Shown in pieces: positions 1-64,000 of a stretch of 64,000 nt of DNA. Below the pieces are notes generated by a model. That model was not told where the DNA came from. It was given only the letters and a program-made list of their open reading frames with translations, and ran no database searches. Every line of letters starts with the position of its first letter. The stretch's first letter is position 1. The stretch comes from Pisolithus tinctorius (taxonomy: Eukaryota > Basidiomycota > Agaricomycetes > Boletales > Pisolithaceae): NCBI GenBank assembly GCA_024663395.1, contig JANFAH010000028.1, forward strand, positions 62,001 through 126,000, written 5' to 3'. The translations under genes were made by a program, and so were the position numbers.

Positions 1-1110
1 ATGTGTTCAAGGTGAAAAAGGTGGCTGGGTGTTTGTGCATGGTCAGGGGCACATTAGGAAGGGTGATGGCATGGTTCATGAGATCATGCATGTGTGTGTG
101 TGTGTGTATGTGTGTGTGTGAGGTCAGCAGTGTGTTTTGCAAGAGGAAGGAGTTGTGCCTTAGACAGTTGTTGGTTGAGTGCAAAGGGTACATTGCAAAG
201 TCAAGGACATGCATAGGGTCAAGAGAGTGTTAGTGAGGACAGGTGGGATGTTCAGGAGTGGGGAGTTGAGGGGTGAAGGGTGTGTTTGTGAAGCCAAGGA
301 TGTCTGCACAAGGAGAGAGGATGGCTAAAGACAGTTGTGATCTAAACCCCCTTGGATGTAGGGATAACAAGGTCTTCACCTATGAGAAGTCCAAGTTCTT
401 TCTTTTCTTTTTGTTTTGCATTTTCATTCTGTGCCTCTGGACTTGGCACTGAGCAGCCACATTGCTGACTAAGCATGGGTGCCATGTTCATGTGAGTTCT
501 GCTTACTATACTCATGTACAGACATCACTATGGGGTATAGTGGAGGAGCATGGAGTTGCAAAGGATAGTATATTTATAGTGGAACTACTTTCTTTGATAT
601 GATTGATGAATCAATGAAATACTATTACATATGCCAGCATACTCATAACCTCAAAGCTATCATCAGGTCTGGCAGTATACATGGATACAGCTTTGCAATG
701 TTATATAAAGCCATCACAATGGTGAACCCAAGTATGGCCAATGGAAAATCAAGGAATATCAAGGTATAAGGCCAGTAGTGATGACTGGCCATTGATCAAA
801 TGAAGAGGCTTACATGCAGTTTGGGTTGGAATGATGTCCAAGCCTTCAGTCTCTGTAACTTGAAGGTGTTCAGAAGGATACCTCTACAGCACTATAAGGT
901 GTTTGGTGGTTTGCCTTCCAGTTGTAGGCATGCACCTGGCTGGTAGCAGCATTGAGTCTGCTTACATAAACATGTAATGTGTACATAGAGATACTTCAAT
1001 TTTTTCTCAATCCCTCATACTGTAGCTTGTTCACTACTAGCTATCCTTCAAATGTAGGTAGGCAGAGACATGTGGAAACCTGGTAAGCCAGTGCCATGGA
1101 ATATACATGT
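1..1110. other. CpG-free, gene-less tract (left half)
   Basis: No credible gene. The tract is T/G- and A-rich, and I found no CG dinucleotide in the whole 1,110 bases, whereas the LTR that follows is CpG-rich. It continues after the inserted chromovirus at 9212, as shown by the duplicated CATGT on both sides. I infer an old, heavily methylated and deaminated repeat; its original identity is not recognisable. Confidence 0.7.
91..120. repeat. (TG)n microsatellite
   Basis: Thirty bases of alternating T and G with one A interruption, inside the CpG-free tract. Confidence 0.95.
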
Positions 1111-1825
1111 TGTCATGACCGTGCATTCGTCATAGGTCCTTACTCACTCCGCAACCTTTTCCGCCGGTCATTCGCTTACTCCGCACCAACTCCGCCCACC
1201 CTCTATCGTCTACGAACCATCTCCGCTCCGACTGTTGTCGGACTTGTGTTTCTCTTCTACCGGACCGAGCGGTCCGTTCTCTGAGGGGTCATGTGACTAC
1301 CTGCGCAGTCAGGTACTCCGCAGCGCGCACGCCGCATGGTCCAGCGTCTGGACTGTTTCCTTTTCTGGGTGTTCTATGTTACCCGCTCGTATGTCCTCCG
1401 TCTACCCTTCATTCGTCGTCTAGGAAGTTTTTACTTGAAAATTTCTGGGTCTCTGTATGTCAGTTCCGATTCTGGTTACTGTACCTCTGTAACAGTATAA
1501 AAGCATGTATCGTACTCTGCCATTCTTCAGTACGAATATCAACTTAGTTCCTACTCCTCCTGACTCCGTCTTCTGTCTGTTGGACTTACCTCCGACACTC
1601 CGTCTGTACTCTCCCTCTGAAATACGAGGGCTGAGATTGTGCAAGGGGGTAGCGCACGAGCTAAACCCGACGCCCTCACTCTGCTCCGCCTCTGTCTCGG
1701 CGGACTTCGTTCCTGCCACCACTCCGCTAGTCGGAGTTTCGTTCTTCCCTGTCGGACTTGCTTCCGAACCACTCTCTAGACCTTATATAGCGTCGGAGTT
1801 GGTCGGAGTAGGCCCGGACTTGACA
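1111..1825 (+). repeat. 5' LTR of chromovirus
   Basis: 715 bp, same length as the 3' copy at 8497-9211. Starts TGT, ends ACA. Contains a TATAAAA box at 1496-1502 and, 33 bases on, the inferred transcript start. All 22 differences from the 3' LTR are transitions, 20 at CpG sites. Confidence 0.98.
1496..1539 (+). promoter_or_regulatory. LTR promoter: TATA box and inferred transcript start
   Basis: TATAAAA lies at 1496-1502. The 11-mer AGTACGAATAT (1529-1539) starts 33 bp downstream, where a TATA-directed start is expected. Its 3' LTR counterpart AGTATGAATAT (8915-8925) is the exact reverse complement of the PBS just inside the 5' LTR. This links promoter geometry with the self-priming mechanism. 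The start site is inferred, not measured. Confidence 0.75.
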
Positions 1826-1827
1826 GT

Positions 1828-1838
1828 ATATTCATACT
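1828..1838 (+). promoter_or_regulatory. Self-priming primer binding site (Tf1 type)
   Basis: ATATTCATACT begins two bases after the 5' LTR. It is the perfect reverse complement of AGTATGAATAT at the inferred RNA 5' end (3' LTR copy, 8915-8925). The 5' LTR copy has one mismatch (C for T, a CpG change). In Tf1 and sushi elements the first ~11 bases of the mRNA fold back and prime reverse transcription instead of a tRNA; the geometry here matches. No TGG-type tRNA site is present at this place. Confidence 0.8.
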
Positions 1839-1886
1839 CGCACTTGTACGATCTCATTTTCTGTCCTCCGAAAAACTTACATCATT

Positions 1887-3173
1887 ATGAGAACTCGAGC
1901 TCAATCCCAGAGAGAGGTCACTGAGAACCTCGCTGCAGCGCTAGCTAATCCGTGTCGACTCCCTTCCGTCGTCGAACAATTCCAGTCCTTCTCCACTCGA
2001 CGCCGCTCTCGCGCTGAAGGCGAAAGCGCTTCGCAAGCTGGTCGCTCCGACCTCCACCCATCAGCCTTCCATACTCCGTCTCCTCGTAACCGAGATGATG
2101 GACCCAACCCCGACCCTGACTATCCTGATGGTGATCCCGATGGCGGGGGCAGCGGTGACGGGGATATCCCCGAAGACCCAGCTGAGCCGCCAGAGGATCC
2201 CCTTGTAGCTCTTGCTAGAGCTGTCCATGCGCTTGCGTGGTCTAGTTCGTGCACTGGGGACTCCACTCCGAAAACCAAAGTCCGCGAGCCTGACACCTTC
2301 GACGGCTCCGACCCCAAAAAACTCCACGAGTTCCTCATACAATGCGAGTTGAACTTCCAAGACCGCCCTCGCACATTCTGCTCCGACAGAGCGAAAGTTA
2401 CCTTCGCTCAATCCTACCTTAGGGGTATGGCCCTGGCTTGGTTCGAGCCAGATTTGCTAAACCCCAACAACTATGACCGCCCACTCTGGATGGACGACTA
2501 TCATGAGTTCTTGCAAGAGCTCACAGCTAATTTTGGTCCGCATGATGCCATAGCGGATGCCGTCCAACAACTCGAGAACCTTACCATGAAGGACGGTTCT
2601 CGAATTACCAAATACGTCGTGGAGTTCAATCGCTGGGCTTCACAGGTCAAGGACTACAGTGTCGGTGCACTCCGCCACCGCTTCTATAGCGGACTTCCAG
2701 ACCGCATCAAAGACGAGATCGCTCGCGTCGGTAAGCCTTCTACCCTCGCACAACTCCACGAACTCGCCCAAACCATCGATGCGCGCTACTGGGAGCGCAA
2801 AGCAGAGATCTCGCGCACCACCAAGTCCGCCTCCGACAAGTTGCAGTCTTCCAACTCCGACAATAAAACTAAATCGTCGTCCTCCTCGTCCTCCGCTCCA
2901 AAGTCCGATGCCAAGGGCAAGGGCAAACAGAAAGATCTGCCCAAGTCCGACGCGTCTAAGTCCGATATTGCCCACCTTCTGGGTAAAGATGGCAAGCTCA
3001 CCTCCGCTGAACGTCAGCGCAGGATGAGGAACAACCTCTGCCTCTTCTGTGGCAAGGCTGGCCATTCCGCCAAGGACTGTCCCAAGTCCACCTCTCGCGC
3101 AGCCAAAGCCTGTGCAGCTATGGCTGAAACTCCGCCTACTCCGCCTGCGGAAAAGGCAGAGTCAAAAAATTAG
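1887..3173 (+). CDS. Gag polyprotein of chromovirus
   Basis: 428 aa, intact; the ATG is 61 bases after the 5' LTR. The first ~100 residues are charged and proline/aspartate-rich. Residues ~140-300 hold a retrotransposon Gag domain ([18 protein letters not shown] and flanks). A Ser/Lys-rich linker follows, then a zinc knuckle [14 protein letters not shown] (C-X2-C-X4-H-X4-C), as in nucleocapsid proteins that bind genomic RNA. The last sense codons AAA AAT sit inside a slippery heptamer and the TAG stop follows at once, so most ribosomes make Gag and some shift into pol. It should assemble cytoplasmic virus-like particles. Product confidence is high; the start choice rests on the first ATG after the leader. 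Confidence 0.93.
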
Positions 3174-3208
3174 TCCGCTCCTCCAGGGAGCTCGCACAGC
3201 CTGGAGGA
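3164..3208 (+). promoter_or_regulatory. Programmed -1 frameshift signal (slippery site plus hairpin)
   Basis: Heptamer A AAA AAT at 3164-3170 is in the correct phase of gag (X XXY YYZ) and ends at the TAG stop. Eight bases further a perfect 9-bp stem can form between 3179-3187 (TCCTCCAGG) and 3200-3208 (CCTGGAGGA) with a 12-base loop. A shift back by one base enters the pol frame, open from 3128. Heptamer, spacer length and hairpin all match the canonical arrangement. Confidence 0.85.
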
Positions 3209-6200
3209 AGCGTTGAACCCAACTGTGCACCACCGGACATCCGACTCAACTCGTCCACTCTTTCTAGTCCCAACTCTTTACTTCCGTCTGTAACTCTTCC
3301 GGATTATTCTGTTGATACTTTTTCTGCGTTGATCGATTCTGGTTCTTCTCATTGCTTCGTAGACCCATCTGTAATTAAAAAATATGCCATTCCTGTTTCC
3401 TCCGTTTCTCCGCCAATTCCACTCCGCTTGTTCGATGGTAGTACAAATGCTGTCATTTCCCAAGAGGTAGATCTTTCCCTCCGCTTTCCTTCCGGCGATG
3501 TCAACTCCGTTTCATTTTATGTTACTCCGTTGGATTCTTCATGTTCGCTGGTATTAGGACACAACTGGCTCACCCGCTTCAATCCGTCGATTGACTGGGT
3601 ACTGGGCAGTATATCGTTCAAACCACCGTTACAGGGAATGCCGACGCCCCAGGCGCCTTCGTCACCTTCCGCTGCGACCTCCGCTCCGGATCCGACACCC
3701 TCCGCTCCGTTTGCAGCTCCGACTGCACCTCCGACAGACTCGCCGCGCTCCGCTCCGCTCATCTCACTCATCAATGCTGCTGCGTATGTCAGAGCCTGTG
3801 CTCTCCCTGGCTCTAGACAGTTCCGCTTACAGCTCTCCGCTGATGATGTGAAGCTTCGTGCGTCCTCCGCTTCATCTCCGCCTCCTGACCTCTCCTCAGT
3901 TCCTTCTGAGTATCGCGAGTTTGCCGATGTCTTTAGTAAAGACAAGGCCACTGAACTTCCGCCACACCGCTCGTTCGATCTCAGGATCAACCTCGAGGAA
4001 GGAGCAACTCCGCCCATCGGTACAATCTACTCTCTTTCTCTGCCAGAGCTTGAAGCTCTCCGCACCTTCATTGACGAGCATCTTGGCTATGGTTTCATCA
4101 AGCAGTCCACCTCCGCTCATGGTGCCCCTGTCCTCTTCGTAAAGAAGAAGGACGGTTCACTCCGCCTCTGCGTAGACTATCGAGGACTCAACAAAATCAC
4201 AAAAAAAGATCGCTATCCACTGCCACTCATCTCCGACTTACTCGACTCCCCAAGCCGCACTAAAGTCTACACCAAGATCGACCTCCACCATGCCTATCAT
4301 CTAGTCCGCATCGCAGACGGAGATGAATGGAAAACAGCATTCCGCACTCGTTATGGTTCTTACGAGTGGCGGGTAATGCCATTCGGTCTGACTAACGTGC
4401 CTGCGGCTTTCCAGCGATTCGTCAATAGCATCTTTGCAGACATGCTCGATGTCTGCGTCGTGGTATACCTCGATGACATCTTAATCTATTCGCAGGATAT
4501 GGAGTTGCATCGCGAACATGTAAAAGAGGTACTCCGCCACCTTCGAAAGCATGGTCTTTATGCCAAGCCGGAGAAGTGTGAGTTTCACTCCGACTCCGTC
4601 GAGTACCTTGGTTATGTTCTTTCTCCCTCCGGTCTCACCATGTCCGCTGAGAAGGTTCAGGCAGTCCGTGACTGGCCTGAGCCACAGAAGGTGCGAGACA
4701 TCCAGTCCTTCCTTGGCTTCGCCAATTTCTACAGACGCTTCATTAATAACTACTCCGACATCGTCGTTCCACTCACTCGCCTCACGTGAAAGGGTGCTCC
4801 TTGGAACTTTTCCGAGGAGTGCCGCTCCGCTTTCCTCCACCTGAAGGATGCCTTCAGCTCCGCTCCTATTCTCACTCATTGGGTCCCTGACGCTCCGCTT
4901 ACAGTGGAAACCGACGCCTCCGACTATGCCATTGCTGGCATTTTGTTGATCACCTGCTCCGATGGTGAACTCCGCCCAGTTGCTTTCTACTCCCGCACCA
5001 TGACTGCGCCAGAACTCAATTATGATACCCACGACAAGGAGCTGTTGGCTATCTTCAAGGCCTTCCGCCATTGGCGGCATTACTTAGAAGGCTCCGCCCT
5101 ACCTGTCGACGTGGTGATGGACCACAAAAACCTTGAGTATTTTTCCACCTCTAAGGTTCTCACCCGTCGACAGGCCCGCTGGTCGGAGTACCTTTCGCAG
5201 TTTAATCTTTCCATGCGCTTCCGACCTGGCCGCTTAGGAGCCAAACCCGACGCACTTACACGACGTTGGGACATCTACCCAAAAGGGGGGGATAGGGACT
5301 ATGCGCAGGTAAATCCTCACAATCTCTGCCCTATGTTTACACAGGAACAACTCACGTCGTCCCTCCGTACCACTACCCTCATGGCACCTGTGCTCCGTGC
5401 CGCCATGGTCTTCGATGTTGAGTGCTTGCACTCCGACATCATCTCCGCCCTACCATCCGACCCTGTCTCCGCCAGCCATCTCCCAACTCCGACTAAGCCT
5501 CGGTGGTCCCTGGACTCCGACAGTCTACTCCGCCTTGATGGTCGTATCTTTGTCCCTGACATTGATGACCTCCGCCTCCGAGTGCTTCGGTTCAAGCATG
5601 ATCATCCTCTAGCAGGCCATTTCGGGCAAAACCGCACCTTAGAACTTGTCCGCAGGGACTACGTGTGGCCTAACCTCCGCTCCGACGTAAAGGAGTACGT
5701 CAGGTCTTGCACCGCCTGTGGACGGAGCAAAACTCCGCGTCACCGCCCTTATGGTCTACTGAAGCAACTCCCCGTCCCAGAGAGACCTTGGAACTCCATC
5801 TCCATGGACTTCATCGAACACCTCCCTAACTCCGATGGCTGCTCCGCCATCCTCGTGGTAGTGGACCGCCTCTCAAAGCAAGCGGTGTTCATCCCCACCC
5901 ACGACTCCGTCACCTCCGCCGAACTCACTAAGCTCTTCCTAACCCATGTCTTCTCCAAGCACGGAGTACCAGCTAATGTCACCTCCGACAGAGGTCCTGA
6001 GTTTGTCTCACACTTCTTCTGCTCCCTAGGAAAGGCCCTCAACATGCATCTTCACTTCACTTCGGGTTATCACCCAGAAGGCGATGGCCAGACCGAGCGA
6101 ATGAACCAGACCCTCGAGCAGTACCTTCGTGTCTACTGTAACTACCAACAAGATAACTGGGCTGAGCTGTTACCTCTAGCGGAGTTCACTTTCAACAACA

Positions 6201-6889
6201 CACCAAGTGCGACTACTGGAGTTTCTCCCTTCTTTGCTAACAAGGGATACCATCCAAACCTGTCTGTGGTCCCTGACCAAGACTTCACTTCTCCAAGGGC
6301 TCACGACTATGTTGTGGAGCTCTCCGCCCTTCATGACTTCCTCCGCTCCGAAATGTCCGCCGCTCAACAGCGCTACCAGGGTCCAGCAGATGCTAGACAC
6401 ATACCTCCGCCTGAGTTCAAGGTTGGAGAACAGGCCTACATCAAAGCCAAGTACTTCCGCTCCACTCGTCCCTCGGAGAAACTCTCCGAAAAGTACTTGG
6501 GTCCGTTCACCATCTTGGCCAGGCCAGGTACGCACTCCGTCACCCTTAAGCTCCCTGACTCTATGCGCTCGGTACATCCGGTCTTCCATGTCTCACAACT
6601 GGAAGCTGCAGCGGCTAACCCTTTCCCAAACCGACAACAACCTCCGCCTCCGCCAGTGGATGTCAATGGTAACCTTGAGTATGAAGTATCAGAGATACTC
6701 GACTCTAAGGTGGACCACCATCGCCGCCACTGTCAACTCTTGTATCTAGTCCGCTGGGCTGGTTACGAGAACACTGACAAAGAAACCTCTTGGTTGCTTG
6801 CAACTGAGCTAGATCACGCTTCCGACATAGTATCCGCCTTCCATGAACGCTATCCACACAAACCTGGCCCGTACCAACCTCCGCCATAA
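3167..6889 (+). pseudogene. Pol polyprotein of chromovirus, one in-frame TGA
   Basis: Read in -1 frame relative to gag from the frameshift site; the frame has no ATG before the protease. Domains in order: aspartic protease ([10 protein letters not shown] near 3329); reverse transcriptase with YLDD at 4464-4475; RNase H (TDASDYAIAG, HDKELLAIF, DHKNLEYF); integrase with an HHCC finger (HDHPLAGHF ... CTACGRSK) and DDE residues in SMDFIEHL, TSDRGPEFV and GDGQTERMNQ; C-terminal chromodomain (~6670-6860, YEVSEILDSK ... LVRWAGYENTD), which binds methylated histone tails and steers integration to heterochromatin. A TGA at 4787-4789 lies between RT and RNase H; the neighbouring family motif LTRLTRKGAPW suggests CGA (Arg) was lost by C-to-T. 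Otherwise full length. If TGA is read through the protein is intact. Confidence 0.93.
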
Positions 6890-7090
6890 TACTCTGCCTA
6901 CATAAACCTCCTCCACGGGCCAACTCCGCCTCTTACTGAACTACCTTAAGTACTTTAGATTTTCTCCGCTTATCCGTTTCACCTCTCAGAGTCACAAACA
7001 AAGTCACCAGTCTATCTCGTAGTAATACAAAAATACAAACTAAAGCCAAAAAAAAAAAAAAAGAAAAAGAAAAAACAAAACAAAACTACT

Positions 7091-8303
7091 CTACTCTTCC
7101 ATCACTTGCTCTCCGCCACCCTCCTGTTCTTCTCCGCCTTCCTTCTCTCCTCCGACTTCTTCCTCTTCCTCGTTGTCCCCCTCCGCACCTTCATCCGCTT
7201 CTTCGTTCTCGTCTTCCACTGCCTCCGACTGAGGCCGCTTCCATCCTCCGCCTGTGTGCTCGAGCTCGGCCATCCTGGCCTCTCGCGCATCCTCCCTCCT
7301 CCTCATCTCCGCCCATTCCGCCCACTCACGGTACAGCCCCCACTCATTGGCTGTCCGCTCCGCTGCCTCCGCCATCTGCTCCGCTGCCTTTGCCATCCTC
7401 TCGAAGGCTGTCGCAGCCTTCTCATGCGCCGCCGCATACCTCTCTGCAGCCTGCAGCTGCCGCTCCCGCTCCCACTCCGTCCACCAGGAGGAGACCCCTG
7501 ACGGTGTCTCTGGTTCCTCCTCTTCTTCTCCGACTGCCTCCCGCTCGTCATCCACCTCTTCCGTCTCCGTCGCTCTCTCCTTCCCCTTCCCTCACGGTCT
7601 CTTCTTCTTCTCCCCACGTGAGCTCCCTGTTCCTGCTCTTTTCCGTGATGGCCCTGCCACTGCGTCCTCCCTTGTCCAGCTACATACCTTCTTCTCCTTG
7701 TGACAGGGCAGGCAAGCCCTGGTCTTGCCGTGCCCTGGCTCGCATTGCCCCGCTGTCAAGCTCGCTACACAGTGAGTACAGGGGGGCCGCCTGGTCGTGG
7801 TAACCACCACAGAGGTCCCAGGGACCCTCTGGGCGGTGTTGACATCATACACCACGCCGCTTAGTCTAAGAAAAATAAGTCTGCGAGTCAGCTCCACCTG
7901 ACTCACAGCACTCCGCCACTCACCTTTGTGTGGCCTCGCCCTGCCTGGCCTGAGCCCTCTCTTCAGAGGCCCTTTGCCTCTGCCTTTCTGCCTCCTCCTC
8001 TGCCGCCTTCTTCCTTCGAGCCTCCTCTTCCTCCTCCACTCTCTTCCTCCGCTCTGCCTCCAACCTCTCCTCCTCCGCCTTCCGCCTCTTGGCCTCCTCA
8101 CGCTTGGCCTTGCGCTCCACTTCGCGTTCTCTCTCTCTCCGCTCGGTCTCCTCTCGTCGGCACGCCTTCTCTGCAGACTTCTCCCACTCGGTGTCGGTGG
8201 AGTCGTCGGTGAGGACGACCAGTTCTTCATCCACGACTTGAGAGTAGTCGTGGACATGGCTGGGGGTTGGCTGGGGGGTGTTGCTCTGGCGCTGGGAAGG
8301 CAT
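7091..8303 (-). pseudogene. Antisense accessory gene inside the chromovirus (six-Cys protein), one in-frame TGA
   Basis: Runs opposite to gag-pol, between pol and the 3' LTR. Exon 1 is 8303-7924 (MPSQRQSNTPQPTPS start), the intron is 7923-7866 (58 bp, GTGAGT...TTCTTAG), exon 2 is 7865-7091; together 385 codons with stop. Residues ~40-126 are a highly charged Glu/Arg coiled coil. Residues 156-188 hold six cysteines spaced C-X2-C-X8-C-X9-C-X2-C-X6-C, close to a fungal Zn2Cys6 cluster. The rest is acidic with Ala-rich helix (AAAHEKAATAFERMAKAAEQ). A TGA (plus-strand 7592-7594) interrupts KKRP/GKGKE, again a likely CGA. Function is unknown; DNA or RNA binding, or antisense control of the element, are guesses. 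Exon phases agree, which supports the model. Confidence 0.7.
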
Positions 8304-8483
8304 GATGATGGGAAGAAAGGACGAAGGTTCAGTACCCTAACACGTGTTTTTAAGCGGTACTTCGAACTCCGACAGAGCTCCGCCGCGGCTAAAGCCATTA
8401 TCCTCGAGGCATCAAGGTAATTTCAAATGATCAACTCGTGTTGATCTCGTTCCGTACATATGGCCTTCAGGGGTTCAGGCCCT

Positions 8484-8493
8484 AAGGGGGGGG
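8484..8493 (+). promoter_or_regulatory. Polypurine tract
   Basis: AAGGGGGGGG three bases before the 3' LTR; the expected primer for plus-strand DNA synthesis. Confidence 0.7.
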
Positions 8494-8496
8494 CAC

Positions 8497-9211
8497 TGTC
8501 ATGACTGTGCGTTTGTCATAGGTCCTTACTCACTCCGCAACCTTTTCCACCGGTCATTCGCTCACTCCGCACCAACTCCGCCCACCCTCTATCGTCTACG
8601 AACCATCTCCGCTCCGACTGTTGTTGGACTTGTGTTTCTCTTCTACCGGACTGAGCAGTCCGTTCTCTGAGGGGTCATGTGACTACCTGCGCAATCAGGT
8701 ACTCCGCAGCACGCACGCCGCATGGTCCAGCGTCTGGACTGTTTCCTTTTCTGGGTGTTCTATGTTACCTGCTCGTATGTCCTCCGTCTACCCTTCATTC
8801 GTCGTCTAGGAAGTTTTTACTTGAAAATTTCTGGGTCTCCGTATGTCAGTTCCGATTCCGGTTACTGTACCTCTGTAACAGTATAAAAGCATGTATCGTA
8901 CTCCGCCGTTCTTCAGTATGAATATCAACTTAGTTCCTACTCCTCCTGACTCCGTCTTCTGTCTGTCGGACTTACCTCCGACACTCCGTCTGTACTCTCC
9001 CTCTGAAATACGAGGGCTGAGATCGTGCAAGGGGGTAGCGCACGAGCTAAACCCGACACCCTCACTCCGCTCCGCCTCTGTCTCGGCGGACTTCGTTCCT
9101 GCCACCACTCCGCTAGTCGGAGTTTCGTTCTTCCCTGTCAGACTTGCTTCCGAACCACTCTCTAGACCTTATATAGCGTTGGAGTTGGTCGGAGTAGGCC
9201 CGGACTTGACA
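8497..9211 (+). repeat. 3' LTR of chromovirus
   Basis: 715 bp, equal in length to the 5' LTR. Followed by the target duplication CATGT (9212-9216). Carries the 11-mer at 8915-8925 that pairs perfectly with the PBS. Confidence 0.98.
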
Positions 9212-9933
9212 CATGTCAAATGCATGATATATGATTTATGGGTTGAGATGCTCAGAAAGTCCTAGTGGTGCATCAAATTGATGCTGTAGTCCAAATACCC
9301 ATATTCATTACACTGTATGCCTGCAGGGTGGCCAATGCAATATAATGTGATTGTAGACAAGTATAAAAATTGGGAAATCTGGTCAACCACTGCTACTTAC
9401 ATGGCAAACATATATGCAAAATGTGTAAATGCATAATAAATGTGTTGAAATGCTCAAGGGTGCCCAGAGAAGCACCAATGTAAGAACTCTAGCTGAAGGC
9501 ACATGTTATTTGTACCATATGCCCACAAGTTGACAATTATCATATAATTTACATATGCACAAAGACAGATTAGGGGTGACATTATAATCTGCTGCAATGA
9601 TTTTGCTAAACATATATACAGTATGCATAGGATGCAATGTCTGGGTAGAGATGCTGATCCAACCCTAAAGATGCACCAAAATGGTGTGTGCTTGTATGGT
9701 GGTTTTATAGCCTGTCATTCCAGCAGATGTTCTGAAGGCCACTTGTACTGAGATGGCATGATTGCCACTGTCTTGGAAAACATTGACTATTTGGCACACA
9801 CAAGCCATACTAAATATATGGCAATCCTAACATGTGCTATTTGGTCAAGTCATTTAGGCAACATGATAACATAAGTAATGGCATAACAAGGAATAAGGCC
9901 GGTACTGATGTACAATGATACCATCTGTCAATG
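9212..9933. repeat. CpG-free tract (right half) with degenerate ~200-bp tandem repeats
   Basis: No gene. No CG is seen until 9934. The text repeats weakly at about 200-bp spacing: ATGCTCAGAAAG near 9249, ATGCTCAAGGG near 9450 and ATGCTGATCC near 9649, each followed by a similar GCACCA / TGTA...ATGCC pattern. This is the continuation of 1-1110, split by the chromovirus. Probably an old repeat decayed by CpG loss. Confidence 0.55.
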
Positions 9934-10279
9934 ACGTTGTTAGCTTGCTCTTTATAGTAATTTTCTCTACATCCTCCTCCCTGCGTGCAGTTCCCATGGC
10001 CATGGGATGTCGAGGACAGCTAAGGGTCCATGTTGACGAACTGACTCCACCCGGACTTCCTGGAATTAGAATTTAAAACTCACATGCACCGAGAACACAT
10101 GGAAATTCCCATATGCAGACATCCTCCTCCTCCTCGCCGGCATGGGCGAAAAACATGTTCAACTGGTGATCATGCACTTTGCAGGTTTCTGTCAGCCTCT
10201 TCCATCGCTAGCCATTATACACCCCTCGAGATTTAAAGGGCGATGGAAACCATTATCTGGCCCCCACTATTAGTTCACC

Positions 10280-11008
10280 ATGGATCTTGCTATCCAATCC
10301 ATATTGCAGCTCACTCCTTTTGCTAATATACACGCAATCGACGACTATGCTCATGTCCTAGCTCATTTGGTCGAGTACTGGGAATGGGATATTGATGTGG
10401 TATGTCATTCCTTCTTCCCATATCTACGATCTTCTCTCATCTGTGTACAGTATCGAAGCTACCTGAAGTATGCTGGCATCACTACGTGCATTGTGTTTAC
10501 CCTGACACCATCCATACAGCCCAAATGTTCATAGCGATAACACTTACATAGTCCTATGTGCACTTGTGTTTCTCACCATGGCGGAGTGGATGCACATGCT
10601 TTACGGTGGGCTGACACCTGAGGAGTTACAGGTAAGGCACCATTCTCTCGCTTACGCATTCATGTTGGTTGAGCCGTGTAGGAACGTATATATGCCATGG
10701 GACACCGTACCTTTGCCATCTTCACTGCCATTCCTCGCCTGGGCGTGGTCATCATCCGTAACATGGAGATTGTCGTGATAGCAGACTCCCCTGCTCTTGC
10801 TTGTGGCTTCATAGTGGCAAGCATGTTCCCAGCACTGTTATTCCCACTGATAGTGTCAGGTGCTCGAAAAATACAAGGGTGGATTGCAAATAGAAGGAGA
10901 CAACATGCACCTGAGCACAATGGAGCTGAGGACACATCCACGCAAGCGACGAGTCACTCTGAGAGTCAGCGGGTGCGAGTGAAGCCTATGCATCTTGATC
11001 TTTGTTGA
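10280..11008 (+). CDS. Predicted small membrane protein, family copy A (intact, 4 exons)
   Basis: Exons 10280-10399, 10451-10467 (only 17 nt), 10520-10631 and 10682-11008; introns of 51, 52 and 50 bp with GTATGT/GTATGC/GTAAGG donors and TACAG/TGTAG acceptors. The sum is 576 nt, 191 aa plus TGA. Hydrophobic stretches: residues ~55-70 (YIVLCALVFLTMAEWM) and ~90-135 (FAIFTAIPRLGVVIIR ... MFPALLFPLIVSG), so two to four membrane helices; the tail is basic then polar. The same intron positions occur in all other copies. TTTAAA upstream may be its TATA element. I do not recognise the family; it resembles the short multi-pass membrane proteins expanded in mushrooms, but no function can be assigned. 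Confidence 0.65.
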
Positions 11009-11426
11009 CATGGTGGCCAGAGCGTTCATATCCCTGATGACGTCAAGGCATCGGTTTGTCACAATCAGCATCTCCATTCACTCGAAGGACAAAGTGGATT
11101 CAATCCAGCAGCAGAGGAACACAATTGATGTCGTCACCTTAGCATTGCGTCTTGCCCCATCATCTGCTTCACACCACCTTGTTTTGGGCAGAGAAGATAT
11201 GAATTCGAGGTACACCACTCTTCCGTTATACTGTATGCTGCATTCGACAGACAGAACTACTTTGTATCTCGGGTTTCCTGTTTGTTTCCTTTAGTATATA
11301 CCTACATGTACAATACCTATATTCAGTGGTTTCTAACCTTTATTACAAGTAAAATCTGTAGATTTGCCATGTGTCCAGCCTAGCAAAGCAGAAACATTGC
11401 TTGCTATTTGACTATTTGGATGTAAG
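11009..11426. other. 3' part of repeat unit A, no gene
   Basis: Downstream sequence shared with copy F (56,781-57,208). Reading frames across it are short and broken. It includes CTTTATTACAAGTAAAAT, conserved in copies B and C as AGTAAAACCTGTAGA or similar. Confidence 0.6.
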
Positions 11427-11694
11427 TAGAAATTCTAGTACATAGGAGGTATGACCAGTAATAGAATAGTGTCTTTGCGCGAGTGGCTGTGCTGCCGTGC
11501 CCCTCATTCTTCCTTCCTCCATTGTCGTCAGAGTCCAGCCCACAGCGTGGGCCTCTCACCGTTCAGTTTTCATTCCTTTTCTTGTCGCTCGTTATTTCCA
11601 ACTAATTAATTCGCTCCTTACCCTTTCTCGAAGCTCACATCCCTAGCCAACAAGCCCAGATTGCGAGCGATCTCGAACACACGACGCCACAGGA

Positions 11695-13316
11695 ATGGAC
11701 GCCCAACAGCCCCAGTGGCCACAATGACCCGATTTCTCCCTACCTGCCTTCCAAGGTGTGGTAGAACTAGCAATGTTAGGGGCAAACATGTCCAGGGAGG
11801 AAGCTATTCAAGAACTAGGACAGCGCTGGGAGCAGAACAACCCACCGGGAGAACACCAACAGGAGAACCTACCACCCCCGGAGGACAACCAGGTAGACCC
11901 CCTCGAAGAACCCCCTCACCCCCCAGCTCAACCCCCAGCCGTGGGTCCCAAATGCCTTCCCCAACATCCCATGGAAACCAACCCCCCCGCTTTTGACCCA
12001 GACGCAATGGTATCGTCTAATCTCCCAACATGACCAGCCGAATATGCTCTGAAGAAAATAGAAGCCTTCAAATTCGTCCACATGTGGTATTTCACGAGAG
12101 AATGCCTACTGGAGGCAGCACAGACGGTGAGACGCCTGGAAGAGAATGACACCCTAGCGATTACACAGGCCAGCGAAGGAAACATCACCCTACGCACGGC
12201 CAACTCCCTCACTGCCTCCAAAAATGCCAAACCAGACCATGCGTTGACCTTCACTGAGTACATGTACGCTAAAAACCACTTCTTGACATGCATCCAGAAT
12301 GCGGGATGGGGTAATCAACTAGTAGACGCTTTCAATTGGTTCTTCCACCGAATAGATAACCACCGACTATGGGACAGGGGAGATCGCGGAGAGAGAGCAT
12401 TGCTGCACTACGCATCCAAGGTATGGCAGGATTGGCATGACAAAGCGGCATGCAACCAAGCATACAACATCGGCACAATAAACGAAGACCTGCTGGCAGA
12501 CATAGGCCGAGACTTGGACACCAGGGACGTACAGTCAGGACTCGAACAGGTCAGTCACTTCCCCACTCCCAAACCCCGGGTGCAAACATTAACTCTTTCC
12601 CCCCACACACGCCTCATACACCCTCCCCTACAACCCACTACTGCTGCACATGCCACCCCCTACACTGCTGCACATGCTGCCCTGCTGCTGCTGCCTGAAT
12701 GGCCCCACGTCTTGCTCACCCTCTGCCCCTGGCACCAAAACGTTGCTGCTGCTGCCCATCGGCTCATCATCATTCACCTTTCACACCAAACCCTGGCATC
12801 AAACAAACATAGCTCCACAACAGCCGCCCACCCCATCCAGAGACCTTCGAGAGGGGACAGCAGCCCACACGTTTCCAAAAGCGCAGACCATCCTGCTCCC
12901 TCTCCCCCAGACACAACCAGGGCCAGAGGCCGAGGCAGTGTTATGTGAGATCCAGATCACGCTGGCCTAGATCACGCTCACCTCGAAGACGATCCAGGTC
13001 CCCGTGACGAAGCTTCAGCAGAGAAAGGAGGGGACGCCGTGATTTTCGAGCCAAAAGCCACATCATCTGCCCAAAGTGCCTGGGGCAACATGAAGACCAC
13101 TCACTCTGCAATGAACCCATGCGCTGGGACAAATCAGCCTCGACCCACTGTATGCGAGACCAACAGGGCCATCTCATCAACAAAAACGGTCATGTACTGT
13201 GCTGGGACTTTCAACGCCCCCGTGGATGCTCCAGCAAGCTCCACTGCCACAAGTGCTCAGGGTGCAGCAATACCAAACATGGAGCACAAGATTGTCCTCA
13301 TCGACAACCCGCTTAA
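11695..13316 (+). pseudogene. Gag-like protein of the YR retroelement, three in-frame TGA
   Basis: Starts ATG at 11695 (MDAQQPQWPQ). One frame continues through TGA at 11725 and 12031 into the conserved Gag body (WYFTRECLLEAAQTVRR ... LTFTEYMYAKNHFLTCI ... WFFHRIDNHRLWDRGDRGER), a layout I know from basidiomycete DIRS-like elements. A probable intron starts at GTCAGT 12550 and ends near 12842; downstream the frame changes to an RS-rich stretch (RSRSPRRRSRSP, then TGA 13005) and a Cys/His cluster (CPKCLGQHEDHSLC ... CHKCSGCSNTKHGAQDC). All three stops fit CGA-to-TGA. RNA packaging or nucleocapsid role inferred. The exact intron end is uncertain. Confidence 0.7.
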
Positions 13317-14649
13317 GTCACGACAACACGACACCGCCCAAACCCTGTACCAACCTCTAGCCTGGGACCTTCTACTAAAATGGCACCATTTAATTTCGAA
13401 ATACCCATCTCTAGTCGACCAGTTAATCCACGGATTTCACGTCCATGTACCCAACATACCCCGCACATTCACTCCCCCAAACAGTCCCTCCATTGATCAA
13501 CACCATCAAGCCTTCAAGGAAATAGTCGAGAAGGAATTTGCCAAAGGCTGCTACCTAGGCCCCTTCCCCCCCCATCTGCTGGAACAGTACATAGGCCCCT
13601 TCCAGTTGTCCCCCCTTAGTATCATACCAAAACCTGGCAAACCGGGGAAGTACTGCCTAATACAAAACCTATCATACCCCACTGTACCTAGACATGGTGA
13701 TGCTGCCTCAATCAACTTGTGTGTTGAATCCGCCCTGTTCCCATGTACTTGGGGAACTTTTCTCACAACGTGTACACTGATAGCGTCTCTTCCCCCAGGA
13801 TGTCAAGGAGCTACCAGAGATGTAGCGGAAGCCTACAGGACGATACCCATACACCCATCCCAATGGCCGGGACTCGTAGTACGCCTATCCAACTCACCCC
13901 CAAGCTTTGCTGTTGACACAGCACTGTGTTTCAGATATGGGCCCTCAGCAGGTGTATACAGTGGAGTCAGAGACGCGGGACTGGATATAATGAGAGCGGA
14001 AGGGATTGGCCTGATAGTCGCTTGGGTCGATGATCACCTCTTCATATGCCTACTCAAGTCCGAGGTCCCTAAGTACAACATCATCAGAAAACAGAAAGCA
14101 CAGCTGATCCTACAGAATGGAGGCGTCAGAGCAGACAAAGGACGCCTGTGGTACAAAGGCGCCCCCCTAGCAAATGGAGACTGCGAGGAGTTCGCAGAAG
14201 AATGCCTACACCCCATCAACATATTCTCAGATGCTGACGATGATGCATCTCACACAAATCTACACACGTACTCTTTCAGACACATTGACACAATCGCAAC
14301 CCAGCTGGGCATACCCTGGGAGAAGTCCAAGGACATCCATTTCTCCAAATCGCCGACATTCATGGGATTCATCTGGGACCTAGACAACAAAACAGTAGGG
14401 CTTACTGAAGGGAAGAAAGAAAAGTATACTATGTCCATAGATGAGTGGTCACAAAGGAAAACTCATACCCTAGAGGAAGTGCAAAAGCTCCACAGAAGAC
14501 TTGCACATGCGGCATTGGTAATCCTGGGGGGAAATGCTTACTTAACTGCGCTACAGGCCATGCTTACCATTTTTGGTGACAAGCCATTCATGCCATGCAC
14601 GCAGCCTCGAGGCCTACAACACATGTTAGATTTGGCAAGTCGCACGTAG
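13039..14649 (+). pseudogene. Reverse transcriptase of the YR retroelement, cut at the 3' end
   Basis: The RT core spans ~13,450-14,620: LSPLSIIPKPGKPGKYCLIQNLSYP (fingers), GATRDVAEAYRTIPIHPSQWPG, YGPSAGVYSGVRDAG, and the catalytic box AWVDDHLF (VDD) near 14,020. The thumb-like part follows to LEEVQKLHRRLAHAALVILGG. The true start is probably ~13,270, after the Gag cysteine cluster; the open frame begins at 13039 without strong start evidence. The frame hits TAG at 14647 because foreign sequence is inserted there; the continuation (LTWWRTVLQQS) resumes at 15101. Broken by the insertion. Confidence 0.85.
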
Positions 14650-15097
14650 TCCGTTTCCAAACACATCCGCTCTGGGTCGTGAGAACTACTTTCTGCTTTA
14701 AACCTCTTCTTACTTAACACTACTACTGAACGCGCAACTAACTCTCCGTGCCATTATGTTTATTGTATTTACAGTGTCTCGCACTTATGTGCGAGACTTC
14801 TTGTTATCCACGAAGACCATAGCGCGTCTCACAACGAGACAATACTTATTGTATGTAGATGGGTTCAACACCCGGTGTTTCACTTCTATTGTTACAACCA
14901 CAATATTTAGTTCTACACTGTAAACCGGATCACCTCAGACGTTGTCGCTATCTGCGCGCGACTGAGGTGAGTACGAAACCTTTCCACTTACTTTACTATA
15001 CTTACCATGCACCTAGCTATCTGTATAGGTGAATATATTAGACGTTGTCGCTATCTGCGCATGACTGAGCTATCTGTATAGATATATCTGTGAACAC
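14650..15097. other. ~445-bp non-coding insert in the RT/RNase H gene
   Basis: Separates RT from RNase H. Features: a perfect 9-bp hairpin GTCTCGCAC-TTAT-GTGCGAGAC near 14,775-14,800, and two copies of GACGTTGTCGCTATCTGCGC (about 14,939 and 15,041) within a ~100-bp direct repeat that includes GCTATCTGTATAG. No terminal inverted repeat and no clear target duplication found. Candidate short non-autonomous element; class not recognised. Confidence 0.55.
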
Positions 15098-15100
15098 GAG

Positions 15101-15649
15101 CTGACCTGGTGGCGAACAGTGCTTCAACAGTCTCTCCCCATCCCCATCCCAATACATCCAACAGCCATCGACCTTCAAGCATTCTCAGATGCCAGCTCCA
15201 GTGTCAGCTTGGCGATCACCATTGGAGAAAAGTGGAGAGCCTGGACCCTACACCCCAACTGGAGGAGAGACGAAAGGGACATCGGCTGGGCAGAGAGCAT
15301 CGCCTTCGAATTCCTCGTACGATACCTTCTCATCATCAGTCCCTCCTCTGAACCTCTACGGGTCTTCAGGGACAACAAGGGAGTCATCAAAGCCTGGAGG
15401 AAAGGTAGGAGCAGCAACAGGCCCACAAACGATACCTTCCGGAGGATACACTCTCTCCTCACCTCTCCCCCGCATAGAATTTTCGCAGACTATGTCCCGA
15501 GCGAGCTCAACCCAGCAGACAAGCCATCGAGGGGCATCTATCCCCCCCCCGAACTTGCGCTGCCCCCCATCCCAATCCCAAGCCCCATCGCCCACCTCGT
15601 CTTTGACATTGACCTCCCACACACCAACAACTTCGCAATCCAATGTTAA
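15101..15649 (+). pseudogene. RNase H domain of the YR retroelement (5' cut)
   Basis: Continues the polymerase after the insert: LTWWRTVLQQS, then AIDLQAFSDASSSVSLAITI (first catalytic Asp), WAESIAFEFLV (Glu), LRVFRDNKGVIKAWRKGRS (Asp), FADYVPSELNPADKPSRG (final Asp). This is the DIRS/Pao-type RNase H pattern. It degrades the RNA template during cDNA synthesis. No own start codon is needed, since it was part of the polymerase protein. Confidence 0.8.
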
Positions 15650-15854
15650 TTTCAATGACATTTGTGCTACACCAGTCCCCCCACAATCGCATTCCCCCCT
15701 GAGAACCACTACTATCCTCCCATACCTGACAAATCTGACGCCAAAACCCTCTGAACTACGCCCTATGTGTCCAGCAAAGGACCGTCTAGAGCGATGGCAA
15801 CCACACCCTGAGGTCATATGAGCGCTGAACGTACCACCAGACCTCTGAGATAGG

Positions 15855-16590
15855 GTGCGAGAAGTAACTCTCAGAGGCTGGAACGAGAGCACCAGAGCAT
15901 CATACGGAGCAGGCCTCCTAGTATATCATGTTTTCTGCAACAGTCGGGACGTCCCAGAGGAGGAAAGGGCACCCGCAGACACAAATTTAGTCTCTACTTT
16001 CATCTCTGCCTTAGCTGGCTCTTACTCAGGCAAAACCATACAAGGGTACATATACAGCGTGCGCACCTGGCATACCCTCAACAGCCTACCCTGGATACTA
16101 CATGAAGATCAGATAGCGGTCATGCTGAAAGGAGCAGCCAAGATAGCCCCCCTGGCATCCAAACAGAACCTCTGCAGACCCATCACAGTCCAGATGATCT
16201 GCGACCTCCACAAACACATGCAAGAATTGGACCCCCTGGACGTAGCTGTCTTCACTTGCCTAACCACCATCTTCTACACAGCCACCAGAGTAGGTGAATT
16301 CACAATGAAGCGACTCGATGCATTCGACCCCACCTTACACATCACCCCCAATGGTGTGCACGAAGATACTGATCGCAACAGCCTCAAAACCACAGTGTTC
16401 CTCTTACCAAGCATGAAGGCAAACCCCAGGGGCGAGGAGGTAAACTGGGCGAAACAATCTGGCCCATCTGACCCCCAAAAGGCTCTTCTTCAGCATATAC
16501 AAATCAACAACCCTCCCAAGGAAGGCCCCCTCTTCGCCTACAGGAAAGACAGTGGATACTGCCCTCTAACCCACCACACTTTCATATCGC
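15855..16590 (+). pseudogene. Tyrosine recombinase, N-terminal part (split by LTR element)
   Basis: First 736 nt of a recombinase frame. SAM-like N-terminal domain (WNESTRASYGAGLLVYHVFC ... AGSYSGKTIQGYIYSVRTWH), then the catalytic core with the first Arg in FYTATRVGEFTMK. The frame ends artificially where the 5.7 kb LTR element entered after HTFIS. The C-terminal part is at 22318-22568 in matching phase; removing the insert and one TCGC restores 328 codons without a stop. The enzyme integrates the circular cDNA without making target duplications. Confidence 0.88.
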
Positions 16591-17057
16591 TGTAGGAATA
16601 GGTAAAATAGATATACCTAGAAACAGTAACAGTCAGTAATGATGGGTGAGTATAATTCTCGACCCAAGAGGGAGGTTCTCTCTGGAGAAATGAAGTGTAG
16701 TAAAAAATGTAAAAAATGCGAACTAGAAGAGCAAACTTAGCTCTGCCTGTCTAATAACTGTTGCCAGTCCTCCTGGCCCTTTGGGTACTCCCCAAAGTAA
16801 TAAATCTAACTTCGAAAACTCGCCAAATTGTGAGACTAAATCACCCTGCTACTGAGGGCCTGTACATGGATTGGTTGTTATGGTAAACTGAACTCGCATG
16901 AACACAGCATGCGCTTAGTCAGCGACACGGCTGCTCGCCACTAAGTCCAGTGGTACAATGCAAAAACAAAAGAAGGAAATAAAACAAAGAAAAGTCTCCA
17001 CCCCTGAACTCATGACCCAGACTGCTTCTCCTAGGGAACTCGAACTTGTTCCCTACA
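16591..17057 (-). repeat. 3' LTR of the nested LTR element
   Basis: 467 bp; differs from 21846-22313 at only a handful of positions plus one single-base A-run difference. Ends TGTAGG/CCTACA. Confidence 0.95.
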
Positions 17058-17911
17058 TCTGAGGGGGGGTTTAGAACTCGACCGTCCTTGGTCGCTCTCC
17101 TCCTCGCATGAACATCCTCATCCTCACATCTGCTTCCCTCAACTTCACCACATATCCTCATGCCCTTCAAACACAACTCTTCGCCCCTAACCTCCTCACT
17201 ACTCGAACATGACCCCCTTCCTTCCCAAAACACACTCCTGGTCTCGCTGAACAACCCTCTTCATCCTCAAAACCTTTTTCCCACAAACACAACCCTTTCT
17301 GCCTACAAAACGCCACCTGGCCTCTCAAACATGCACCTCAAGGCCCAAACCTCAAACCAAACAATGACGGAGATAACTCCAGGCAAGCGAACAAGTGAGC
17401 GATAAATCGAGCACAGAGCGAGTCAATGACTGCTCTTCGAGGCACAGTCTCGGCGCAAACAGTAACATGGTGTGACACAGTGCTGGGGCTGGTACAGCGG
17501 ACATTTGCCCCTTATGAGGCAGTTCGAAGTCACATATGTACCTATAAAAAAAACTCTCGCTCAGTTGTGTATTTACTATCCTTAACTGCATATGTGCTCT
17601 CGACTCCTGGTCGTCCTTAAGACGACCTAGCGATAAAAAAGTGAATGAAGACCGAAACTACATGTCAGGGTGAGTAGAATCACCCGAAGACTACCGCGAC
17701 TCGGTTGAACGATTTCGCTCGAAGCAAAACTCAAATGAAAGAAAAACTATATATATACACTCACCGGGACCTTCGCTCTGTCCACCCGTCCTATTCCTAT
17801 TTTCACAGTCTCGACTCGCTGTGCATGCGCGCCCTTGATTTCTCATACTTTGTCCGGTATTTCATCTGGTGGCTGAAGTCCTTGCACTAAGTATCGCTGA
17901 GCAACCTCGAG

Positions 17912-18300
17912 TCACCCATCCTCATTCACTACTTTTTCACTGCTAGAAACAAAGTATTTCAACGTAGTATAAGCTCGAATAATAACAGAACATGTCACCT
18001 TTGATCTGTAGATCTTCAGGCCTGCTTCGATGACAGCTCGGGTGCCTTCGACACAACCCCTGAAGTAGATGGAGGGGTCTTTCGTGCCTCGCCGTAGTAA
18101 GGCATTCTGTACAATATATGTAACGCCCGAGCTCTCCAATATATCCAACACATCCCGTTCGTCTGTGGTGTCCCCCGAATAAAATGAGACTTTGTGATGT
18201 CTCTGCACGATATCCGACACGGGGATGGAGTCTCCCTTCGCTAACTGTTCGACAATGTGTCGACCTACTAACTCGCTTCGGTCGACAGTAATGTAGGCAT
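17912..18300 (-). other. Captured Erg26/NSDHL-like (sterol 3-dehydrogenase) fragment
   Basis: About 128 residues in the Gag-fusion frame resemble the N-terminal Rossmann half of Erg26: GRHIVEQLAKGDSIPVSDI, FYSGDTTDERDVLDILESSG, KDPSIYFRGCVEGTRAVIEA. The family enzyme removes the C4 carboxyl in ergosterol synthesis. The Gly-rich NAD motif is degraded here (ITVDRSELVG in place of a GxGFxG pattern) and the Tyr-x3-Lys half is absent, so it cannot be an active enzyme. I infer transduction of host mRNA into the element. Other epimerase-type families are possible donors but fit less well. Confidence 0.7.
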
Positions 18301-18414
18301 CTTCATCTTGAAGGGAGGCAGTCGCGGGTCGTCCTGATCGGGACCTTTGTACTGTAGGTGTGTTGACACTCAAGGGTTCATTGATGCTCTGTAAAAATTC
18401 GCGATCCCTAAAAT

Positions 18415-19800
18415 GCAGTAGCTGTAAGTAAAATGGCTTAAAGAGAAAGCTAAGACTTGGGCCTTCGAGCCCACTCGGCATGGCTTTGATGCTCCTTGCA
18501 TCTTGCGTGTCTTGCTGCGACTTTGAAATTTGCTGTTGTACTGTATATAGATGCGTTCCTTCTTCGACGACGTCGTCTATTCTAATACGATGTAGCTGTA
18601 AGTAGAAATTTGCAAAACAAAAACAGAAGCTAGAGCTGTTGCGCTCATTATCTGTCCTCGATGATTCGTCGGTACTCTGTGAAAACTCGTATTTCCTGAA
18701 ACAACGTAGCCGTAAGTTAAATGCTTCGAAGAAAAAACTAAAATTCAGGCCATCAGGCCCACTCAATGTGACTTCGACACTTCTCGCACGTCTTGCTTCT
18801 TGTTGCAACTTCAAACCTCGCCATCGTGCCGCTATTTGTATTAGGTCTTGCACGTTATTCCATAGAGTTGCTTCGAACTTGCCTCTTGTGGCATTTTGCA
18901 GTCGCTGTACTTGTCGCTCTGTATGTTGATACCTTGTTTCTTCGAAGTTGTTGTCTATCCTAAAGTAACCTAACTGTGAGTAAAAAGCCGCACCACTAAA
19001 ATCGAAACTTGGGCCATCACGCTCGGCACCCATGTCTGTCAAATCTTGTATCTTCGGTGATCGTTGCCGTAGATCGAACTGTAGTCGTCGCCCTTGTTTC
19101 GCTGTACGTCCGAGTGTCTTCCGTTCATGGTCCTGCATAGATTCTCATGCCGCGACCATGCTTTGTCATAGGTATCTCTCGCTCTTCCTAGAGTAGGATA
19201 GCTGTAAGTAAAATGCTATGAAATCAAAATAAAACCTTGAGCCATAATGCTCAATATCTGCACTCGTCGCACCCTGTCTCCATCGAACAGCTGTTCTAGC
19301 CTCGTGCAATCTTCGATCTGTGCCGAGTGTCGTCATTGTTGTCGTTCTTAGTACTGCAGTTCCTCGGATGTCAGTCACTTTTCATCGTGTACTCTTGTAA
19401 TCCCTAGAATAGCGTAGATGTAAGTAAAACGTTTCGAATTCTAAACAAACCGATGAGCCGTCGAGCTCCATGTCTGCGCTCCTCGCACCCCATTCCCATC
19501 ATATGGCACTTCCACTCTCGCACGGCCGTTGATCCGCGCCAAGTCTAACCGTCATCTTCGTTCCTTGTATTGCAATCGCTGTCTGTTGTAGATATCCGGC
19601 TTCCCTAGAGTAGGGCAGATGTAAGTAAAACGTTCCGAAATCAAAACTGACCTTTGAGCTTTCGAGCCCGTTATCTGCACTACTCGTGCCTCGTTCCCAT
19701 CGGACGGCACCTCCAACCTCGTACGGCCGTTTATCTGCGCTAAGTAGGGTCGTCATCGTCGTTGCTGTCGCTCGGGTTGCTGCCGTTGTTGTCCTTGCTG
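18415..19800 (-). repeat. Tandem repeat array (~205-220 bp units, seven copies) with a splice-site-like core
   Basis: The plus-strand core CTGTAAGTAAAA (or GATGTAAGTAAAAC) recurs near 18420, 18597, 18711, 18974, 19201, 19419 and 19620. The last three units are well aligned at ~205-220 bp; earlier ones are diverged. On the coding (minus) strand each core reads TTTTACTTACAG, a perfect 3' splice-site consensus, but it is translated in frame as FYLQL. Unit text also repeats GAGCC...CTCGCACCC and GTACGGCCGTTTATC. Confidence 0.8.
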
Positions 19801-21825
19801 CTGTCACCATCGCTCGTAGTCGTGGTAACTTCCATATGGTATGCCACTCGCCCCATTCTGCATATTCTTCGATTGCCATGATCTTGCATAGTTGGCCTGT
19901 AACAGTAGAGTCGTCAGTATGTAGTACTTGAGTGTGCGCGGCCACAACGTGCTGAGCGGTCACATGACTCCGCTTAGTCAACATCGCAGGACTTTCTGCG
20001 CAAGTCCTAATACTGAGTGCGCACATCAATTCGCTCGACGAATCCTCGAATAGAATATTTATTGCCGACACTGTGCGGCCATGGAATATTTCGAGTGCAA
20101 GGGCATCTATCCTCGCCGCATGCTTCAACATTTCGATTCGCAAATTTTCTTCTGGCAGCTTCCTTCGTATGATGAGCCTCAATGGCTCCTCTATCTGAAT
20201 TCTTCTCACAATAACCTTCGACTCGATGTGATTCATGTGCTGCAGCGCTCTGTGTGAGTCAACAACCTCTTTGTATGCCAACCTATCTGTTTCGGGACTG
20301 CCTGTGAGTGTTTCGAGCCCTTCGACTTCAACTCCTGTGGGCTTCGGGTGTTCTTCGAGCCTTTCAGCTTCGAATTCGAGCGGAATCTTTGACCTGAATA
20401 GGTCGTCGGTTAACTGATGCGTATTTCTGCTGACTGCAGGAACTCCGAGGTCGCTCCTTTCACTGCCTCGACCTCTTAGGTAGGACTCCTGTAGTGACAC
20501 ACCAGTAGCCATCAGAGAAGCTTGATATGAACAAAGTGAAAAACCCCTTTGTGTGTTGTAATTCGCCTCGAATTCGAATGGGACTTTCGTTGTGAGTGGT
20601 TCCTCCACCAATGCAGGTTTGACTCGCTCGAGTTCTACTGCTTCCTGTAACTCAGTAGTCAGTATTCTGTTCATACTCAAGGAAAACTCTTTTGTCTCAA
20701 AACTGGTCACTGCGGCTGCTTCGACAAGCCTGCCAGGGCTTCAGTCTTCACTCTTTGTCTTCTCGGATGAACTCGGTGGCTGCATGCGACTTGTCAAAAC
20801 TAACTTCGGTACTTTCTCGCACTCTATGTATCCTGACAACTCTGTAGATCCCTGTATACTGGATGTCAGCGAGTCATGTGTAGCTGTAGGCAGAAAACAC
20901 TTCGTAGATAGATGTTGCTTGTCTGAACTCGATTCTGGGTCACTTTGTGGCTCATAGTAGTCTCTTGTGCTTGCTCGCACTCGCTCCGAGCGAAATCCTT
21001 TGTGTAGTAGTCGAGTTGCTGTGTATGTTACTTGCTGCATGGGCCATGGATTGTCTGAGTGTTGCCGTCGATTGTCGCGTCGCATTCTCTGAATAATTTC
21101 GCGCCAGAATTCCTTGTCGAAGCCTTGTAAATAGAGGTCTTCAAGCTCGTCAGCCTCGAGTTGCTTCGAAACCCGTAGATATGTTGCTAAATCTAGAAAA
21201 TAGAGTCTGTAGTTCATCAGTTCTTCCTCTGTACGAATTTCTCTTCTTGCTTGGCTGTCAACAAGGCTGTAAAGGTCATTCCTCGAGTACTGTTGATCCA
21301 TTTTCCGGGACCCAGGATACAAACGCGCAATGGCCACCACGAATTTGGGCCAACTCAGGTGATCTTCAACGAACTCATACCATGAGTCTGAGATTTCGCC
21401 GCTTGCATACCAGCAAGCCCATTTCGCCCACTCTTGGTCATCAAAGCAATTCTTGTGCTCGCAAAGACTTCGAACCTCTCCGAAATACCTAAAAAGGTCA
21501 GATGCATACCCCAAGAACCATGGTGCATCCCTCGAATGCCTCGGTGGCATTCCCTCGAGTTCTCTCGGCGCATTCTCATGGCTTCTTCGCAGAAATTCAA
21601 CTATTAATTTGCCTTCGGACTTGCTTCTTGGCTCAAGGGATCTTTGACTTAGATACTTGCTCGACATTTGCTGCTCGAAAAATAACTCTGAAAATTTCCC
21701 TAATTCCTGAGAGTAGATGGTAGCTAGAATCAAGACTCTGAATACTTAGCTTGTCCAACTCAACCCAGCAAAGACTTCGTTCGGTGATAAAACGGTGGCT
21801 TCTTTCCCCAAATTGGACAGAACCC

Positions 21826-21843
21826 CCCTTGCGGTGGGCTCCA
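21826..21843 (-). promoter_or_regulatory. Primer binding site of the nested element
   Basis: Two bases inside the right (5') LTR the minus strand reads TGGAGCCCACCGCAAGGG. It starts with TGG, complementary to a tRNA CCA end. The matching tRNA was not identified. It confirms leftward orientation. Confidence 0.6.
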
Positions 21844-21845
21844 GA

Positions 21846-22313
21846 TGTAGGAATAGGTAAAATAGATATACCTAGAAACAGTAACAGTCAGTAATGATGG
21901 GTGAGTATAATTCTCGACCCAAGAGGGAGGTTCTCTCTGGAGAAATGAAGTGTAGTAAAAAAATGTAAAAAACGTGAACTAGAAGAGCAAACTTAGCTCT
22001 GCCTGTCTAATAACTGTTGCCAGTCCTCCTGGCCCTTTGGGTACTCCCCAAAGTAATAAATCTAACTTCGAAAACTCGCCAAATTGCGAGACTAAATCAC
22101 CCTGCTACTGAGGGCCTGTACATGGATTGGTTGTTATGGTAAACTGAACTCGCACAAACACAGCACGTGCTTAGTCAGCGACGCAGCTGCTCGCCACTAA
22201 GTCCAGTGGTACAATGCAAAAACAAAAGAAGGAAATAAAACAAAGAAAAGTCTCCACCCCTGAACTCATGACCCAGACTGCTTCTCCTAGGGAACTCAAA
22301 CTTGTTCCCTACA
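21846..22313 (-). repeat. 5' LTR of the nested LTR element
   Basis: 468 bp, near-identical to 16591-17057; followed by TCGC, the target duplication. Confidence 0.95.
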
Positions 22314-22317
22314 TCGC

Positions 22318-22568
22318 GCATAAAGAAACTAGCGAAAGCAGCAGGGCACAAAAATGTACACGGGCATGGGCTCAGAATAGGAGCCACTCTGGAATACCTA
22401 CTGCAAGGAGTACCATTTGAGGTAATGAAGGTCAAAGGCAGATGGGCCAGCGATGCTTTCCAGCTCTATCTACAAAAGCACAATCAAATATTAGCTCCAT
22501 ACATACAAGCTATGCCCACGGAGACAGCCGCAGAGTTCGTACACATTGCAATGCCCCCGGTCCGCTGA
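22318..22568 (+). pseudogene. Tyrosine recombinase, C-terminal part
   Basis: Continues 15855-16590 in phase: IKKLAKAAGHKNVHGHGLRI holds the H-x-L-R box, KGRWASDAFQLYLQKH holds the nucleophilic Tyr. The stop is TGA at 22566. With the N-terminal half all catalytic boxes (R, HxLR, Y) are present. Confidence 0.88.
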
Positions 22569-22813
22569 GAACATCACTCCCCTCGTAAGTAAGATCTCTT
22601 GCCCTCCTAGTCGATGGGAGCCGAGCGTCAGCCCGTCGCGTCGGGCAACCCCTCCTAACACCCGGGATTCACAGCTAACGCTCGTCTCGCAGATCACCAC
22701 CTCATCACGGCCGGAAGGCGCTTCGCGCCTTCGCCCATACCCGCTCAAACGCTACATACTTTGTTTAACATCCTTCCTCTCACGCGAGCACGTAAAGCAG
22801 CGATACGCAAAGA
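22569..22813. other. Right end of the YR retroelement
   Basis: Non-coding terminal region. Perfect 7-bp hairpin GAAGGCG-CTTCG-CGCCTTC at 22714-22732. The terminal CGCAAAGA is the inverse of TCTTTGCG at 11472. Confidence 0.65.
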
Positions 22814-24016
22814 CAAAGCCCAGCACTCACAGGTACTGATCTAGTTGTTCTGGTCCATGTGCTCAAACAACCCTTGCAGTACCAACGCACCCCGGACGTA
22901 TACTCTATCCGTCAACGTTGGCCCTCATTGGATCAAGCTGAAGGCTAGTACACGTGGATCGACGAAGAACACGCTGCCCTCCAGTTGCCTGTGGTGAGCA
23001 AACTGAACACAGCACATTACATGTCAGTTCGTAGAGTTCTAAAGCCGGCGTTACTTATGCACGTATAGACTAGCCCTGAGTCATCACAGAACCCTAACTC
23101 CGCCCTTCAGTGACCTTGCAAACAAGGTAACCGGGCATGCGGACGTCGGATGGGTACCACAGCACTGCATGGACTACGGTAGGGACGCTGTGACCACACG
23201 TGCTAATGACACGGCGATGATAAAAACTTACCACTATGAAGCCGGGAATGATGCTGGGAAGCTGATGGACACCGGTGGACCACAGTACTGCCCTACATCC
23301 ACCTGCAAGCGGTCTTTGGCCAGGACCGCCCCAGGGATTCCGAACACCACAGCAACCTTCTGTTCTAGAAATTTTCTATATGCAGACATCCTCATCATAC
23401 CTTGGACGTGATTGCAATCAATACCTCCTCGCCAATCACAGTTCTCCAATCCCAGGGCAACAGCCAGGACAATTCCGTATGTTTAAGTTACTTTACTTAT
23501 GCGTAGTCCACAACTGACAGTTTGAGGGTGAGACAACGGGTCCAGATTTAACTATTAGTCGGTTATAGTCCTGCTACCCTGTTGCTGGAAGTCACTCTTG
23601 CGACCATCAATGCAACTGGACCTCCATCTCCTCCTTGTCCGTCTCACTGACTATTGGTGCAATGTGTCGATATCGTTTTCGATCTCAACATACATTCTGG
23701 ATCGTGTGCATGTGTACTACCAATTATACCATTCTTGCATGTCATCGCTCTCATCAAACATTGTACAGAAATCAAATCTCCGCAGCGAGAACGCCTCCAC
23801 TGAACGACATGGACAGTTAGCCAGGTGATAGCCGGTAGCCAGTCAATTAAGGATCAACGGGTGCGCATTAGACTTATGTACCTGGTTGCACGCCGGCATG
23901 GTCGCCAGCCATCGACAGTACAAACTATGATTGATGACGCCGAGACCTCCCTCCATGCGAACACCGGCGAAAGTTTCATTCCAGCGACCAAAAGCACGAT
24001 TGAAGTCGTTACTTCG
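22814..24016. other. Tail of repeat unit A and unassigned DNA
   Basis: 22,814-22,970 matches 57,209-57,365 and, more weakly, 30,430-30,520. The rest (including TGCAGACATCCTCATCATACC at ~23,380, a word shared with other unit leaders) has only short, unsupported frames. No gene called. Confidence 0.5.
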
Positions 24017-27000
24017 ACGGTACGAATACCTGTCTTATGTTTCGTTGTCAAAGCAGGGGTGACAATCCTGAGTTGTGTCGTACTCGTTGTTCGGGTAGGT
24101 GATAGCGCTACTTGGTAATTCCGCCGTGCTTGAGATTAAGTGGGTTGGACGGTGTATCCAGGATGTCCTGTTTCGTTGTTTATGAACATACCTCAAACGC
24201 ATGTGACAGGCCTGCATACCGCCATTGATCGATCAGATGACACAGTTTCCTGTACGCCTCATGTGTAGATTCTGAAACCACCTTGAGAATGGCATTCCAA
24301 TAAGACTAGACTGGATATGAGGTCCCCACTGATCCTACTGTCCCTTAGAGCAGCCACATGTATGACGCGTGCCCACCAACCAGTGCTTACCTTCGGCATA
24401 AAAGCCATTCTAATGCACGTTCGTGCTAATTGCCCCTCACCCAGCTATCGCAACGAAAAAATCCCTTCGCTGATCATGTCCTTCAGTTACCCTCCGTCGT
24501 GTTCAGAGAATGTATACCTGGGCATATTCACCAACTCTTCTGACGGTGACCGGCGCGTTGCCCAGCGTGTGTGGGGTCCGTCGTCGCTCGTGCCCAACTT
24601 CGATACTCCACTCATGTCCAAGGATGCCGCATATACAAGCTTCCAACGTTCGCATTCTGGTGGCAGTTTGGAAGGACTTGAAAGTAGCACCAGCACGGTC
24701 GTCCGGATGTCCCAGGATGTTAACACCGTGTGAGTGGGCTGTATGACACGGACATGCGGTTTTCATCGATGATGAGGGTGACCTTTTAGCAGCAGGTCCC
24801 AGCAGGGTAGTGTCTTGGCAGATGACGAATGCTTTATCCGACGGCGGTCTGAAGAGGAACTGCGAAAAGGATGGAGGATGGAGTTTGTCTTCCACGTCAT
24901 TCGGTGGTTAATGCTCGAGATACACAACCATTGCCGGTTGCAAAAAGCGCTTTGGTTCAAACTGATTGAGGGGGATGTCGACGACGACGTGTGGCTTTGG
25001 GTCGACGGCGATGAAGAGTGGCTTCGATCTAAGGAACCATATTGGCATCTCCTGTACAACTGGGAGCTTACGCAAAGGGATTGGGTCAGCGCTGAGTCAG
25101 CGCTGCGTCGTCGCGTCGCTCAGCAGCGATTTCCACCCGCAACTGCCAGAAACGACAGGATTCGCAGTGCCACACCCAAACAGCGCGTTTCTGCCATTGT
25201 CTGGTTAATCGCCAGCTCCAAAGAGGTGGCAGAGCTGTCCGCCTCTCATGGCCATACTCCCCCCATGCTCGGCACTGCACGCATAGCATCTACTCTCAAT
25301 CATATCGTTGGCCTGTACTGGGACGAGTTTCCTTCTCAGACCGGTGCTTGGGAGAATGCCCTCGCGAAAGCCAAGGAGGATGGGTGCATATGCTCTCCAG
25401 CGGATCGTCGTGATATGAAGCAGTGGTTCGGTATGATGGTTTGGTTGGAGGGCATCCCTCCCACCTTGGAGGTGGGTCACAAGTCTTGCGAGCGTTGCCG
25501 GTCCTTGTAAGTCTAGCTTCACATCGAATCTTTGCCTTGGTGTGACTGACTACTCGCAAGGGTCAGGTCACGGTACGAGCACATAACTACCGAACACACG
25601 GTGATTTTGCATGTCTCGTTGCTGGAAGCCCTCTGCCGCTACTGTTCCAGTCTCCGTGAACTAGACCTCATGAAACGGCGTCTAAGTCCAATAGCAAAGC
25701 GAATGGCAGACGGAATATTGGAACCTTTGATGAAGGAGCATGGCTTGGACATGCGATATCTTCCATGTGTCAACAAATACCCGCGTCCCTTGCGGGAGCA
25801 CGTTGCGCTGCTGTCTTGCGAACCAGATGATGAGCCGGAGTCGGAGTCGGACGAACTTCAAGTTCCTGATAATATCTTTGACGGCGCACATGACCCTTGG
25901 GTGGTGCTAGGCATAACTGCATGGTTGATTTGCCGTGACGTCTATCGCAGGGACACAGAACTGCATAGCTGGAGGTGGCACAGATTCTTTCCGCGTCTTC
26001 TCCGTGGCTCCCTTAAATGCTTTAACATGCCCGCGCTCCCCCGGTTGTCTTCTACGAGCGTCAGGCTTTGCCATGAACTTGACCGGGACTATTCTGAGCA
26101 ACTTTTCTTTAGTAACGAGTCTGAAGAGGACTCTGAAGAGGACTCTGACTGGGTCCCCTCTGACCACGCTGACCGACCGCTGCGCCTCAGTACTGTCGTC
26201 TTCGTTGCTGCGGCAATGTTCCTTCGGAGCAACGACATCGGTCTCTCTCCCTGTCAGAAGTGCCGAGCGATCTTTATGAAGTCCTTGGCTGATACATTAT
26301 CATCCGCGGGCTTCGAGGTAATAGATTCTGGCAATGACACGCAGGGAGGAAGTGTGTCTCCGTCACCCTGGGGGTCCTTGAAAGTCAACATTCAGCAGCC
26401 TGCGTGGATGGAAGAATTCACGACTATGCTACGTAACCCATCTCTTTCGAAAGACGAGGTGCAGTCGCGGGTGGCTGCGGAACTCCTCAAACTGGTCAGT
26501 CTACTGAGTATCTCGCACTGTGATTTCTCTCAACAAGTTCGGTACCAGAGGAAGTACCTTGACTCCTGTGGTTTGGATGTGTCCGACTGTTTCCAACGTT
26601 CGGGTGGTGACAATAGCCCATGTCTTGAGTCCGTCATGCTCACTCGATTCTGAAGTGCCTCGCGACTAACTAGGAATGCAAGGGAGAGCACCTTACCAAG
26701 ACGTCTATCGGCAAACAGTAGCTCCTCAGGGCTACCCAAGTCAGACAAGGTGGAGGAAATAAAGAAAAAACTTCTTTATATGCTCGGTAAGTCAACGGCC
26801 ATGCACTGCTCTTGTCCATGCGATCTGATATAACTAGGAGAGCTTAGTTTACCTTGCAATCGCCTGCCATGGTCTACTCTCGAGCAGGAGCTAGAGAAGA
26901 ATGGGTATGCACTGGTCAATTGGCCAGCTGGAGTTCGTAAACGCGGGAACAAAGGAATCCATGACCTGAGTGCAGTGGACGTCAACAAACTCTACGATGC

Positions 27001-27415
27001 TATTAAGTGTACAGACGAAACTCGCCGTCTGCATATTCGTCGTCGCGCGTCAGCATTGACAGGTATTTGTGGCGAATCTCATCGCTACGTTTGCTCATTC
27101 TGATCATACTAGTCGTGCCAGTACAGCCAATAGAATGCACTCCGCCTGTTGCATCGCGTTCAAAGCGCCCCGTAGAGGCACAAGATTTGCACGGTCACTC
27201 ATCGAAAAGAATTAAGTTCAAGGACATGACTAGTAAAGTCATGCAACAGAACCTAAGTGAACTTCGGGGGGATGGGATGACTGGTGCATAAGCCTCGCGA
27301 TTGGATTGTTTTTGCGTCGCTATCCTTCATAACTGTGTGTAAGTTAGGTGTCGTCATAAAATGTTCCAGAGGCCTAGTGTGTACTATAAAGAATCGAGTG
27401 GATCTATCGTGAAGA
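24017..27415 (+). repeat. Segmental duplication, copy 1
   Basis: Collinear with 40,195-43,540, including ~450 bp upstream of the gene (CACCTCAAACGCATGTGACAG versus CACCTCAAACGCATATGACAG) and ~120 bp downstream. Contains the six-exon gene. Confidence 0.85.
24476..27291 (+). pseudogene. Six-exon gene of unknown function, copy 1, one in-frame TGA
   Basis: Exons 24476-24729, 24796-25506, 25567-26494, 26549-26786, 26838-27062, 27113-27291; introns 66, 60, 54, 51 and 50 bp, at the same places as in the copy at 40638. The sum is 2,535 nt (844 aa) with one TGA at 26651-26653; copy 2 has CGA there (LTRSRS versus LTRF-stop), so C-to-T is directly shown. Visible: Cys pairs CERC (end of exon 2) and CQKC, acidic stretch NESEEDSEEDSD, a C-terminal block NWPAGVRKRGNKGIHDLSAV, and a basic NLS-like SKRIKF. 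No enzyme motif recognised. It looks like a lineage-specific family. If the TGA is fatal, the product loses its last ~190 aa. Confidence 0.75.
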
Positions 27416-28249
27416 AAGCGAACTTTGATGTCCGAGCCCAGCAAAATGGGCCACCCAAGTTACAACATGATCAGTATCACGTTGGCGGATGCAACCTTGT
27501 AATCCACCTACTTATCGCAGCTCGTTTCAACACCCCAATGACAGCTCACAGTTCCCCCCTGCTAAGTGAAGCATGCCTTGTCCTCCGCCCACATAGGGCA
27601 TCCGTTACGATTATTATTACAAGTCGTGGTGCGCGGTTTTTGTTCCTAGAGAACCTACGCGACTTAAGTGAATTCCGGTTGGCGTGGTGGGAAAGAACGC
27701 CTCGATCCTAACAAGTGGAGAGGCACGAAATGAGGGGAAAGATTAGATAGTCGGTGTTGTATCGATTCCGCGAATCGCAAGCCGCCGAATTCAGCCTCGG
27801 TACGCGGGCAGACTGACGGCTTAAGATGGCAAGCGCGTGCAACAGCTTACGGGTGTCATATCGAACCACCACTCCCAGGCTTCGAGTATACCTTTCTATG
27901 GCCATTTCTCTGTCGTGGAGATCCCCCTCATCTTCGGCCAGTTGATGGATGTGCGATCGGTACTGTAAGGAACACATTTAAGCAGCCATGTGCTGTGTCT
28001 GTGCAGTTCCCTAGCTTCCTTTACATAACATTGCCCGTCGGAGATCCGGTAGTATGCACGACAGACTTCTGGGTGTGCATCAGCAAAAGAGAGAGAAGGG
28101 AAATAATCACTGCAGCTGGTAGAATGAGGGAATGATGCGATTGGGCTGCACAGACGGCACAAAAAAAGCGCCCAGTGGAGAGAAAAAAATCGTCAATCTC
28201 GCAGGGCTTGAAATATAAGTAACGCCAAGTTTGAGCACCCAGGCCCGGT
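27416..28249. other. Region without recognisable gene
   Basis: Only short frames on both strands; nothing conserved or repeated seen. Confidence 0.5.
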
Positions 28250-29340
28250 GGGACTGAACGTTCAGTTAGCATTCTGCAGACGTCTACAGAATAGTTTGAA
28301 ATCGTGATCATGTAAAGTGACCCTTTTTTATACTTTTCTCAAGTTGCCCCCATCCTAAGGCAAGCTCGGGAAATGGCCCTTACCGGTTACATGTTTGTTT
28401 CCTTTACGTTGCGGAAGAATCCATTAGCAAAAGGTTGAAGATGATGGGCCAGTAGAATGGATGTCATGTGTGGAAGCTCGCCTATATTTGACTGATATGA
28501 TATGATCGTGATAACCCAAGGCCGGTCTGACGGGGGAAGGAGACCGACGTGGCAGGCAAGTGTGGATTAGTCTGGGGAATCATAAAAGCTATAATTGAAC
28601 GACGTTCTAACGAGCGTCTCAGGCTCCACCAATGGCGCGCAGGTCTTCGGAGGGGGAAGGGACTCACCTTAATTGCCGTGGGCATGCACATAGTGACAAC
28701 GAGCCCGCTGCGGCCCTGCACTATCAGCCCACTGAGACCTGGTCAGCTTTCAATCGAACATGGCTGCGTAGGACCTGGCAGGGCCGAAAGCGAAAACGAT
28801 AAGACTGCTCTTCGTTGAAACTGGACAACCTTGTGCAAATTCCCTCCTATGGCAAGTCGTTACTATACATCAGCATCCTCATCCTCGCATTGGCAAGTCA
28901 CTGCGGCCACGGAACGGAAAGGGTTACTAGCATCATGGCTCGCCCATTTGTGATGGGTGTTGGCTTCCTTTTTACAGTAATTTCTCGACATCCTCTTCTC
29001 CATGCCTAACTCCCGTATTGCAACGGACACCCCAACTTACGGCCTTATCAAGGTTCCCGTGTGCACTCATCCTCCTCGCTTGTAAGGAAGTGGGACGGGA
29101 CAACCGCACGTCGGAACCATGTGCCATGCACCCGGTAAGTTTCCGCCAACCCCTTCCACCATTAGCGCCTCGTACCCCCCTCACAACCTAAAAGGCGATG
29201 GAAACCGCCATTTCTCCCCCACTGCTAGTCAGTTATGGATCTTGCTATCCAATTCGTGTCATAGGTCACCCCCCTTGCCAACATACATGCAACCGACGAC
29301 TATGCCCAGGTCCTAGCATGGTTGGTCGAGTACTGGGAAT
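28250..29340 (+). repeat. Duplicated block, copy 1 (partner 39,130-40,165)
   Basis: Shares GTTCAGTTA..., AAATCGTGATCATGTAAAGTG, CTCGGGAAATGGCCCTTACC, GATAACCCAAGG, and the leader plus first exon of the membrane-protein gene, in the same order. Several indels separate the copies. Confidence 0.8.
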
Positions 29341-29820
29341 GGGATATCGATGTGGTATGTCACTCCCCCTTTCCCTACTGATATCCTCTCATTTGCGGAC
29401 AGTATCGCAGCTACCTGAGGTATACTACCATTACTACATGTATTGTTTTTATTCCAACGTCGCCCATACAGCCCAAACATTCGCACCAAAAACACTTTTG
29501 TAGTGCTATCTGCACTCGTCTTCCTCACTATGGCAGAGTGGATGCACTTACTTTACAGTGGGTTGACCTCCGAGGAGTTACAGGTAAAGATCCATTCTTT
29601 CCCCCACGTATTCATGTTGGTCGATTTGGGCAGGAACGTATCCATGCCATGGGTCACTATACTTTTGCTATCCTCACTGCTATCCCCCGCCTGGGCCTCA
29701 TCATCATCTGCAACGTCGAATTTGTCATGATAGCAGACTCCCCAGCTCTCGCATGTGGTCTTATAGTGGCGAGCATGTTCCCTGCACTAATATTCCCACT
29801 GATACTGTTAGGCGTTCAAT
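29235..29820 (+). pseudogene. Membrane-protein family copy B, broken
   Basis: Same four-exon plan as 10280-11008. Codon 10 is TAG (29262) where copy E has CAG; the last exon also stops early at TAA (29819) where other copies have GAA or AAA. Conserved text: NTFVVLSALVFLTMAEWMHL, ERIHAMGHYTFAILTAIPRL. Downstream homology to the unit runs to ~30,520. Confidence 0.75.
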
Positions 29821-30607
29821 AAATACGAGGGTGGATTGCCAGTAGAAAGAGACAGCATGCACCCGAGCACAATGGAGCTGAGGACACGCCCATGGCGATA
29901 ACAGGTCACTCTGAGAGTCAGCAGGTGCGACCGTGGCTATGCACCTTGATGATGTTTATTGACGCGACAGACAGTGTGAGCTTATCACTGATGGTGTCGA
30001 GTCATCGGCTTTTCACAACTGTTCGTCTGAGGGACGAAGTGGATTCGATCTGGCGATTGAGGAACATGACTGATGTTGTCATATCGGTGTTCTGTCTTGC
30101 ACACCATCTGCTTCACATCACTTGGTTCGAAGCAGACGAATTCAAGGTATACGATGCTTCCGTATTATAATATGCTGCGTTGTATCTTGCATTCCCTGTT
30201 CGTTTCGTTCAGTGTATACCTGGCTGCACAATACCTATATACACCATACCTCCTGACGAGTCGTGCGGCACAACTGTTTCCATGTGCTAGCCTTTGATCC
30301 AGACCGTCATAGGTGTCGGGAAAGTAAAACCTGTAGATTTGCCACATGTCTAGGCGGGAAGATCAGCTGTTTGGGTATAAGGTTGTCCGGGGCAGCCGTG
30401 TCCCATGTGCGCAATACCCAACGACCTTTGTGCATGGTTCCCAACGCTCATCGAACGTATCTATCCGTCGGCTGTCAGAATGGCTGCCCCTCACTGTATC
30501 AAACTGAAGGCCAGTACAATGCACGTCCAGTGAACCGCATCGGGTCTTCTGTTTGTCGATATCGCACGTCCCGTCATAGTGGGTGCTGTTCGAATTCGAT
30601 TGACTTT

Positions 30608-31514
30608 CTATACCGTTGCACGGTGCTCGTTGGCGATGAGGGTTCCACGAAGCATATCCTGCACAGGGTAATACGCGCCTACATACGCCTCAAAAACACA
30701 GAACGCCCAGAATCGCGTAGACTCTTTTGGGGAGTGCACGCTTATAGCGAGGGCGAGTCCACTCACCGCACAGACGATACTGCTAAGTTTTGCGTCGATA
30801 GTCAACGATGAGTCGTTCGGCGAGCCTGGAGCCCATGCGCAGACGACGGTATAAAGGAGGGACCCGAGCATCTTAGAAATCACAGACGAGGAAAATATGT
30901 ATCCCAGGGGAAGAGGTATGGCCGGGAATGTAGGAGACGCCTCCTGCAAAAAAGGTACCTAGAGGAATACAAAGAGGAACATGGAGCCCTCGAAACAGGT
31001 TTGCGTGAGTCCTATCACTAGCAGCATGGGATGTGCGTAACGGTCAATATTCAGTCATTGAATGAGAAAATAAAGGAGAAAACTCACCGGCGCGAACAAT
31101 CCACCAGGCCTGGCCGAGGCGCTTGAGTTGCAGCGGGTCGCTGCTAGCCACGGTTGTCGTACCCCCTACCCCCTCCCAAGTTTTCTGTCCAGCCAGCCTT
31201 GATGACGATATAAGCCAGAGACCAACCGCAGCGATGGGATGGGAAGGACGGGAGATTGCAGGTCCTTGAGCGACGAAGGAACACGGTGAGAAGATCTCAC
31301 CCGTCACGATTGTGCGTAGACCACCAAATAGCGCCTGGTGAGGGGTCGCAAGAGCGTTGACGGGTGTAGTGGTCCCTCCATTCTCGAGGTTGTCTGGGTC
31401 GTGGCCCTTGCAAGCTGCCGTTCGTTTTCGTGTGGATACATGGCGCTCGACGAGAAGAAAGAGGAAGCAGGCGGATATGAGTATTATCAGCTGGAGCTCA
31501 TAGAAGCCTAGCAT
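30608..31514 (-). pseudogene. MFSD5-type (molybdate-anion) transporter remnant
   Basis: Two separated minus-strand pieces. The N-terminus is MLGFYELQLIILISACFLFL (31514 down), a first membrane helix. From ~31,000 down come GLTQTCFEGSMFLFVFL and, after an in-frame TAG where Trp is expected, VPFLQEASPTFPAIPLPLGY, SKMLGSLLYT, RFWAFCVFEAYVGAYYPVQD and RGTLIANEHRATV, the signature motifs of MFSD5/DUF791 major-facilitator proteins. The middle helices are unrecognisable and the C-terminal helices missing. The family moves molybdate across membranes. This copy is dead. Confidence 0.72.
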
Positions 31515-32716
31515 TATTTTCGTTCGCGGTTGCGGTAATTTTTAGTGTGGTCCTGCTACGGTGGAGGTTTTGACGTACAGTGAGAGAATTTGGAGTTGTG
31601 TGTTACAGACTACACTAGCACAACCTTGGCTCTCTCCGAGATTCCAACAACTCCGGAGTCCTGGACGTCGTCGCATGAGCCATAGAGAGCTGGGTAATCA
31701 ATACTGTCTACAGGTATGTTTGTGCGCATACTCCGTCGTCCTGCGTAGAAAGTGTGTATGATACAAGCATCGATGCTAAAGGCGACGCTCGGTTGCTTTT
31801 CGGGACTTTGGGTAAACAGTACTCGCAATCATAACGTCCAATAAGTACCGACTTCCATGCTTCCTGCCAACCACTGTCGCGTTTGCGGGGAGCGTATAGC
31901 AGCCGGCCATCTTCAATTGTACCTCCAATCTGCTTAGGGAAGCCGTGGAATGTCCCGAGTTGTTGGGACATTGATATTTCATAACCCTGGAAAGGTTTTC
32001 GAGGCATTTAAATTGTGCTCTACTGCTCGTCTATCGTGTTCAACATCGAGCCCAGGTTCCACGTCGTCTCGTCCTGGTCGAATTTCGGAGCAACTTCGAT
32101 ACAAGCAGGAAATTGGATCGGAGGGTTTCACGGTTCAGAGCTTGCGAGCCGGGTGCTTTACTGTAAACGAGGGTAGAGCTGATCCGCAAGGGTTCTGCTC
32201 GAATCGAGGCCGAGCACGGTGCATGTACGCTGGCATCGTTCGTGACAGAAACCACTGATTACTGTTCAAACTCAGTGTCTGGGTAAACTCAACAACCCCT
32301 TGTGATCAACACTGTCCTGATAGATCGAGTCGTTGGACCAAGTAGGTGATTTCACGACATTCTACCTACCTAGACGAAGGAGCCATATTTGAACCACGTC
32401 CAACCCTTCTCAAGAGTTATGTTTCAGGAAATTATTTCTACGTCCTCAAGGATGGAAGCCTTCGTTGTTACATGACGGTCAGTCGCTTTTGACGGAAAAG
32501 GAATCGGTTTTCCCATCAGCTTCACCGCACTCCAGAACTCATGCCTCCAGAAGAGCGCCTGTTGGCAGTGGCATGACCAACCGACATCTCCACGTGTTCC
32601 AGGAGAGCACTGGGTCATGCGAATTTTAGATTCTTAGCGTGCAGCCATCTCACCGGGCGACTATCACTGATTTGAAAGTAGCACCGCTATAACACACCCC
32701 GCATCAACAATAAGCA
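31515..32716. other. Region without recognisable gene
   Basis: A ~99-aa minus frame (32007-31708, MPRKPFQGYEISMSQQLGTF) and a plus frame at 31950-32258 exist, but neither shows a domain, introns or a repeat partner. No call made. Confidence 0.5.
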
Positions 32717-33828
32717 ATGAACCAGTCCTCTCTCTTACGCGAGTACTGTGCTCGGGCATCGGCATCCGGATATAGTAACGATCTCAGCGGAAAAATCATC
32801 CGCAACTGGAGAAGCGGGCCCTTGCGTGGTAGTGCTGCCATCGTGTACCGAGGTACTATGATTCCAAATGGTACCGAAGTGGCAATCAAAGTCTTCCACA
32901 CCGCAATGTCGGAGACTGAGGCTGAATTGAAGGTACGTACTTGCAGGATTCCGATTCCCGATGTTCGCCACATGGCTTGGTCTGAGTCTTTCCCTGTTCA
33001 GCGTCTGTTTCGAGAGGTACATACATGGTCGAAGCTGCATCACGAGAACATCGTTCCCTTGTTCGGGATCTCCACAGAATTTGACTCCACAATTTCGATA
33101 ATATCTAAGTGGATGCCGATGGGAGATGCACACACATATGTACAAAACACAGCAAATGATCCACGGCCGCTGGTGAGTCGAACTGAGGGTATGCCGTTTA
33201 TTTTCGCACCACCTGACATACTCGTTTAGCTTCAAGACATCGCAAACGGACTGTACTATCTTCATAGTCATGAGTTAGGTCCAGTAGTCCACGGAGATCT
33301 GAAGGGTGTAAGCGTGCTCGGTTTATCACTTTTCTATTTGACTCGTCCTTCGATAGCCAAATATACTGGTGTCCAGTGATCGCCGGGCACTATTGGGCGA
33401 CTTCGGTCTTTCCACCTTAAATATATCTAGCTTCAACATGACCACTGAGGACATCCGCGGAGGCTCGTTTCCTTGGATGGCCCCAGAGCTCCTAAATGAT
33501 GGATGTACGTCAAGCGCAGCTGACGTATGGGCATTTGGAATGACGGTTCTGGTATGCCTTCTGGCCTCTCCTTTGTGGTGATGCTCATTGTATCTATAGG
33601 AATTGTTTACACGATCACGACCTTTTCATGATTGTTTCAACATGGCAAGTGTGGTTTATAGGATATCATGGGGGCCATTGCCACATCGCCCCCCTGCGGG
33701 CTTGACAGAACTTCGCATGACGGATCCATGGTGGGATATATGCACTATGCTGGAGAACGGATCCTTCACTGCGCCCTACGATAGAGGCCATCGTGGAGAA
33801 GGTTCGGAGAGCCGTGGTCCGTGTTTGA
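32717..33828 (+). pseudogene. TKL-type protein kinase, frameshifted near the C-terminus
   Basis: Exons 32717-32932, 33002-33172, 33230-33307, 33357-33551, 33600-33828; introns 69, 57, 49 and 48 bp. Kinase motifs in order: weak glycine loop (RGSAAIVYRG), VAIK (catalytic Lys), HHENIVPLFGI, catalytic loop VHGDLKGPNILVS (HGD in place of HRD), DFGLSTLN, APELLNDG, SAADVWAFGMTVLELFTRSRPF. The typical mushroom C-lobe ending (CWRTDPSLRPTIEAIVEKVR) is present but only after a shift of frame at ~33,747 (two bases missing or one extra). The catalytic part would survive; the last helices would not. Followed 300 bp on by WD40 remnants, perhaps once one gene. Confidence 0.78.
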
Positions 33829-34127
33829 CCCTTCAGATTTTCTGTGTCCTCACTGAGCTTCGCAGCACGCGTTTGGCCCTGCCACATCTAGACCTTCTGT
33901 CCATGCGTATCCCCTCACCGTAAACACTGTGGTCTGTCCTGTGACATTTGGTGTGATTTCTAATTCTGATCGAGTACGCTTCAGTCGCGTTTGGCCTCTG
34001 CTAGTGACGGTCCACGAACAGCTCCAATCACGGTCAATGATTGTTTGCTTCCATGTACAGTGGGTCCAATTATTATTTCAATCTAGGGGCACTCAACTCA
34101 CTACGTGCTTGGTACACATTCAGACAC
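33829..34127. other. Gap between kinase and WD40 remnants
   Basis: No supported exon. Could be the decayed linker of a kinase-WD40 gene. Confidence 0.4.
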
Positions 34128-34962
34128 TTAAAGGGCATGCTGACAAGATTTTGTCAATGGCCTTCTCGCCTGATGGCAGGCGTATTATAGCAGGCTCTGC
34201 TAACCGTTTGGTTTGCCAGTGGGATGTGCACAGTCGAACACAAGTTGTCTCACCGAATGGAGAGTTGGTTGCGTCAGGTTCTTATGACAGCACTATTCGC
34301 CTGTGGAACGCACGTACGAGTGTGCAAAGCGGCCCGCCTCTGCAAGGGCACACTGGGAAGGTGTTCTCGGTCGTGTTTTCGCCGAACGGCAGGAAGTAGT
34401 CTCGGGTTCTGCTGACCAAACCATCTGTCTGTGGGATGTCCAAACCAGAGCTAAAGTCCGCGCACTCATAGGGCATACTGACAAAATACAGTCGGTTGCA
34501 GTTTCTCGTGATTGCACAATTGCATCTGGTTCCTATGACAAGACCCTTCATTTATGGCATTTGCGCGCCGGAGTACAGGTGGGGCGCCCTTTCGAAGGGC
34601 ACACTGGTATGGTTTGGTCAGTTGCCTTTTCCCCGGATGGGAGAAAAGTCGCGTCGAGTTCTGAGGATAAGAGTCTCTGCATATGGGATGTGCGCAACAG
34701 CTCTCAGGTTGACCATCATCTCGAAGGGCATGGTGATGAAGTCACCTCGGTCGCGTTCTCTCCGTGTGGAGCGCAGTTAGTATCGGGTTCAATGGACGCC
34801 AACGCCTTTCTCTGGGATGCGCACAACGGTGACCGTCTTGGCGCACCTCTAAAAGGAAACGCTGGCTGGGTTCGTTGTCTTACATTTTCACCTGATGGTA
34901 GGCAGATTGTATCAGGAACTGAAGGTGGATGTATTTGCCTATGGAATGCAAGGATACACTAG
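34128..34962 (+). pseudogene. WD40 repeat gene remnant
   Basis: Six to seven WD40 blades: LKGHADKILSMAFSPDGRR, VASGSYDSTIRLWNARTS, LQGHTGKVFSVVFSPNGRK, ALIGHTDKIQSVAVS, FEGHTGMVWSVAFSPDGRK, LEGHGDEVTSVAFSPCG, LKGNAGWVRCLTFSPDGRQ. Broken by a ~17-residue deletion after the first blade (~34,245) and a one-base deletion near 34,397 that moves it to another frame. WD40 propellers are protein-binding platforms. No start exon found. Confidence 0.75.
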
Positions 34963-36008
34963 GTGGTTCTGGCGCCATTAGGAGTTCAGCCCAATTTAGT
35001 TTCGAGAGTCGGCCAGCGTGAATCTTTTTCTGGTTGTCAAGATTCAAATAATCACCTGTTCGATGCCAATTTAACTTCTATTCGCAGGTTGATGTCCTGC
35101 CAGCACGTCAACCTACGAAAAGTATCATGGTATGAGATGGTATCAAGGATGGCGACAAGCTGTAGTACCCCTATATAAGGACACAATTGGCCGGCGGCGC
35201 GGTCCGCTCGCCCGCCCCGGCCAAAAGAAACTTGAACTACTTCAACATCCTGTTATGTCAATCATCAAACGGGACACGAAAACTCTGGTTTGGTTGAAAT
35301 AGTACTGCAGCGCGTACCATTGTTGCCGAGGGTGAGTTTGTAATCCCATGCTGTGGCAGTCATGCAGTATACCGGTTCTGTCATTTTTCTGCGTGATGTC
35401 AGTCCTGGCTTCTTTTCCCTCCTATGGCAAGTTTTTATCATCATCATCATCATCCTCATCCTCATAATGCATCCTTTTTCTAGATCAACACCGGTGCACG
35501 TCACTCCAACATGTGGCTGCACGCTAAAACCACTAGGGCCGCGGACCGGAAAGGTTCCTGGTCTCACAGCAAATTTACATATTCGAGTTTATTTCTATGT
35601 GGGGACATCATCCTCATACCTGGGTCGTGACCCTGCGCTCAATCGACTATGGACTCTTCATCCAATATGAATTCTGCGAGGAACCGGAATGGCGGTATGC
35701 GTGGTATGTAGTAATAATTGTGATGTTGCTGGTTTCCTTTTTACAGTAATTTTTCAACATCATCCTCCCCCCTACACGTGGTGTCTGTGAATGTCTGAGG
35801 CAGCTGGGGGACCAGCTTGTACCCGCACCTGTGGCCTCATCAAGAAAATTACCATATGTGAACATCCTCCTCCTTGCTTATGAGCAAATGTACGGACGAG
35901 CTACAGGTTTCCGTCAACCCTTCCCATCACTAGCGCGTCATCCACCGTTCACAATTTAAAAGGAGGCGATGGAAACCGTCCCATCTGTCTCCTCACTGCT
36001 ATCCAGCT
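34963..36008. other. Region without gene; GC hairpin and unit C leader
   Basis: Contains an inverted repeat (35187-35224), CAT/CTC trinucleotide runs near 35,440, and from ~35,735 the leader of repeat unit C (TTTTTACAGTAATTTTTCAAC, ACAATTTAAAAGGAGGCGAT). Confidence 0.6.
35187..35224. repeat. GC-rich inverted repeat
   Basis: TTGGCCGGCGGCG pairs with CGCCCGCCCCGGCCAA (one bulge), loop ~9 nt; it lies just after CTATATAAG. Function unknown. Confidence 0.6.
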
Positions 36009-36743
36009 ATGGATCTTGCTATCCAATTCATCTTGAAACTCACTCCCTTTGCCAATGTATGCGCAATCGACGACTGTGCTCACGCCCTGGCATATTTGAT
36101 CGAGTATTGGGAATGGGATATCGACGCGGTATGTCACTCCCTCTTCCCGTATCTATGATGTCCTCTCATTCATGGATAGTATCGAAGCTACCTGAAGTAT
36201 GCCAGTGTTACTACATGCACTACTGCTACTCTAACATCGTCCACACAGCCCGAACATCCGCGCCGACAATACCTATATCGTCCTGTGTGCACTTATGCTT
36301 CTGGCCATGGTCGAGTTGATGCATTTGCGCTACAGTGGGTTAACTTCCGAGGAGTTACAAGTAAGGCACCCTTCTCTCCGTCACGTATTCATGTTGGTTG
36401 AGCTGTGCAGGAACGTATCCGTGCCATTGGTCCTCGTACTTTTGCCATCCTGGCTGCTATCCCTCGCCTGGGTGTGATCATCATCCGCAACGTCGAAATC
36501 ATCGTGATAGCAGACTCCCCGGCCGTTGCATGTAGCCTCATAGTGGCGAGCATGTTCCCAGTGATATTCCCATTGATACTATCAGGTGCTCATGAAATAC
36601 GAGGGTGGATTGTCAATAGAAGAACACCACAACGTGCACTTGAACGAAACGGGGTTGACGTTGAGGCCATAACCTCAGCTGTGACGGGTCGCTCGAAGAT
36701 TAAGAGGGTACGAACGAGGCTTGTGCACCTTAATCCTTATTGA
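36009..36743 (+). CDS. Predicted small membrane protein, family copy C (open frame, 4 exons)
   Basis: Same exon plan as copy A: ATG at 36009 (MDLAIQFILKLTPFANVCAI), introns starting GTATGTCAC, GTATGCCAG and GTAAGGCAC, stop TGA at 36741. Exon 3 encodes NTYIVLCALMLLAMVELMHL, exon 4 ERIRAIGPRTFAILAAIPRL and MFPVIFPLILSGAHEIRGWI. Frame and splice sites are intact although the protein is clearly diverged from copy A, which argues that the family was under selection for some time. Function unknown. Confidence 0.6.
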
Positions 36744-37298
36744 CGTGACACCTAGACCGGCTCTCCACAACCTATCAATGATGATATCGAGTCCTCGGTG
36801 GATCACAATGGGCATCTCCATTCGTCCAAGGGGCAGAGTGCATTCGATCCGGCGCCTGAGTTCCACGATTGACGTTGCCGCCTCCAACCTCAGTGTCTGT
36901 GTTAGCCATCATCTGCTGCACGCCACATCATTGGGGGCAGAAAAGAAAAGTCGTTCATCTCTAATATCTCGATCTGCTGTTTTCCATAGATTTGTACCTT
37001 GGATTCCCTGTTGTTTTCTCAGTATACCTACCTGCACAATATAGGCCATACATTCTGAAGAGTCGTATGGTGTGGTTCTTTGTGAGCCAGTTTTAGGTCC
37101 ATGTAAAACATGTAGACATGCCATATACTCAGGCAGCGCAGCCCACGAGATTTCCTTGTAACAAGTCTTCTTCACCCTTCTATCATTGGTTCAACATCCA
37201 TGATCATAACCATTGATTTCACAAGTAATCGTGGGATTCGTTTTCGGTAGTTGCCGCCACTGTTTCCGCTATTCGCTCTAACACCAGCGGCCCGTACC
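36744..37298. other. 3' part of repeat unit C
   Basis: Matches the downstream portion of units A and F in patches (GTAAAACATGTAGACATGCCATA). No gene. Ends at the target duplication of the MITE. Confidence 0.55.
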
Positions 37299-37931
37299 TA
37301 TGACGCTGCATCTGTAACATTAAACAAACAAAAATAAAGCAGCTGATTGCGCGACTTTTGCAGTACTCCTCCTGCGCAACTTTTTATGCTACCCCTGCAT
37401 AATTTTTAACACAGCCACCTTGCACCACTTTGCACTAGCTAGGAGGGCAGTTACAATAGATAAACGTAGGCAGGACGTGAACACAGTTCGTCGGCACCCT
37501 CCCCAGTCATCCCGCCCAATCCACGAGGCCGTGATGCCCCACAGGGCCCGCTCGAATGCTCGACCCCCTCCCCCGCCCCTCCCGCCTGGTGGCGGGATTG
37601 CTCCTTCGGGAAATTCCCACGGCATCGCCACCTGCAACTTCATGTGACCGAACTCCGCGCCACAAGTCATCACTGGCCTAGCGAATTTGGGCCCGTTTCT
37701 TGGCAAAAATACCCATTATTACATGGGTTATGTACAGTAGCATCGAAACGAGTCCCGAGGAACGGGCGAGGAGTGCGTGTAGCCCTGACTCGCTCGCTCC
37801 CCCGTGCACATGCCCTGCTTAGTCAGTAGCTGTGAGCACAGCCACCTGCCAACTTTCTGCGCATTACTGCAAAAGTCGCGCAATCGGCTGTTTTATTTTT
37901 GTTTGTTTAATGTTACAGATGCAGCGTCATA
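37299..37931. mobile_element. MITE with ~75-bp termin. inverted repeats
   Basis: 633 bp. Left end TATGACGCTGCATCTGTAAC (37299 on) is inverted at the right end (to 37931); the arms match with few mismatches through AACAAACAAAAATAAA and GATTGCGCGACTTTTGCAGT, ~75 bp. Flanked by CGTACC on both sides (37293-37298, 37932-37937), a likely 6-bp target duplication. No credible coding frame, so non-autonomous. Superfamily not determined. Confidence 0.85.
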
Positions 37932-37937
37932 CGTACC

Positions 37938-39129
37938 CACGTATCCTCAAGGATCTCATACTACACGCAATGCAGAGGAAGTTAATTACAGCCTCAGGAT
38001 CGTCTCCTGAATTACTACAGTATGTGAGGCAATAACTTTCCCCCGCGCAGTGATCTTTGAAGTTCTTGAGTTTTGGACCAGTCGGGCCTCCCCCAGATCC
38101 TCACGGAAATGGCTGGCAATCATAGACATGCACGTATGACGAGTAGCTGCTGCATCACAAGCACTAGCCTCATCGTTTGATTCGCACACGTCCTACATTC
38201 TTTTCCACTGGCATCTACTCTGTGGTGGTAAAGAGGCGGGGCCACTTGATTGCTGATCAGAAGACCCATTTAGTCAATCCACCCAGGCGATGTTCCAAGC
38301 CTCTCCAAGCCCGGTAAGGTTCCGCATGCGGACATCCTCCTCATCCTCAGGAGCCTCATATTGTATTAAACAACATAAGCTAAGAAGGCACATGTCGACA
38401 ACTGACATTTACGTTGTGCCATTGCAGTGCGATGCCGTCGGTTTTATTCGCGTGGGTTCTATCGGTTTCATCTTACTCTCAAATACCCGAACGCCGGGGT
38501 ACTCTTCCCTTGATGATTCCTAACCATGTAATACATACTTATCAGGTGAGTATTAAGCACTGTTCTATTCGTGGACATCATCATCAGGAACGTGAATTCC
38601 ACATGTTCATCAGTGACACCGGTGACTATCTACTTCCTCCTATCTGTAGTAGGTATTCAACATCCTACCCCCCCTCACCTATCAACTCCCGACGACTCGA
38701 GTCGTGGCATGGCGAACTCCTAAGCTTCGTCTAAAAATGTACATTAATCGTGTATTCTTGTCACTCATTTTTGCCTTCCTTAGCCACCCTCATAAACCCA
38801 CGGACCCCGCTTGCATTCTACCTGCGGAATCACTCTGAAGGGCGAATTGACCATGGACCACACTAATCCAGTTCACCCTTTACCAAGCATTGGACATGGG
38901 ATATCCATGTGACATATCCATCTCATATTTCGTACTTACAATATCTTCTCACTCATGGATAGTATCAAGGCTACCTGAAGTACGTTCGCTTTGTTACATG
39001 GTGTTATTTTTTACCTTAGCGCTGTCCATACGGCTGAGGAGTTCGCTCCATTGTCCTTGTGTGGTCGTGTTTCTCGCTATAGCAGAGTAGATGGATTGGG
39101 TTAACGTTGGGCTGACCTCAGGAATTTAC
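37938..39129. other. Region without intact gene; fragment D of the repeat unit
   Basis: Near 38,890-39,110 a degraded piece of the unit is visible (GGACATGGGATATCCATGTG, AGTATCAAGGCTACCTGAAG, TTCTCGCTATAGCAGAGTAG). The rest shows nothing. Confidence 0.5.
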
Positions 39130-40165
39130 GGTGGAACGGTGTTCAGTTAACATTCCAGTTGACATTTCCAGGCGTCTACGATATAGTCTCAAATCGTGAT
39201 CATGTAAAGTGGCCCTATTTCTTACTTTTCTCAAGCCGTCCCCATCCTAACGCGAGCTCGGGAAATGGCCCTTACCGTTTACATGTTTGTCACCCTTACG
39301 TTGTGGAAGAGTCCATTAGCAAAAGATTTGGAGATGATGGGCCAGCAGGATGGATGTCATGTATAGAAGCTCACCTATATTTTGACTGATATAGTATGAT
39401 CGTGATAACCCAAGGTCGGTCTGACGGGGAAGGACACCGATGTATGGATTATTTAGCCTGGGGAATCACTAAAGTCATACTTAAACGACATTTAGCGAAG
39501 GGGGGCTCACCGTAATTGTCGTGGGCACGCACATAGTGACGGCGGGCCCACTGCGGCCCTGGTGCACTATCAGCCCACTGTGACTTGGTCAGCTCTCAAT
39601 CGAAGTTGATTGAGTAGTACCTGGCAGGGCTGGAAGCAAAAACGATGAGGCTTTTCTTCGTTGGGACTGGGCAACCTTATGTAAATTCCCTCCTGTCCTC
39701 ATATTGGCAGGTCACTGCAGCCGCCGAAGGGAAAAGGTTACTAGCACCACAGCTCGCCCATCTATGACGGATGCTGGCTTCCTTTTTACAGTAATGTCTC
39801 AAACATTCTCCTCCGCTCCTTGCCTAATTCCCATGGTTCCGTATATTGCAATGGATACCCCAAACTCACGGAGGCCCTTATGAGGGAAATTCCTGTATGC
39901 AGACATCCTCCTCCTTGCTCGTAAGCAAATGGGGTGGGACAACAGTGCGTCGGAACCATGTGTCGTGCACCCGGTAAGTTTCCGTCAACCTCTTCCATCA
40001 CTGGCGCGTCGTACATCCCTCACAATTTAAAAGGCAATGGAAACCGCCATTTACCCCCCACTGCTAGTCAGCTATGGATCTTGCTATCCAGTTCATGTCA
40101 CAGTTCACCCCCTTTGCCAACATACACGCAACCGACGACTATGCTCAAGTCCTAGCACGGTTGGT
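39130..40165 (+). repeat. Duplicated block, copy 2 (partner 28,250-29,340), with gene fragment E
   Basis: Collinear with copy 1. Carries only the 5' end of the membrane-protein gene (40074-40165, ATGGATCTTGCTATCCAG to CGGTTGGTCGATTGG), cut off at ~40,165 where the second segmental duplication begins. Confidence 0.78.
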
Positions 40166-40194
40166 CGATTGGATTCGTCATTTTGGCAGTATGA

Positions 40195-43100
40195 TCAGGT
40201 ACCTGTCTTATGATACGTTGTCAGAGCAGGAATAACACTCCTGAGTTATGTCGAACTTGTTGTCAGCCTCGGGTGGGGCATTACTTTGTGATTCCGCAGT
40301 GCGCGGTGGACGATGTGTCCAGGATTACCTGTTTCGTTGGTTATGAATACACCTCAAACGCATATGACAGACCTACATACCTCCATCGATCAATCAGATG
40401 GCGCAGTTTGCTGTGAACCTCACATGTAGATCCTGAAACCACCTTGAACACTGCATTCCGATAAAGCTAGACTAGAAATGAAGTACTGACAGAGCCCTGT
40501 CGTTCCTTAAAACGGCCTCATGTGTGATGTGCGCCCACCAACCAGTGCTTACTTTCGGCATAAAAGCCATTCTATTGCACGATCGTGCTAATTGCCCCTC
40601 ACCCAGCTATCGCAACGAAACGATCCCTTCGTTTATCATGTCCTTTAGTTACCCTCCGTCGTGTTCAGAGAATGCATACCTGAGCATACTCACCAACTCT
40701 TCTGATGGTGACCGGCGCGTTGCCCAGCGTGGGTGCGGTCCGTCGTCGTTCGTGTCCAACTTGGATACTCCACTCATGTCCAAGGACGCCGCATATACCA
40801 GCTTCCAACGTTCGCATTCTGGTGGCAGTTTGGAAGGACTTGACAGTAGCACCAGCACGGTCGTCCGGATGTCCCAGGATGTTATGTGAGTGGGCTGTAT
40901 GACGCGGACACGCGGTTTTCATCGACGATGAGGGTGACCTTTTAGCAGCAGGTCCCAGCAGGGTAGTGCCTTGGCAGATGACGAATGCTTTATACGACAG
41001 CGGTCTGAAGGGGAACCGCCAAAAGAATGGAGGATGTTGTTCATCTTCGATGTCATTCAGGACTTGATGGGCAGGATGCGCCACTACCGCTGCCGGATGC
41101 GACAAGCGCTTTGGCTCAGACTGATTGAGGGGGATGTGGACGACGACGTGTGGCTTTGGGTCGACGGCGATGAAGAGTGGCTCCGATCCGAGGGACGATA
41201 TTGGCATTTCCTGTATGCAGAGTTGCTTACGGCAGGTGATTGGGTCAGCGCTGAGTCAGCCCTGCGCCGTCGCGTCGATCAGAAGCGATATCCACCCGCG
41301 ACTGACAGAAACGACAGGATTCGCAGTGCTACACCCAAACAGCGCGTTTCTGCCATTACTTGGTTAATCGCCAGCTCCAAAGAGGTGGAAGATCTGTTCG
41401 CCTCTCATGGCCTCACTCCCCCCACGCTCAGTTCTCCACACATAGCATCTACTCTCGATCGTATCGTTGGCAAGTACTGGGATGGGTTTCCCTCCCAAAC
41501 CGGTGCTTGGGAGAATGCCATCGCGATGGCCAAGGAGGACGGGTGCATATGCTCTCCAGCTGATTGTTTTGGTATGAAACGGTGGTTCGATGTGATGGTT
41601 TGGTTGGAGGGAAAACCTCCCGTCTTGGAGGTGGGTTACGATTCCTGCGAGCGTTGTCGGTCGTTGTAAGTCTGCCTTCACATTACATCTCTGCTTTGGT
41701 GCGACTGACCACTCGCAAGGGTTAGGTCTCGATACGAGGACATAACTACCCAACACACGGCGATATTGCATATCTCGTTGTTGGAAGCCTTTTCCTCCTA
41801 CTGTTACGATTTTCATCGACTGGATCTCCCCCCGTGGCGTCTAAGTCCTACAGCAAAGCGAATGATGGACGAAAAACTGGAACCTTTGATGAAGGAGCAT
41901 AGTTTGGACAAGCGATTTCTTCCATGTGTCAATAAATACCCGCAGTCTTTGCGGCACTACGTCGCGCGGCAGTCTTGCGCACCAGACGATGACTCGGGGT
42001 CGGGACCGGACGAACTTCAAGTTCTTGATAACGTCTTTGATGGCGTACATGACCCCTGGGAGGTGCTAGGCGTAACTGCGTTGGTGGCCTGCGGCGGTCC
42101 TGACGTCATGGAGACAGATCTGCATGACCAGGGACTGCACCGCGACTTTTCGTCCTTCGCTCGCGGTTTCCTTGCATGCTTTGATATGCCCGTGCCCCCC
42201 CGGCTGTCTTCTACGAGCGTCAGGCTTTGCCATGAACTTGATCGGGACTATTCTGAAGAACGTCTTTTTAGAACGTCCAACGAAGACGCTGACCTTGACT
42301 GGGTCCCCTCTGACCAAGATGACCGGCAGCTGCGTCTCAGTACTGTCGTCTTCGTTGTTGTAGCAATGTTCCTTCGGAGCAACGACATCGGTGTCTCTCC
42401 CTGTCGGAAGTGCCGAACTATCTGTATGAAGTCCTTGGCTGATCAATCATTGTCCGCGGGCTTCGATGTAATAGGATCTGGTGGTAATGACGTACCGGGA
42501 GGAAGCGTGTCTCTGTCACTCCAGGCGTCCTTAGAAGTCAACATCCAGGAACCTGCAGGGATGGAGGCGTTCACGACCATGCTGCGAAACCCAAGTCTTT
42601 CGAAAGACGAGGTGGAGTTGCGAGTGGTTGCGGAACTCCTCAAACTGGTTAGTCTACTGAGTGCCTCGCATGGTGCTTTCTCTTAACAAGTTCGGTACCA
42701 GAAAAAGTACCTTGACTCCTGTGGTTTGGATGCGTCCGACTGTTTCCACCGTTTGGGTGGTGACAATAGGCCATATCTTGAGTACGTCACGCTTACTCGA
42801 TCCCGAAGTACCCCACGACTAATTAGGAACGCAAGGGAAAGCACCTTACCAAGACGTGTACCCGGAAACAGTGGTTCGTTGAAGCTATCAAAGTCGGACA
42901 AGGTCGAGGCGATAAAGGATAAACTTCTTGACATGCTCAGTAAGTCAACGGTAATACTCTTAGACCGTCCATACGATCTGATGCACCCAGGGGAACTCAG
43001 TTTACCCTACGAGCGGTTGCCTTGGTATACTCTCGAGAAAGACCTAGAGAAGCACGGGTTTGCACTGGTCAATTGGCCGGCTGGAGTTCTCCGCAAGCGC

Positions 43101-43540
43101 GGTAACAGAGGAATCCATGACCTGAGTGCCGTGGAAGTCAATAAACTCTACGAAGCTGTTACGTGTCCAGATGAAAGTCGTCGTCTACATATTCATCGCT
43201 GCCCATCCTCATTGACAGGTATTTATGGCAAGTCCCACCGCTATGTTTACTCATTTCAATCATCTTAGTCGTACTGGCACAGCCGGTAGACTGCACCCCG
43301 GTCGTCGCATCAGGCTCAAAGCGCCCTATGGAAGAACGTGATTTGCATCCTTCGAAAAGAATTAGGTTCAGGTCTATGAATAGTAAAGTCATGCAACAGA
43401 ATCGAGATGAAGCATCTGATTCATGAACATTTGCGACTGTCGTCACCATTATCCTTCGTAATCACCTGTAGCCATAATGTAGCCCCAGCCTTGCCGTGTG
43501 TACTATAGTGCTGATGCTGAGTAGACTGATTTATCGTGGG
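40195..43540 (+). repeat. Segmental duplication, copy 2
   Basis: Collinear with 24,017-27,415 across promoter, all six exons, introns and ~110 bp 3'. This copy keeps the gene open. Confidence 0.85.
40638..43426 (+). CDS. Six-exon gene of unknown function, copy 2 (intact, 835 aa)
   Basis: Exons 40638-40885, 40952-41665, 41726-42647, 42702-42939, 42991-43218, 43269-43426; introns 66, 60, 54, 51 and 50 bp, all GT-AG. The sum is 2,508 nt, an exact multiple of three, with no stop before TGA 43424. Intron 3 contains TAA in frame and a CTTAAC branch-like site, so it must be spliced. Features: residues 1-85 Ser-rich; CERC and CRKC cysteine pairs; DDVWLWVDGDEEWLRS; acidic DADLDWVPSDQDD; C-terminal block ALVNWPAGVLRKRGNRGIHD; basic SKRIRFR near the end. 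No enzyme motif seen. Copy 1 is the broken sister. Likely a mushroom-specific, expanded nuclear or cytosolic protein; the function cannot be stated. Confidence 0.72.
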
Positions 43541-43609
43541 TCTTCGATCGAGTAAGTGAGACGACATGCAGCCTCTTGTTTCCGCTCGTCTCACTCAGCA
43601 AAGCCTCCA
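43427..43609. other. Spacer up to the KDZ target duplication
   Basis: End of the segmental duplication and unique flank; no gene. Confidence 0.5.
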
Positions 43610-43617
43610 CCCTTTTT

Positions 43618-44400
43618 CACCTGATACTCCCACTTATATAATCTAATTAGACACAACATTGCTGTTTTGATGTCGGTCTAAGACGAGGCATTTGAGGTGT
43701 TTTCCCCCTCAATGAATAATTATTGAATACCGTAGAGTACTTAAAAAGATTAAGAGCCACTAATCTACCTGAGCCACACCAGGCGCACTGGGATTTGTCA
43801 TCAGCGCCCCGCCGATGCTTCCCACGCACGTGACGCGTCATCCCCGACACCTCTCGTCGCCGTTGTCGACAGCGAGCTCGCATATCTCAACAACTACACA
43901 ACGTACAAGCATCGGACTTTCACGGCCGTATAGTACTCATGTCTAGCTAGCATTCTGTAACATATTATTAATTACCACTAGATACTATGTACTAAGCTAC
44001 CAGAGCTGTGCCGCGTCGCACTAGGATTTGTCATCAACACACCACCCGTACTTCCCACGCACGTGACGCGTCATCCCCGACACCTCTCGTCGCCGTTGCC
44101 GACAGCGAACTCGCATATCTCAACAACTACACAACGCGCAAACATCGGACTTTCACGGCCGTATAGTACTCATGTCTAGCTAGCATTCTGTAACATATTA
44201 TTAATTACCACTAGATACTAAGTACTAAGCTACCAGAGTGGTGCCGCGTCGCACTGGGCTTTGTCATCAACGCCCACCCGTACTTCCCACGCACGTGACG
44301 TGTCATCCCCGACACCTCTCGTCGCCGTTGTCGACAGCGAGCTCGCATATCTCAACAACTACACAACGCACAAACATCGGAATTTCACGAACATGTAGTA
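43618..44400 (+). repeat. Left terminal inverted repeat with 232-bp tandem units
   Basis: Unique outer arm, then ~2.7 units of 232 bp (GACACCTCTCG at 43846, 44079, 44311). Each unit holds CACGCACGTGACGCGTCATC and AACATATTATTAATTACCAC. Candidate transposase-binding repeats. Confidence 0.9.
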
Positions 44401-44487
44401 TTCATACGCAACTAGTGCCCTGTCACATGAAATCCCATATTCTCGCCAAAGTCAACTGATGCAAGGACATTTAAGTAATTTATCTAC

Positions 44488-47400
44488 TTATGTGTCCGTA
44501 GTAACACTTAGGATATGCTGCAACGCCTCGCATTGCTCCTCCAAATCATCCCCATGATCATCGTCAAGGTCTTCATCGGCCTCCTCTTCGCCATCATCTG
44601 TACAAATAGGTGGGGATGACAATACGGACTGTATAGGGACCCGCTGCGGGACATGTGCGCTATCCCCTGGGCCACGTGATACGCTAATGCCAGGGGTTAG
44701 GGTACCCCTGAATCCGGGGAGATGGGATATTTTTTCGAGGGTACGGAGGTGCAATGGGGTGAATCGGGAGCGGATGGCACGGTACCTAGAAATTTGGTAT
44801 GCAAGCGCGGGGTTGGTATCCTGGTAGAGGGCTTCACAAGCCCGGAGGTAGCGGTCTTCGTCAATAAGATATGTAACAACACGACGAATCTCCACATTCA
44901 GGCGAACCACTTCTTCCTCAGCCCGGCATAACTTGAAATACATGTTTATGGCGAGGCGGGCAGTGGGTGACGCCCACGGGCGGGTCGATATGTCCTTCCG
45001 CGTATCTCTGAGAAGATCAAAGTCAGCTAGGAATGCGTACTCAACAACCTCCTCAAATTCCAGTGTTCGACGGCCGAGGACTTTGGCTGCAGCATTATAT
45101 TGGGAGAGGGCAGCCCGGATGGCAGCTGAGCGTGTTTGCAAGGCCTTGCCAATGTGCTTACGAAGTTTATAGCCTGCAATCGTCAGTGCGATACAAATTC
45201 GACTAAGGTGGACTTACCAGTGCCAGACTGGTTCATCTTTGACAGCTCGAAGATCCTTGACACAACCAATCGCTCAACGTTATCCAATGCCCGTTGATAT
45301 TTTCGATTGGCGACCAGGCGGGCTGCCGCCTGCCATTCCTCGTCCTCCGGTACCCAGCGGTGTGTTATCTCGAGGTGTCCCTCGAGCTCCTGTACAGCCT
45401 TCAAGTCCTTTTTGTAGTTCTCTTGGGCATGGCGGCGCACGGTCTCCGCTTGCCTTGTCGCACTGCTATCACTCCGAGGGGACGCTGCATCGTTAGCCAT
45501 AATGACAGTCCATGTAGATAGGATCGACTCGAGGTGTTTGCTAAATTTACTGATAGTCAGAACGCTAACCTCTCTATGTAATAGTGCCTACCTGCTCCCA
45601 GCTAGATTTACAAGCCGTTGCCAATATTCCATCTGCAGCGTTTCTTCCACAGGCTCGCGCAGGAGGGACCTGAGATATTCACGTTCTTCGTCCAACCAAA
45701 GCTTAAAGGTATCAGGGTCGCTTACTCCTAGCTCGCGCATCAGCCGTTCGAGGGTCAAGCGGCCATTAGAAAGAAGATCGAGGGCTTGTTTGTAGTTATT
45801 CAGTAAGAACTTTGCTGCTTAGGATTAGATACGTCGAGATGGGTAAGGTTAATTACTTACTGAGATTTGCGTACACTTCCAGTTCGTCATTGTGTTCAAA
45901 ATAGCACGCAATTGCCTGCCTTCTGTGAAAAATTGACGCGTATCGAGTAGACGGCGCAAGGGCATTGCTCTTTGAAAAAGCCCTCTCGCAACCTTCGAGA
46001 TCTTCGAGTCCGAGACCTTCGACGTAGGTTGTGAGGTTGTCTAACTGACATAGCCTGTTATGAGCGTGGCCGTGGAACGCATTAACAAGAGACGTATAGT
46101 TGAGTGATCGTGCACGCTCGCCCAGGACGCTAGATGCTAGAGTGGTCTTGAATCAACAGCCAATGTCATATCCACCGCCCAAATCTGAACCAAACGTGTC
46201 GAGGAGTTTGGACGTCACCGCGAGCGCGTACTTGGACCTGTGTATGAGTGAGTTTGCGAGTAGGGCTTTCTAAGTAGTCTACGTACTGTTCGCCACTTTG
46301 TACCATATCTGCGATAAGCAGGCAGAAGCCATGCCGACAGACTGCTATGAAGACTCCTGTTTCGTCAAATACGCTCCACATTTTTTGTGTAGCACTGTCC
46401 TTCATGTTTTTCCAGCGCTCCGCACAAAGGTTCCCATCACCATCCTATCATGCAGAAAGAAGTCTAGAAAATAAACGCGAACAGAACAACTTCTCACCTC
46501 CGCAACGATGCTGTGACCTGTCTGCCGTCCGGATGCAAATTTCTCGACAAAATCACGGGTCAGATATTGTTCATGATGAAACGCACCCTCCAGCATAGGA
46601 TGAGAAGGGGTAAGAGGGGAAGCATCATCGAGGTTGCCGTCCAGTACCCTGGTCGCCACTCTCTTGAGAGAGTCATTCCCGTCCTGAGCAAATAGCATCT
46701 TGAATCGCATTGTCGGTTCGTCCTGCAATTCGTAAGTACAAGAAGGACAGCCGTGCTTGAGCCGCCAGTCAGGTTGATCGCGCTGCAGTGCCTGGTGCAC
46801 AAGGTTCGAGACGAGTGCTAAAATTTGCAAGTAAACGTCGAGCGCGATGGAAAATTGACGTGAGCGGTGATTGTGAAATGGGACCTGGATGGTCAAGGGT
46901 TAGCGTTCAGGTACCTCGGAATATATATTAATCGCAAACCCCGTGTATATCGCAGAGCGATTTGACGTATCCCTGGATGGAAAGATGGGGGCAACGTTGA
47001 CGAACAGTGTGGTACAGGTCAAGAGCTTGCACTGTAATGGCGACCTTGGGGGTAATGGGAGAGCACGGGATTAGACCGTGGCACACGAGAGCTGAAGTTA
47101 GGTAACGATCAGTAGGCCCTACAGTTATAGAAGTCTTCTCAGCGCCTACTATGCCATGAGTATCTGCACATGTACTACAGTCGGATTGACTTACAGAAGA
47201 CGTCTAACACCAGTACACTGAGTAGCCTGGTGTCTACGCCGTCGCTCCTCTGCTGTTCTTCCCGTGTACGTCGCTCATCCGAATCAAAAAATCCCCGTCC
47301 ACTCGCACCCTTCCGGATCAAGGACCAGGCCATGTAAGCTTCCACCATCGCACCCATTTGCACATTGAATGCAGCCATCCGTTTAGCAGTACGATCCCGG

Positions 47401-47678
47401 AACGTACGATAATCCGGGCGTTTCCCCCCGATCTTCTGAGAAGCGCTGAACACAGTCAGTTATTATTACTTGGTCCCTGTTAATTCTAACCTTTTCCAGA
47501 ATTCTCCCAATAACCCGCTGGTGAGTTCTTGAAACTCACCACCAGCATGACTGACATCAAGTGGCTCCGTTCCGTCCAGGACCATTGCGCCATACTCGTC
47601 GCTTTCGTATCCGTCGTCTGCGGCCTCACCGACTGAGTTGTTCAACGCCGGATCTCGCAGCGCCTCAAGCGCATGCTT
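44488..47678 (-). pseudogene. KDZ transposase, one in-frame TGA
   Basis: Nine exons on the minus strand: 47678-47491, 47445-47195, 47163-46940, 46884-46498, 46444-46287, 46237-45861, 45814-45592, 45540-45218, 45173-44488; introns 45, 31, 55, 53, 49, 46, 51 and 44 bp. All phases agree; 2,817 nt, ~938 aa. Motifs: HGLIPCSP, HGCPSCTYEL, DGNDSLKR (first catalytic Asp), MWSVFDETGVF, RHGFCLLIADMVQSGEQ, GGYDIGC (second Asp), FHGHAHNRLC, EDLEGCERAFSKSNALAPST (Glu), FLLNNYKQAL, TRSAAIRAALSQYN. A TGA (46153-46155) follows YDIGC directly; CGA is the likely ancestor. A 5' exon may lie at 47983-47747 (MAGGAVRRHSHRC) but the phase does not join cleanly. Confidence 0.85.
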
Positions 47679-48094
47679 CTAGGTCACAGTCATCTCTATC
47701 GAAAGTGAGCCTTTTTTGTTAACCGTAACAAAAACGTACCTCTTAGTCACTCTTGTTTGCGTTCTGCCGCACGTGCAGCCCGTTCAGTGATTTTTCTTGG
47801 ACCTGCCAATTCATGGAGAGTTCGCGTAACTCCTGCAGATTGGTGAACTTTGGTCTGGACCCGACGTATTCGCGAGGATGTCAAGCTTCTGCATCTGTGG
47901 GAGTGACGACGCACTGCTCCCCCTGCCATGACTGGCTTCCGTGCTTCATGCCATTGAGCGGGACCTATCCTCACCAAGACCACGTGACGTTACCGCACTG
48001 TCAAGACTTATTGCAAACTTATCTGCCGTCGCTAGCATTCGCACTCCTGTCCTTGAGTATTGTCCTTAGCACTGACCCACAAGCTTGTCTTACC

Positions 48095-48964
48095 ATGGTG
48101 TCGAGCGTCGAAGGTAGGACAGAAGACTTATTTTTTTTTATCTAGGATTTTACATCTTGTTAGATGATGGTAGCTGGCAGATAGCACGATCTACAGAGCG
48201 AGATACAGAGGAGACGATCACGCGTATCACAACGACCAAGACTACTCGTGAAGGGACTACGGAAACCAAGGTCAAAACCGTGGTGAAACGTAGTCATGTT
48301 ACCAGGACCACTCTTAGGAGTCCTCGAAAATGTAGTCCGTCGGCGACAATTACTGGCTCTACCACTACCCCACCATCGGCCTCAAGCACCCCGCAATCCA
48401 CTCCCAAGTCACAATCTGGTTCAGCCTTCCCCCCTTCAGTACCTCGTGCGTCCACGTCTCACAGCAGTGTCATTCCCCACCCATCGGATGTCCCGCGGCC
48501 AACTTCCCCACCTGAAGGGTTTTACCTCGTTATCGTCGGGCAAGAGGTTGGCATATTTTATACATGGTATTATTTGTTTTGTCTATCCTCTGTTCAGCTC
48601 AATCTCGAACCCATAGGAAAGATGCCGCATTGCGGGTTCTCGACGTCAGTGGCGCAGTTCACTACAAGTGTAAGACCTTCCAGCGAGCCCTTGCGGATTA
48701 TACGGCCGCATATAACAACGGCGAACTGCGCGCAATCCCGATCCCTGGTGGGCCCTTCTGGCCCACGGCACCACGTACGCCCTCGCCCGCTCTCAGTGAA
48801 GGCGAACAATCCTACTGGGCTGAAGTGGACGACCTGTCAGATCTGTTTGGCTCAGTTCAACTCGGCCGCACTAAGACCTGGTGGGTTTCTTGCCCTTTCC
48901 AAAAGGTCGTTTTATTAATTGTAACAGCGATGCTACCCCGTCTTCATCCACTGCGAATACTTAG
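48095..48964 (+). CDS. RNase H1 N-terminal/viroplasmin-like domain protein inside the KDZ element
   Basis: Exons 48095-48113, 48146-48566, 48617-48880, 48928-48964; 741 nt, 246 aa. The core is GFYLVIVGQEVGIFYTW (end of exon 2) joined to VSGAVHYKCKTFQRALADYT (exon 3), the pattern of the RNase H1 N-terminal hybrid-binding domain also found in caulimovirus viroplasmin (Caulimo_VI). It is followed by IPGGPFWPTAPRTPSPALSE. Upstream is a Thr/Lys-rich then Ser/Pro-rich region. Binding of RNA-DNA hybrids or dsRNA is the family role; here it is inferred. The first exon and its 32-bp intron are uncertain, although they make the phase close. Lies head to head with the transposase gene. Confidence 0.68.
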
Positions 48965-49610
48965 TAGTTACTACCGAAATCATGTCCTTTACTACTATCA
49001 ATGACCGCAACATCTTGAATTGAAGTCTTAGGTGATCATATATGTGAATGAGCGTACTGTAGTCTACACTGTGACCCGAAATTGGTGCGCATGCGACATT
49101 GGTGATTGTACACGCCAGTGTTGCATGAACACAGTGTAGTGTGTGAACGAGTGTATTGTAGTCTACACATTGTGACCCAACATTTGTGTCCACGCGACAT
49201 TGAGGAATTCGATAAGGTAAATCAGTGCTATGCAATTTCCACAATATATCATGTAATGTCCAGGTATCGGACAATGACCGCTAGATAGTATATGAGCTAA
49301 CGACGGCAAAGGCGTCACGCGTACGCCGATAGGGTATGTTTTCGAAGATACCGGTAGTGAATACTCTCTGATAGCGAACGGATTCGCTATCATGTTCGCT
49401 ATCACCACAACCCAATACACGTCTCCTGTAATTTGAATCACTAATTTTACAAACCAGATTTCAAGCGCGGGAATGTTTAGACATGAATTGTATGCAAAAG
49501 TACTACATAGAGAGGTAATAGCGAGACCCCGGACAAGGGGGGAGTTGAGGGAGCTGACACTTCAGATATCGGGCGAGGAATATATAGACGTAGTTTGTAT
49601 GACGAACGGG
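48965..49610. repeat. Intergenic region of KDZ element with ~103-bp tandem duplication
   Basis: GAATGAGCGTACTGTAGTCTACAC (near 49045) recurs as GAACGAGTGTATTGTAGTCTACAC (near 49148) with the following GTGACCC...GCGACATTG. No gene. A short inverted word GAACGGATTCGC/GCGATAGCGAACG is near 49,375. Confidence 0.65.
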
Positions 49611-50392
49611 CTAGACAGTAAAGTAGTAACGAGCTTCGGAGATTCGAGACAAGGGGGATATAGGTGCATAGTCGTCTAATTTGACTTCGAAAAAGCGTAG
49701 TTCAGTCAATAAAGATGTGAGCAAGTCAAACACTTGTTCGTACAAGTCTGCAGCTCTGTACCCCATACCCCTGAAACCTTTGCGTGCAATATTCCTCAAA
49801 ATCCAAACAAGCCGTCTCCCTTCTTCAACGTGGGCCTCACATTGTGAAAAGAACGAGTCAGTTGCAAGTCGGCCCCTGCCCTGTGCATGCCTAAGTTGAT
49901 CATGGAACTTCTTCGGCCATGTTGACTCCGTGCCCCATTCAGATTGCCAGTCGGCGATGAGTTGCCTGACCTTCTCGAGTGGAGGGGGTTCCGAAAGTGC
50001 CGAAGGGTGTAGGTACGAGTTGGGCTCTGGGTCCGGGGACGCTCCAACTGCGCTGGTCGGTGTTGGGTTGCGGGTGGTATCTTCACTCTCTGTGACAAGC
50101 TTCCTAATAACAGAGTTAATATGTCGAAATATCTGGAGAAGGTGCTTACTTGGTCCTGTTCCTACGAGTGTAGATCGATCACCGTTGATAGACAGGATCA
50201 ATCGTACCGGCCGACCTACCTGGCAGCACGAAGTCTTGCTTTCTCCCTCTGCTCTTCTCGCACTCTGAAAACATGAGTTATATACAGTATAAAGGGAGGT
50301 AATAAAAATATTCTGTACCCTGGCTTTGATAGCCAGCGCTCAGTGGCTGCGCGTTGCTTATCTTGCTTCCTCGCAGTGCGTGTGGCTCCCAT
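49611..50392 (-). CDS. 207-aa protein of unknown function inside the KDZ element
   Basis: Exons 50392-50319, 50264-50220, 50161-50150 (12-nt microexon), 50103-49611; introns 54, 58 and 46 bp; 624 nt, frame closed. The N-terminus is strongly basic (MGATRTARKQDKQRAATERW, then EEQREKARLRAARNRTKK), like a bZIP basic region or a nucleolar signal. The middle is Pro/Ser-rich, and the C-terminal half alpha-helical (ADWQSEWGTESTWPKKFHDQ, RRLVWILRNIARKGFRGMGY, DLYEQVFDLLTSLLTELRFF). Same strand as the transposase, 2 kb upstream of it. DNA binding is a guess. Confidence 0.6.
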
Positions 50393-51133
50393 GTACGAAC
50401 ATGAAGACGCTAGCTATGGGAAAGGGATGTTGGGTTTAGTTTACACGGATACTAAGGGTAATATACAAAACTTACCTGGTGCGACTTGGGAGGAAGCAGA
50501 TTACAGAGATACTTAGGCTTGACGCGTGACGTTCGGACTCAAGAAATTTCTCCTGGTCACATGACCATTGTCGTGTGTCTCGGGGTCTGTCATCTCTGAC
50601 TGTTGGCCTAAGTCGCCATAGAAGGATCCAGGTACTGAAATCTTTTCTAGCGTAGCTGAATTAATGGTCTTTTTATCCAGAGTTCTATTGTATGGACTTC
50701 CACGCGATCGTCCAAACCCGTCTATCCAAATTTCCCCGAGCTCTGCGGTAATTGCGTTCGTTGTATCATACAGAAAACAAAATGCTGATTAGACGGTTCC
50801 CATTAATGCAGATATTACGATGTGATGGCGGCCATACTAGTGCCCACTCAACTTTGGCGAGTTGACAGCAGGGTATCGGCTTCATCCACGGCAAGTGTTA
50901 TCAATAGCCCATTACTCACATCGCCTCTAGTATATTATTGTATCATGCTGATGCCCCCACAGGTCCACATGGTCTTATATCGAGTTGTATATATCGTACC
51001 TGATCGTCCTAATGACAGAGTACACCAATGTCATCCGCTCAATATCACGCTGTCAAATTTTTATTTTATTTTCCAGGATTTGGAGACGTGCAGCAATACT
51101 ATAGACTTCGCGCCTCGATGCTCTACCTACAGC
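50393..51133. promoter_or_regulatory. Divergent intergenic region of the KDZ element
   Basis: Lies between the start of the 207-aa gene (minus) and the 553-aa gene (plus), so it should hold both promoters. No clear TATA pair seen. An upstream plus-strand frame from 50822 runs in phase into the 553-aa gene, so its start could be earlier than 51134. Confidence 0.45.
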
Positions 51134-53003
51134 ATGGACCAATATGTTTTCACCTTTCCTCCCACCACCTTCGGCCCCGCAGGAGGTGATTCCGCATGTC
51201 CGACTCCAGGGTTCAACTCGTATAATTTCCGGAATCCGTCCGATGCGCCATTCCCTCCCAACGCTGCACAATCGCCTCCACAGCCTTTGGAATTGCACAA
51301 CCCATCCTATGGTTATCCTGCACTGGACCCCGCTCTCTTAGCCATTTCTGTCCCTCGGCTCGAGTCATCTCTGACTTCGAGACCCGCCCTACCTTCATCT
51401 ACTGCTCAAGTAACGGCGTCCGCACATGTCCCAATTTCTTGCACCGCGGTAGACCATCATCCGGACACCACGCCTGCCGAGACTGCCCATTCAAATGCTA
51501 CCTCTGTCCCCGGCGTGACCACCTCTAGTACACATCCCAATAACGGCACACCCAACGTTTGCAACGGCGGAGTCTCGGTGGTTAAAGCGGCAGGCAACAA
51601 GTCCACTTGGGCTACCCGAAACCCTGGACGGCCAGTCATGCAGCCTCGTCAGCCACTCTCCGCTGTGGAGAAAGATCATCGCAGCGTGCATGCGGCATCA
51701 AGGCAAATTTCTGCAGCACAACGGAGGGATCGTGACACGCTTCTGAACGATGCCATCCAGTCCCTAGCCAATGAGTTCGAAATGAAGGTACAGGCCGTTG
51801 CGACTACACATAACGTTACAAGTGAGAAGGTCAAGAAGCTCCTGGGCGGTCACAAATATTATCAGAACCCGTGCAGCACACAACTGGCCAATGCCATTAT
51901 TCACGACAAGGCAAATGAGGTTAATGAAGGTAATTTCCCACTCTGATGCTGTTATATTCCAGCTCTAACTCATGCATCACAGGTCGCGCTCGTGGGGAGA
52001 AGCTCTCCCTCCAACAGATTCGGGAGTTGGCAAGGGCAGACCCCAAATACCAGGACATGACTCAAGATGAAAAAGATGAATTGTTACGTGCCCTCACGGA
52101 ATATCGCACTCTCAAGAACGTGAGTGTTCGCGCTACAAATTCTGCAGCGGCGCGCGATGCACAGTCGACCTTGGAGCATGTTTTTAAAATAGTGAGTTCC
52201 GCGTTCTATTCTAATGATCATCAACTGAATTCCTATAGCTTGATGGACTTGCCCTTCGCACTGGAATATACGCATGCCTCTTTGCCACTCGTGGACACGT
52301 CTACGACTCATCGCAGCCTTTCTGGTACGGAACTGATAATGTCATGGACTTTTGGGAGGATGTTATGGACCTCGAACCCGACGAAATCGTTCGTAAACTG
52401 GAACAGTGGGCATGCATGCATGGAAAAAGTAGGTCGAGAGTGGCGTTAAATAGCTATTAAGTATTGAATTACGTTGTTCATACAGACATCGAGGAGCGCA
52501 ACTCCGTAGAAGGCATGCAGCGAATGTGTGCCCGCATTCTTAATTCTGGTCTCCGTGAGTATTCGTTCTACCTTCTAACAGCTCCTGACATGCGCGTATA
52601 CACAGGTGTTGTTGCCAAGAAAAAAATCCGAATCAACTTCGTCAATTTTGAGGTGGCCATCAAGGAGAAATACGGCATTGAGCTACTTGGGTGGCCGGAG
52701 AGTGTTCCGTTCCAGTCTCCTCGCGCCACTACAAATGCTGAACACCTCCGTACCCTTCGTGACGCGCTTAAAGCAGGTACATGTCGTTGGGCGTACATGT
52801 CTACGCAACAACGTATGCAACACGCGGATCGACTTAAGGAACGACGAATTGCTGGGGAAGCGGTTGGAAAACCTCGCAAGAAGCGCTCCGATGCGGGCAG
52901 GAAACGCCGCCGCACAGCACCAGGCAAGGGGAAAGCTCCAAAAAGCGTCGCATTGATCGACTCGTCTTCGGAGGACAACAGCTCCACGGAAGATGACGAG
53001 TAA
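51134..53003 (+). CDS. 553-aa KDZ-element accessory protein (intact, 5 exons)
   Basis: Exons 51134-51929, 51983-52191, 52239-52428, 52486-52554, 52606-53003; introns 53, 47, 57 and 51 bp; 1,662 nt exactly in frame. Residues 1-200 are Pro/Ser/Thr-rich and probably disordered. Residues ~225-330 are helical and basic (SAAQRRDRDTLLNDAIQSLA, SEKVKKLLGGHKYYQNP). Exons 3-4 encode GIYACLFATRGHVYDSS and NVMDFWEDVMDLEPDEIVRK. The C-terminal block is KKIRINFVNFEVAIKEKYGI, ELLGWPESVPFQSP, LRDALKAGTCRW, and a basic tail (GKPRKKRSDAGRKRRRTAP) ending in an acidic Ser stretch. The GWP...LRDAL...KRR tail recurs, as I recall, in many mushroom hypothetical proteins. No enzyme fold recognised; no 2-oxoglutarate oxygenase motif. 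Confidence 0.72.
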
Positions 53004-53275
53004 TGAGATGTAAGTTTTTATCCACCCTACTTTAATACTTCGTCACGCACACATTTTAACGCAGGATTTTCCGGTCGCTGTCGATGTAACGCACTTATAT
53101 ATCTTCCGAAAGTTATGCACAGTCACGCGCCGTAGATCAATTCATTCATGCATCCACTGCCCTTCTATATACACTGTACGTCTGCGTGAAAATCCGATGT
53201 TTTTACAATATACAACAGTCATGATACGCGTACTTGGTGAGGAGACTATGTCCAACGGTGTTTGCCGAACACATG
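53004..53275. other. Spacer inside the KDZ element
   Basis: No gene; AT-rich leading into the right repeat array. Confidence 0.5.
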
Positions 53276-54605
53276 ACAACTGGTGTGTCACCCAGTGCGA
53301 TGCGGCTCTGGTAGCTTGATGCTTAGTACGTAGTATCCAGCAATAATCAATAATATGTTACAGAGCACTAGCTAGCCATGGGTACTATACGGCCGTGAAA
53401 GTTCGATGTTTGTGCGTTGTCTTGTTGTTGAGATATGTGAGCTCGCTGTCGACAACGGCAACGAGAGGGCACGTGCGTGGGAAGTACAGGTGGGCGTTGA
53501 TGACAAATCCCAGTGCGATGCGGCACGGCTCTGGTAGCTTAGTACAGCGATCATCAATAATATGTTACAGAGCACTAGCTAGACATGGGTACTATACAGC
53601 CGTGAAAGTCCGACGTTTGTGCGTTGTGTAGTTGTTGAGATATGCGAGTTCGCTGTCGGCAACGGCGACGAGAGGTGTCGGGGATGACGCATCACGTGCG
53701 TGGGAAGTACGGGTGGTGTGTTGATGACAAATCCTAGTGCGACGCGGCACAGCTCTGGTAGCTTAGTACATAGTATCTAGTGGTAATTAATAATATGTTA
53801 CAGAATGCTAGCTAGACACGAGTACTATACGGCCGTGAAAGTCCGATGCTTGTACGTTGTGTAGTTGTTGAGATATGCGAGCTCGCTGTCGACAACGGCG
53901 ACGAGAGGTGTCGGGGATGACACGTCACGTGCGTGGGAAGTACGGGTGGGCGTTGATGACAAAGCCCAGTGCGACGTGGCACCACTCTGGTAGCTTAGTA
54001 CTTAGTATCTAGTGGTAATTAATAATATGTTACAGAATGCTAGCTAGACATGAGTACTATACGGCCGTGAAAGTCCGATGTTTGTGCGTTGTGTAGTTGT
54101 TGAGATATGCGAGTTCGCTGTCGGCAACGGCGACGAGAGGTGTCGGGGATGACGCGTCACGTGCGTGGGAAGTACGGGTGGTGTGTTGATGACAAATCCT
54201 AGTGCGACGTGGCACAGCTCTGGTAGCTTAGTACATAGTATCTAGTGGTAATTAATAATATGTTACAGAATGCTAGCTAGACATGAGTACTATACGGTCG
54301 TGAAAGTCCGATGCTTGTACGTTGTGTAGTTGTTGAGATATGCGAGCTCGCTGTCGACAACGGCGACGAGAGGTGTCGGGGATGACGCGTCACGTGCGTG
54401 GGAAGCATCGGCGGGGCGCTGATGACAAATCCCAGTGCGCCTGGTGTGGCTCAGGTAGATTAGTGGCTCTTAATCTTTTTAAGTACTCTACGGTATTCAA
54501 TAATTATTCATTGAGGGGGAAAACACCTCAAATGCCTCGTCTTAGACTGACATCAAAACAGCAATGTTGTGTCTAATTAGATTATATAAGTGGGAGTATC
54601 AGGTG
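53276..54605 (-). repeat. Right terminal inverted repeat with 232-bp tandem units
   Basis: Inverse of the left arm, but with five to six tandem units (GAGAGGTGTCGGGG at ~53670, 53903, 54133, 54368; degenerate units at ~53,284 and ~53,460). The outermost ~230 bp match the left arm with about one difference, a CpG/CpA. Unequal copy number between arms suggests expansion by slippage or unequal exchange. Confidence 0.9.
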
Positions 54606-54613
54606 CCCTTTTT

Positions 54614-55799
54614 CGCAAGCTCTCTCTCTTCTTCCCTACTGGCGCCCCTTGTTTGCATAGTTCACGAGTACCTTCGTCTCCCCCAACATCAACAGACTCA
54701 ACCCGCGTGACATAGCTCAACCAGATTTCGCTTCAGACAAACACGCCAGTGCCCGCAGAGTTCTCACCCACGGTGGTCTGCTGGAAGCCCGAGCGATCGC
54801 CATCCCAGACCGCGCTTGGACGCTCAGCAAGACAAGGCCGAGTAGGACAGATCAGTCGCCGAAAGCCACTCGCGAGGCCAAAGAGGCCCGTCGCTTCGCT
54901 GAAAGAGACCGCAGAGCATCAGTGGGGACAAGGACAGGGCAACCTCAAGAATGCCCGTTCTGAGGAGCGCAAGAAACATGAATGGAAGTTCGTCCTTGTA
55001 CCCAGAACCCATCCACTATCAAAATGACAATGACGGTTCACATATCAGTCTCCCCTCTTCCGCACAGTGCATGCAGACTGGAGGAGAGTGCGTGTCCACC
55101 ATGGACGGGTACGACACTCCCGGGACAGAAGACTGGTACTATACATAACGCCTTTTATCGAGTTCGAATATGTATGACTTCTGCTTTGCTTTATCAGGGT
55201 GCTGGTTAACACTATATCACCCTTCAGTAACCACAACCCAATTCGATGGCCCCATCAGTCTCCCCCCATCGAGGCTTACAACCAGAGCTGTGGACGCGCA
55301 GAATGGAAACAGGTATGTGTCATGCACACCTTCATAATCCGTCTCAGCTATCCCGCTCTGCTCTGCTTGCTTTCGTGTCTTGGCACGCAAGGCAAAGAAG
55401 ATGAGGAAAGGAGGTCACCTGCCATCTCTGCTGCTACGAAGCATCGTCTACTTGCGAATCCGGGTGGTGAGATTCTGCGCAAACGATGGAAGCAATTGCC
55501 AGAGTATTGCCAGAGTCGACATTAACGACCGAAGATACCGTAATGGACCTGAAGCCCACACTACCCGGTCACATCTACGCAATAATCCAGTAACCAACGG
55601 CGCTGGGTATCCAAATTTACGGAAGCCTAGCCTAGGCCTCTGCTTGGGCCTCCCGCACGTTGGTCTTTGGTTGGTCTTTGGTTGAACCGTCGCACGACAA
55701 CTGGCGTCATGCAATCATTCCCTCCAACCCCTACTTTGACTGGTATCTCGCCAAATCCCTCTCATGCCCAAACGGGCCTCCGGCCTCCCGCTACATGCA
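54614..55799. other. Unassigned region after the KDZ element
   Basis: 54,630-55,020 has an open, Arg/Glu-rich frame (SQTALGRSARQGRVGQISRR, KNARSEERKKHEWK) that may be an element leader or Gag start, but no domain is visible. 55,560-55,680 is followed by the beginning of repeat unit F. No call made. Confidence 0.4.
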
Positions 55800-57365
55800 G
55801 GGTCACAGGTCCATTTTCTTTACGTTTTCATTATTCATCACCCTCGCCGACATTCCAATCCCTCCTACAGACACTCGCCCACCTTCTTTGCAGACATCCC
55901 CCTCCTCGCTGGCACGGGCGAAAATTATGTCCAACTGGTGGTCATGCACTCTGCAGGTTTCTGTCAGCCTCTTCCATCGCTAGCCGTCATACACCCCTCG
56001 AGATTTAAAGGGTGATGGAAACTGTTATCTGGCCCCCATTATTAGTTCGCCACGGATCTTGCTATCCAATCCATATTGCAACTCACTCCCTTTGCCAACA
56101 TACACGCAATCGACGACTATGCTCACATCCTAGCTCATTTGGTCGAGTACTGGGAATGGGATATTGATGTGGTATGTCATTCCTTCTTCCTGTATCTATG
56201 ATGTTCTCTCATTTGTGTACAGTATTGAAGCTACCTCAAGTATGCCAGTATCACTACATGCATTGTGTTTACCCTGACACCATCCATACAGCCCAAAGAT
56301 TCGTACAGGCAATACCTACATAGTCCTATGTGCCCTTGTGTTTCTCACCATGGCAGAATAGATGCACTTGCTTTATGGTGGGCTGACCCCCGACGAGTTA
56401 CAGGTAAGGCACCATTCTCTCACTCATGCATTCATGTTGGTTGAGCCATGTAGGAATGTATATATGCCATGGGACACTGTACCTTTGCCATCTTTGCTGC
56501 CATTCCTCACCTGGGCATGGTCATCATCTGTAACATGGAGATTATTGTGATAGCAGACTCCCCTGCTCTTGCTTGTGGCTTCATAGTGGCGAGCATGTTC
56601 CCAGCACTGTTATTCCCACTGATAGCATCAGGTGCTCAAAAAATACAAGGGTGGATTGCAAATAGAAGGAGGCAGCATGCACCCAAGCACAATGGAGCTG
56701 AGGACACATCCATGCGAGTGACAAGTGACTCTGAGAGCCAGCAGGTGCGAGTGAAGCCTATGCACCTTGATCTTTGTTGACATGGTGGCCAGAGTGTTCA
56801 TATCCCTGATGACGTCGAGTCATCAGTTTGTCACAATCAGCAGCTCCATTCGTTCAAAGGACAAAGTGGATTCAACCCAGCAGCAGAGGAACACAATTAA
56901 TGTTGTCACCTTAGCATTGTGTCTTTCTCCATCATCTGCTTCACACCACCTTGTTTCAGGCAGAGAAGATATGAATTTGAGGTACACCATTCTTTTGTTG
57001 TACTGTATGCTGCATTCAATAGACAGAACTACTTTGTATCTTGGGTTTCCTGTTTGTTTCGTTTAGTATATACCCACATGTACAATACCTATATTCAGCG
57101 GTTTCTTCAACAAGCCAACCTTTATTACAAGTAAAATTTGTAGATTTGCCATGTGTCCAGCCTGGCAAAGCGGAAACATTGCTTGCTATTTGACTATTTG
57201 GATGTAAGCAAAGCCCAGCACTCACGGGTACTGATCTAGTCATTCTGGTCCATGTGCTCAAACAACCCTTGCAGTACCAACACATGCCGGAAATAAACTC
57301 TATCCATCAATGTTGGCCCTCACTGGATCAAATCAAACTGAAGGCTAGTAGACATGGATCAGCGA
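55800..57365 (+). repeat. Dispersed repeat unit, copy F (uninterrupted)
   Basis: Nearly identical to unit A plus its displaced tail at 22,814-22,970. Provides the empty site for the YR retroelement: GATGTAAG joins directly to CAAAGCCCAGCAC at 57,208/57,209. Confidence 0.85.
56053..56780 (+). pseudogene. Membrane-protein family copy F, broken
   Basis: Closest relative of copy A. The start codon is ACG (56053) and a TAG (56359) replaces the Trp codon of MAEWMHM. The rest of the exons and the splice sites are kept (ERNVYMPWD-type intron-exon text, HTFAIFAAIPHLGMVIICNM). Recent loss. Confidence 0.75.
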
Positions 57366-58400
57366 AGAACACCCTGCCCTCCTGTTGCCTTCAGACCCCC
57401 AGTTCTGTCTGCTGACTCATTGAATGCCCTGTAGCTCTGAAAGATGTTCTGAGATGGGATGCATGGGAACTTGACTGAGTTTCTGCACGTGGATAGCTTG
57501 AACTTCGAAAGCATTGAGTTGGATACACAAGTACTGATGGGACCATAGAATTTTGAGTGGTGAGTATGACACATTACATGCATCAGCAAATCACAAGTCT
57601 GCTTAACCATGCTTGACCACTTAGCAGCACCTGTCAAGCATGTAAGTAGCATAAGCATGTCAAGTACCCACATTGTCAAGCATGCATGACTGCTAAGTAA
57701 CTTGAAGAATGTTTAAGTGTGACTCAAGTAGATAAGCATCCCAAGCAGCCAAGTTACTATAGAATTTGAGCATACAATCAAGTATGCTACAGGTACGAAT
57801 CTGATAAAAGCAAAAATGCATGATGATTGATAAATCTGTTCATGTAGAAGGTGGTAAATACATCATAAGAATGATGCAGCTTTATGGTTCTGGGAATGGG
57901 GTGGGTGCTGTACAAGGGAACAAGGTGTGCCACACGATATATGGTGTCTACATGTATGACAGTGATGGCCAGGTGACAATTTGCAGTAAGGGCCAGGTGT
58001 ATGATCCACATCCCTGTATCCAGATCTGGGTCATCCCTGACATGGTCAAACCACTGCACTACTGTGCATGGGTAACGCTTGCTTTGGGAAATGAAGGAAA
58101 AAAACCCCAGGATATGCATGATGTCCAAACCATGCATCCCCTTCAGCCCTGGATTAGTATTCACAAATGTGCAGTCATACTGGTGTCACACACCAAAGGT
58201 GTTGTGGACATGACTACAGCTGACTCTGCCTAACTTGTTGATGAGTTGTGTGCCCATGCCATGCATATGAAGACTAAAGCCCTCATGCATAGAAAGACTG
58301 CTGGATGTGAGCAGTCATCCTTCACACAAGAATGAGTCATCAGTGCTAAAGAGAAAAGAGGAAGTGAGTTAAGTGCACGTTAAAAGTTTTTAGCACCTGT
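57366..58400. other. CpG-poor region without supported gene
   Basis: An open frame at 57820-58233 (MMIDKSVHVEGGKYIIRMMQ) has no recognisable domain and no repeat partner. CpG is rare. Likely decayed repeat. Confidence 0.45.
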
Positions 58401-59001
58401 GTATGGCATTCCGGTCTGCATTCCTTGGATGCGTAAGCCCCTATCATCTACTGTTCTGCAACTGTCATTATGTTCCTGAACCTCTCGCATCCACTGCCAT
58501 TCAAGCACTGCCTTCCCACCTACCTTGCTACCTTCCTGCGCCCTCGTTCCCTCTCATGCAATGTTATACCCACGGCCTCTGCCCTCCGGTCACTTCTTTT
58601 TCCTTGGACTCTTTCTTTTACCTTGGTCTCTGTTCTCCTTATGCTAGTAGTATACCCTCAGCCTCTGTTCTTGCCTGTCTTGTGTGTACGTGCTGTCGTG
58701 TGGCTTTCCTTTACTTGTACCCTGTCTTACTTAGGTTCCAGGTTTGCCTGGACTATAAAGCACTGTCCTTAGGTACAGAATAACACCTTTTGGCACCTGG
58801 AAGGTCACTACGAGTTTCCTTTTCACTTCATCTACACTGCATGTCTCGCATCCTGCTGCACACGAACTACATATACCACTCGCACTGCTCACATCGCCAG
58901 TACTATTCCATGGACCATGCTGTGCACATCACGAGTCACTACTGCTGCAAAGTGCCAGGTCTCACCTTCTAGTCTCGATGGTCCAGAATCCCTTGGGATG
59001 A

Positions 59002-60936
59002 GCAATTCGTTCCCTTCATTTTTATTGTTGTTATCTAAGCCATCTAGCTCGTATTATACAGCTACTTGGACTTTTCCTACAACTGGAGCCCACTGCAAGG
59101 GATTCTGCTGTTGCTTCCAGAAGGTCACTCAGGTGCACCGCTGAACGCACCAAACTAGAAAATTTATGCCTGCACTTTCACAACCTCAACCTGTCAGAAG
59201 ATTCTGACCACTTCCGCCCTGTTTCACCCATAACACCGGATCACGCACAATTACCTGCTGACATTCCATGGGTACTACCCGCGATCACTCCTCCTGATAT
59301 ATTGGCAGATTGGATATCCGTCACATTGGATCACCTAGATCTTACTACCCCTGATTTTCCTGGTGGCTTTATCCACTCAACTCCCCGAAGACCCGAAACC
59401 CTGCCATCACCTTTAACACCTGTCACATCATCTGATTCATCATCACCGATGCCCTCTTTTTCCTGTCTCTTTGATGCCTCTGAATCTATACCCGGAATCC
59501 CAGCTCCATCTGCCACACTGCCACGACCACTCACTTGGTTGCAGACCACCCTTCAGCCAATTAGTAACCCACTGACACTTCTGCCAGTCTGCTTGTGCAC
59601 TATACCACCTGCTCCACATCCACAACCAATACCTGTTCCACCCATTACCAATCCAGCACCACCACCACAGGTTAACCCACCAATGGCTAATCCTCAGTTT
59701 CAGATGCCGCTCCACAGTACGCAAAACTCACCAAAATTTAGCAGAGATTCCCCCATGCAGCTTCCATGCTACCTCGAAGACATTGACTTCCTCAGTACTC
59801 TCACAGCTCTTGATGACCATGGCAAGATCAGAGCTGCAATCTGCTACGCTGACCTCGAAGAAGCCAAGGTCTGGCAAACACTTCCAGAAGCCACACCCAT
59901 GGCCAATGACTGGGATGCCTTTGTAGTTGCTGTTAAGGGTTTGTACCCTGGCTGCGAAGGTGATGACCACTACTGTCATGCAGACTTGCAGTACCTCGTT
60001 GAAGAATATCAGTCCAAGCCCATGTGAAACCAGGACAACCTCGGAGAATATCAGCAGAAATTCACTAAGATTTCTGCCCTGTTCATTAAAACTAAAAAGC
60101 TTGCAGAGATAGAACGGGACTCCATGTTCCTTAATGGGTTCCCAAGGGCCATTGCAGATCACATTCGTCATCAACTCTCCATAGTCCACACCAACCTCCA
60201 CCCAGATGACCCATACCCACTTGCAGAAGTCATTAAAGCTGCCAAGTTCCTCCTGACAGGATCTGCCCTATGTAGCACGGTACCAACAATGGCTACCATG
60301 GCCTCGCTGGCCGCACCTCCCTTGCCAGCCTACATGCCGCTGGTGCCACCTGCTGGTACTGTCGTCAAGCAAGAATACAATTTCCAGACACAGCATCCGC
60401 CCCAGCAATGCAGACCTGGCTGCAGCTTCTGCGCAGACCCCAATCACTGGACGAGGATGTGCATGCTTGTTGAAGTCTATATCCATGCCAGTAAGATCAC
60501 AAGGGGTACAGATAACTGTCTCTATCTTGCAGATGGAAGCTGAATTCTGTGCTTCCCTGAGTGTGACTCACTGAAAGACGCTGTTGACCATGTCATGGCA
60601 GACAGAGACCAGGCCAGTGCATGTGCTGCAACTCCTGCTGCTCCACACAACACAGCCGCACAGGGCACTGCTAATCTTTTCTGTGTTGCTCATCCAGAAG
60701 TCGATGTGCAATTGGAGATCCAGCCTTCTGCATTCTTAAACACTGTCCAAGATGTAGACAAATCAGCTGCTGACTTAGCTGACCCAGACTTCCAAGCGTA
60801 TGTCACGCAAGCTTGGGCTACCTACCAAATGGATAAAGGTAACAAGGGAGCAGTCACTTCCTGTGGAAAGAAAGCCCACTTCGACGGGGTTGAAATTACA
60901 GCACGACCCGCAGCACATCCTGCCAACCCTCCATGA
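59002..60936 (+). pseudogene. Gag of the second gypsy element, two in-frame TGA
   Basis: One frame open from 59002 (no ATG; a likely start ATGAGCAATTCG at 58,999 lies in another frame, so an indel near 59,085 is probable). Contains a Pro-rich N-terminal part (HFRPVSPITPDHAQLP), then a Gag domain (CYLEDIDFLSTLTALDDHGK ... DWDAFVVAVKGLYPGCEGDD ... LQYLVEEYQSKPM). TGA at 60025 and 60541 interrupt an otherwise continuing frame (NQDNLGEYQQKFTKISALFI; ILCFPECDSLKDAVDHVMAD). Both fit CGA. A zinc-knuckle-like CSFCADPNHWTRMC lies near 60,430. Confidence 0.75.
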
Positions 60937-60989
60937 GTCGATCCTTGTGCAGCCACTGTCGAATGTGACGAGACCTAAACAACAGGGTT

Positions 60990-61357
60990 TGTTGTAGGCT
61001 CGCACCAAGAACCAACAAAGAAGAGTAAAGAGAAAGAGAGGGAAGCGGCTTAGAAGCAGGCGGGTTTAGGACTCGAAGACCCAAATGAACTAGCTTAGAG
61101 CTAGTTGGGCGATTGAGCGACGATACTTATACTAAGGTACATGAGGTAACGGTGAGGCATACATGAGGTCCATGACATCATGGTGATGTCATAACGATGT
61201 CATAGTGGAGCGGAACGTACTAGAAGGGAGAAGCAAGGTAGAGGTGAGGCGAGGTCCAGGCCAGGACCCGGGCCGAGTCCGAGAGATAAGATAAGACAGA
61301 AAGATTAGATAAGACGAAAAGAAAAGAGAAGAGAAGAAAAGAGTACGTATCGTAACA
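60990..61357 (-). mobile_element. LTR-like insert (probable solo LTR) in the second gypsy element
   Basis: 368 bp reading TGTTACGATACG...GCCTACAACA on the minus strand, with a TATA-like AGTATAAGTAT near 61,120-61,130 and inverted TGTT/AACA tips. The host frame changes from NNRV- to -EEEII across it, as if inserted there. No target duplication could be matched, so the borders are approximate. Confidence 0.5.
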
Positions 61358-62343
61358 TCGAAGAGGAAATCATTTCCCCTGGTGTTCAAAGTTCACGTGC
61401 TGCTCACCAGGCATCCGAGCCCTTGGCACCTGCGCCAACTGCCACTGCTGCAAAACCATATGTTCCTCTGGCTAATCCTGTTCCAGCAGCCATGCGCAAG
61501 GATCCCACACCTGCAGTAGTTGTCCTGTCACAAACACCATACCCAGCAGCTCACAATCAAAACCAGTATTGTTACTCATTCCCTCTTGAAGATGAAGCTG
61601 CACCAAAACATATCGTGGAGCACATGCTTGAAACCAGCATTGCCTTGCCTGTCAAAGAATTATTCACAGTAGCTCCAGAATTCTGCAAACAGTTCAGGGA
61701 CATCACCATGGCGAAATGTGTCACTGCCAACAAGATAGGGTTAGTTTGTAGCGACGATGAAGGAGGAGTATATGTAAACAAACTAACCAGCCATGACCCT
61801 CACCGAACTGCATGCAAATACGGAGACTGCATCATCTGCAGTGATGACGGTTCCATTGTGGCTCACCACACCCTACCGCTCTGCTGCATTGAAGCCAAGG
61901 TCCCCGGGACCGATGTCACAATCAATTGCATACTAGATTCCGGTTCAGAAATTGTTGCCATGCCTAGGCGCATCTGGGAAAGGATTGGGTTGCCATTGCA
62001 CAATGACCATCTCATGACTATGACCTCTGCTAACATGTCTAAAGACACTACTGTAGGCATTCTAGAGAACCTGAAACTCAACTTTGGAGTGGGGCCAGTC
62101 ATGCTCCAGGTCCAGGTAATTGAACATGCCAACTTTGACATGCTCCTCGGGCATCTGTTCATCTGCCTCATGAGCACAGTAACAAATGACTATCCCAATG
62201 GCAGACAGCAAATCACTCTCCATGATCCAAACGATGGCCACAAGTATGCTCTGCCCATGCACCTGTGGTGCGAGGGCTGTCCACACTGTAAGTGCGGCAA
62301 ACACTGCCATAGTCACCAGAGTATTGTTGAATGGGGTTTTTGA
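61358..62343 (+). pseudogene. Protease region of the second gypsy element
   Basis: Open in one frame from ~61,310; active-site text INCILDSGSEIVAMPRRIWE (D-S-G) near 61,925-61,985 with the flap-like part GVGPVMLQVQVIEHANFDML and a C-terminal Cys/His cluster (CEGCPHCKCGKHCHSH). Aspartic protease that would mature Gag and Pol. Ends in frame conflict with the RT. Confidence 0.72.
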
Positions 62344-64000
62344 ATATCGATGATCCACCAAATGGTCGGGGAGAGCCTACTGAGATGTCCTGTTTCCTGT
62401 TCAGCCACTGTTATCTATTCCTCTGTCCCACAGTTTCATCTCTAGCCTTCACCTCAATGAGCTTCCCTTCACCCGCGGCACTCGTTCCATGGACCATACC
62501 TGCCAGAATACCCTTGCCCGCCTTCACTTTCCTTTCCTCCACTCAGACAATACTAAACCCATCTGTAATAGCTGCTTTCAACAGCATTTACCAGTTAGAT
62601 CCCGCAGCATGCACCCTCATGTACAAGCCAGTTGCCAAGAAGGTTCAGATGGTACCTGCCCTGATGGTGGAAGAATTCCACATTGTGCGCAGTCTGCCTG
62701 ATGAACCGCTTGCTGGCCTCCAACCACTACCCATGCACCTGCCAGATTTCGCTCCAGGCATCCACTTCACTGCCAAATGGGCCATGGAACTTGACCTTGA
62801 TCCTGCAGATTGGCTTTGGCCAGAAGAACTCAAACTCGTGACTTGGCTTGTTTTGGTCCACAAGCCCGCATTTGCTTGGGACATCACAGAGTGCAGACAC
62901 CTAGATGAATGCTATTTTCCACCTGTAAAGATCCCTACGATTCCACACACACCTTGGGTCCAATGTAATATCCCCATTCCGAGCATGATACATGCACAAG
63001 TCATCAACATGATTAAAGATCGCATCAAGTCTGGCATGTATGAACCTTCTACAGTGGCTTACTGCTCTCGCTGGTTCTGCATAGTAAAGAAAGACAGAAA
63101 GTCTCTTTGCCTCATGCATGATTTACAGCCCCTAAATGCAGTGACTATCTGCGATGTGTCCATCCCACCCTTTGTAGAACATCTTGTGGAATCCTTTGCT
63201 GGATATGCTGTATATGCGATGATGGACCTCTACTCTGGGTATGACCAGCGTGCACTTCATGTTGATTCCTGCAACCTCACCACCTTCAGTACCCTGCTCA
63301 GACCACATTGGCTTACTACCCTGCCACAAGGTCATGCGAACGCAGTACAGGTATACCAGGGAGATACTGCATTTGTCCTCCAAGATGAGATCCCACATCA
63401 TACCTTGCCTTTCATTGATGATGTCCCCATAAAATCCAAGACCACCCACTATCAGCATGTGGATGGTTCCTATGAGACTATCCCCAAGGACCCTGGGATC
63501 TGGAAGTTCATCTGGAATCATTGTATAGTCATTAACTGCATCCTTCAGCATTTGCAGAACATCAGAGCCACTGTCTCGGCAAAGAAGTTTGTGCTAGCAG
63601 CTCTGTCCACTGTGATTGTTGGCCACAAGTGCACCTTCAAAGGTTGCGTTCCTGAAGAAAGCAAAGTGCAGAAGATCCACGACTGGCCTGAATGCTGCAA
63701 CCTGACCCAGGTCCATGGTTTCCTCAGTGTCTGTGGTGTTCTTCGAATCTTCATCGAAGACTTCACCAAGATCATGTGGCCACTAGTCGCACTCATGTGG
63801 AAAGACATACTGTTCACATGGGACAAACCTCAATGCACTGCCATGCAATGACTCAAGGACGAAATTGTAAAGTCCCCCGCACTCCAGCAGATTGACTATG
63901 AGTGTGGTTGTGAAGTAATCCTAGCTGTTGACACATTGGTCATCGCAGTCAGCTACATCCTCTACCAGCTTGGCAAAGATAGCAAACAATACCCCAGCCA
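62331..64000 (+). pseudogene. Reverse transcriptase/RNase H of the second gypsy element (3' cut by window)
   Basis: Motifs: WVQCNIPIPSMIHAQVINMI, GMYEPSTVAYCSRWFCIVKK, SLCLMHDLQPLNAVTI, YAMMDLYSGYDQRALHVDS, LTTLPQGHANAVQVYQGDTA, catalytic LPFIDDVPIKS near 63,410-63,440, HDWPECCNLTQVHGFLSVCG. TGA at 63849-63851 (MQ-stop-LKDEIVKSPAL; CGA expected) precedes the RNase H start (CEVILAVDTLVIAVSYILYQ). Mutations at conserved sites (LCLMHDLQ for LRLVHDLQ) show decay. Confidence 0.8.

What the first reader, a model, noticed from the sequence alone, without database searches (positions are those of the whole stretch)
43618..54605. Complete KDZ transposon carrying three extra spliced genes
Sequence: perfect 8-bp duplication CCCTTTTT, near-identical inverted ends, and four multi-exon genes between them. 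Three are frame-clean (553 aa, 246 aa, 207 aa) and lie beside the KDZ transposase in divergent pairs. Known: KDZ elements are large, use 8-bp duplications, and can carry passenger genes. Inference: a viroplasmin/RNase H1-N protein, a basic 207-aa protein and a basic-tailed 553-aa protein may be accessory functions (end binding, nucleic-acid protection, host control), because they stay open while the transposase has a stop.
Basis: partly seen in the sequence, partly recalled or inferred. Interest (0 to 1): 0.88.

Follow-up and report, generated by a model that had tools for sequence, protein, structure and literature searches.

The report
Mushroom transposon with three companion genes
A large DNA transposon in a mycorrhizal mushroom travels with the same three extra genes, and these genes are so old and so regularly found beside one transposase lineage that they are probably part of how the element moves or avoids silencing, although what they do has not been tested here.

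Summary
Window 43618-54605 is a complete KDZ DNA transposon in Pisolithus tinctorius: 8-bp duplication, 811-nt inverted ends (97%), a KDZ transposase with one TGA, and three spliced genes (553, 240 and 207 aa). Twelve copies with both ends were found and all twelve hold the three extra genes, several of them broken. A second TIR-bounded family (52-64% identical in the transposase core, 24-49% in exons of the extra proteins) has the same four genes in the same order. Of 120 other KDZ loci compared, 118 have no extra gene within 30 kb; the other two neighbour copies of these families. In other Boletales, homologues of two or three of the proteins share contig lengths, once 6,903 bp. So this looks like an old four-gene transposon lineage, not chance capture. 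Function is inferred: the 240-aa protein has an RNase H1 hybrid-binding-type domain without nuclease; the other two match no known domain. Best guess: transposition or anti-silencing helpers. New variant of a known kind.

The parts
43610..43617 (.). left target-site duplication CCCTTTTT
43618..44428 (+). left terminal inverted repeat, 811 nt, begins CACCTGATACTCCC
   Evidence: 97% complementary to 53795-54605; 31 matches to its first 163 nt in the genome
43784..44389 (.). left subterminal array, 2.6 copies of a 233-bp unit
44488..47964 (-). KDZ transposase gene, multi-exon; upper (5') limit approximate, first exon not resolved
   Evidence: Pfam PF18758 E 7.7e-73 on exon pieces joined with X at the stop; own-genome searches
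46153..46155 (-). in-frame TGA in the KDZ exon; of 14 other copies readable there 6 have CGA, 4 CAA, 4 TGA
48095..48964 (+). 240-aa protein with RNase H1 N-terminal (viroplasmin) domain; exons 48095-48113, 48164-48566, 48617-48880, 48928-48964
   Evidence: hand model; PF01693 26.8 bits, cut-off 21; same length as deposited P0187
49611..50392 (-). 207-aa protein, basic N-terminal helices; exons 50392-50319, 50264-50220, 50161-50150, 50103-49611
   Evidence: hand model; homologues of the same length, such as P0118; P0118 predicted all-helical
51134..53003 (+). 553-aa protein, basic C-terminal tail; exons 51134-51929, 51983-52191, 52239-52428, 52486-52554, 52606-53003
   Evidence: hand model; 117 homologues
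53470..54439 (.). right subterminal array, 4.2 copies of the 233-bp unit
53795..54605 (-). right terminal inverted repeat, ends GGGAGTATCAGGTG
54606..54613 (.). right target-site duplication CCCTTTTT

Best explanation
The element is one copy of an old lineage of KDZ cut-and-paste transposons whose full form carries four genes in two divergent pairs: KDZ transposase with a hybrid-binding-domain protein, and a small basic helical protein with a basic-tailed protein. Shown: the element is complete; near-identical copies lie at different sites, most with perfect 8-bp duplications, so it moved in the recent past; the four genes recur together in two divergent families. Inferred: the transposase cuts and joins at the CACCTG ends and makes the 8-bp staggered target cut; the 207- and 553-aa proteins act on element DNA (binding the 233-bp subterminal arrays or assembling the ends); the 240-aa protein binds RNA:DNA hybrid or double-stranded RNA from the element and blunts RNA- or methylation-based silencing. 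The division of labour would resemble multi-protein plant transposons (En/Spm TnpA, MuDR mudrB, VANDAL VANC; recalled).
For: The three extra genes lie in all 12 two-ended family-1 copies and the KDZ core in 11 (C34 lacks that stretch). A second family, read in full at one locus, has its own 597-nt ends (98.8%), CACCTG termini, 8-bp duplication GCTACTCC and the same genes in the same order and orientation. Pairing ends by hand gives 14 two-ended family-2 copies; KDZ, 240 and 553 genes are detected in 14 of 14 and the 207 gene in 10 of 14. Of 32 KDZ loci of the two families 30 have at least one extra gene within 30 kb; of 120 other KDZ loci 118 have none and 2 are neighbours of such copies (lists capped by the tool). 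The listed matches of a distant Hygrophoropsis 553 homologue all fall in loci of these two families. In other species two or three of the proteins fall on contigs of equal length: 23 lengths outside this genome, 4 under 100 kb. The 553 tree has two old Boletales clades, one with each family, and the 240-aa tree is consistent with that. At the oldest family-1 split (copy C11) non-CpG changes are short of nonsynonymous ones: KDZ 23 N/29 S against 36.6/15.4 expected (none of 2000 shuffles as low), viroplasmin plus 207 genes 17 N/16 S against 24.0 N, P 0.005.
Against: No function was tested and no transcript data were at hand. The 553 gene cannot be tested at the C11 split because that copy lacks it; in C34 and C3b the non-CpG changes of the extras do not differ from neutral (P 0.16 and 0.61). 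The KDZ gene was not sought beside the three genes in other species; only shared contig lengths were seen, and of about 70 different lengths under 100 kb only 4 are shared. The 207 tree is unresolved. The 553 and 207 proteins match no known domain, so DNA binding is a guess from charge and helices. The 553 family could not be folded and no fold search ran.
Confidence: 0.68

Rival explanations
1. The extra genes are host genes captured as cargo, useful to the fungus or neutral to the element, as in large cargo-carrying mobile elements.
For: KDZ elements are known to pick up genes (TET/JBP, PMC12730594, abstract, section 3.2 and passages seen); the extras have diverged more between the two families than the transposase core.
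Against: In this genome the 553 gene was found only in loci of the two families, apart from one fragment on C116 with no family end seen near it. The same trio in the same order in two families whose 553 proteins split before the Pisolithus, Suillus, Hydnomerulius and Hygrophoropsis lineages is not expected of casual cargo.
Confidence: 0.12
2. Only some extras matter: one (most likely the 207- or 553-aa protein) is a second transposition subunit, and the hybrid-binding-domain gene is a hitch-hiker.
For: The subterminal arrays (2.6 and 4.2 units) look like protein-binding sites; 207 and 553 are basic (pI 9.6 and 9.0).
Against: The 240-aa family keeps a VGQEVG core in 23 of 23 aligned members, and its gene was found in 12 of 12 two-ended family-1 copies and, by hand pairing, in 14 of 14 two-ended family-2 copies.
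Confidence: 0.15
3. Open reading frames without function: chance exon models in a transposon.
For: Within family 1, changes between most copies are neutral in the coding frames.
Against: The proteins are recognisably kept between the two families (24-49% by exon; 32% and 38% over hand models of the 207 and 240 proteins); deposited or database proteins have the same lengths; homologues occur in Suillus, Hygrophoropsis and Leucogyrophana, and for 553 in Mycena.
Confidence: 0.02
4. The genes belong to a second mobile element nested in a KDZ element.
For: Some copies are stretched by other DNA (C2 29.4 kb, C34 18.4 kb, C3b 41.8 kb).
Against: No second long pair of inverted ends inside the window copy among the 25 longest inverted repeats listed; same arrangement in a second family whose end sequences share little beyond CACCTG.
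Confidence: 0.03

Closest known systems
Zisupton-type KDZ DNA transposons (Kyakuja-Dileera-Zisupton superfamily)
   Same: KDZ transposase domain, terminal inverted repeats, 8-bp duplications (PMC12730594, passages seen)
   Different: Carries three further conserved genes; sublineage within KDZ not placed by a transposase tree
Cryptococcus KDZ1-KDZ3, shown to be mobile (PMC12810828, passages seen)
   Same: About 9-11 kb, 139-241-bp TIRs, 8-bp (KDZ2/3: 4-8 bp) duplications, KDZ transposase with CxC1 domain
   Different: The passages describe only the transposase; TIRs here are 811 and 597 nt, with 233-bp arrays in family 1; whether those elements hold similar extra genes was not looked at
TET/JBP-bearing KDZ and other fungal transposons (PMC12730594, abstract, section 3.2 and passages)
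   Same: Transposon carrying an extra gene thought to counter methylation-based silencing
   Different: No TET/JBP match in the three proteins; three genes, not one; Kyakuja there has 7-bp duplications and no TIRs
Long allele of helpo1.3 in Pleurotus ostreatus with capD, capE (viroplasmin) and capF and TIRs (PMC4289320, two passages seen)
   Same: A viroplasmin-domain gene beside a predicted RNase-H-fold nuclease, called a putative transposase, with TIRs
   Different: Interpreted there as genes captured by a Helitron; sequence not compared here, so kinship is only suggested
Plant transposons with accessory or anti-silencing proteins (En/Spm TnpA, MuDR mudrB, VANDAL VANC; recalled)
   Same: Proposed working principle: transposase plus element-encoded helper acting on subterminal repeats or methylation
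   Different: No sequence kinship tested or claimed

Membership tests
KDZ transposons | KDZ transposase domain PF18758 | tested here: met
   E 7.7e-73 over profile positions 1-217 of 217, on exon pieces joined with X at the stop
KDZ transposons | Terminal inverted repeats | tested here: met
   811 nt, 97%
KDZ transposons | 8-bp target-site duplication | tested here: met
   10 of 12 two-ended copies perfect; the other 2 have swapped flanks consistent with an inversion between them; family 2, one copy checked, perfect
KDZ transposons | CxC cysteine cluster beside the KDZ domain | tested here: inconclusive
   CxC3 16.6 bits and CxC1 14.5 bits, both under their cut-offs of 26.6 and 26.9
KDZ transposons | Transposition activity | not testable with these tools
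   only indirect: near-identical copies at different sites with duplications
Kyakuja sublineage | 7-bp duplication, no TIRs (as described in PMC12730594) | tested here: not met
   8 bp and long TIRs
Zisupton sublineage | Position in a KDZ transposase tree | not tested
   no reference transposases were fetched
RNase H1 N-terminal (viroplasmin) domain proteins | PF01693 domain | tested here: met
   26.8 bits (family 1) and 33.2 bits (family 2), cut-off 21; solved relative 1qhk E 6.3e-5 by profile
RNase H1 enzymes | Catalytic RNase H domain | tested here: not met
   only PF01693 found in the protein at E up to 1
TET/JBP-carrying transposons | TET/JBP dioxygenase gene | tested here: not met
   no such Pfam match in the three proteins, nor in 52 and 31 aligned homologues of the 553 and 207 proteins

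The most novel reading that the evidence does not exclude
The trio is a transposon-encoded anti-silencing and end-assembly machine: a hybrid- or dsRNA-binding protein of viroplasmin type, working like the plant-virus silencing suppressor that shares its domain, plus two new DNA-acting protein families, kept by a KDZ lineage because its host destroys copies by CpG-directed mutation tens to over a hundred times faster than by other C to T changes.
Probability: 0.25. Interest if true: 0.82.

Novelty: new variant of a known kind. Interest (0 to 1): 0.62.

Why it matters
In the papers seen here KDZ transposons are described as a transposase, sometimes with a TET/JBP gene. Here is a lineage in which three more genes, two of them with no known domain, appear to have stayed with the transposase through the divergence of several Boletales lineages. 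It gives two new protein families a context in which their function can be tested, and it offers a case where a transposon and a strong CpG-directed decay in its host can be read off the same copies.

Tried and rejected

Raw dN/dS between copies (for the older copies C3b, C34 and C11, 0.27-0.66 in the three extras): rejected as evidence of selection. Most differences are CpG-type transitions, and against a neutral expectation for that class most copies fit neutrality. One search also used KDZ blocks out of frame (31 stops) and slightly wrong ends of the viroplasmin and 207 models; one search stopped on an error in the 207 gene; one search used frame-checked KDZ blocks but the old ends of two genes; one search repeats the test with corrected models and is the one I rely on. 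One search ran 10 of the 16 copies (C18, C1b, C23, C61, C77 and C134 were not run) and dropped gene-by-copy rows under 40% coverage (553 in C11). (intactness) still used the old ends of the viroplasmin and 207 models.

An automatic exon finder gave poor models and was not used. The own genome cannot be searched by alignment; a Pfam family and single proteins were used instead. The PF01693 search of the genome found 7 matches, none in the element copies; an intron splits the domain there, so I take that search to be blind to it. A scan of viral contigs for the 553 family found no relative. No Pfam, NCBIfam or PDB relative beyond weak, scattered matches was found for the 553 and 207 families. 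Structure: only a 207-family protein (P0118, 94% identical) was predicted (mean pLDDT 77.7, all helical).

Literature: searches for KDZ transpos with fung, Kyakuja with Zisupton, viroplasmin with transpos and basidiomycet, Pisolithus with KDZ, RNase H1 with KDZ, KDZ with passenger gene and transpos, Zisupton with terminal inverted repeat and 8 bp, PF01693 with fung, KDZ with Boletales. In their listings I saw no description of this four-gene arrangement; the library lacks most subscription papers, and the DOI I recalled for the 2014 KDZ-TET/JBP paper is not held.
Full report
What was checked. The stretch 43618-54605 is bounded by CCCTTTTT on both sides and by inverted arms of 811 nt that are 97% complementary. 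The ends read CACCTGATACTCCC...GGGAGTATCAGGTG. Near both ends lies an array of a 233-bp unit, 2.6 copies on the left and 4.2 on the right. The host is Pisolithus tinctorius: deposited proteins so named lie on contigs whose lengths equal those of C2, C3 and C40 of the genome that holds the window. The window is C28:62001-126000.

Genes. On the minus strand lies a KDZ transposase (PF18758, E 7.7e-73, whole profile) with a single TGA at 46153-46155 in the exon blocks placed. On the plus strand at 48095-48964 is a gene for 240 aa; a deposited P. tinctorius protein has the same length and, rounded, 100% identity. On the minus strand at 49611-50392 is a gene for 207 aa, with a 12-nt exon; a database homologue has the same length and 94% identity. 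On the plus strand at 51134-53003 is a gene for 553 aa in five exons. The exon models were made by hand.

Same ends, same genes. The first 163 nt of the left end match 31 places in the genome. Paired by hand they make 12 copies with both ends (C77, C61, C18, C28, C40, two on C1, two on C3, C4, C2, C34) and 7 single ends. Ten of the 12 have a perfect 8-bp duplication. The two on C1 lie 3.9 kb apart and have swapped flanks: the left flank of each is the reverse complement of the other's left flank, and likewise on the right, as expected if recombination between two inserted copies inverted the DNA between them. C77 and C18 share the flank GAATATAC and may be one insertion seen twice. All 12 hold the DNA of all three extra genes (at least 99% of exon bases), and 11 of 12 the KDZ core; C34 lacks that stretch. 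No pair of ends without the genes was found. Intactness differs: free of premature stops and frame-breaking indels are the 553 gene in 4 of 12 copies, the 240 gene in 7, the 207 gene in 7, and the KDZ blocks in 1 copy that is fully covered and 1 that lacks part (old gene ends). Some indels may be assembly errors.

A second family. Searching the genome with each extra protein found a second, distant set: by exon, 553 at 27-49%, 207 at 24-28%, the 240-aa protein at 34-47% identity. One locus was read in full (C2:995920-1006539, L041/L042). It has inverted ends of 597 nt (98.8%), termini CACCTGTGATTCCCACCC, the 8-bp duplication GCTACTCC, and the four genes in the same order and orientation, with the small basic exons of the 207 gene at matching places in a hand model. 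Its end sequence matches 37 places. Pairing them by hand gives 14 two-ended copies, some stretched to 29 or 82 kb. The KDZ, 240-aa and 553-aa genes are detected in 14 of 14, and the 207 gene in 10 of 14 (C75, C37, C10 and one on C12 are the misses); at about 25% identity a miss is not proof of absence.

Only this lineage. KDZ exons in the genome fall into family 1 (67-99% identical to the query), family 2 (47-64%) and others (36% or less). I compared 152 KDZ loci typed with loci of the extras collapsed. Of 32 loci of families 1 and 2, 30 have at least one extra within 30 kb (29 at least two, 22 all three; at C1:1844228 the 553 gene counted is that of a neighbouring copy). The two without are C23:125882 and C19:974848. 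Of 120 other loci, 118 have none, and the two exceptions (C61:285778, C2:883173) lie 20-30 kb from a family-1 or family-2 copy. Both KDZ searches scored only 150 candidates, so the 120 are not all other KDZ loci. Conversely 5 of 31, 3 of 28 and 4 of 35 loci of the 553, 207 and 240-aa genes have no family-1 or family-2 KDZ hit within 90 kb; these are at C34, C116, C1:6.6 Mb, C11:0.87 Mb and C4:3.8 Mb, and all but C116 have a family end within about 20 kb. The listed matches of a distant Hygrophoropsis 553 protein all fall in the same loci.

Other species. The searches returned 117, 69 and 42 homologues, together in Pisolithus, Suillus, Rhizopogon, Scleroderma, Hydnomerulius, Hygrophoropsis, Leucogyrophana, Melanogaster, Imleria, Piloderma and, for 553 only, Mycena. 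Two of the three searches scored only the 8,000 best candidates. The tool gives no gene order, but it gives contig lengths. Twenty-three lengths outside this genome are shared by homologues of two or three of the proteins (all three once, P. albus); four are under 100 kb: 6,903 bp (Hygrophoropsis, 207 and 553), 19,702 bp (Suillus clintonianus, 207 and 553), 83,153 bp (Leucogyrophana, 240 and 553) and 91,619 bp (P. marmoratus, 207 and 240). Against this, there are 42, 17 and 15 lengths under 100 kb for the three proteins, so most small contigs show only one of them; each row stands for a cluster and the lists are incomplete. In P. albus the 207 and 240 homologues on one contig have consecutive gene numbers. 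Shared length is a proxy; for contigs of a megabase it is weak. The KDZ gene itself was not sought in other species.

Age. I built trees from chosen rows. The 553 tree (37 of 117 proteins) splits most Boletales sequences into two clades, one with family 1 (support 91/87), the other with family 2 (97/93); both hold Pisolithus, Suillus, Hydnomerulius and Hygrophoropsis. The 240-aa tree (15 of 42 proteins plus the family-2 model) also parts family 1 from family 2 (97/92); its family-2 side holds only Pisolithus and Melanogaster. The 207 tree (17 of 69) is unresolved. So by the 553 tree the families split before these genera did, unless transfer between species explains it.

Decay and selection. 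In the 8.9-kb core, copies differ from the majority of eight young copies mostly by C to T change at CpG. For the C40 copy it is 141 of 574 CpG sites against 8 other changes in 8,900 bases; per base, 141 of 1,148 against 3 of 3,304 for non-CpG C to T, about 135-fold; for the older C3b copy 429 of 1,148 against 22 of 3,307, about 56-fold. Decay ranges from 0% (C61) to 96.5% (C11) of CpG sites, without a TCG preference. The window's TGA is such a change. Neutral shuffles that keep the class of each change reproduce the N and S counts of the CpG class: of 39 rows only viroplasmin in C11 (none of 2000 as low) and 553 in the window copy (P 0.024) are low, and KDZ in C3b leans the other way (P 0.99). 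Non-CpG changes are too few in most copies. In the oldest lineage, C11, they show a shortage of amino-acid changes: KDZ 23 N and 29 S against 36.6 and 15.4 expected; viroplasmin 11/9 against 14.6/5.4 (P 0.053); 207 6/7 against 9.5/3.5 (P 0.039); the two together P 0.005. KDZ in C4 is also low (2/5, P 0.034). For the extras together C34 and C3b show no shortage (P 0.16 and 0.61). These are many tests and small numbers; the cross-family conservation is the stronger argument. So extras open and transposase stopped, in one young copy, means little.

What the proteins may do. The 240-aa protein holds an RNase H1 N-terminal domain (26.8 bits, cut-off 21), related to the solved yeast-type domain 1qhk (profile E 6.3e-5), with the aligned tryptophan invariant in 23 members and no RNase H catalytic domain found. 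Such domains bind RNA:DNA hybrids and double-stranded RNA, and the plant-virus protein that gave the domain its name suppresses RNA silencing (both recalled). A 207-family protein (P0118) is predicted all-helical, with helices 9-21 and 26-51 and a four-helix part at 86-188; the window's protein has net charge +10 in its first 50 residues. The 553-aa family has a conserved middle and, in the consensus, a basic KPRKKRSDAG stretch near its end; the last 90 residues have net charge +9. Neither family has a convincing Pfam, NCBIfam or PDB relative. The most likely reading is that the transposase cuts and joins, the two basic proteins act on the ends or the arrays, and the hybrid-binding protein counters silencing; only the recurrence of the set is shown.

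Known work. KDZ elements of 9-11 kb with TIRs and 8-bp (or 4-8-bp) duplications are mobile in Cryptococcus (PMC12810828, passages). Fungal KDZ elements can carry TET/JBP genes (PMC12730594, abstract, section 3.2 and passages). A Pleurotus Helitron allele with a viroplasmin gene, a gene with a herpes tegument-like domain and a predicted RNase-H-fold nuclease, with TIRs (PMC4289320, two passages), may be a relative read there as Helitron capture, but I could not compare sequences. I found no description of the four-gene lineage in nine full-text searches of an incomplete library.

Noticed in passing
window 44420-53320 and copies L009-L040: Copies of this element decay mostly by CpG to TpG/CpA change, evenly along most copies, about 135-fold (C40) to 56-fold (C3b) faster per base than other C to T change; looks like RIP-like or methylation-driven mutation in a basidiomycete.
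   Followed up: partly
L017-L020 (C1:834144-844666 and C1:848572-860857): Two copies 3.9 kb apart have swapped 8-bp flanks, the mark of an inversion by recombination between them.
   Followed up: yes
L023-L024 (C4:236069-248654): Copy is a mosaic: about half of CpG sites decayed at both sides, nearly none over 2.5 kb in the middle, with indels at the borders; gene conversion or misassembly.
   Followed up: partly
L009-L010 and L013-L014 (C77 and C18): Two contigs carry the same insertion with the same flank and the same related end about 2.5 kb upstream: allelic or duplicated contigs.
   Followed up: partly
G000, whole genome: Very KDZ-rich genome: 160 domain matches with only 150 of 463 candidates scored, most outside the two families with the extra genes.
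   Followed up: no
L029-L031, L032-L033, L034-L038: Three copies are stretched to 18-42 kb by other DNA between their ends; the inserts were not studied.
   Followed up: no
553 gene, intron 52555-52605: The fourth intron keeps GT..AG in only 9 of 13 copies; of two deposited models from other copies one (P0001) reads through it and one (P0003) through its first part.
   Followed up: no
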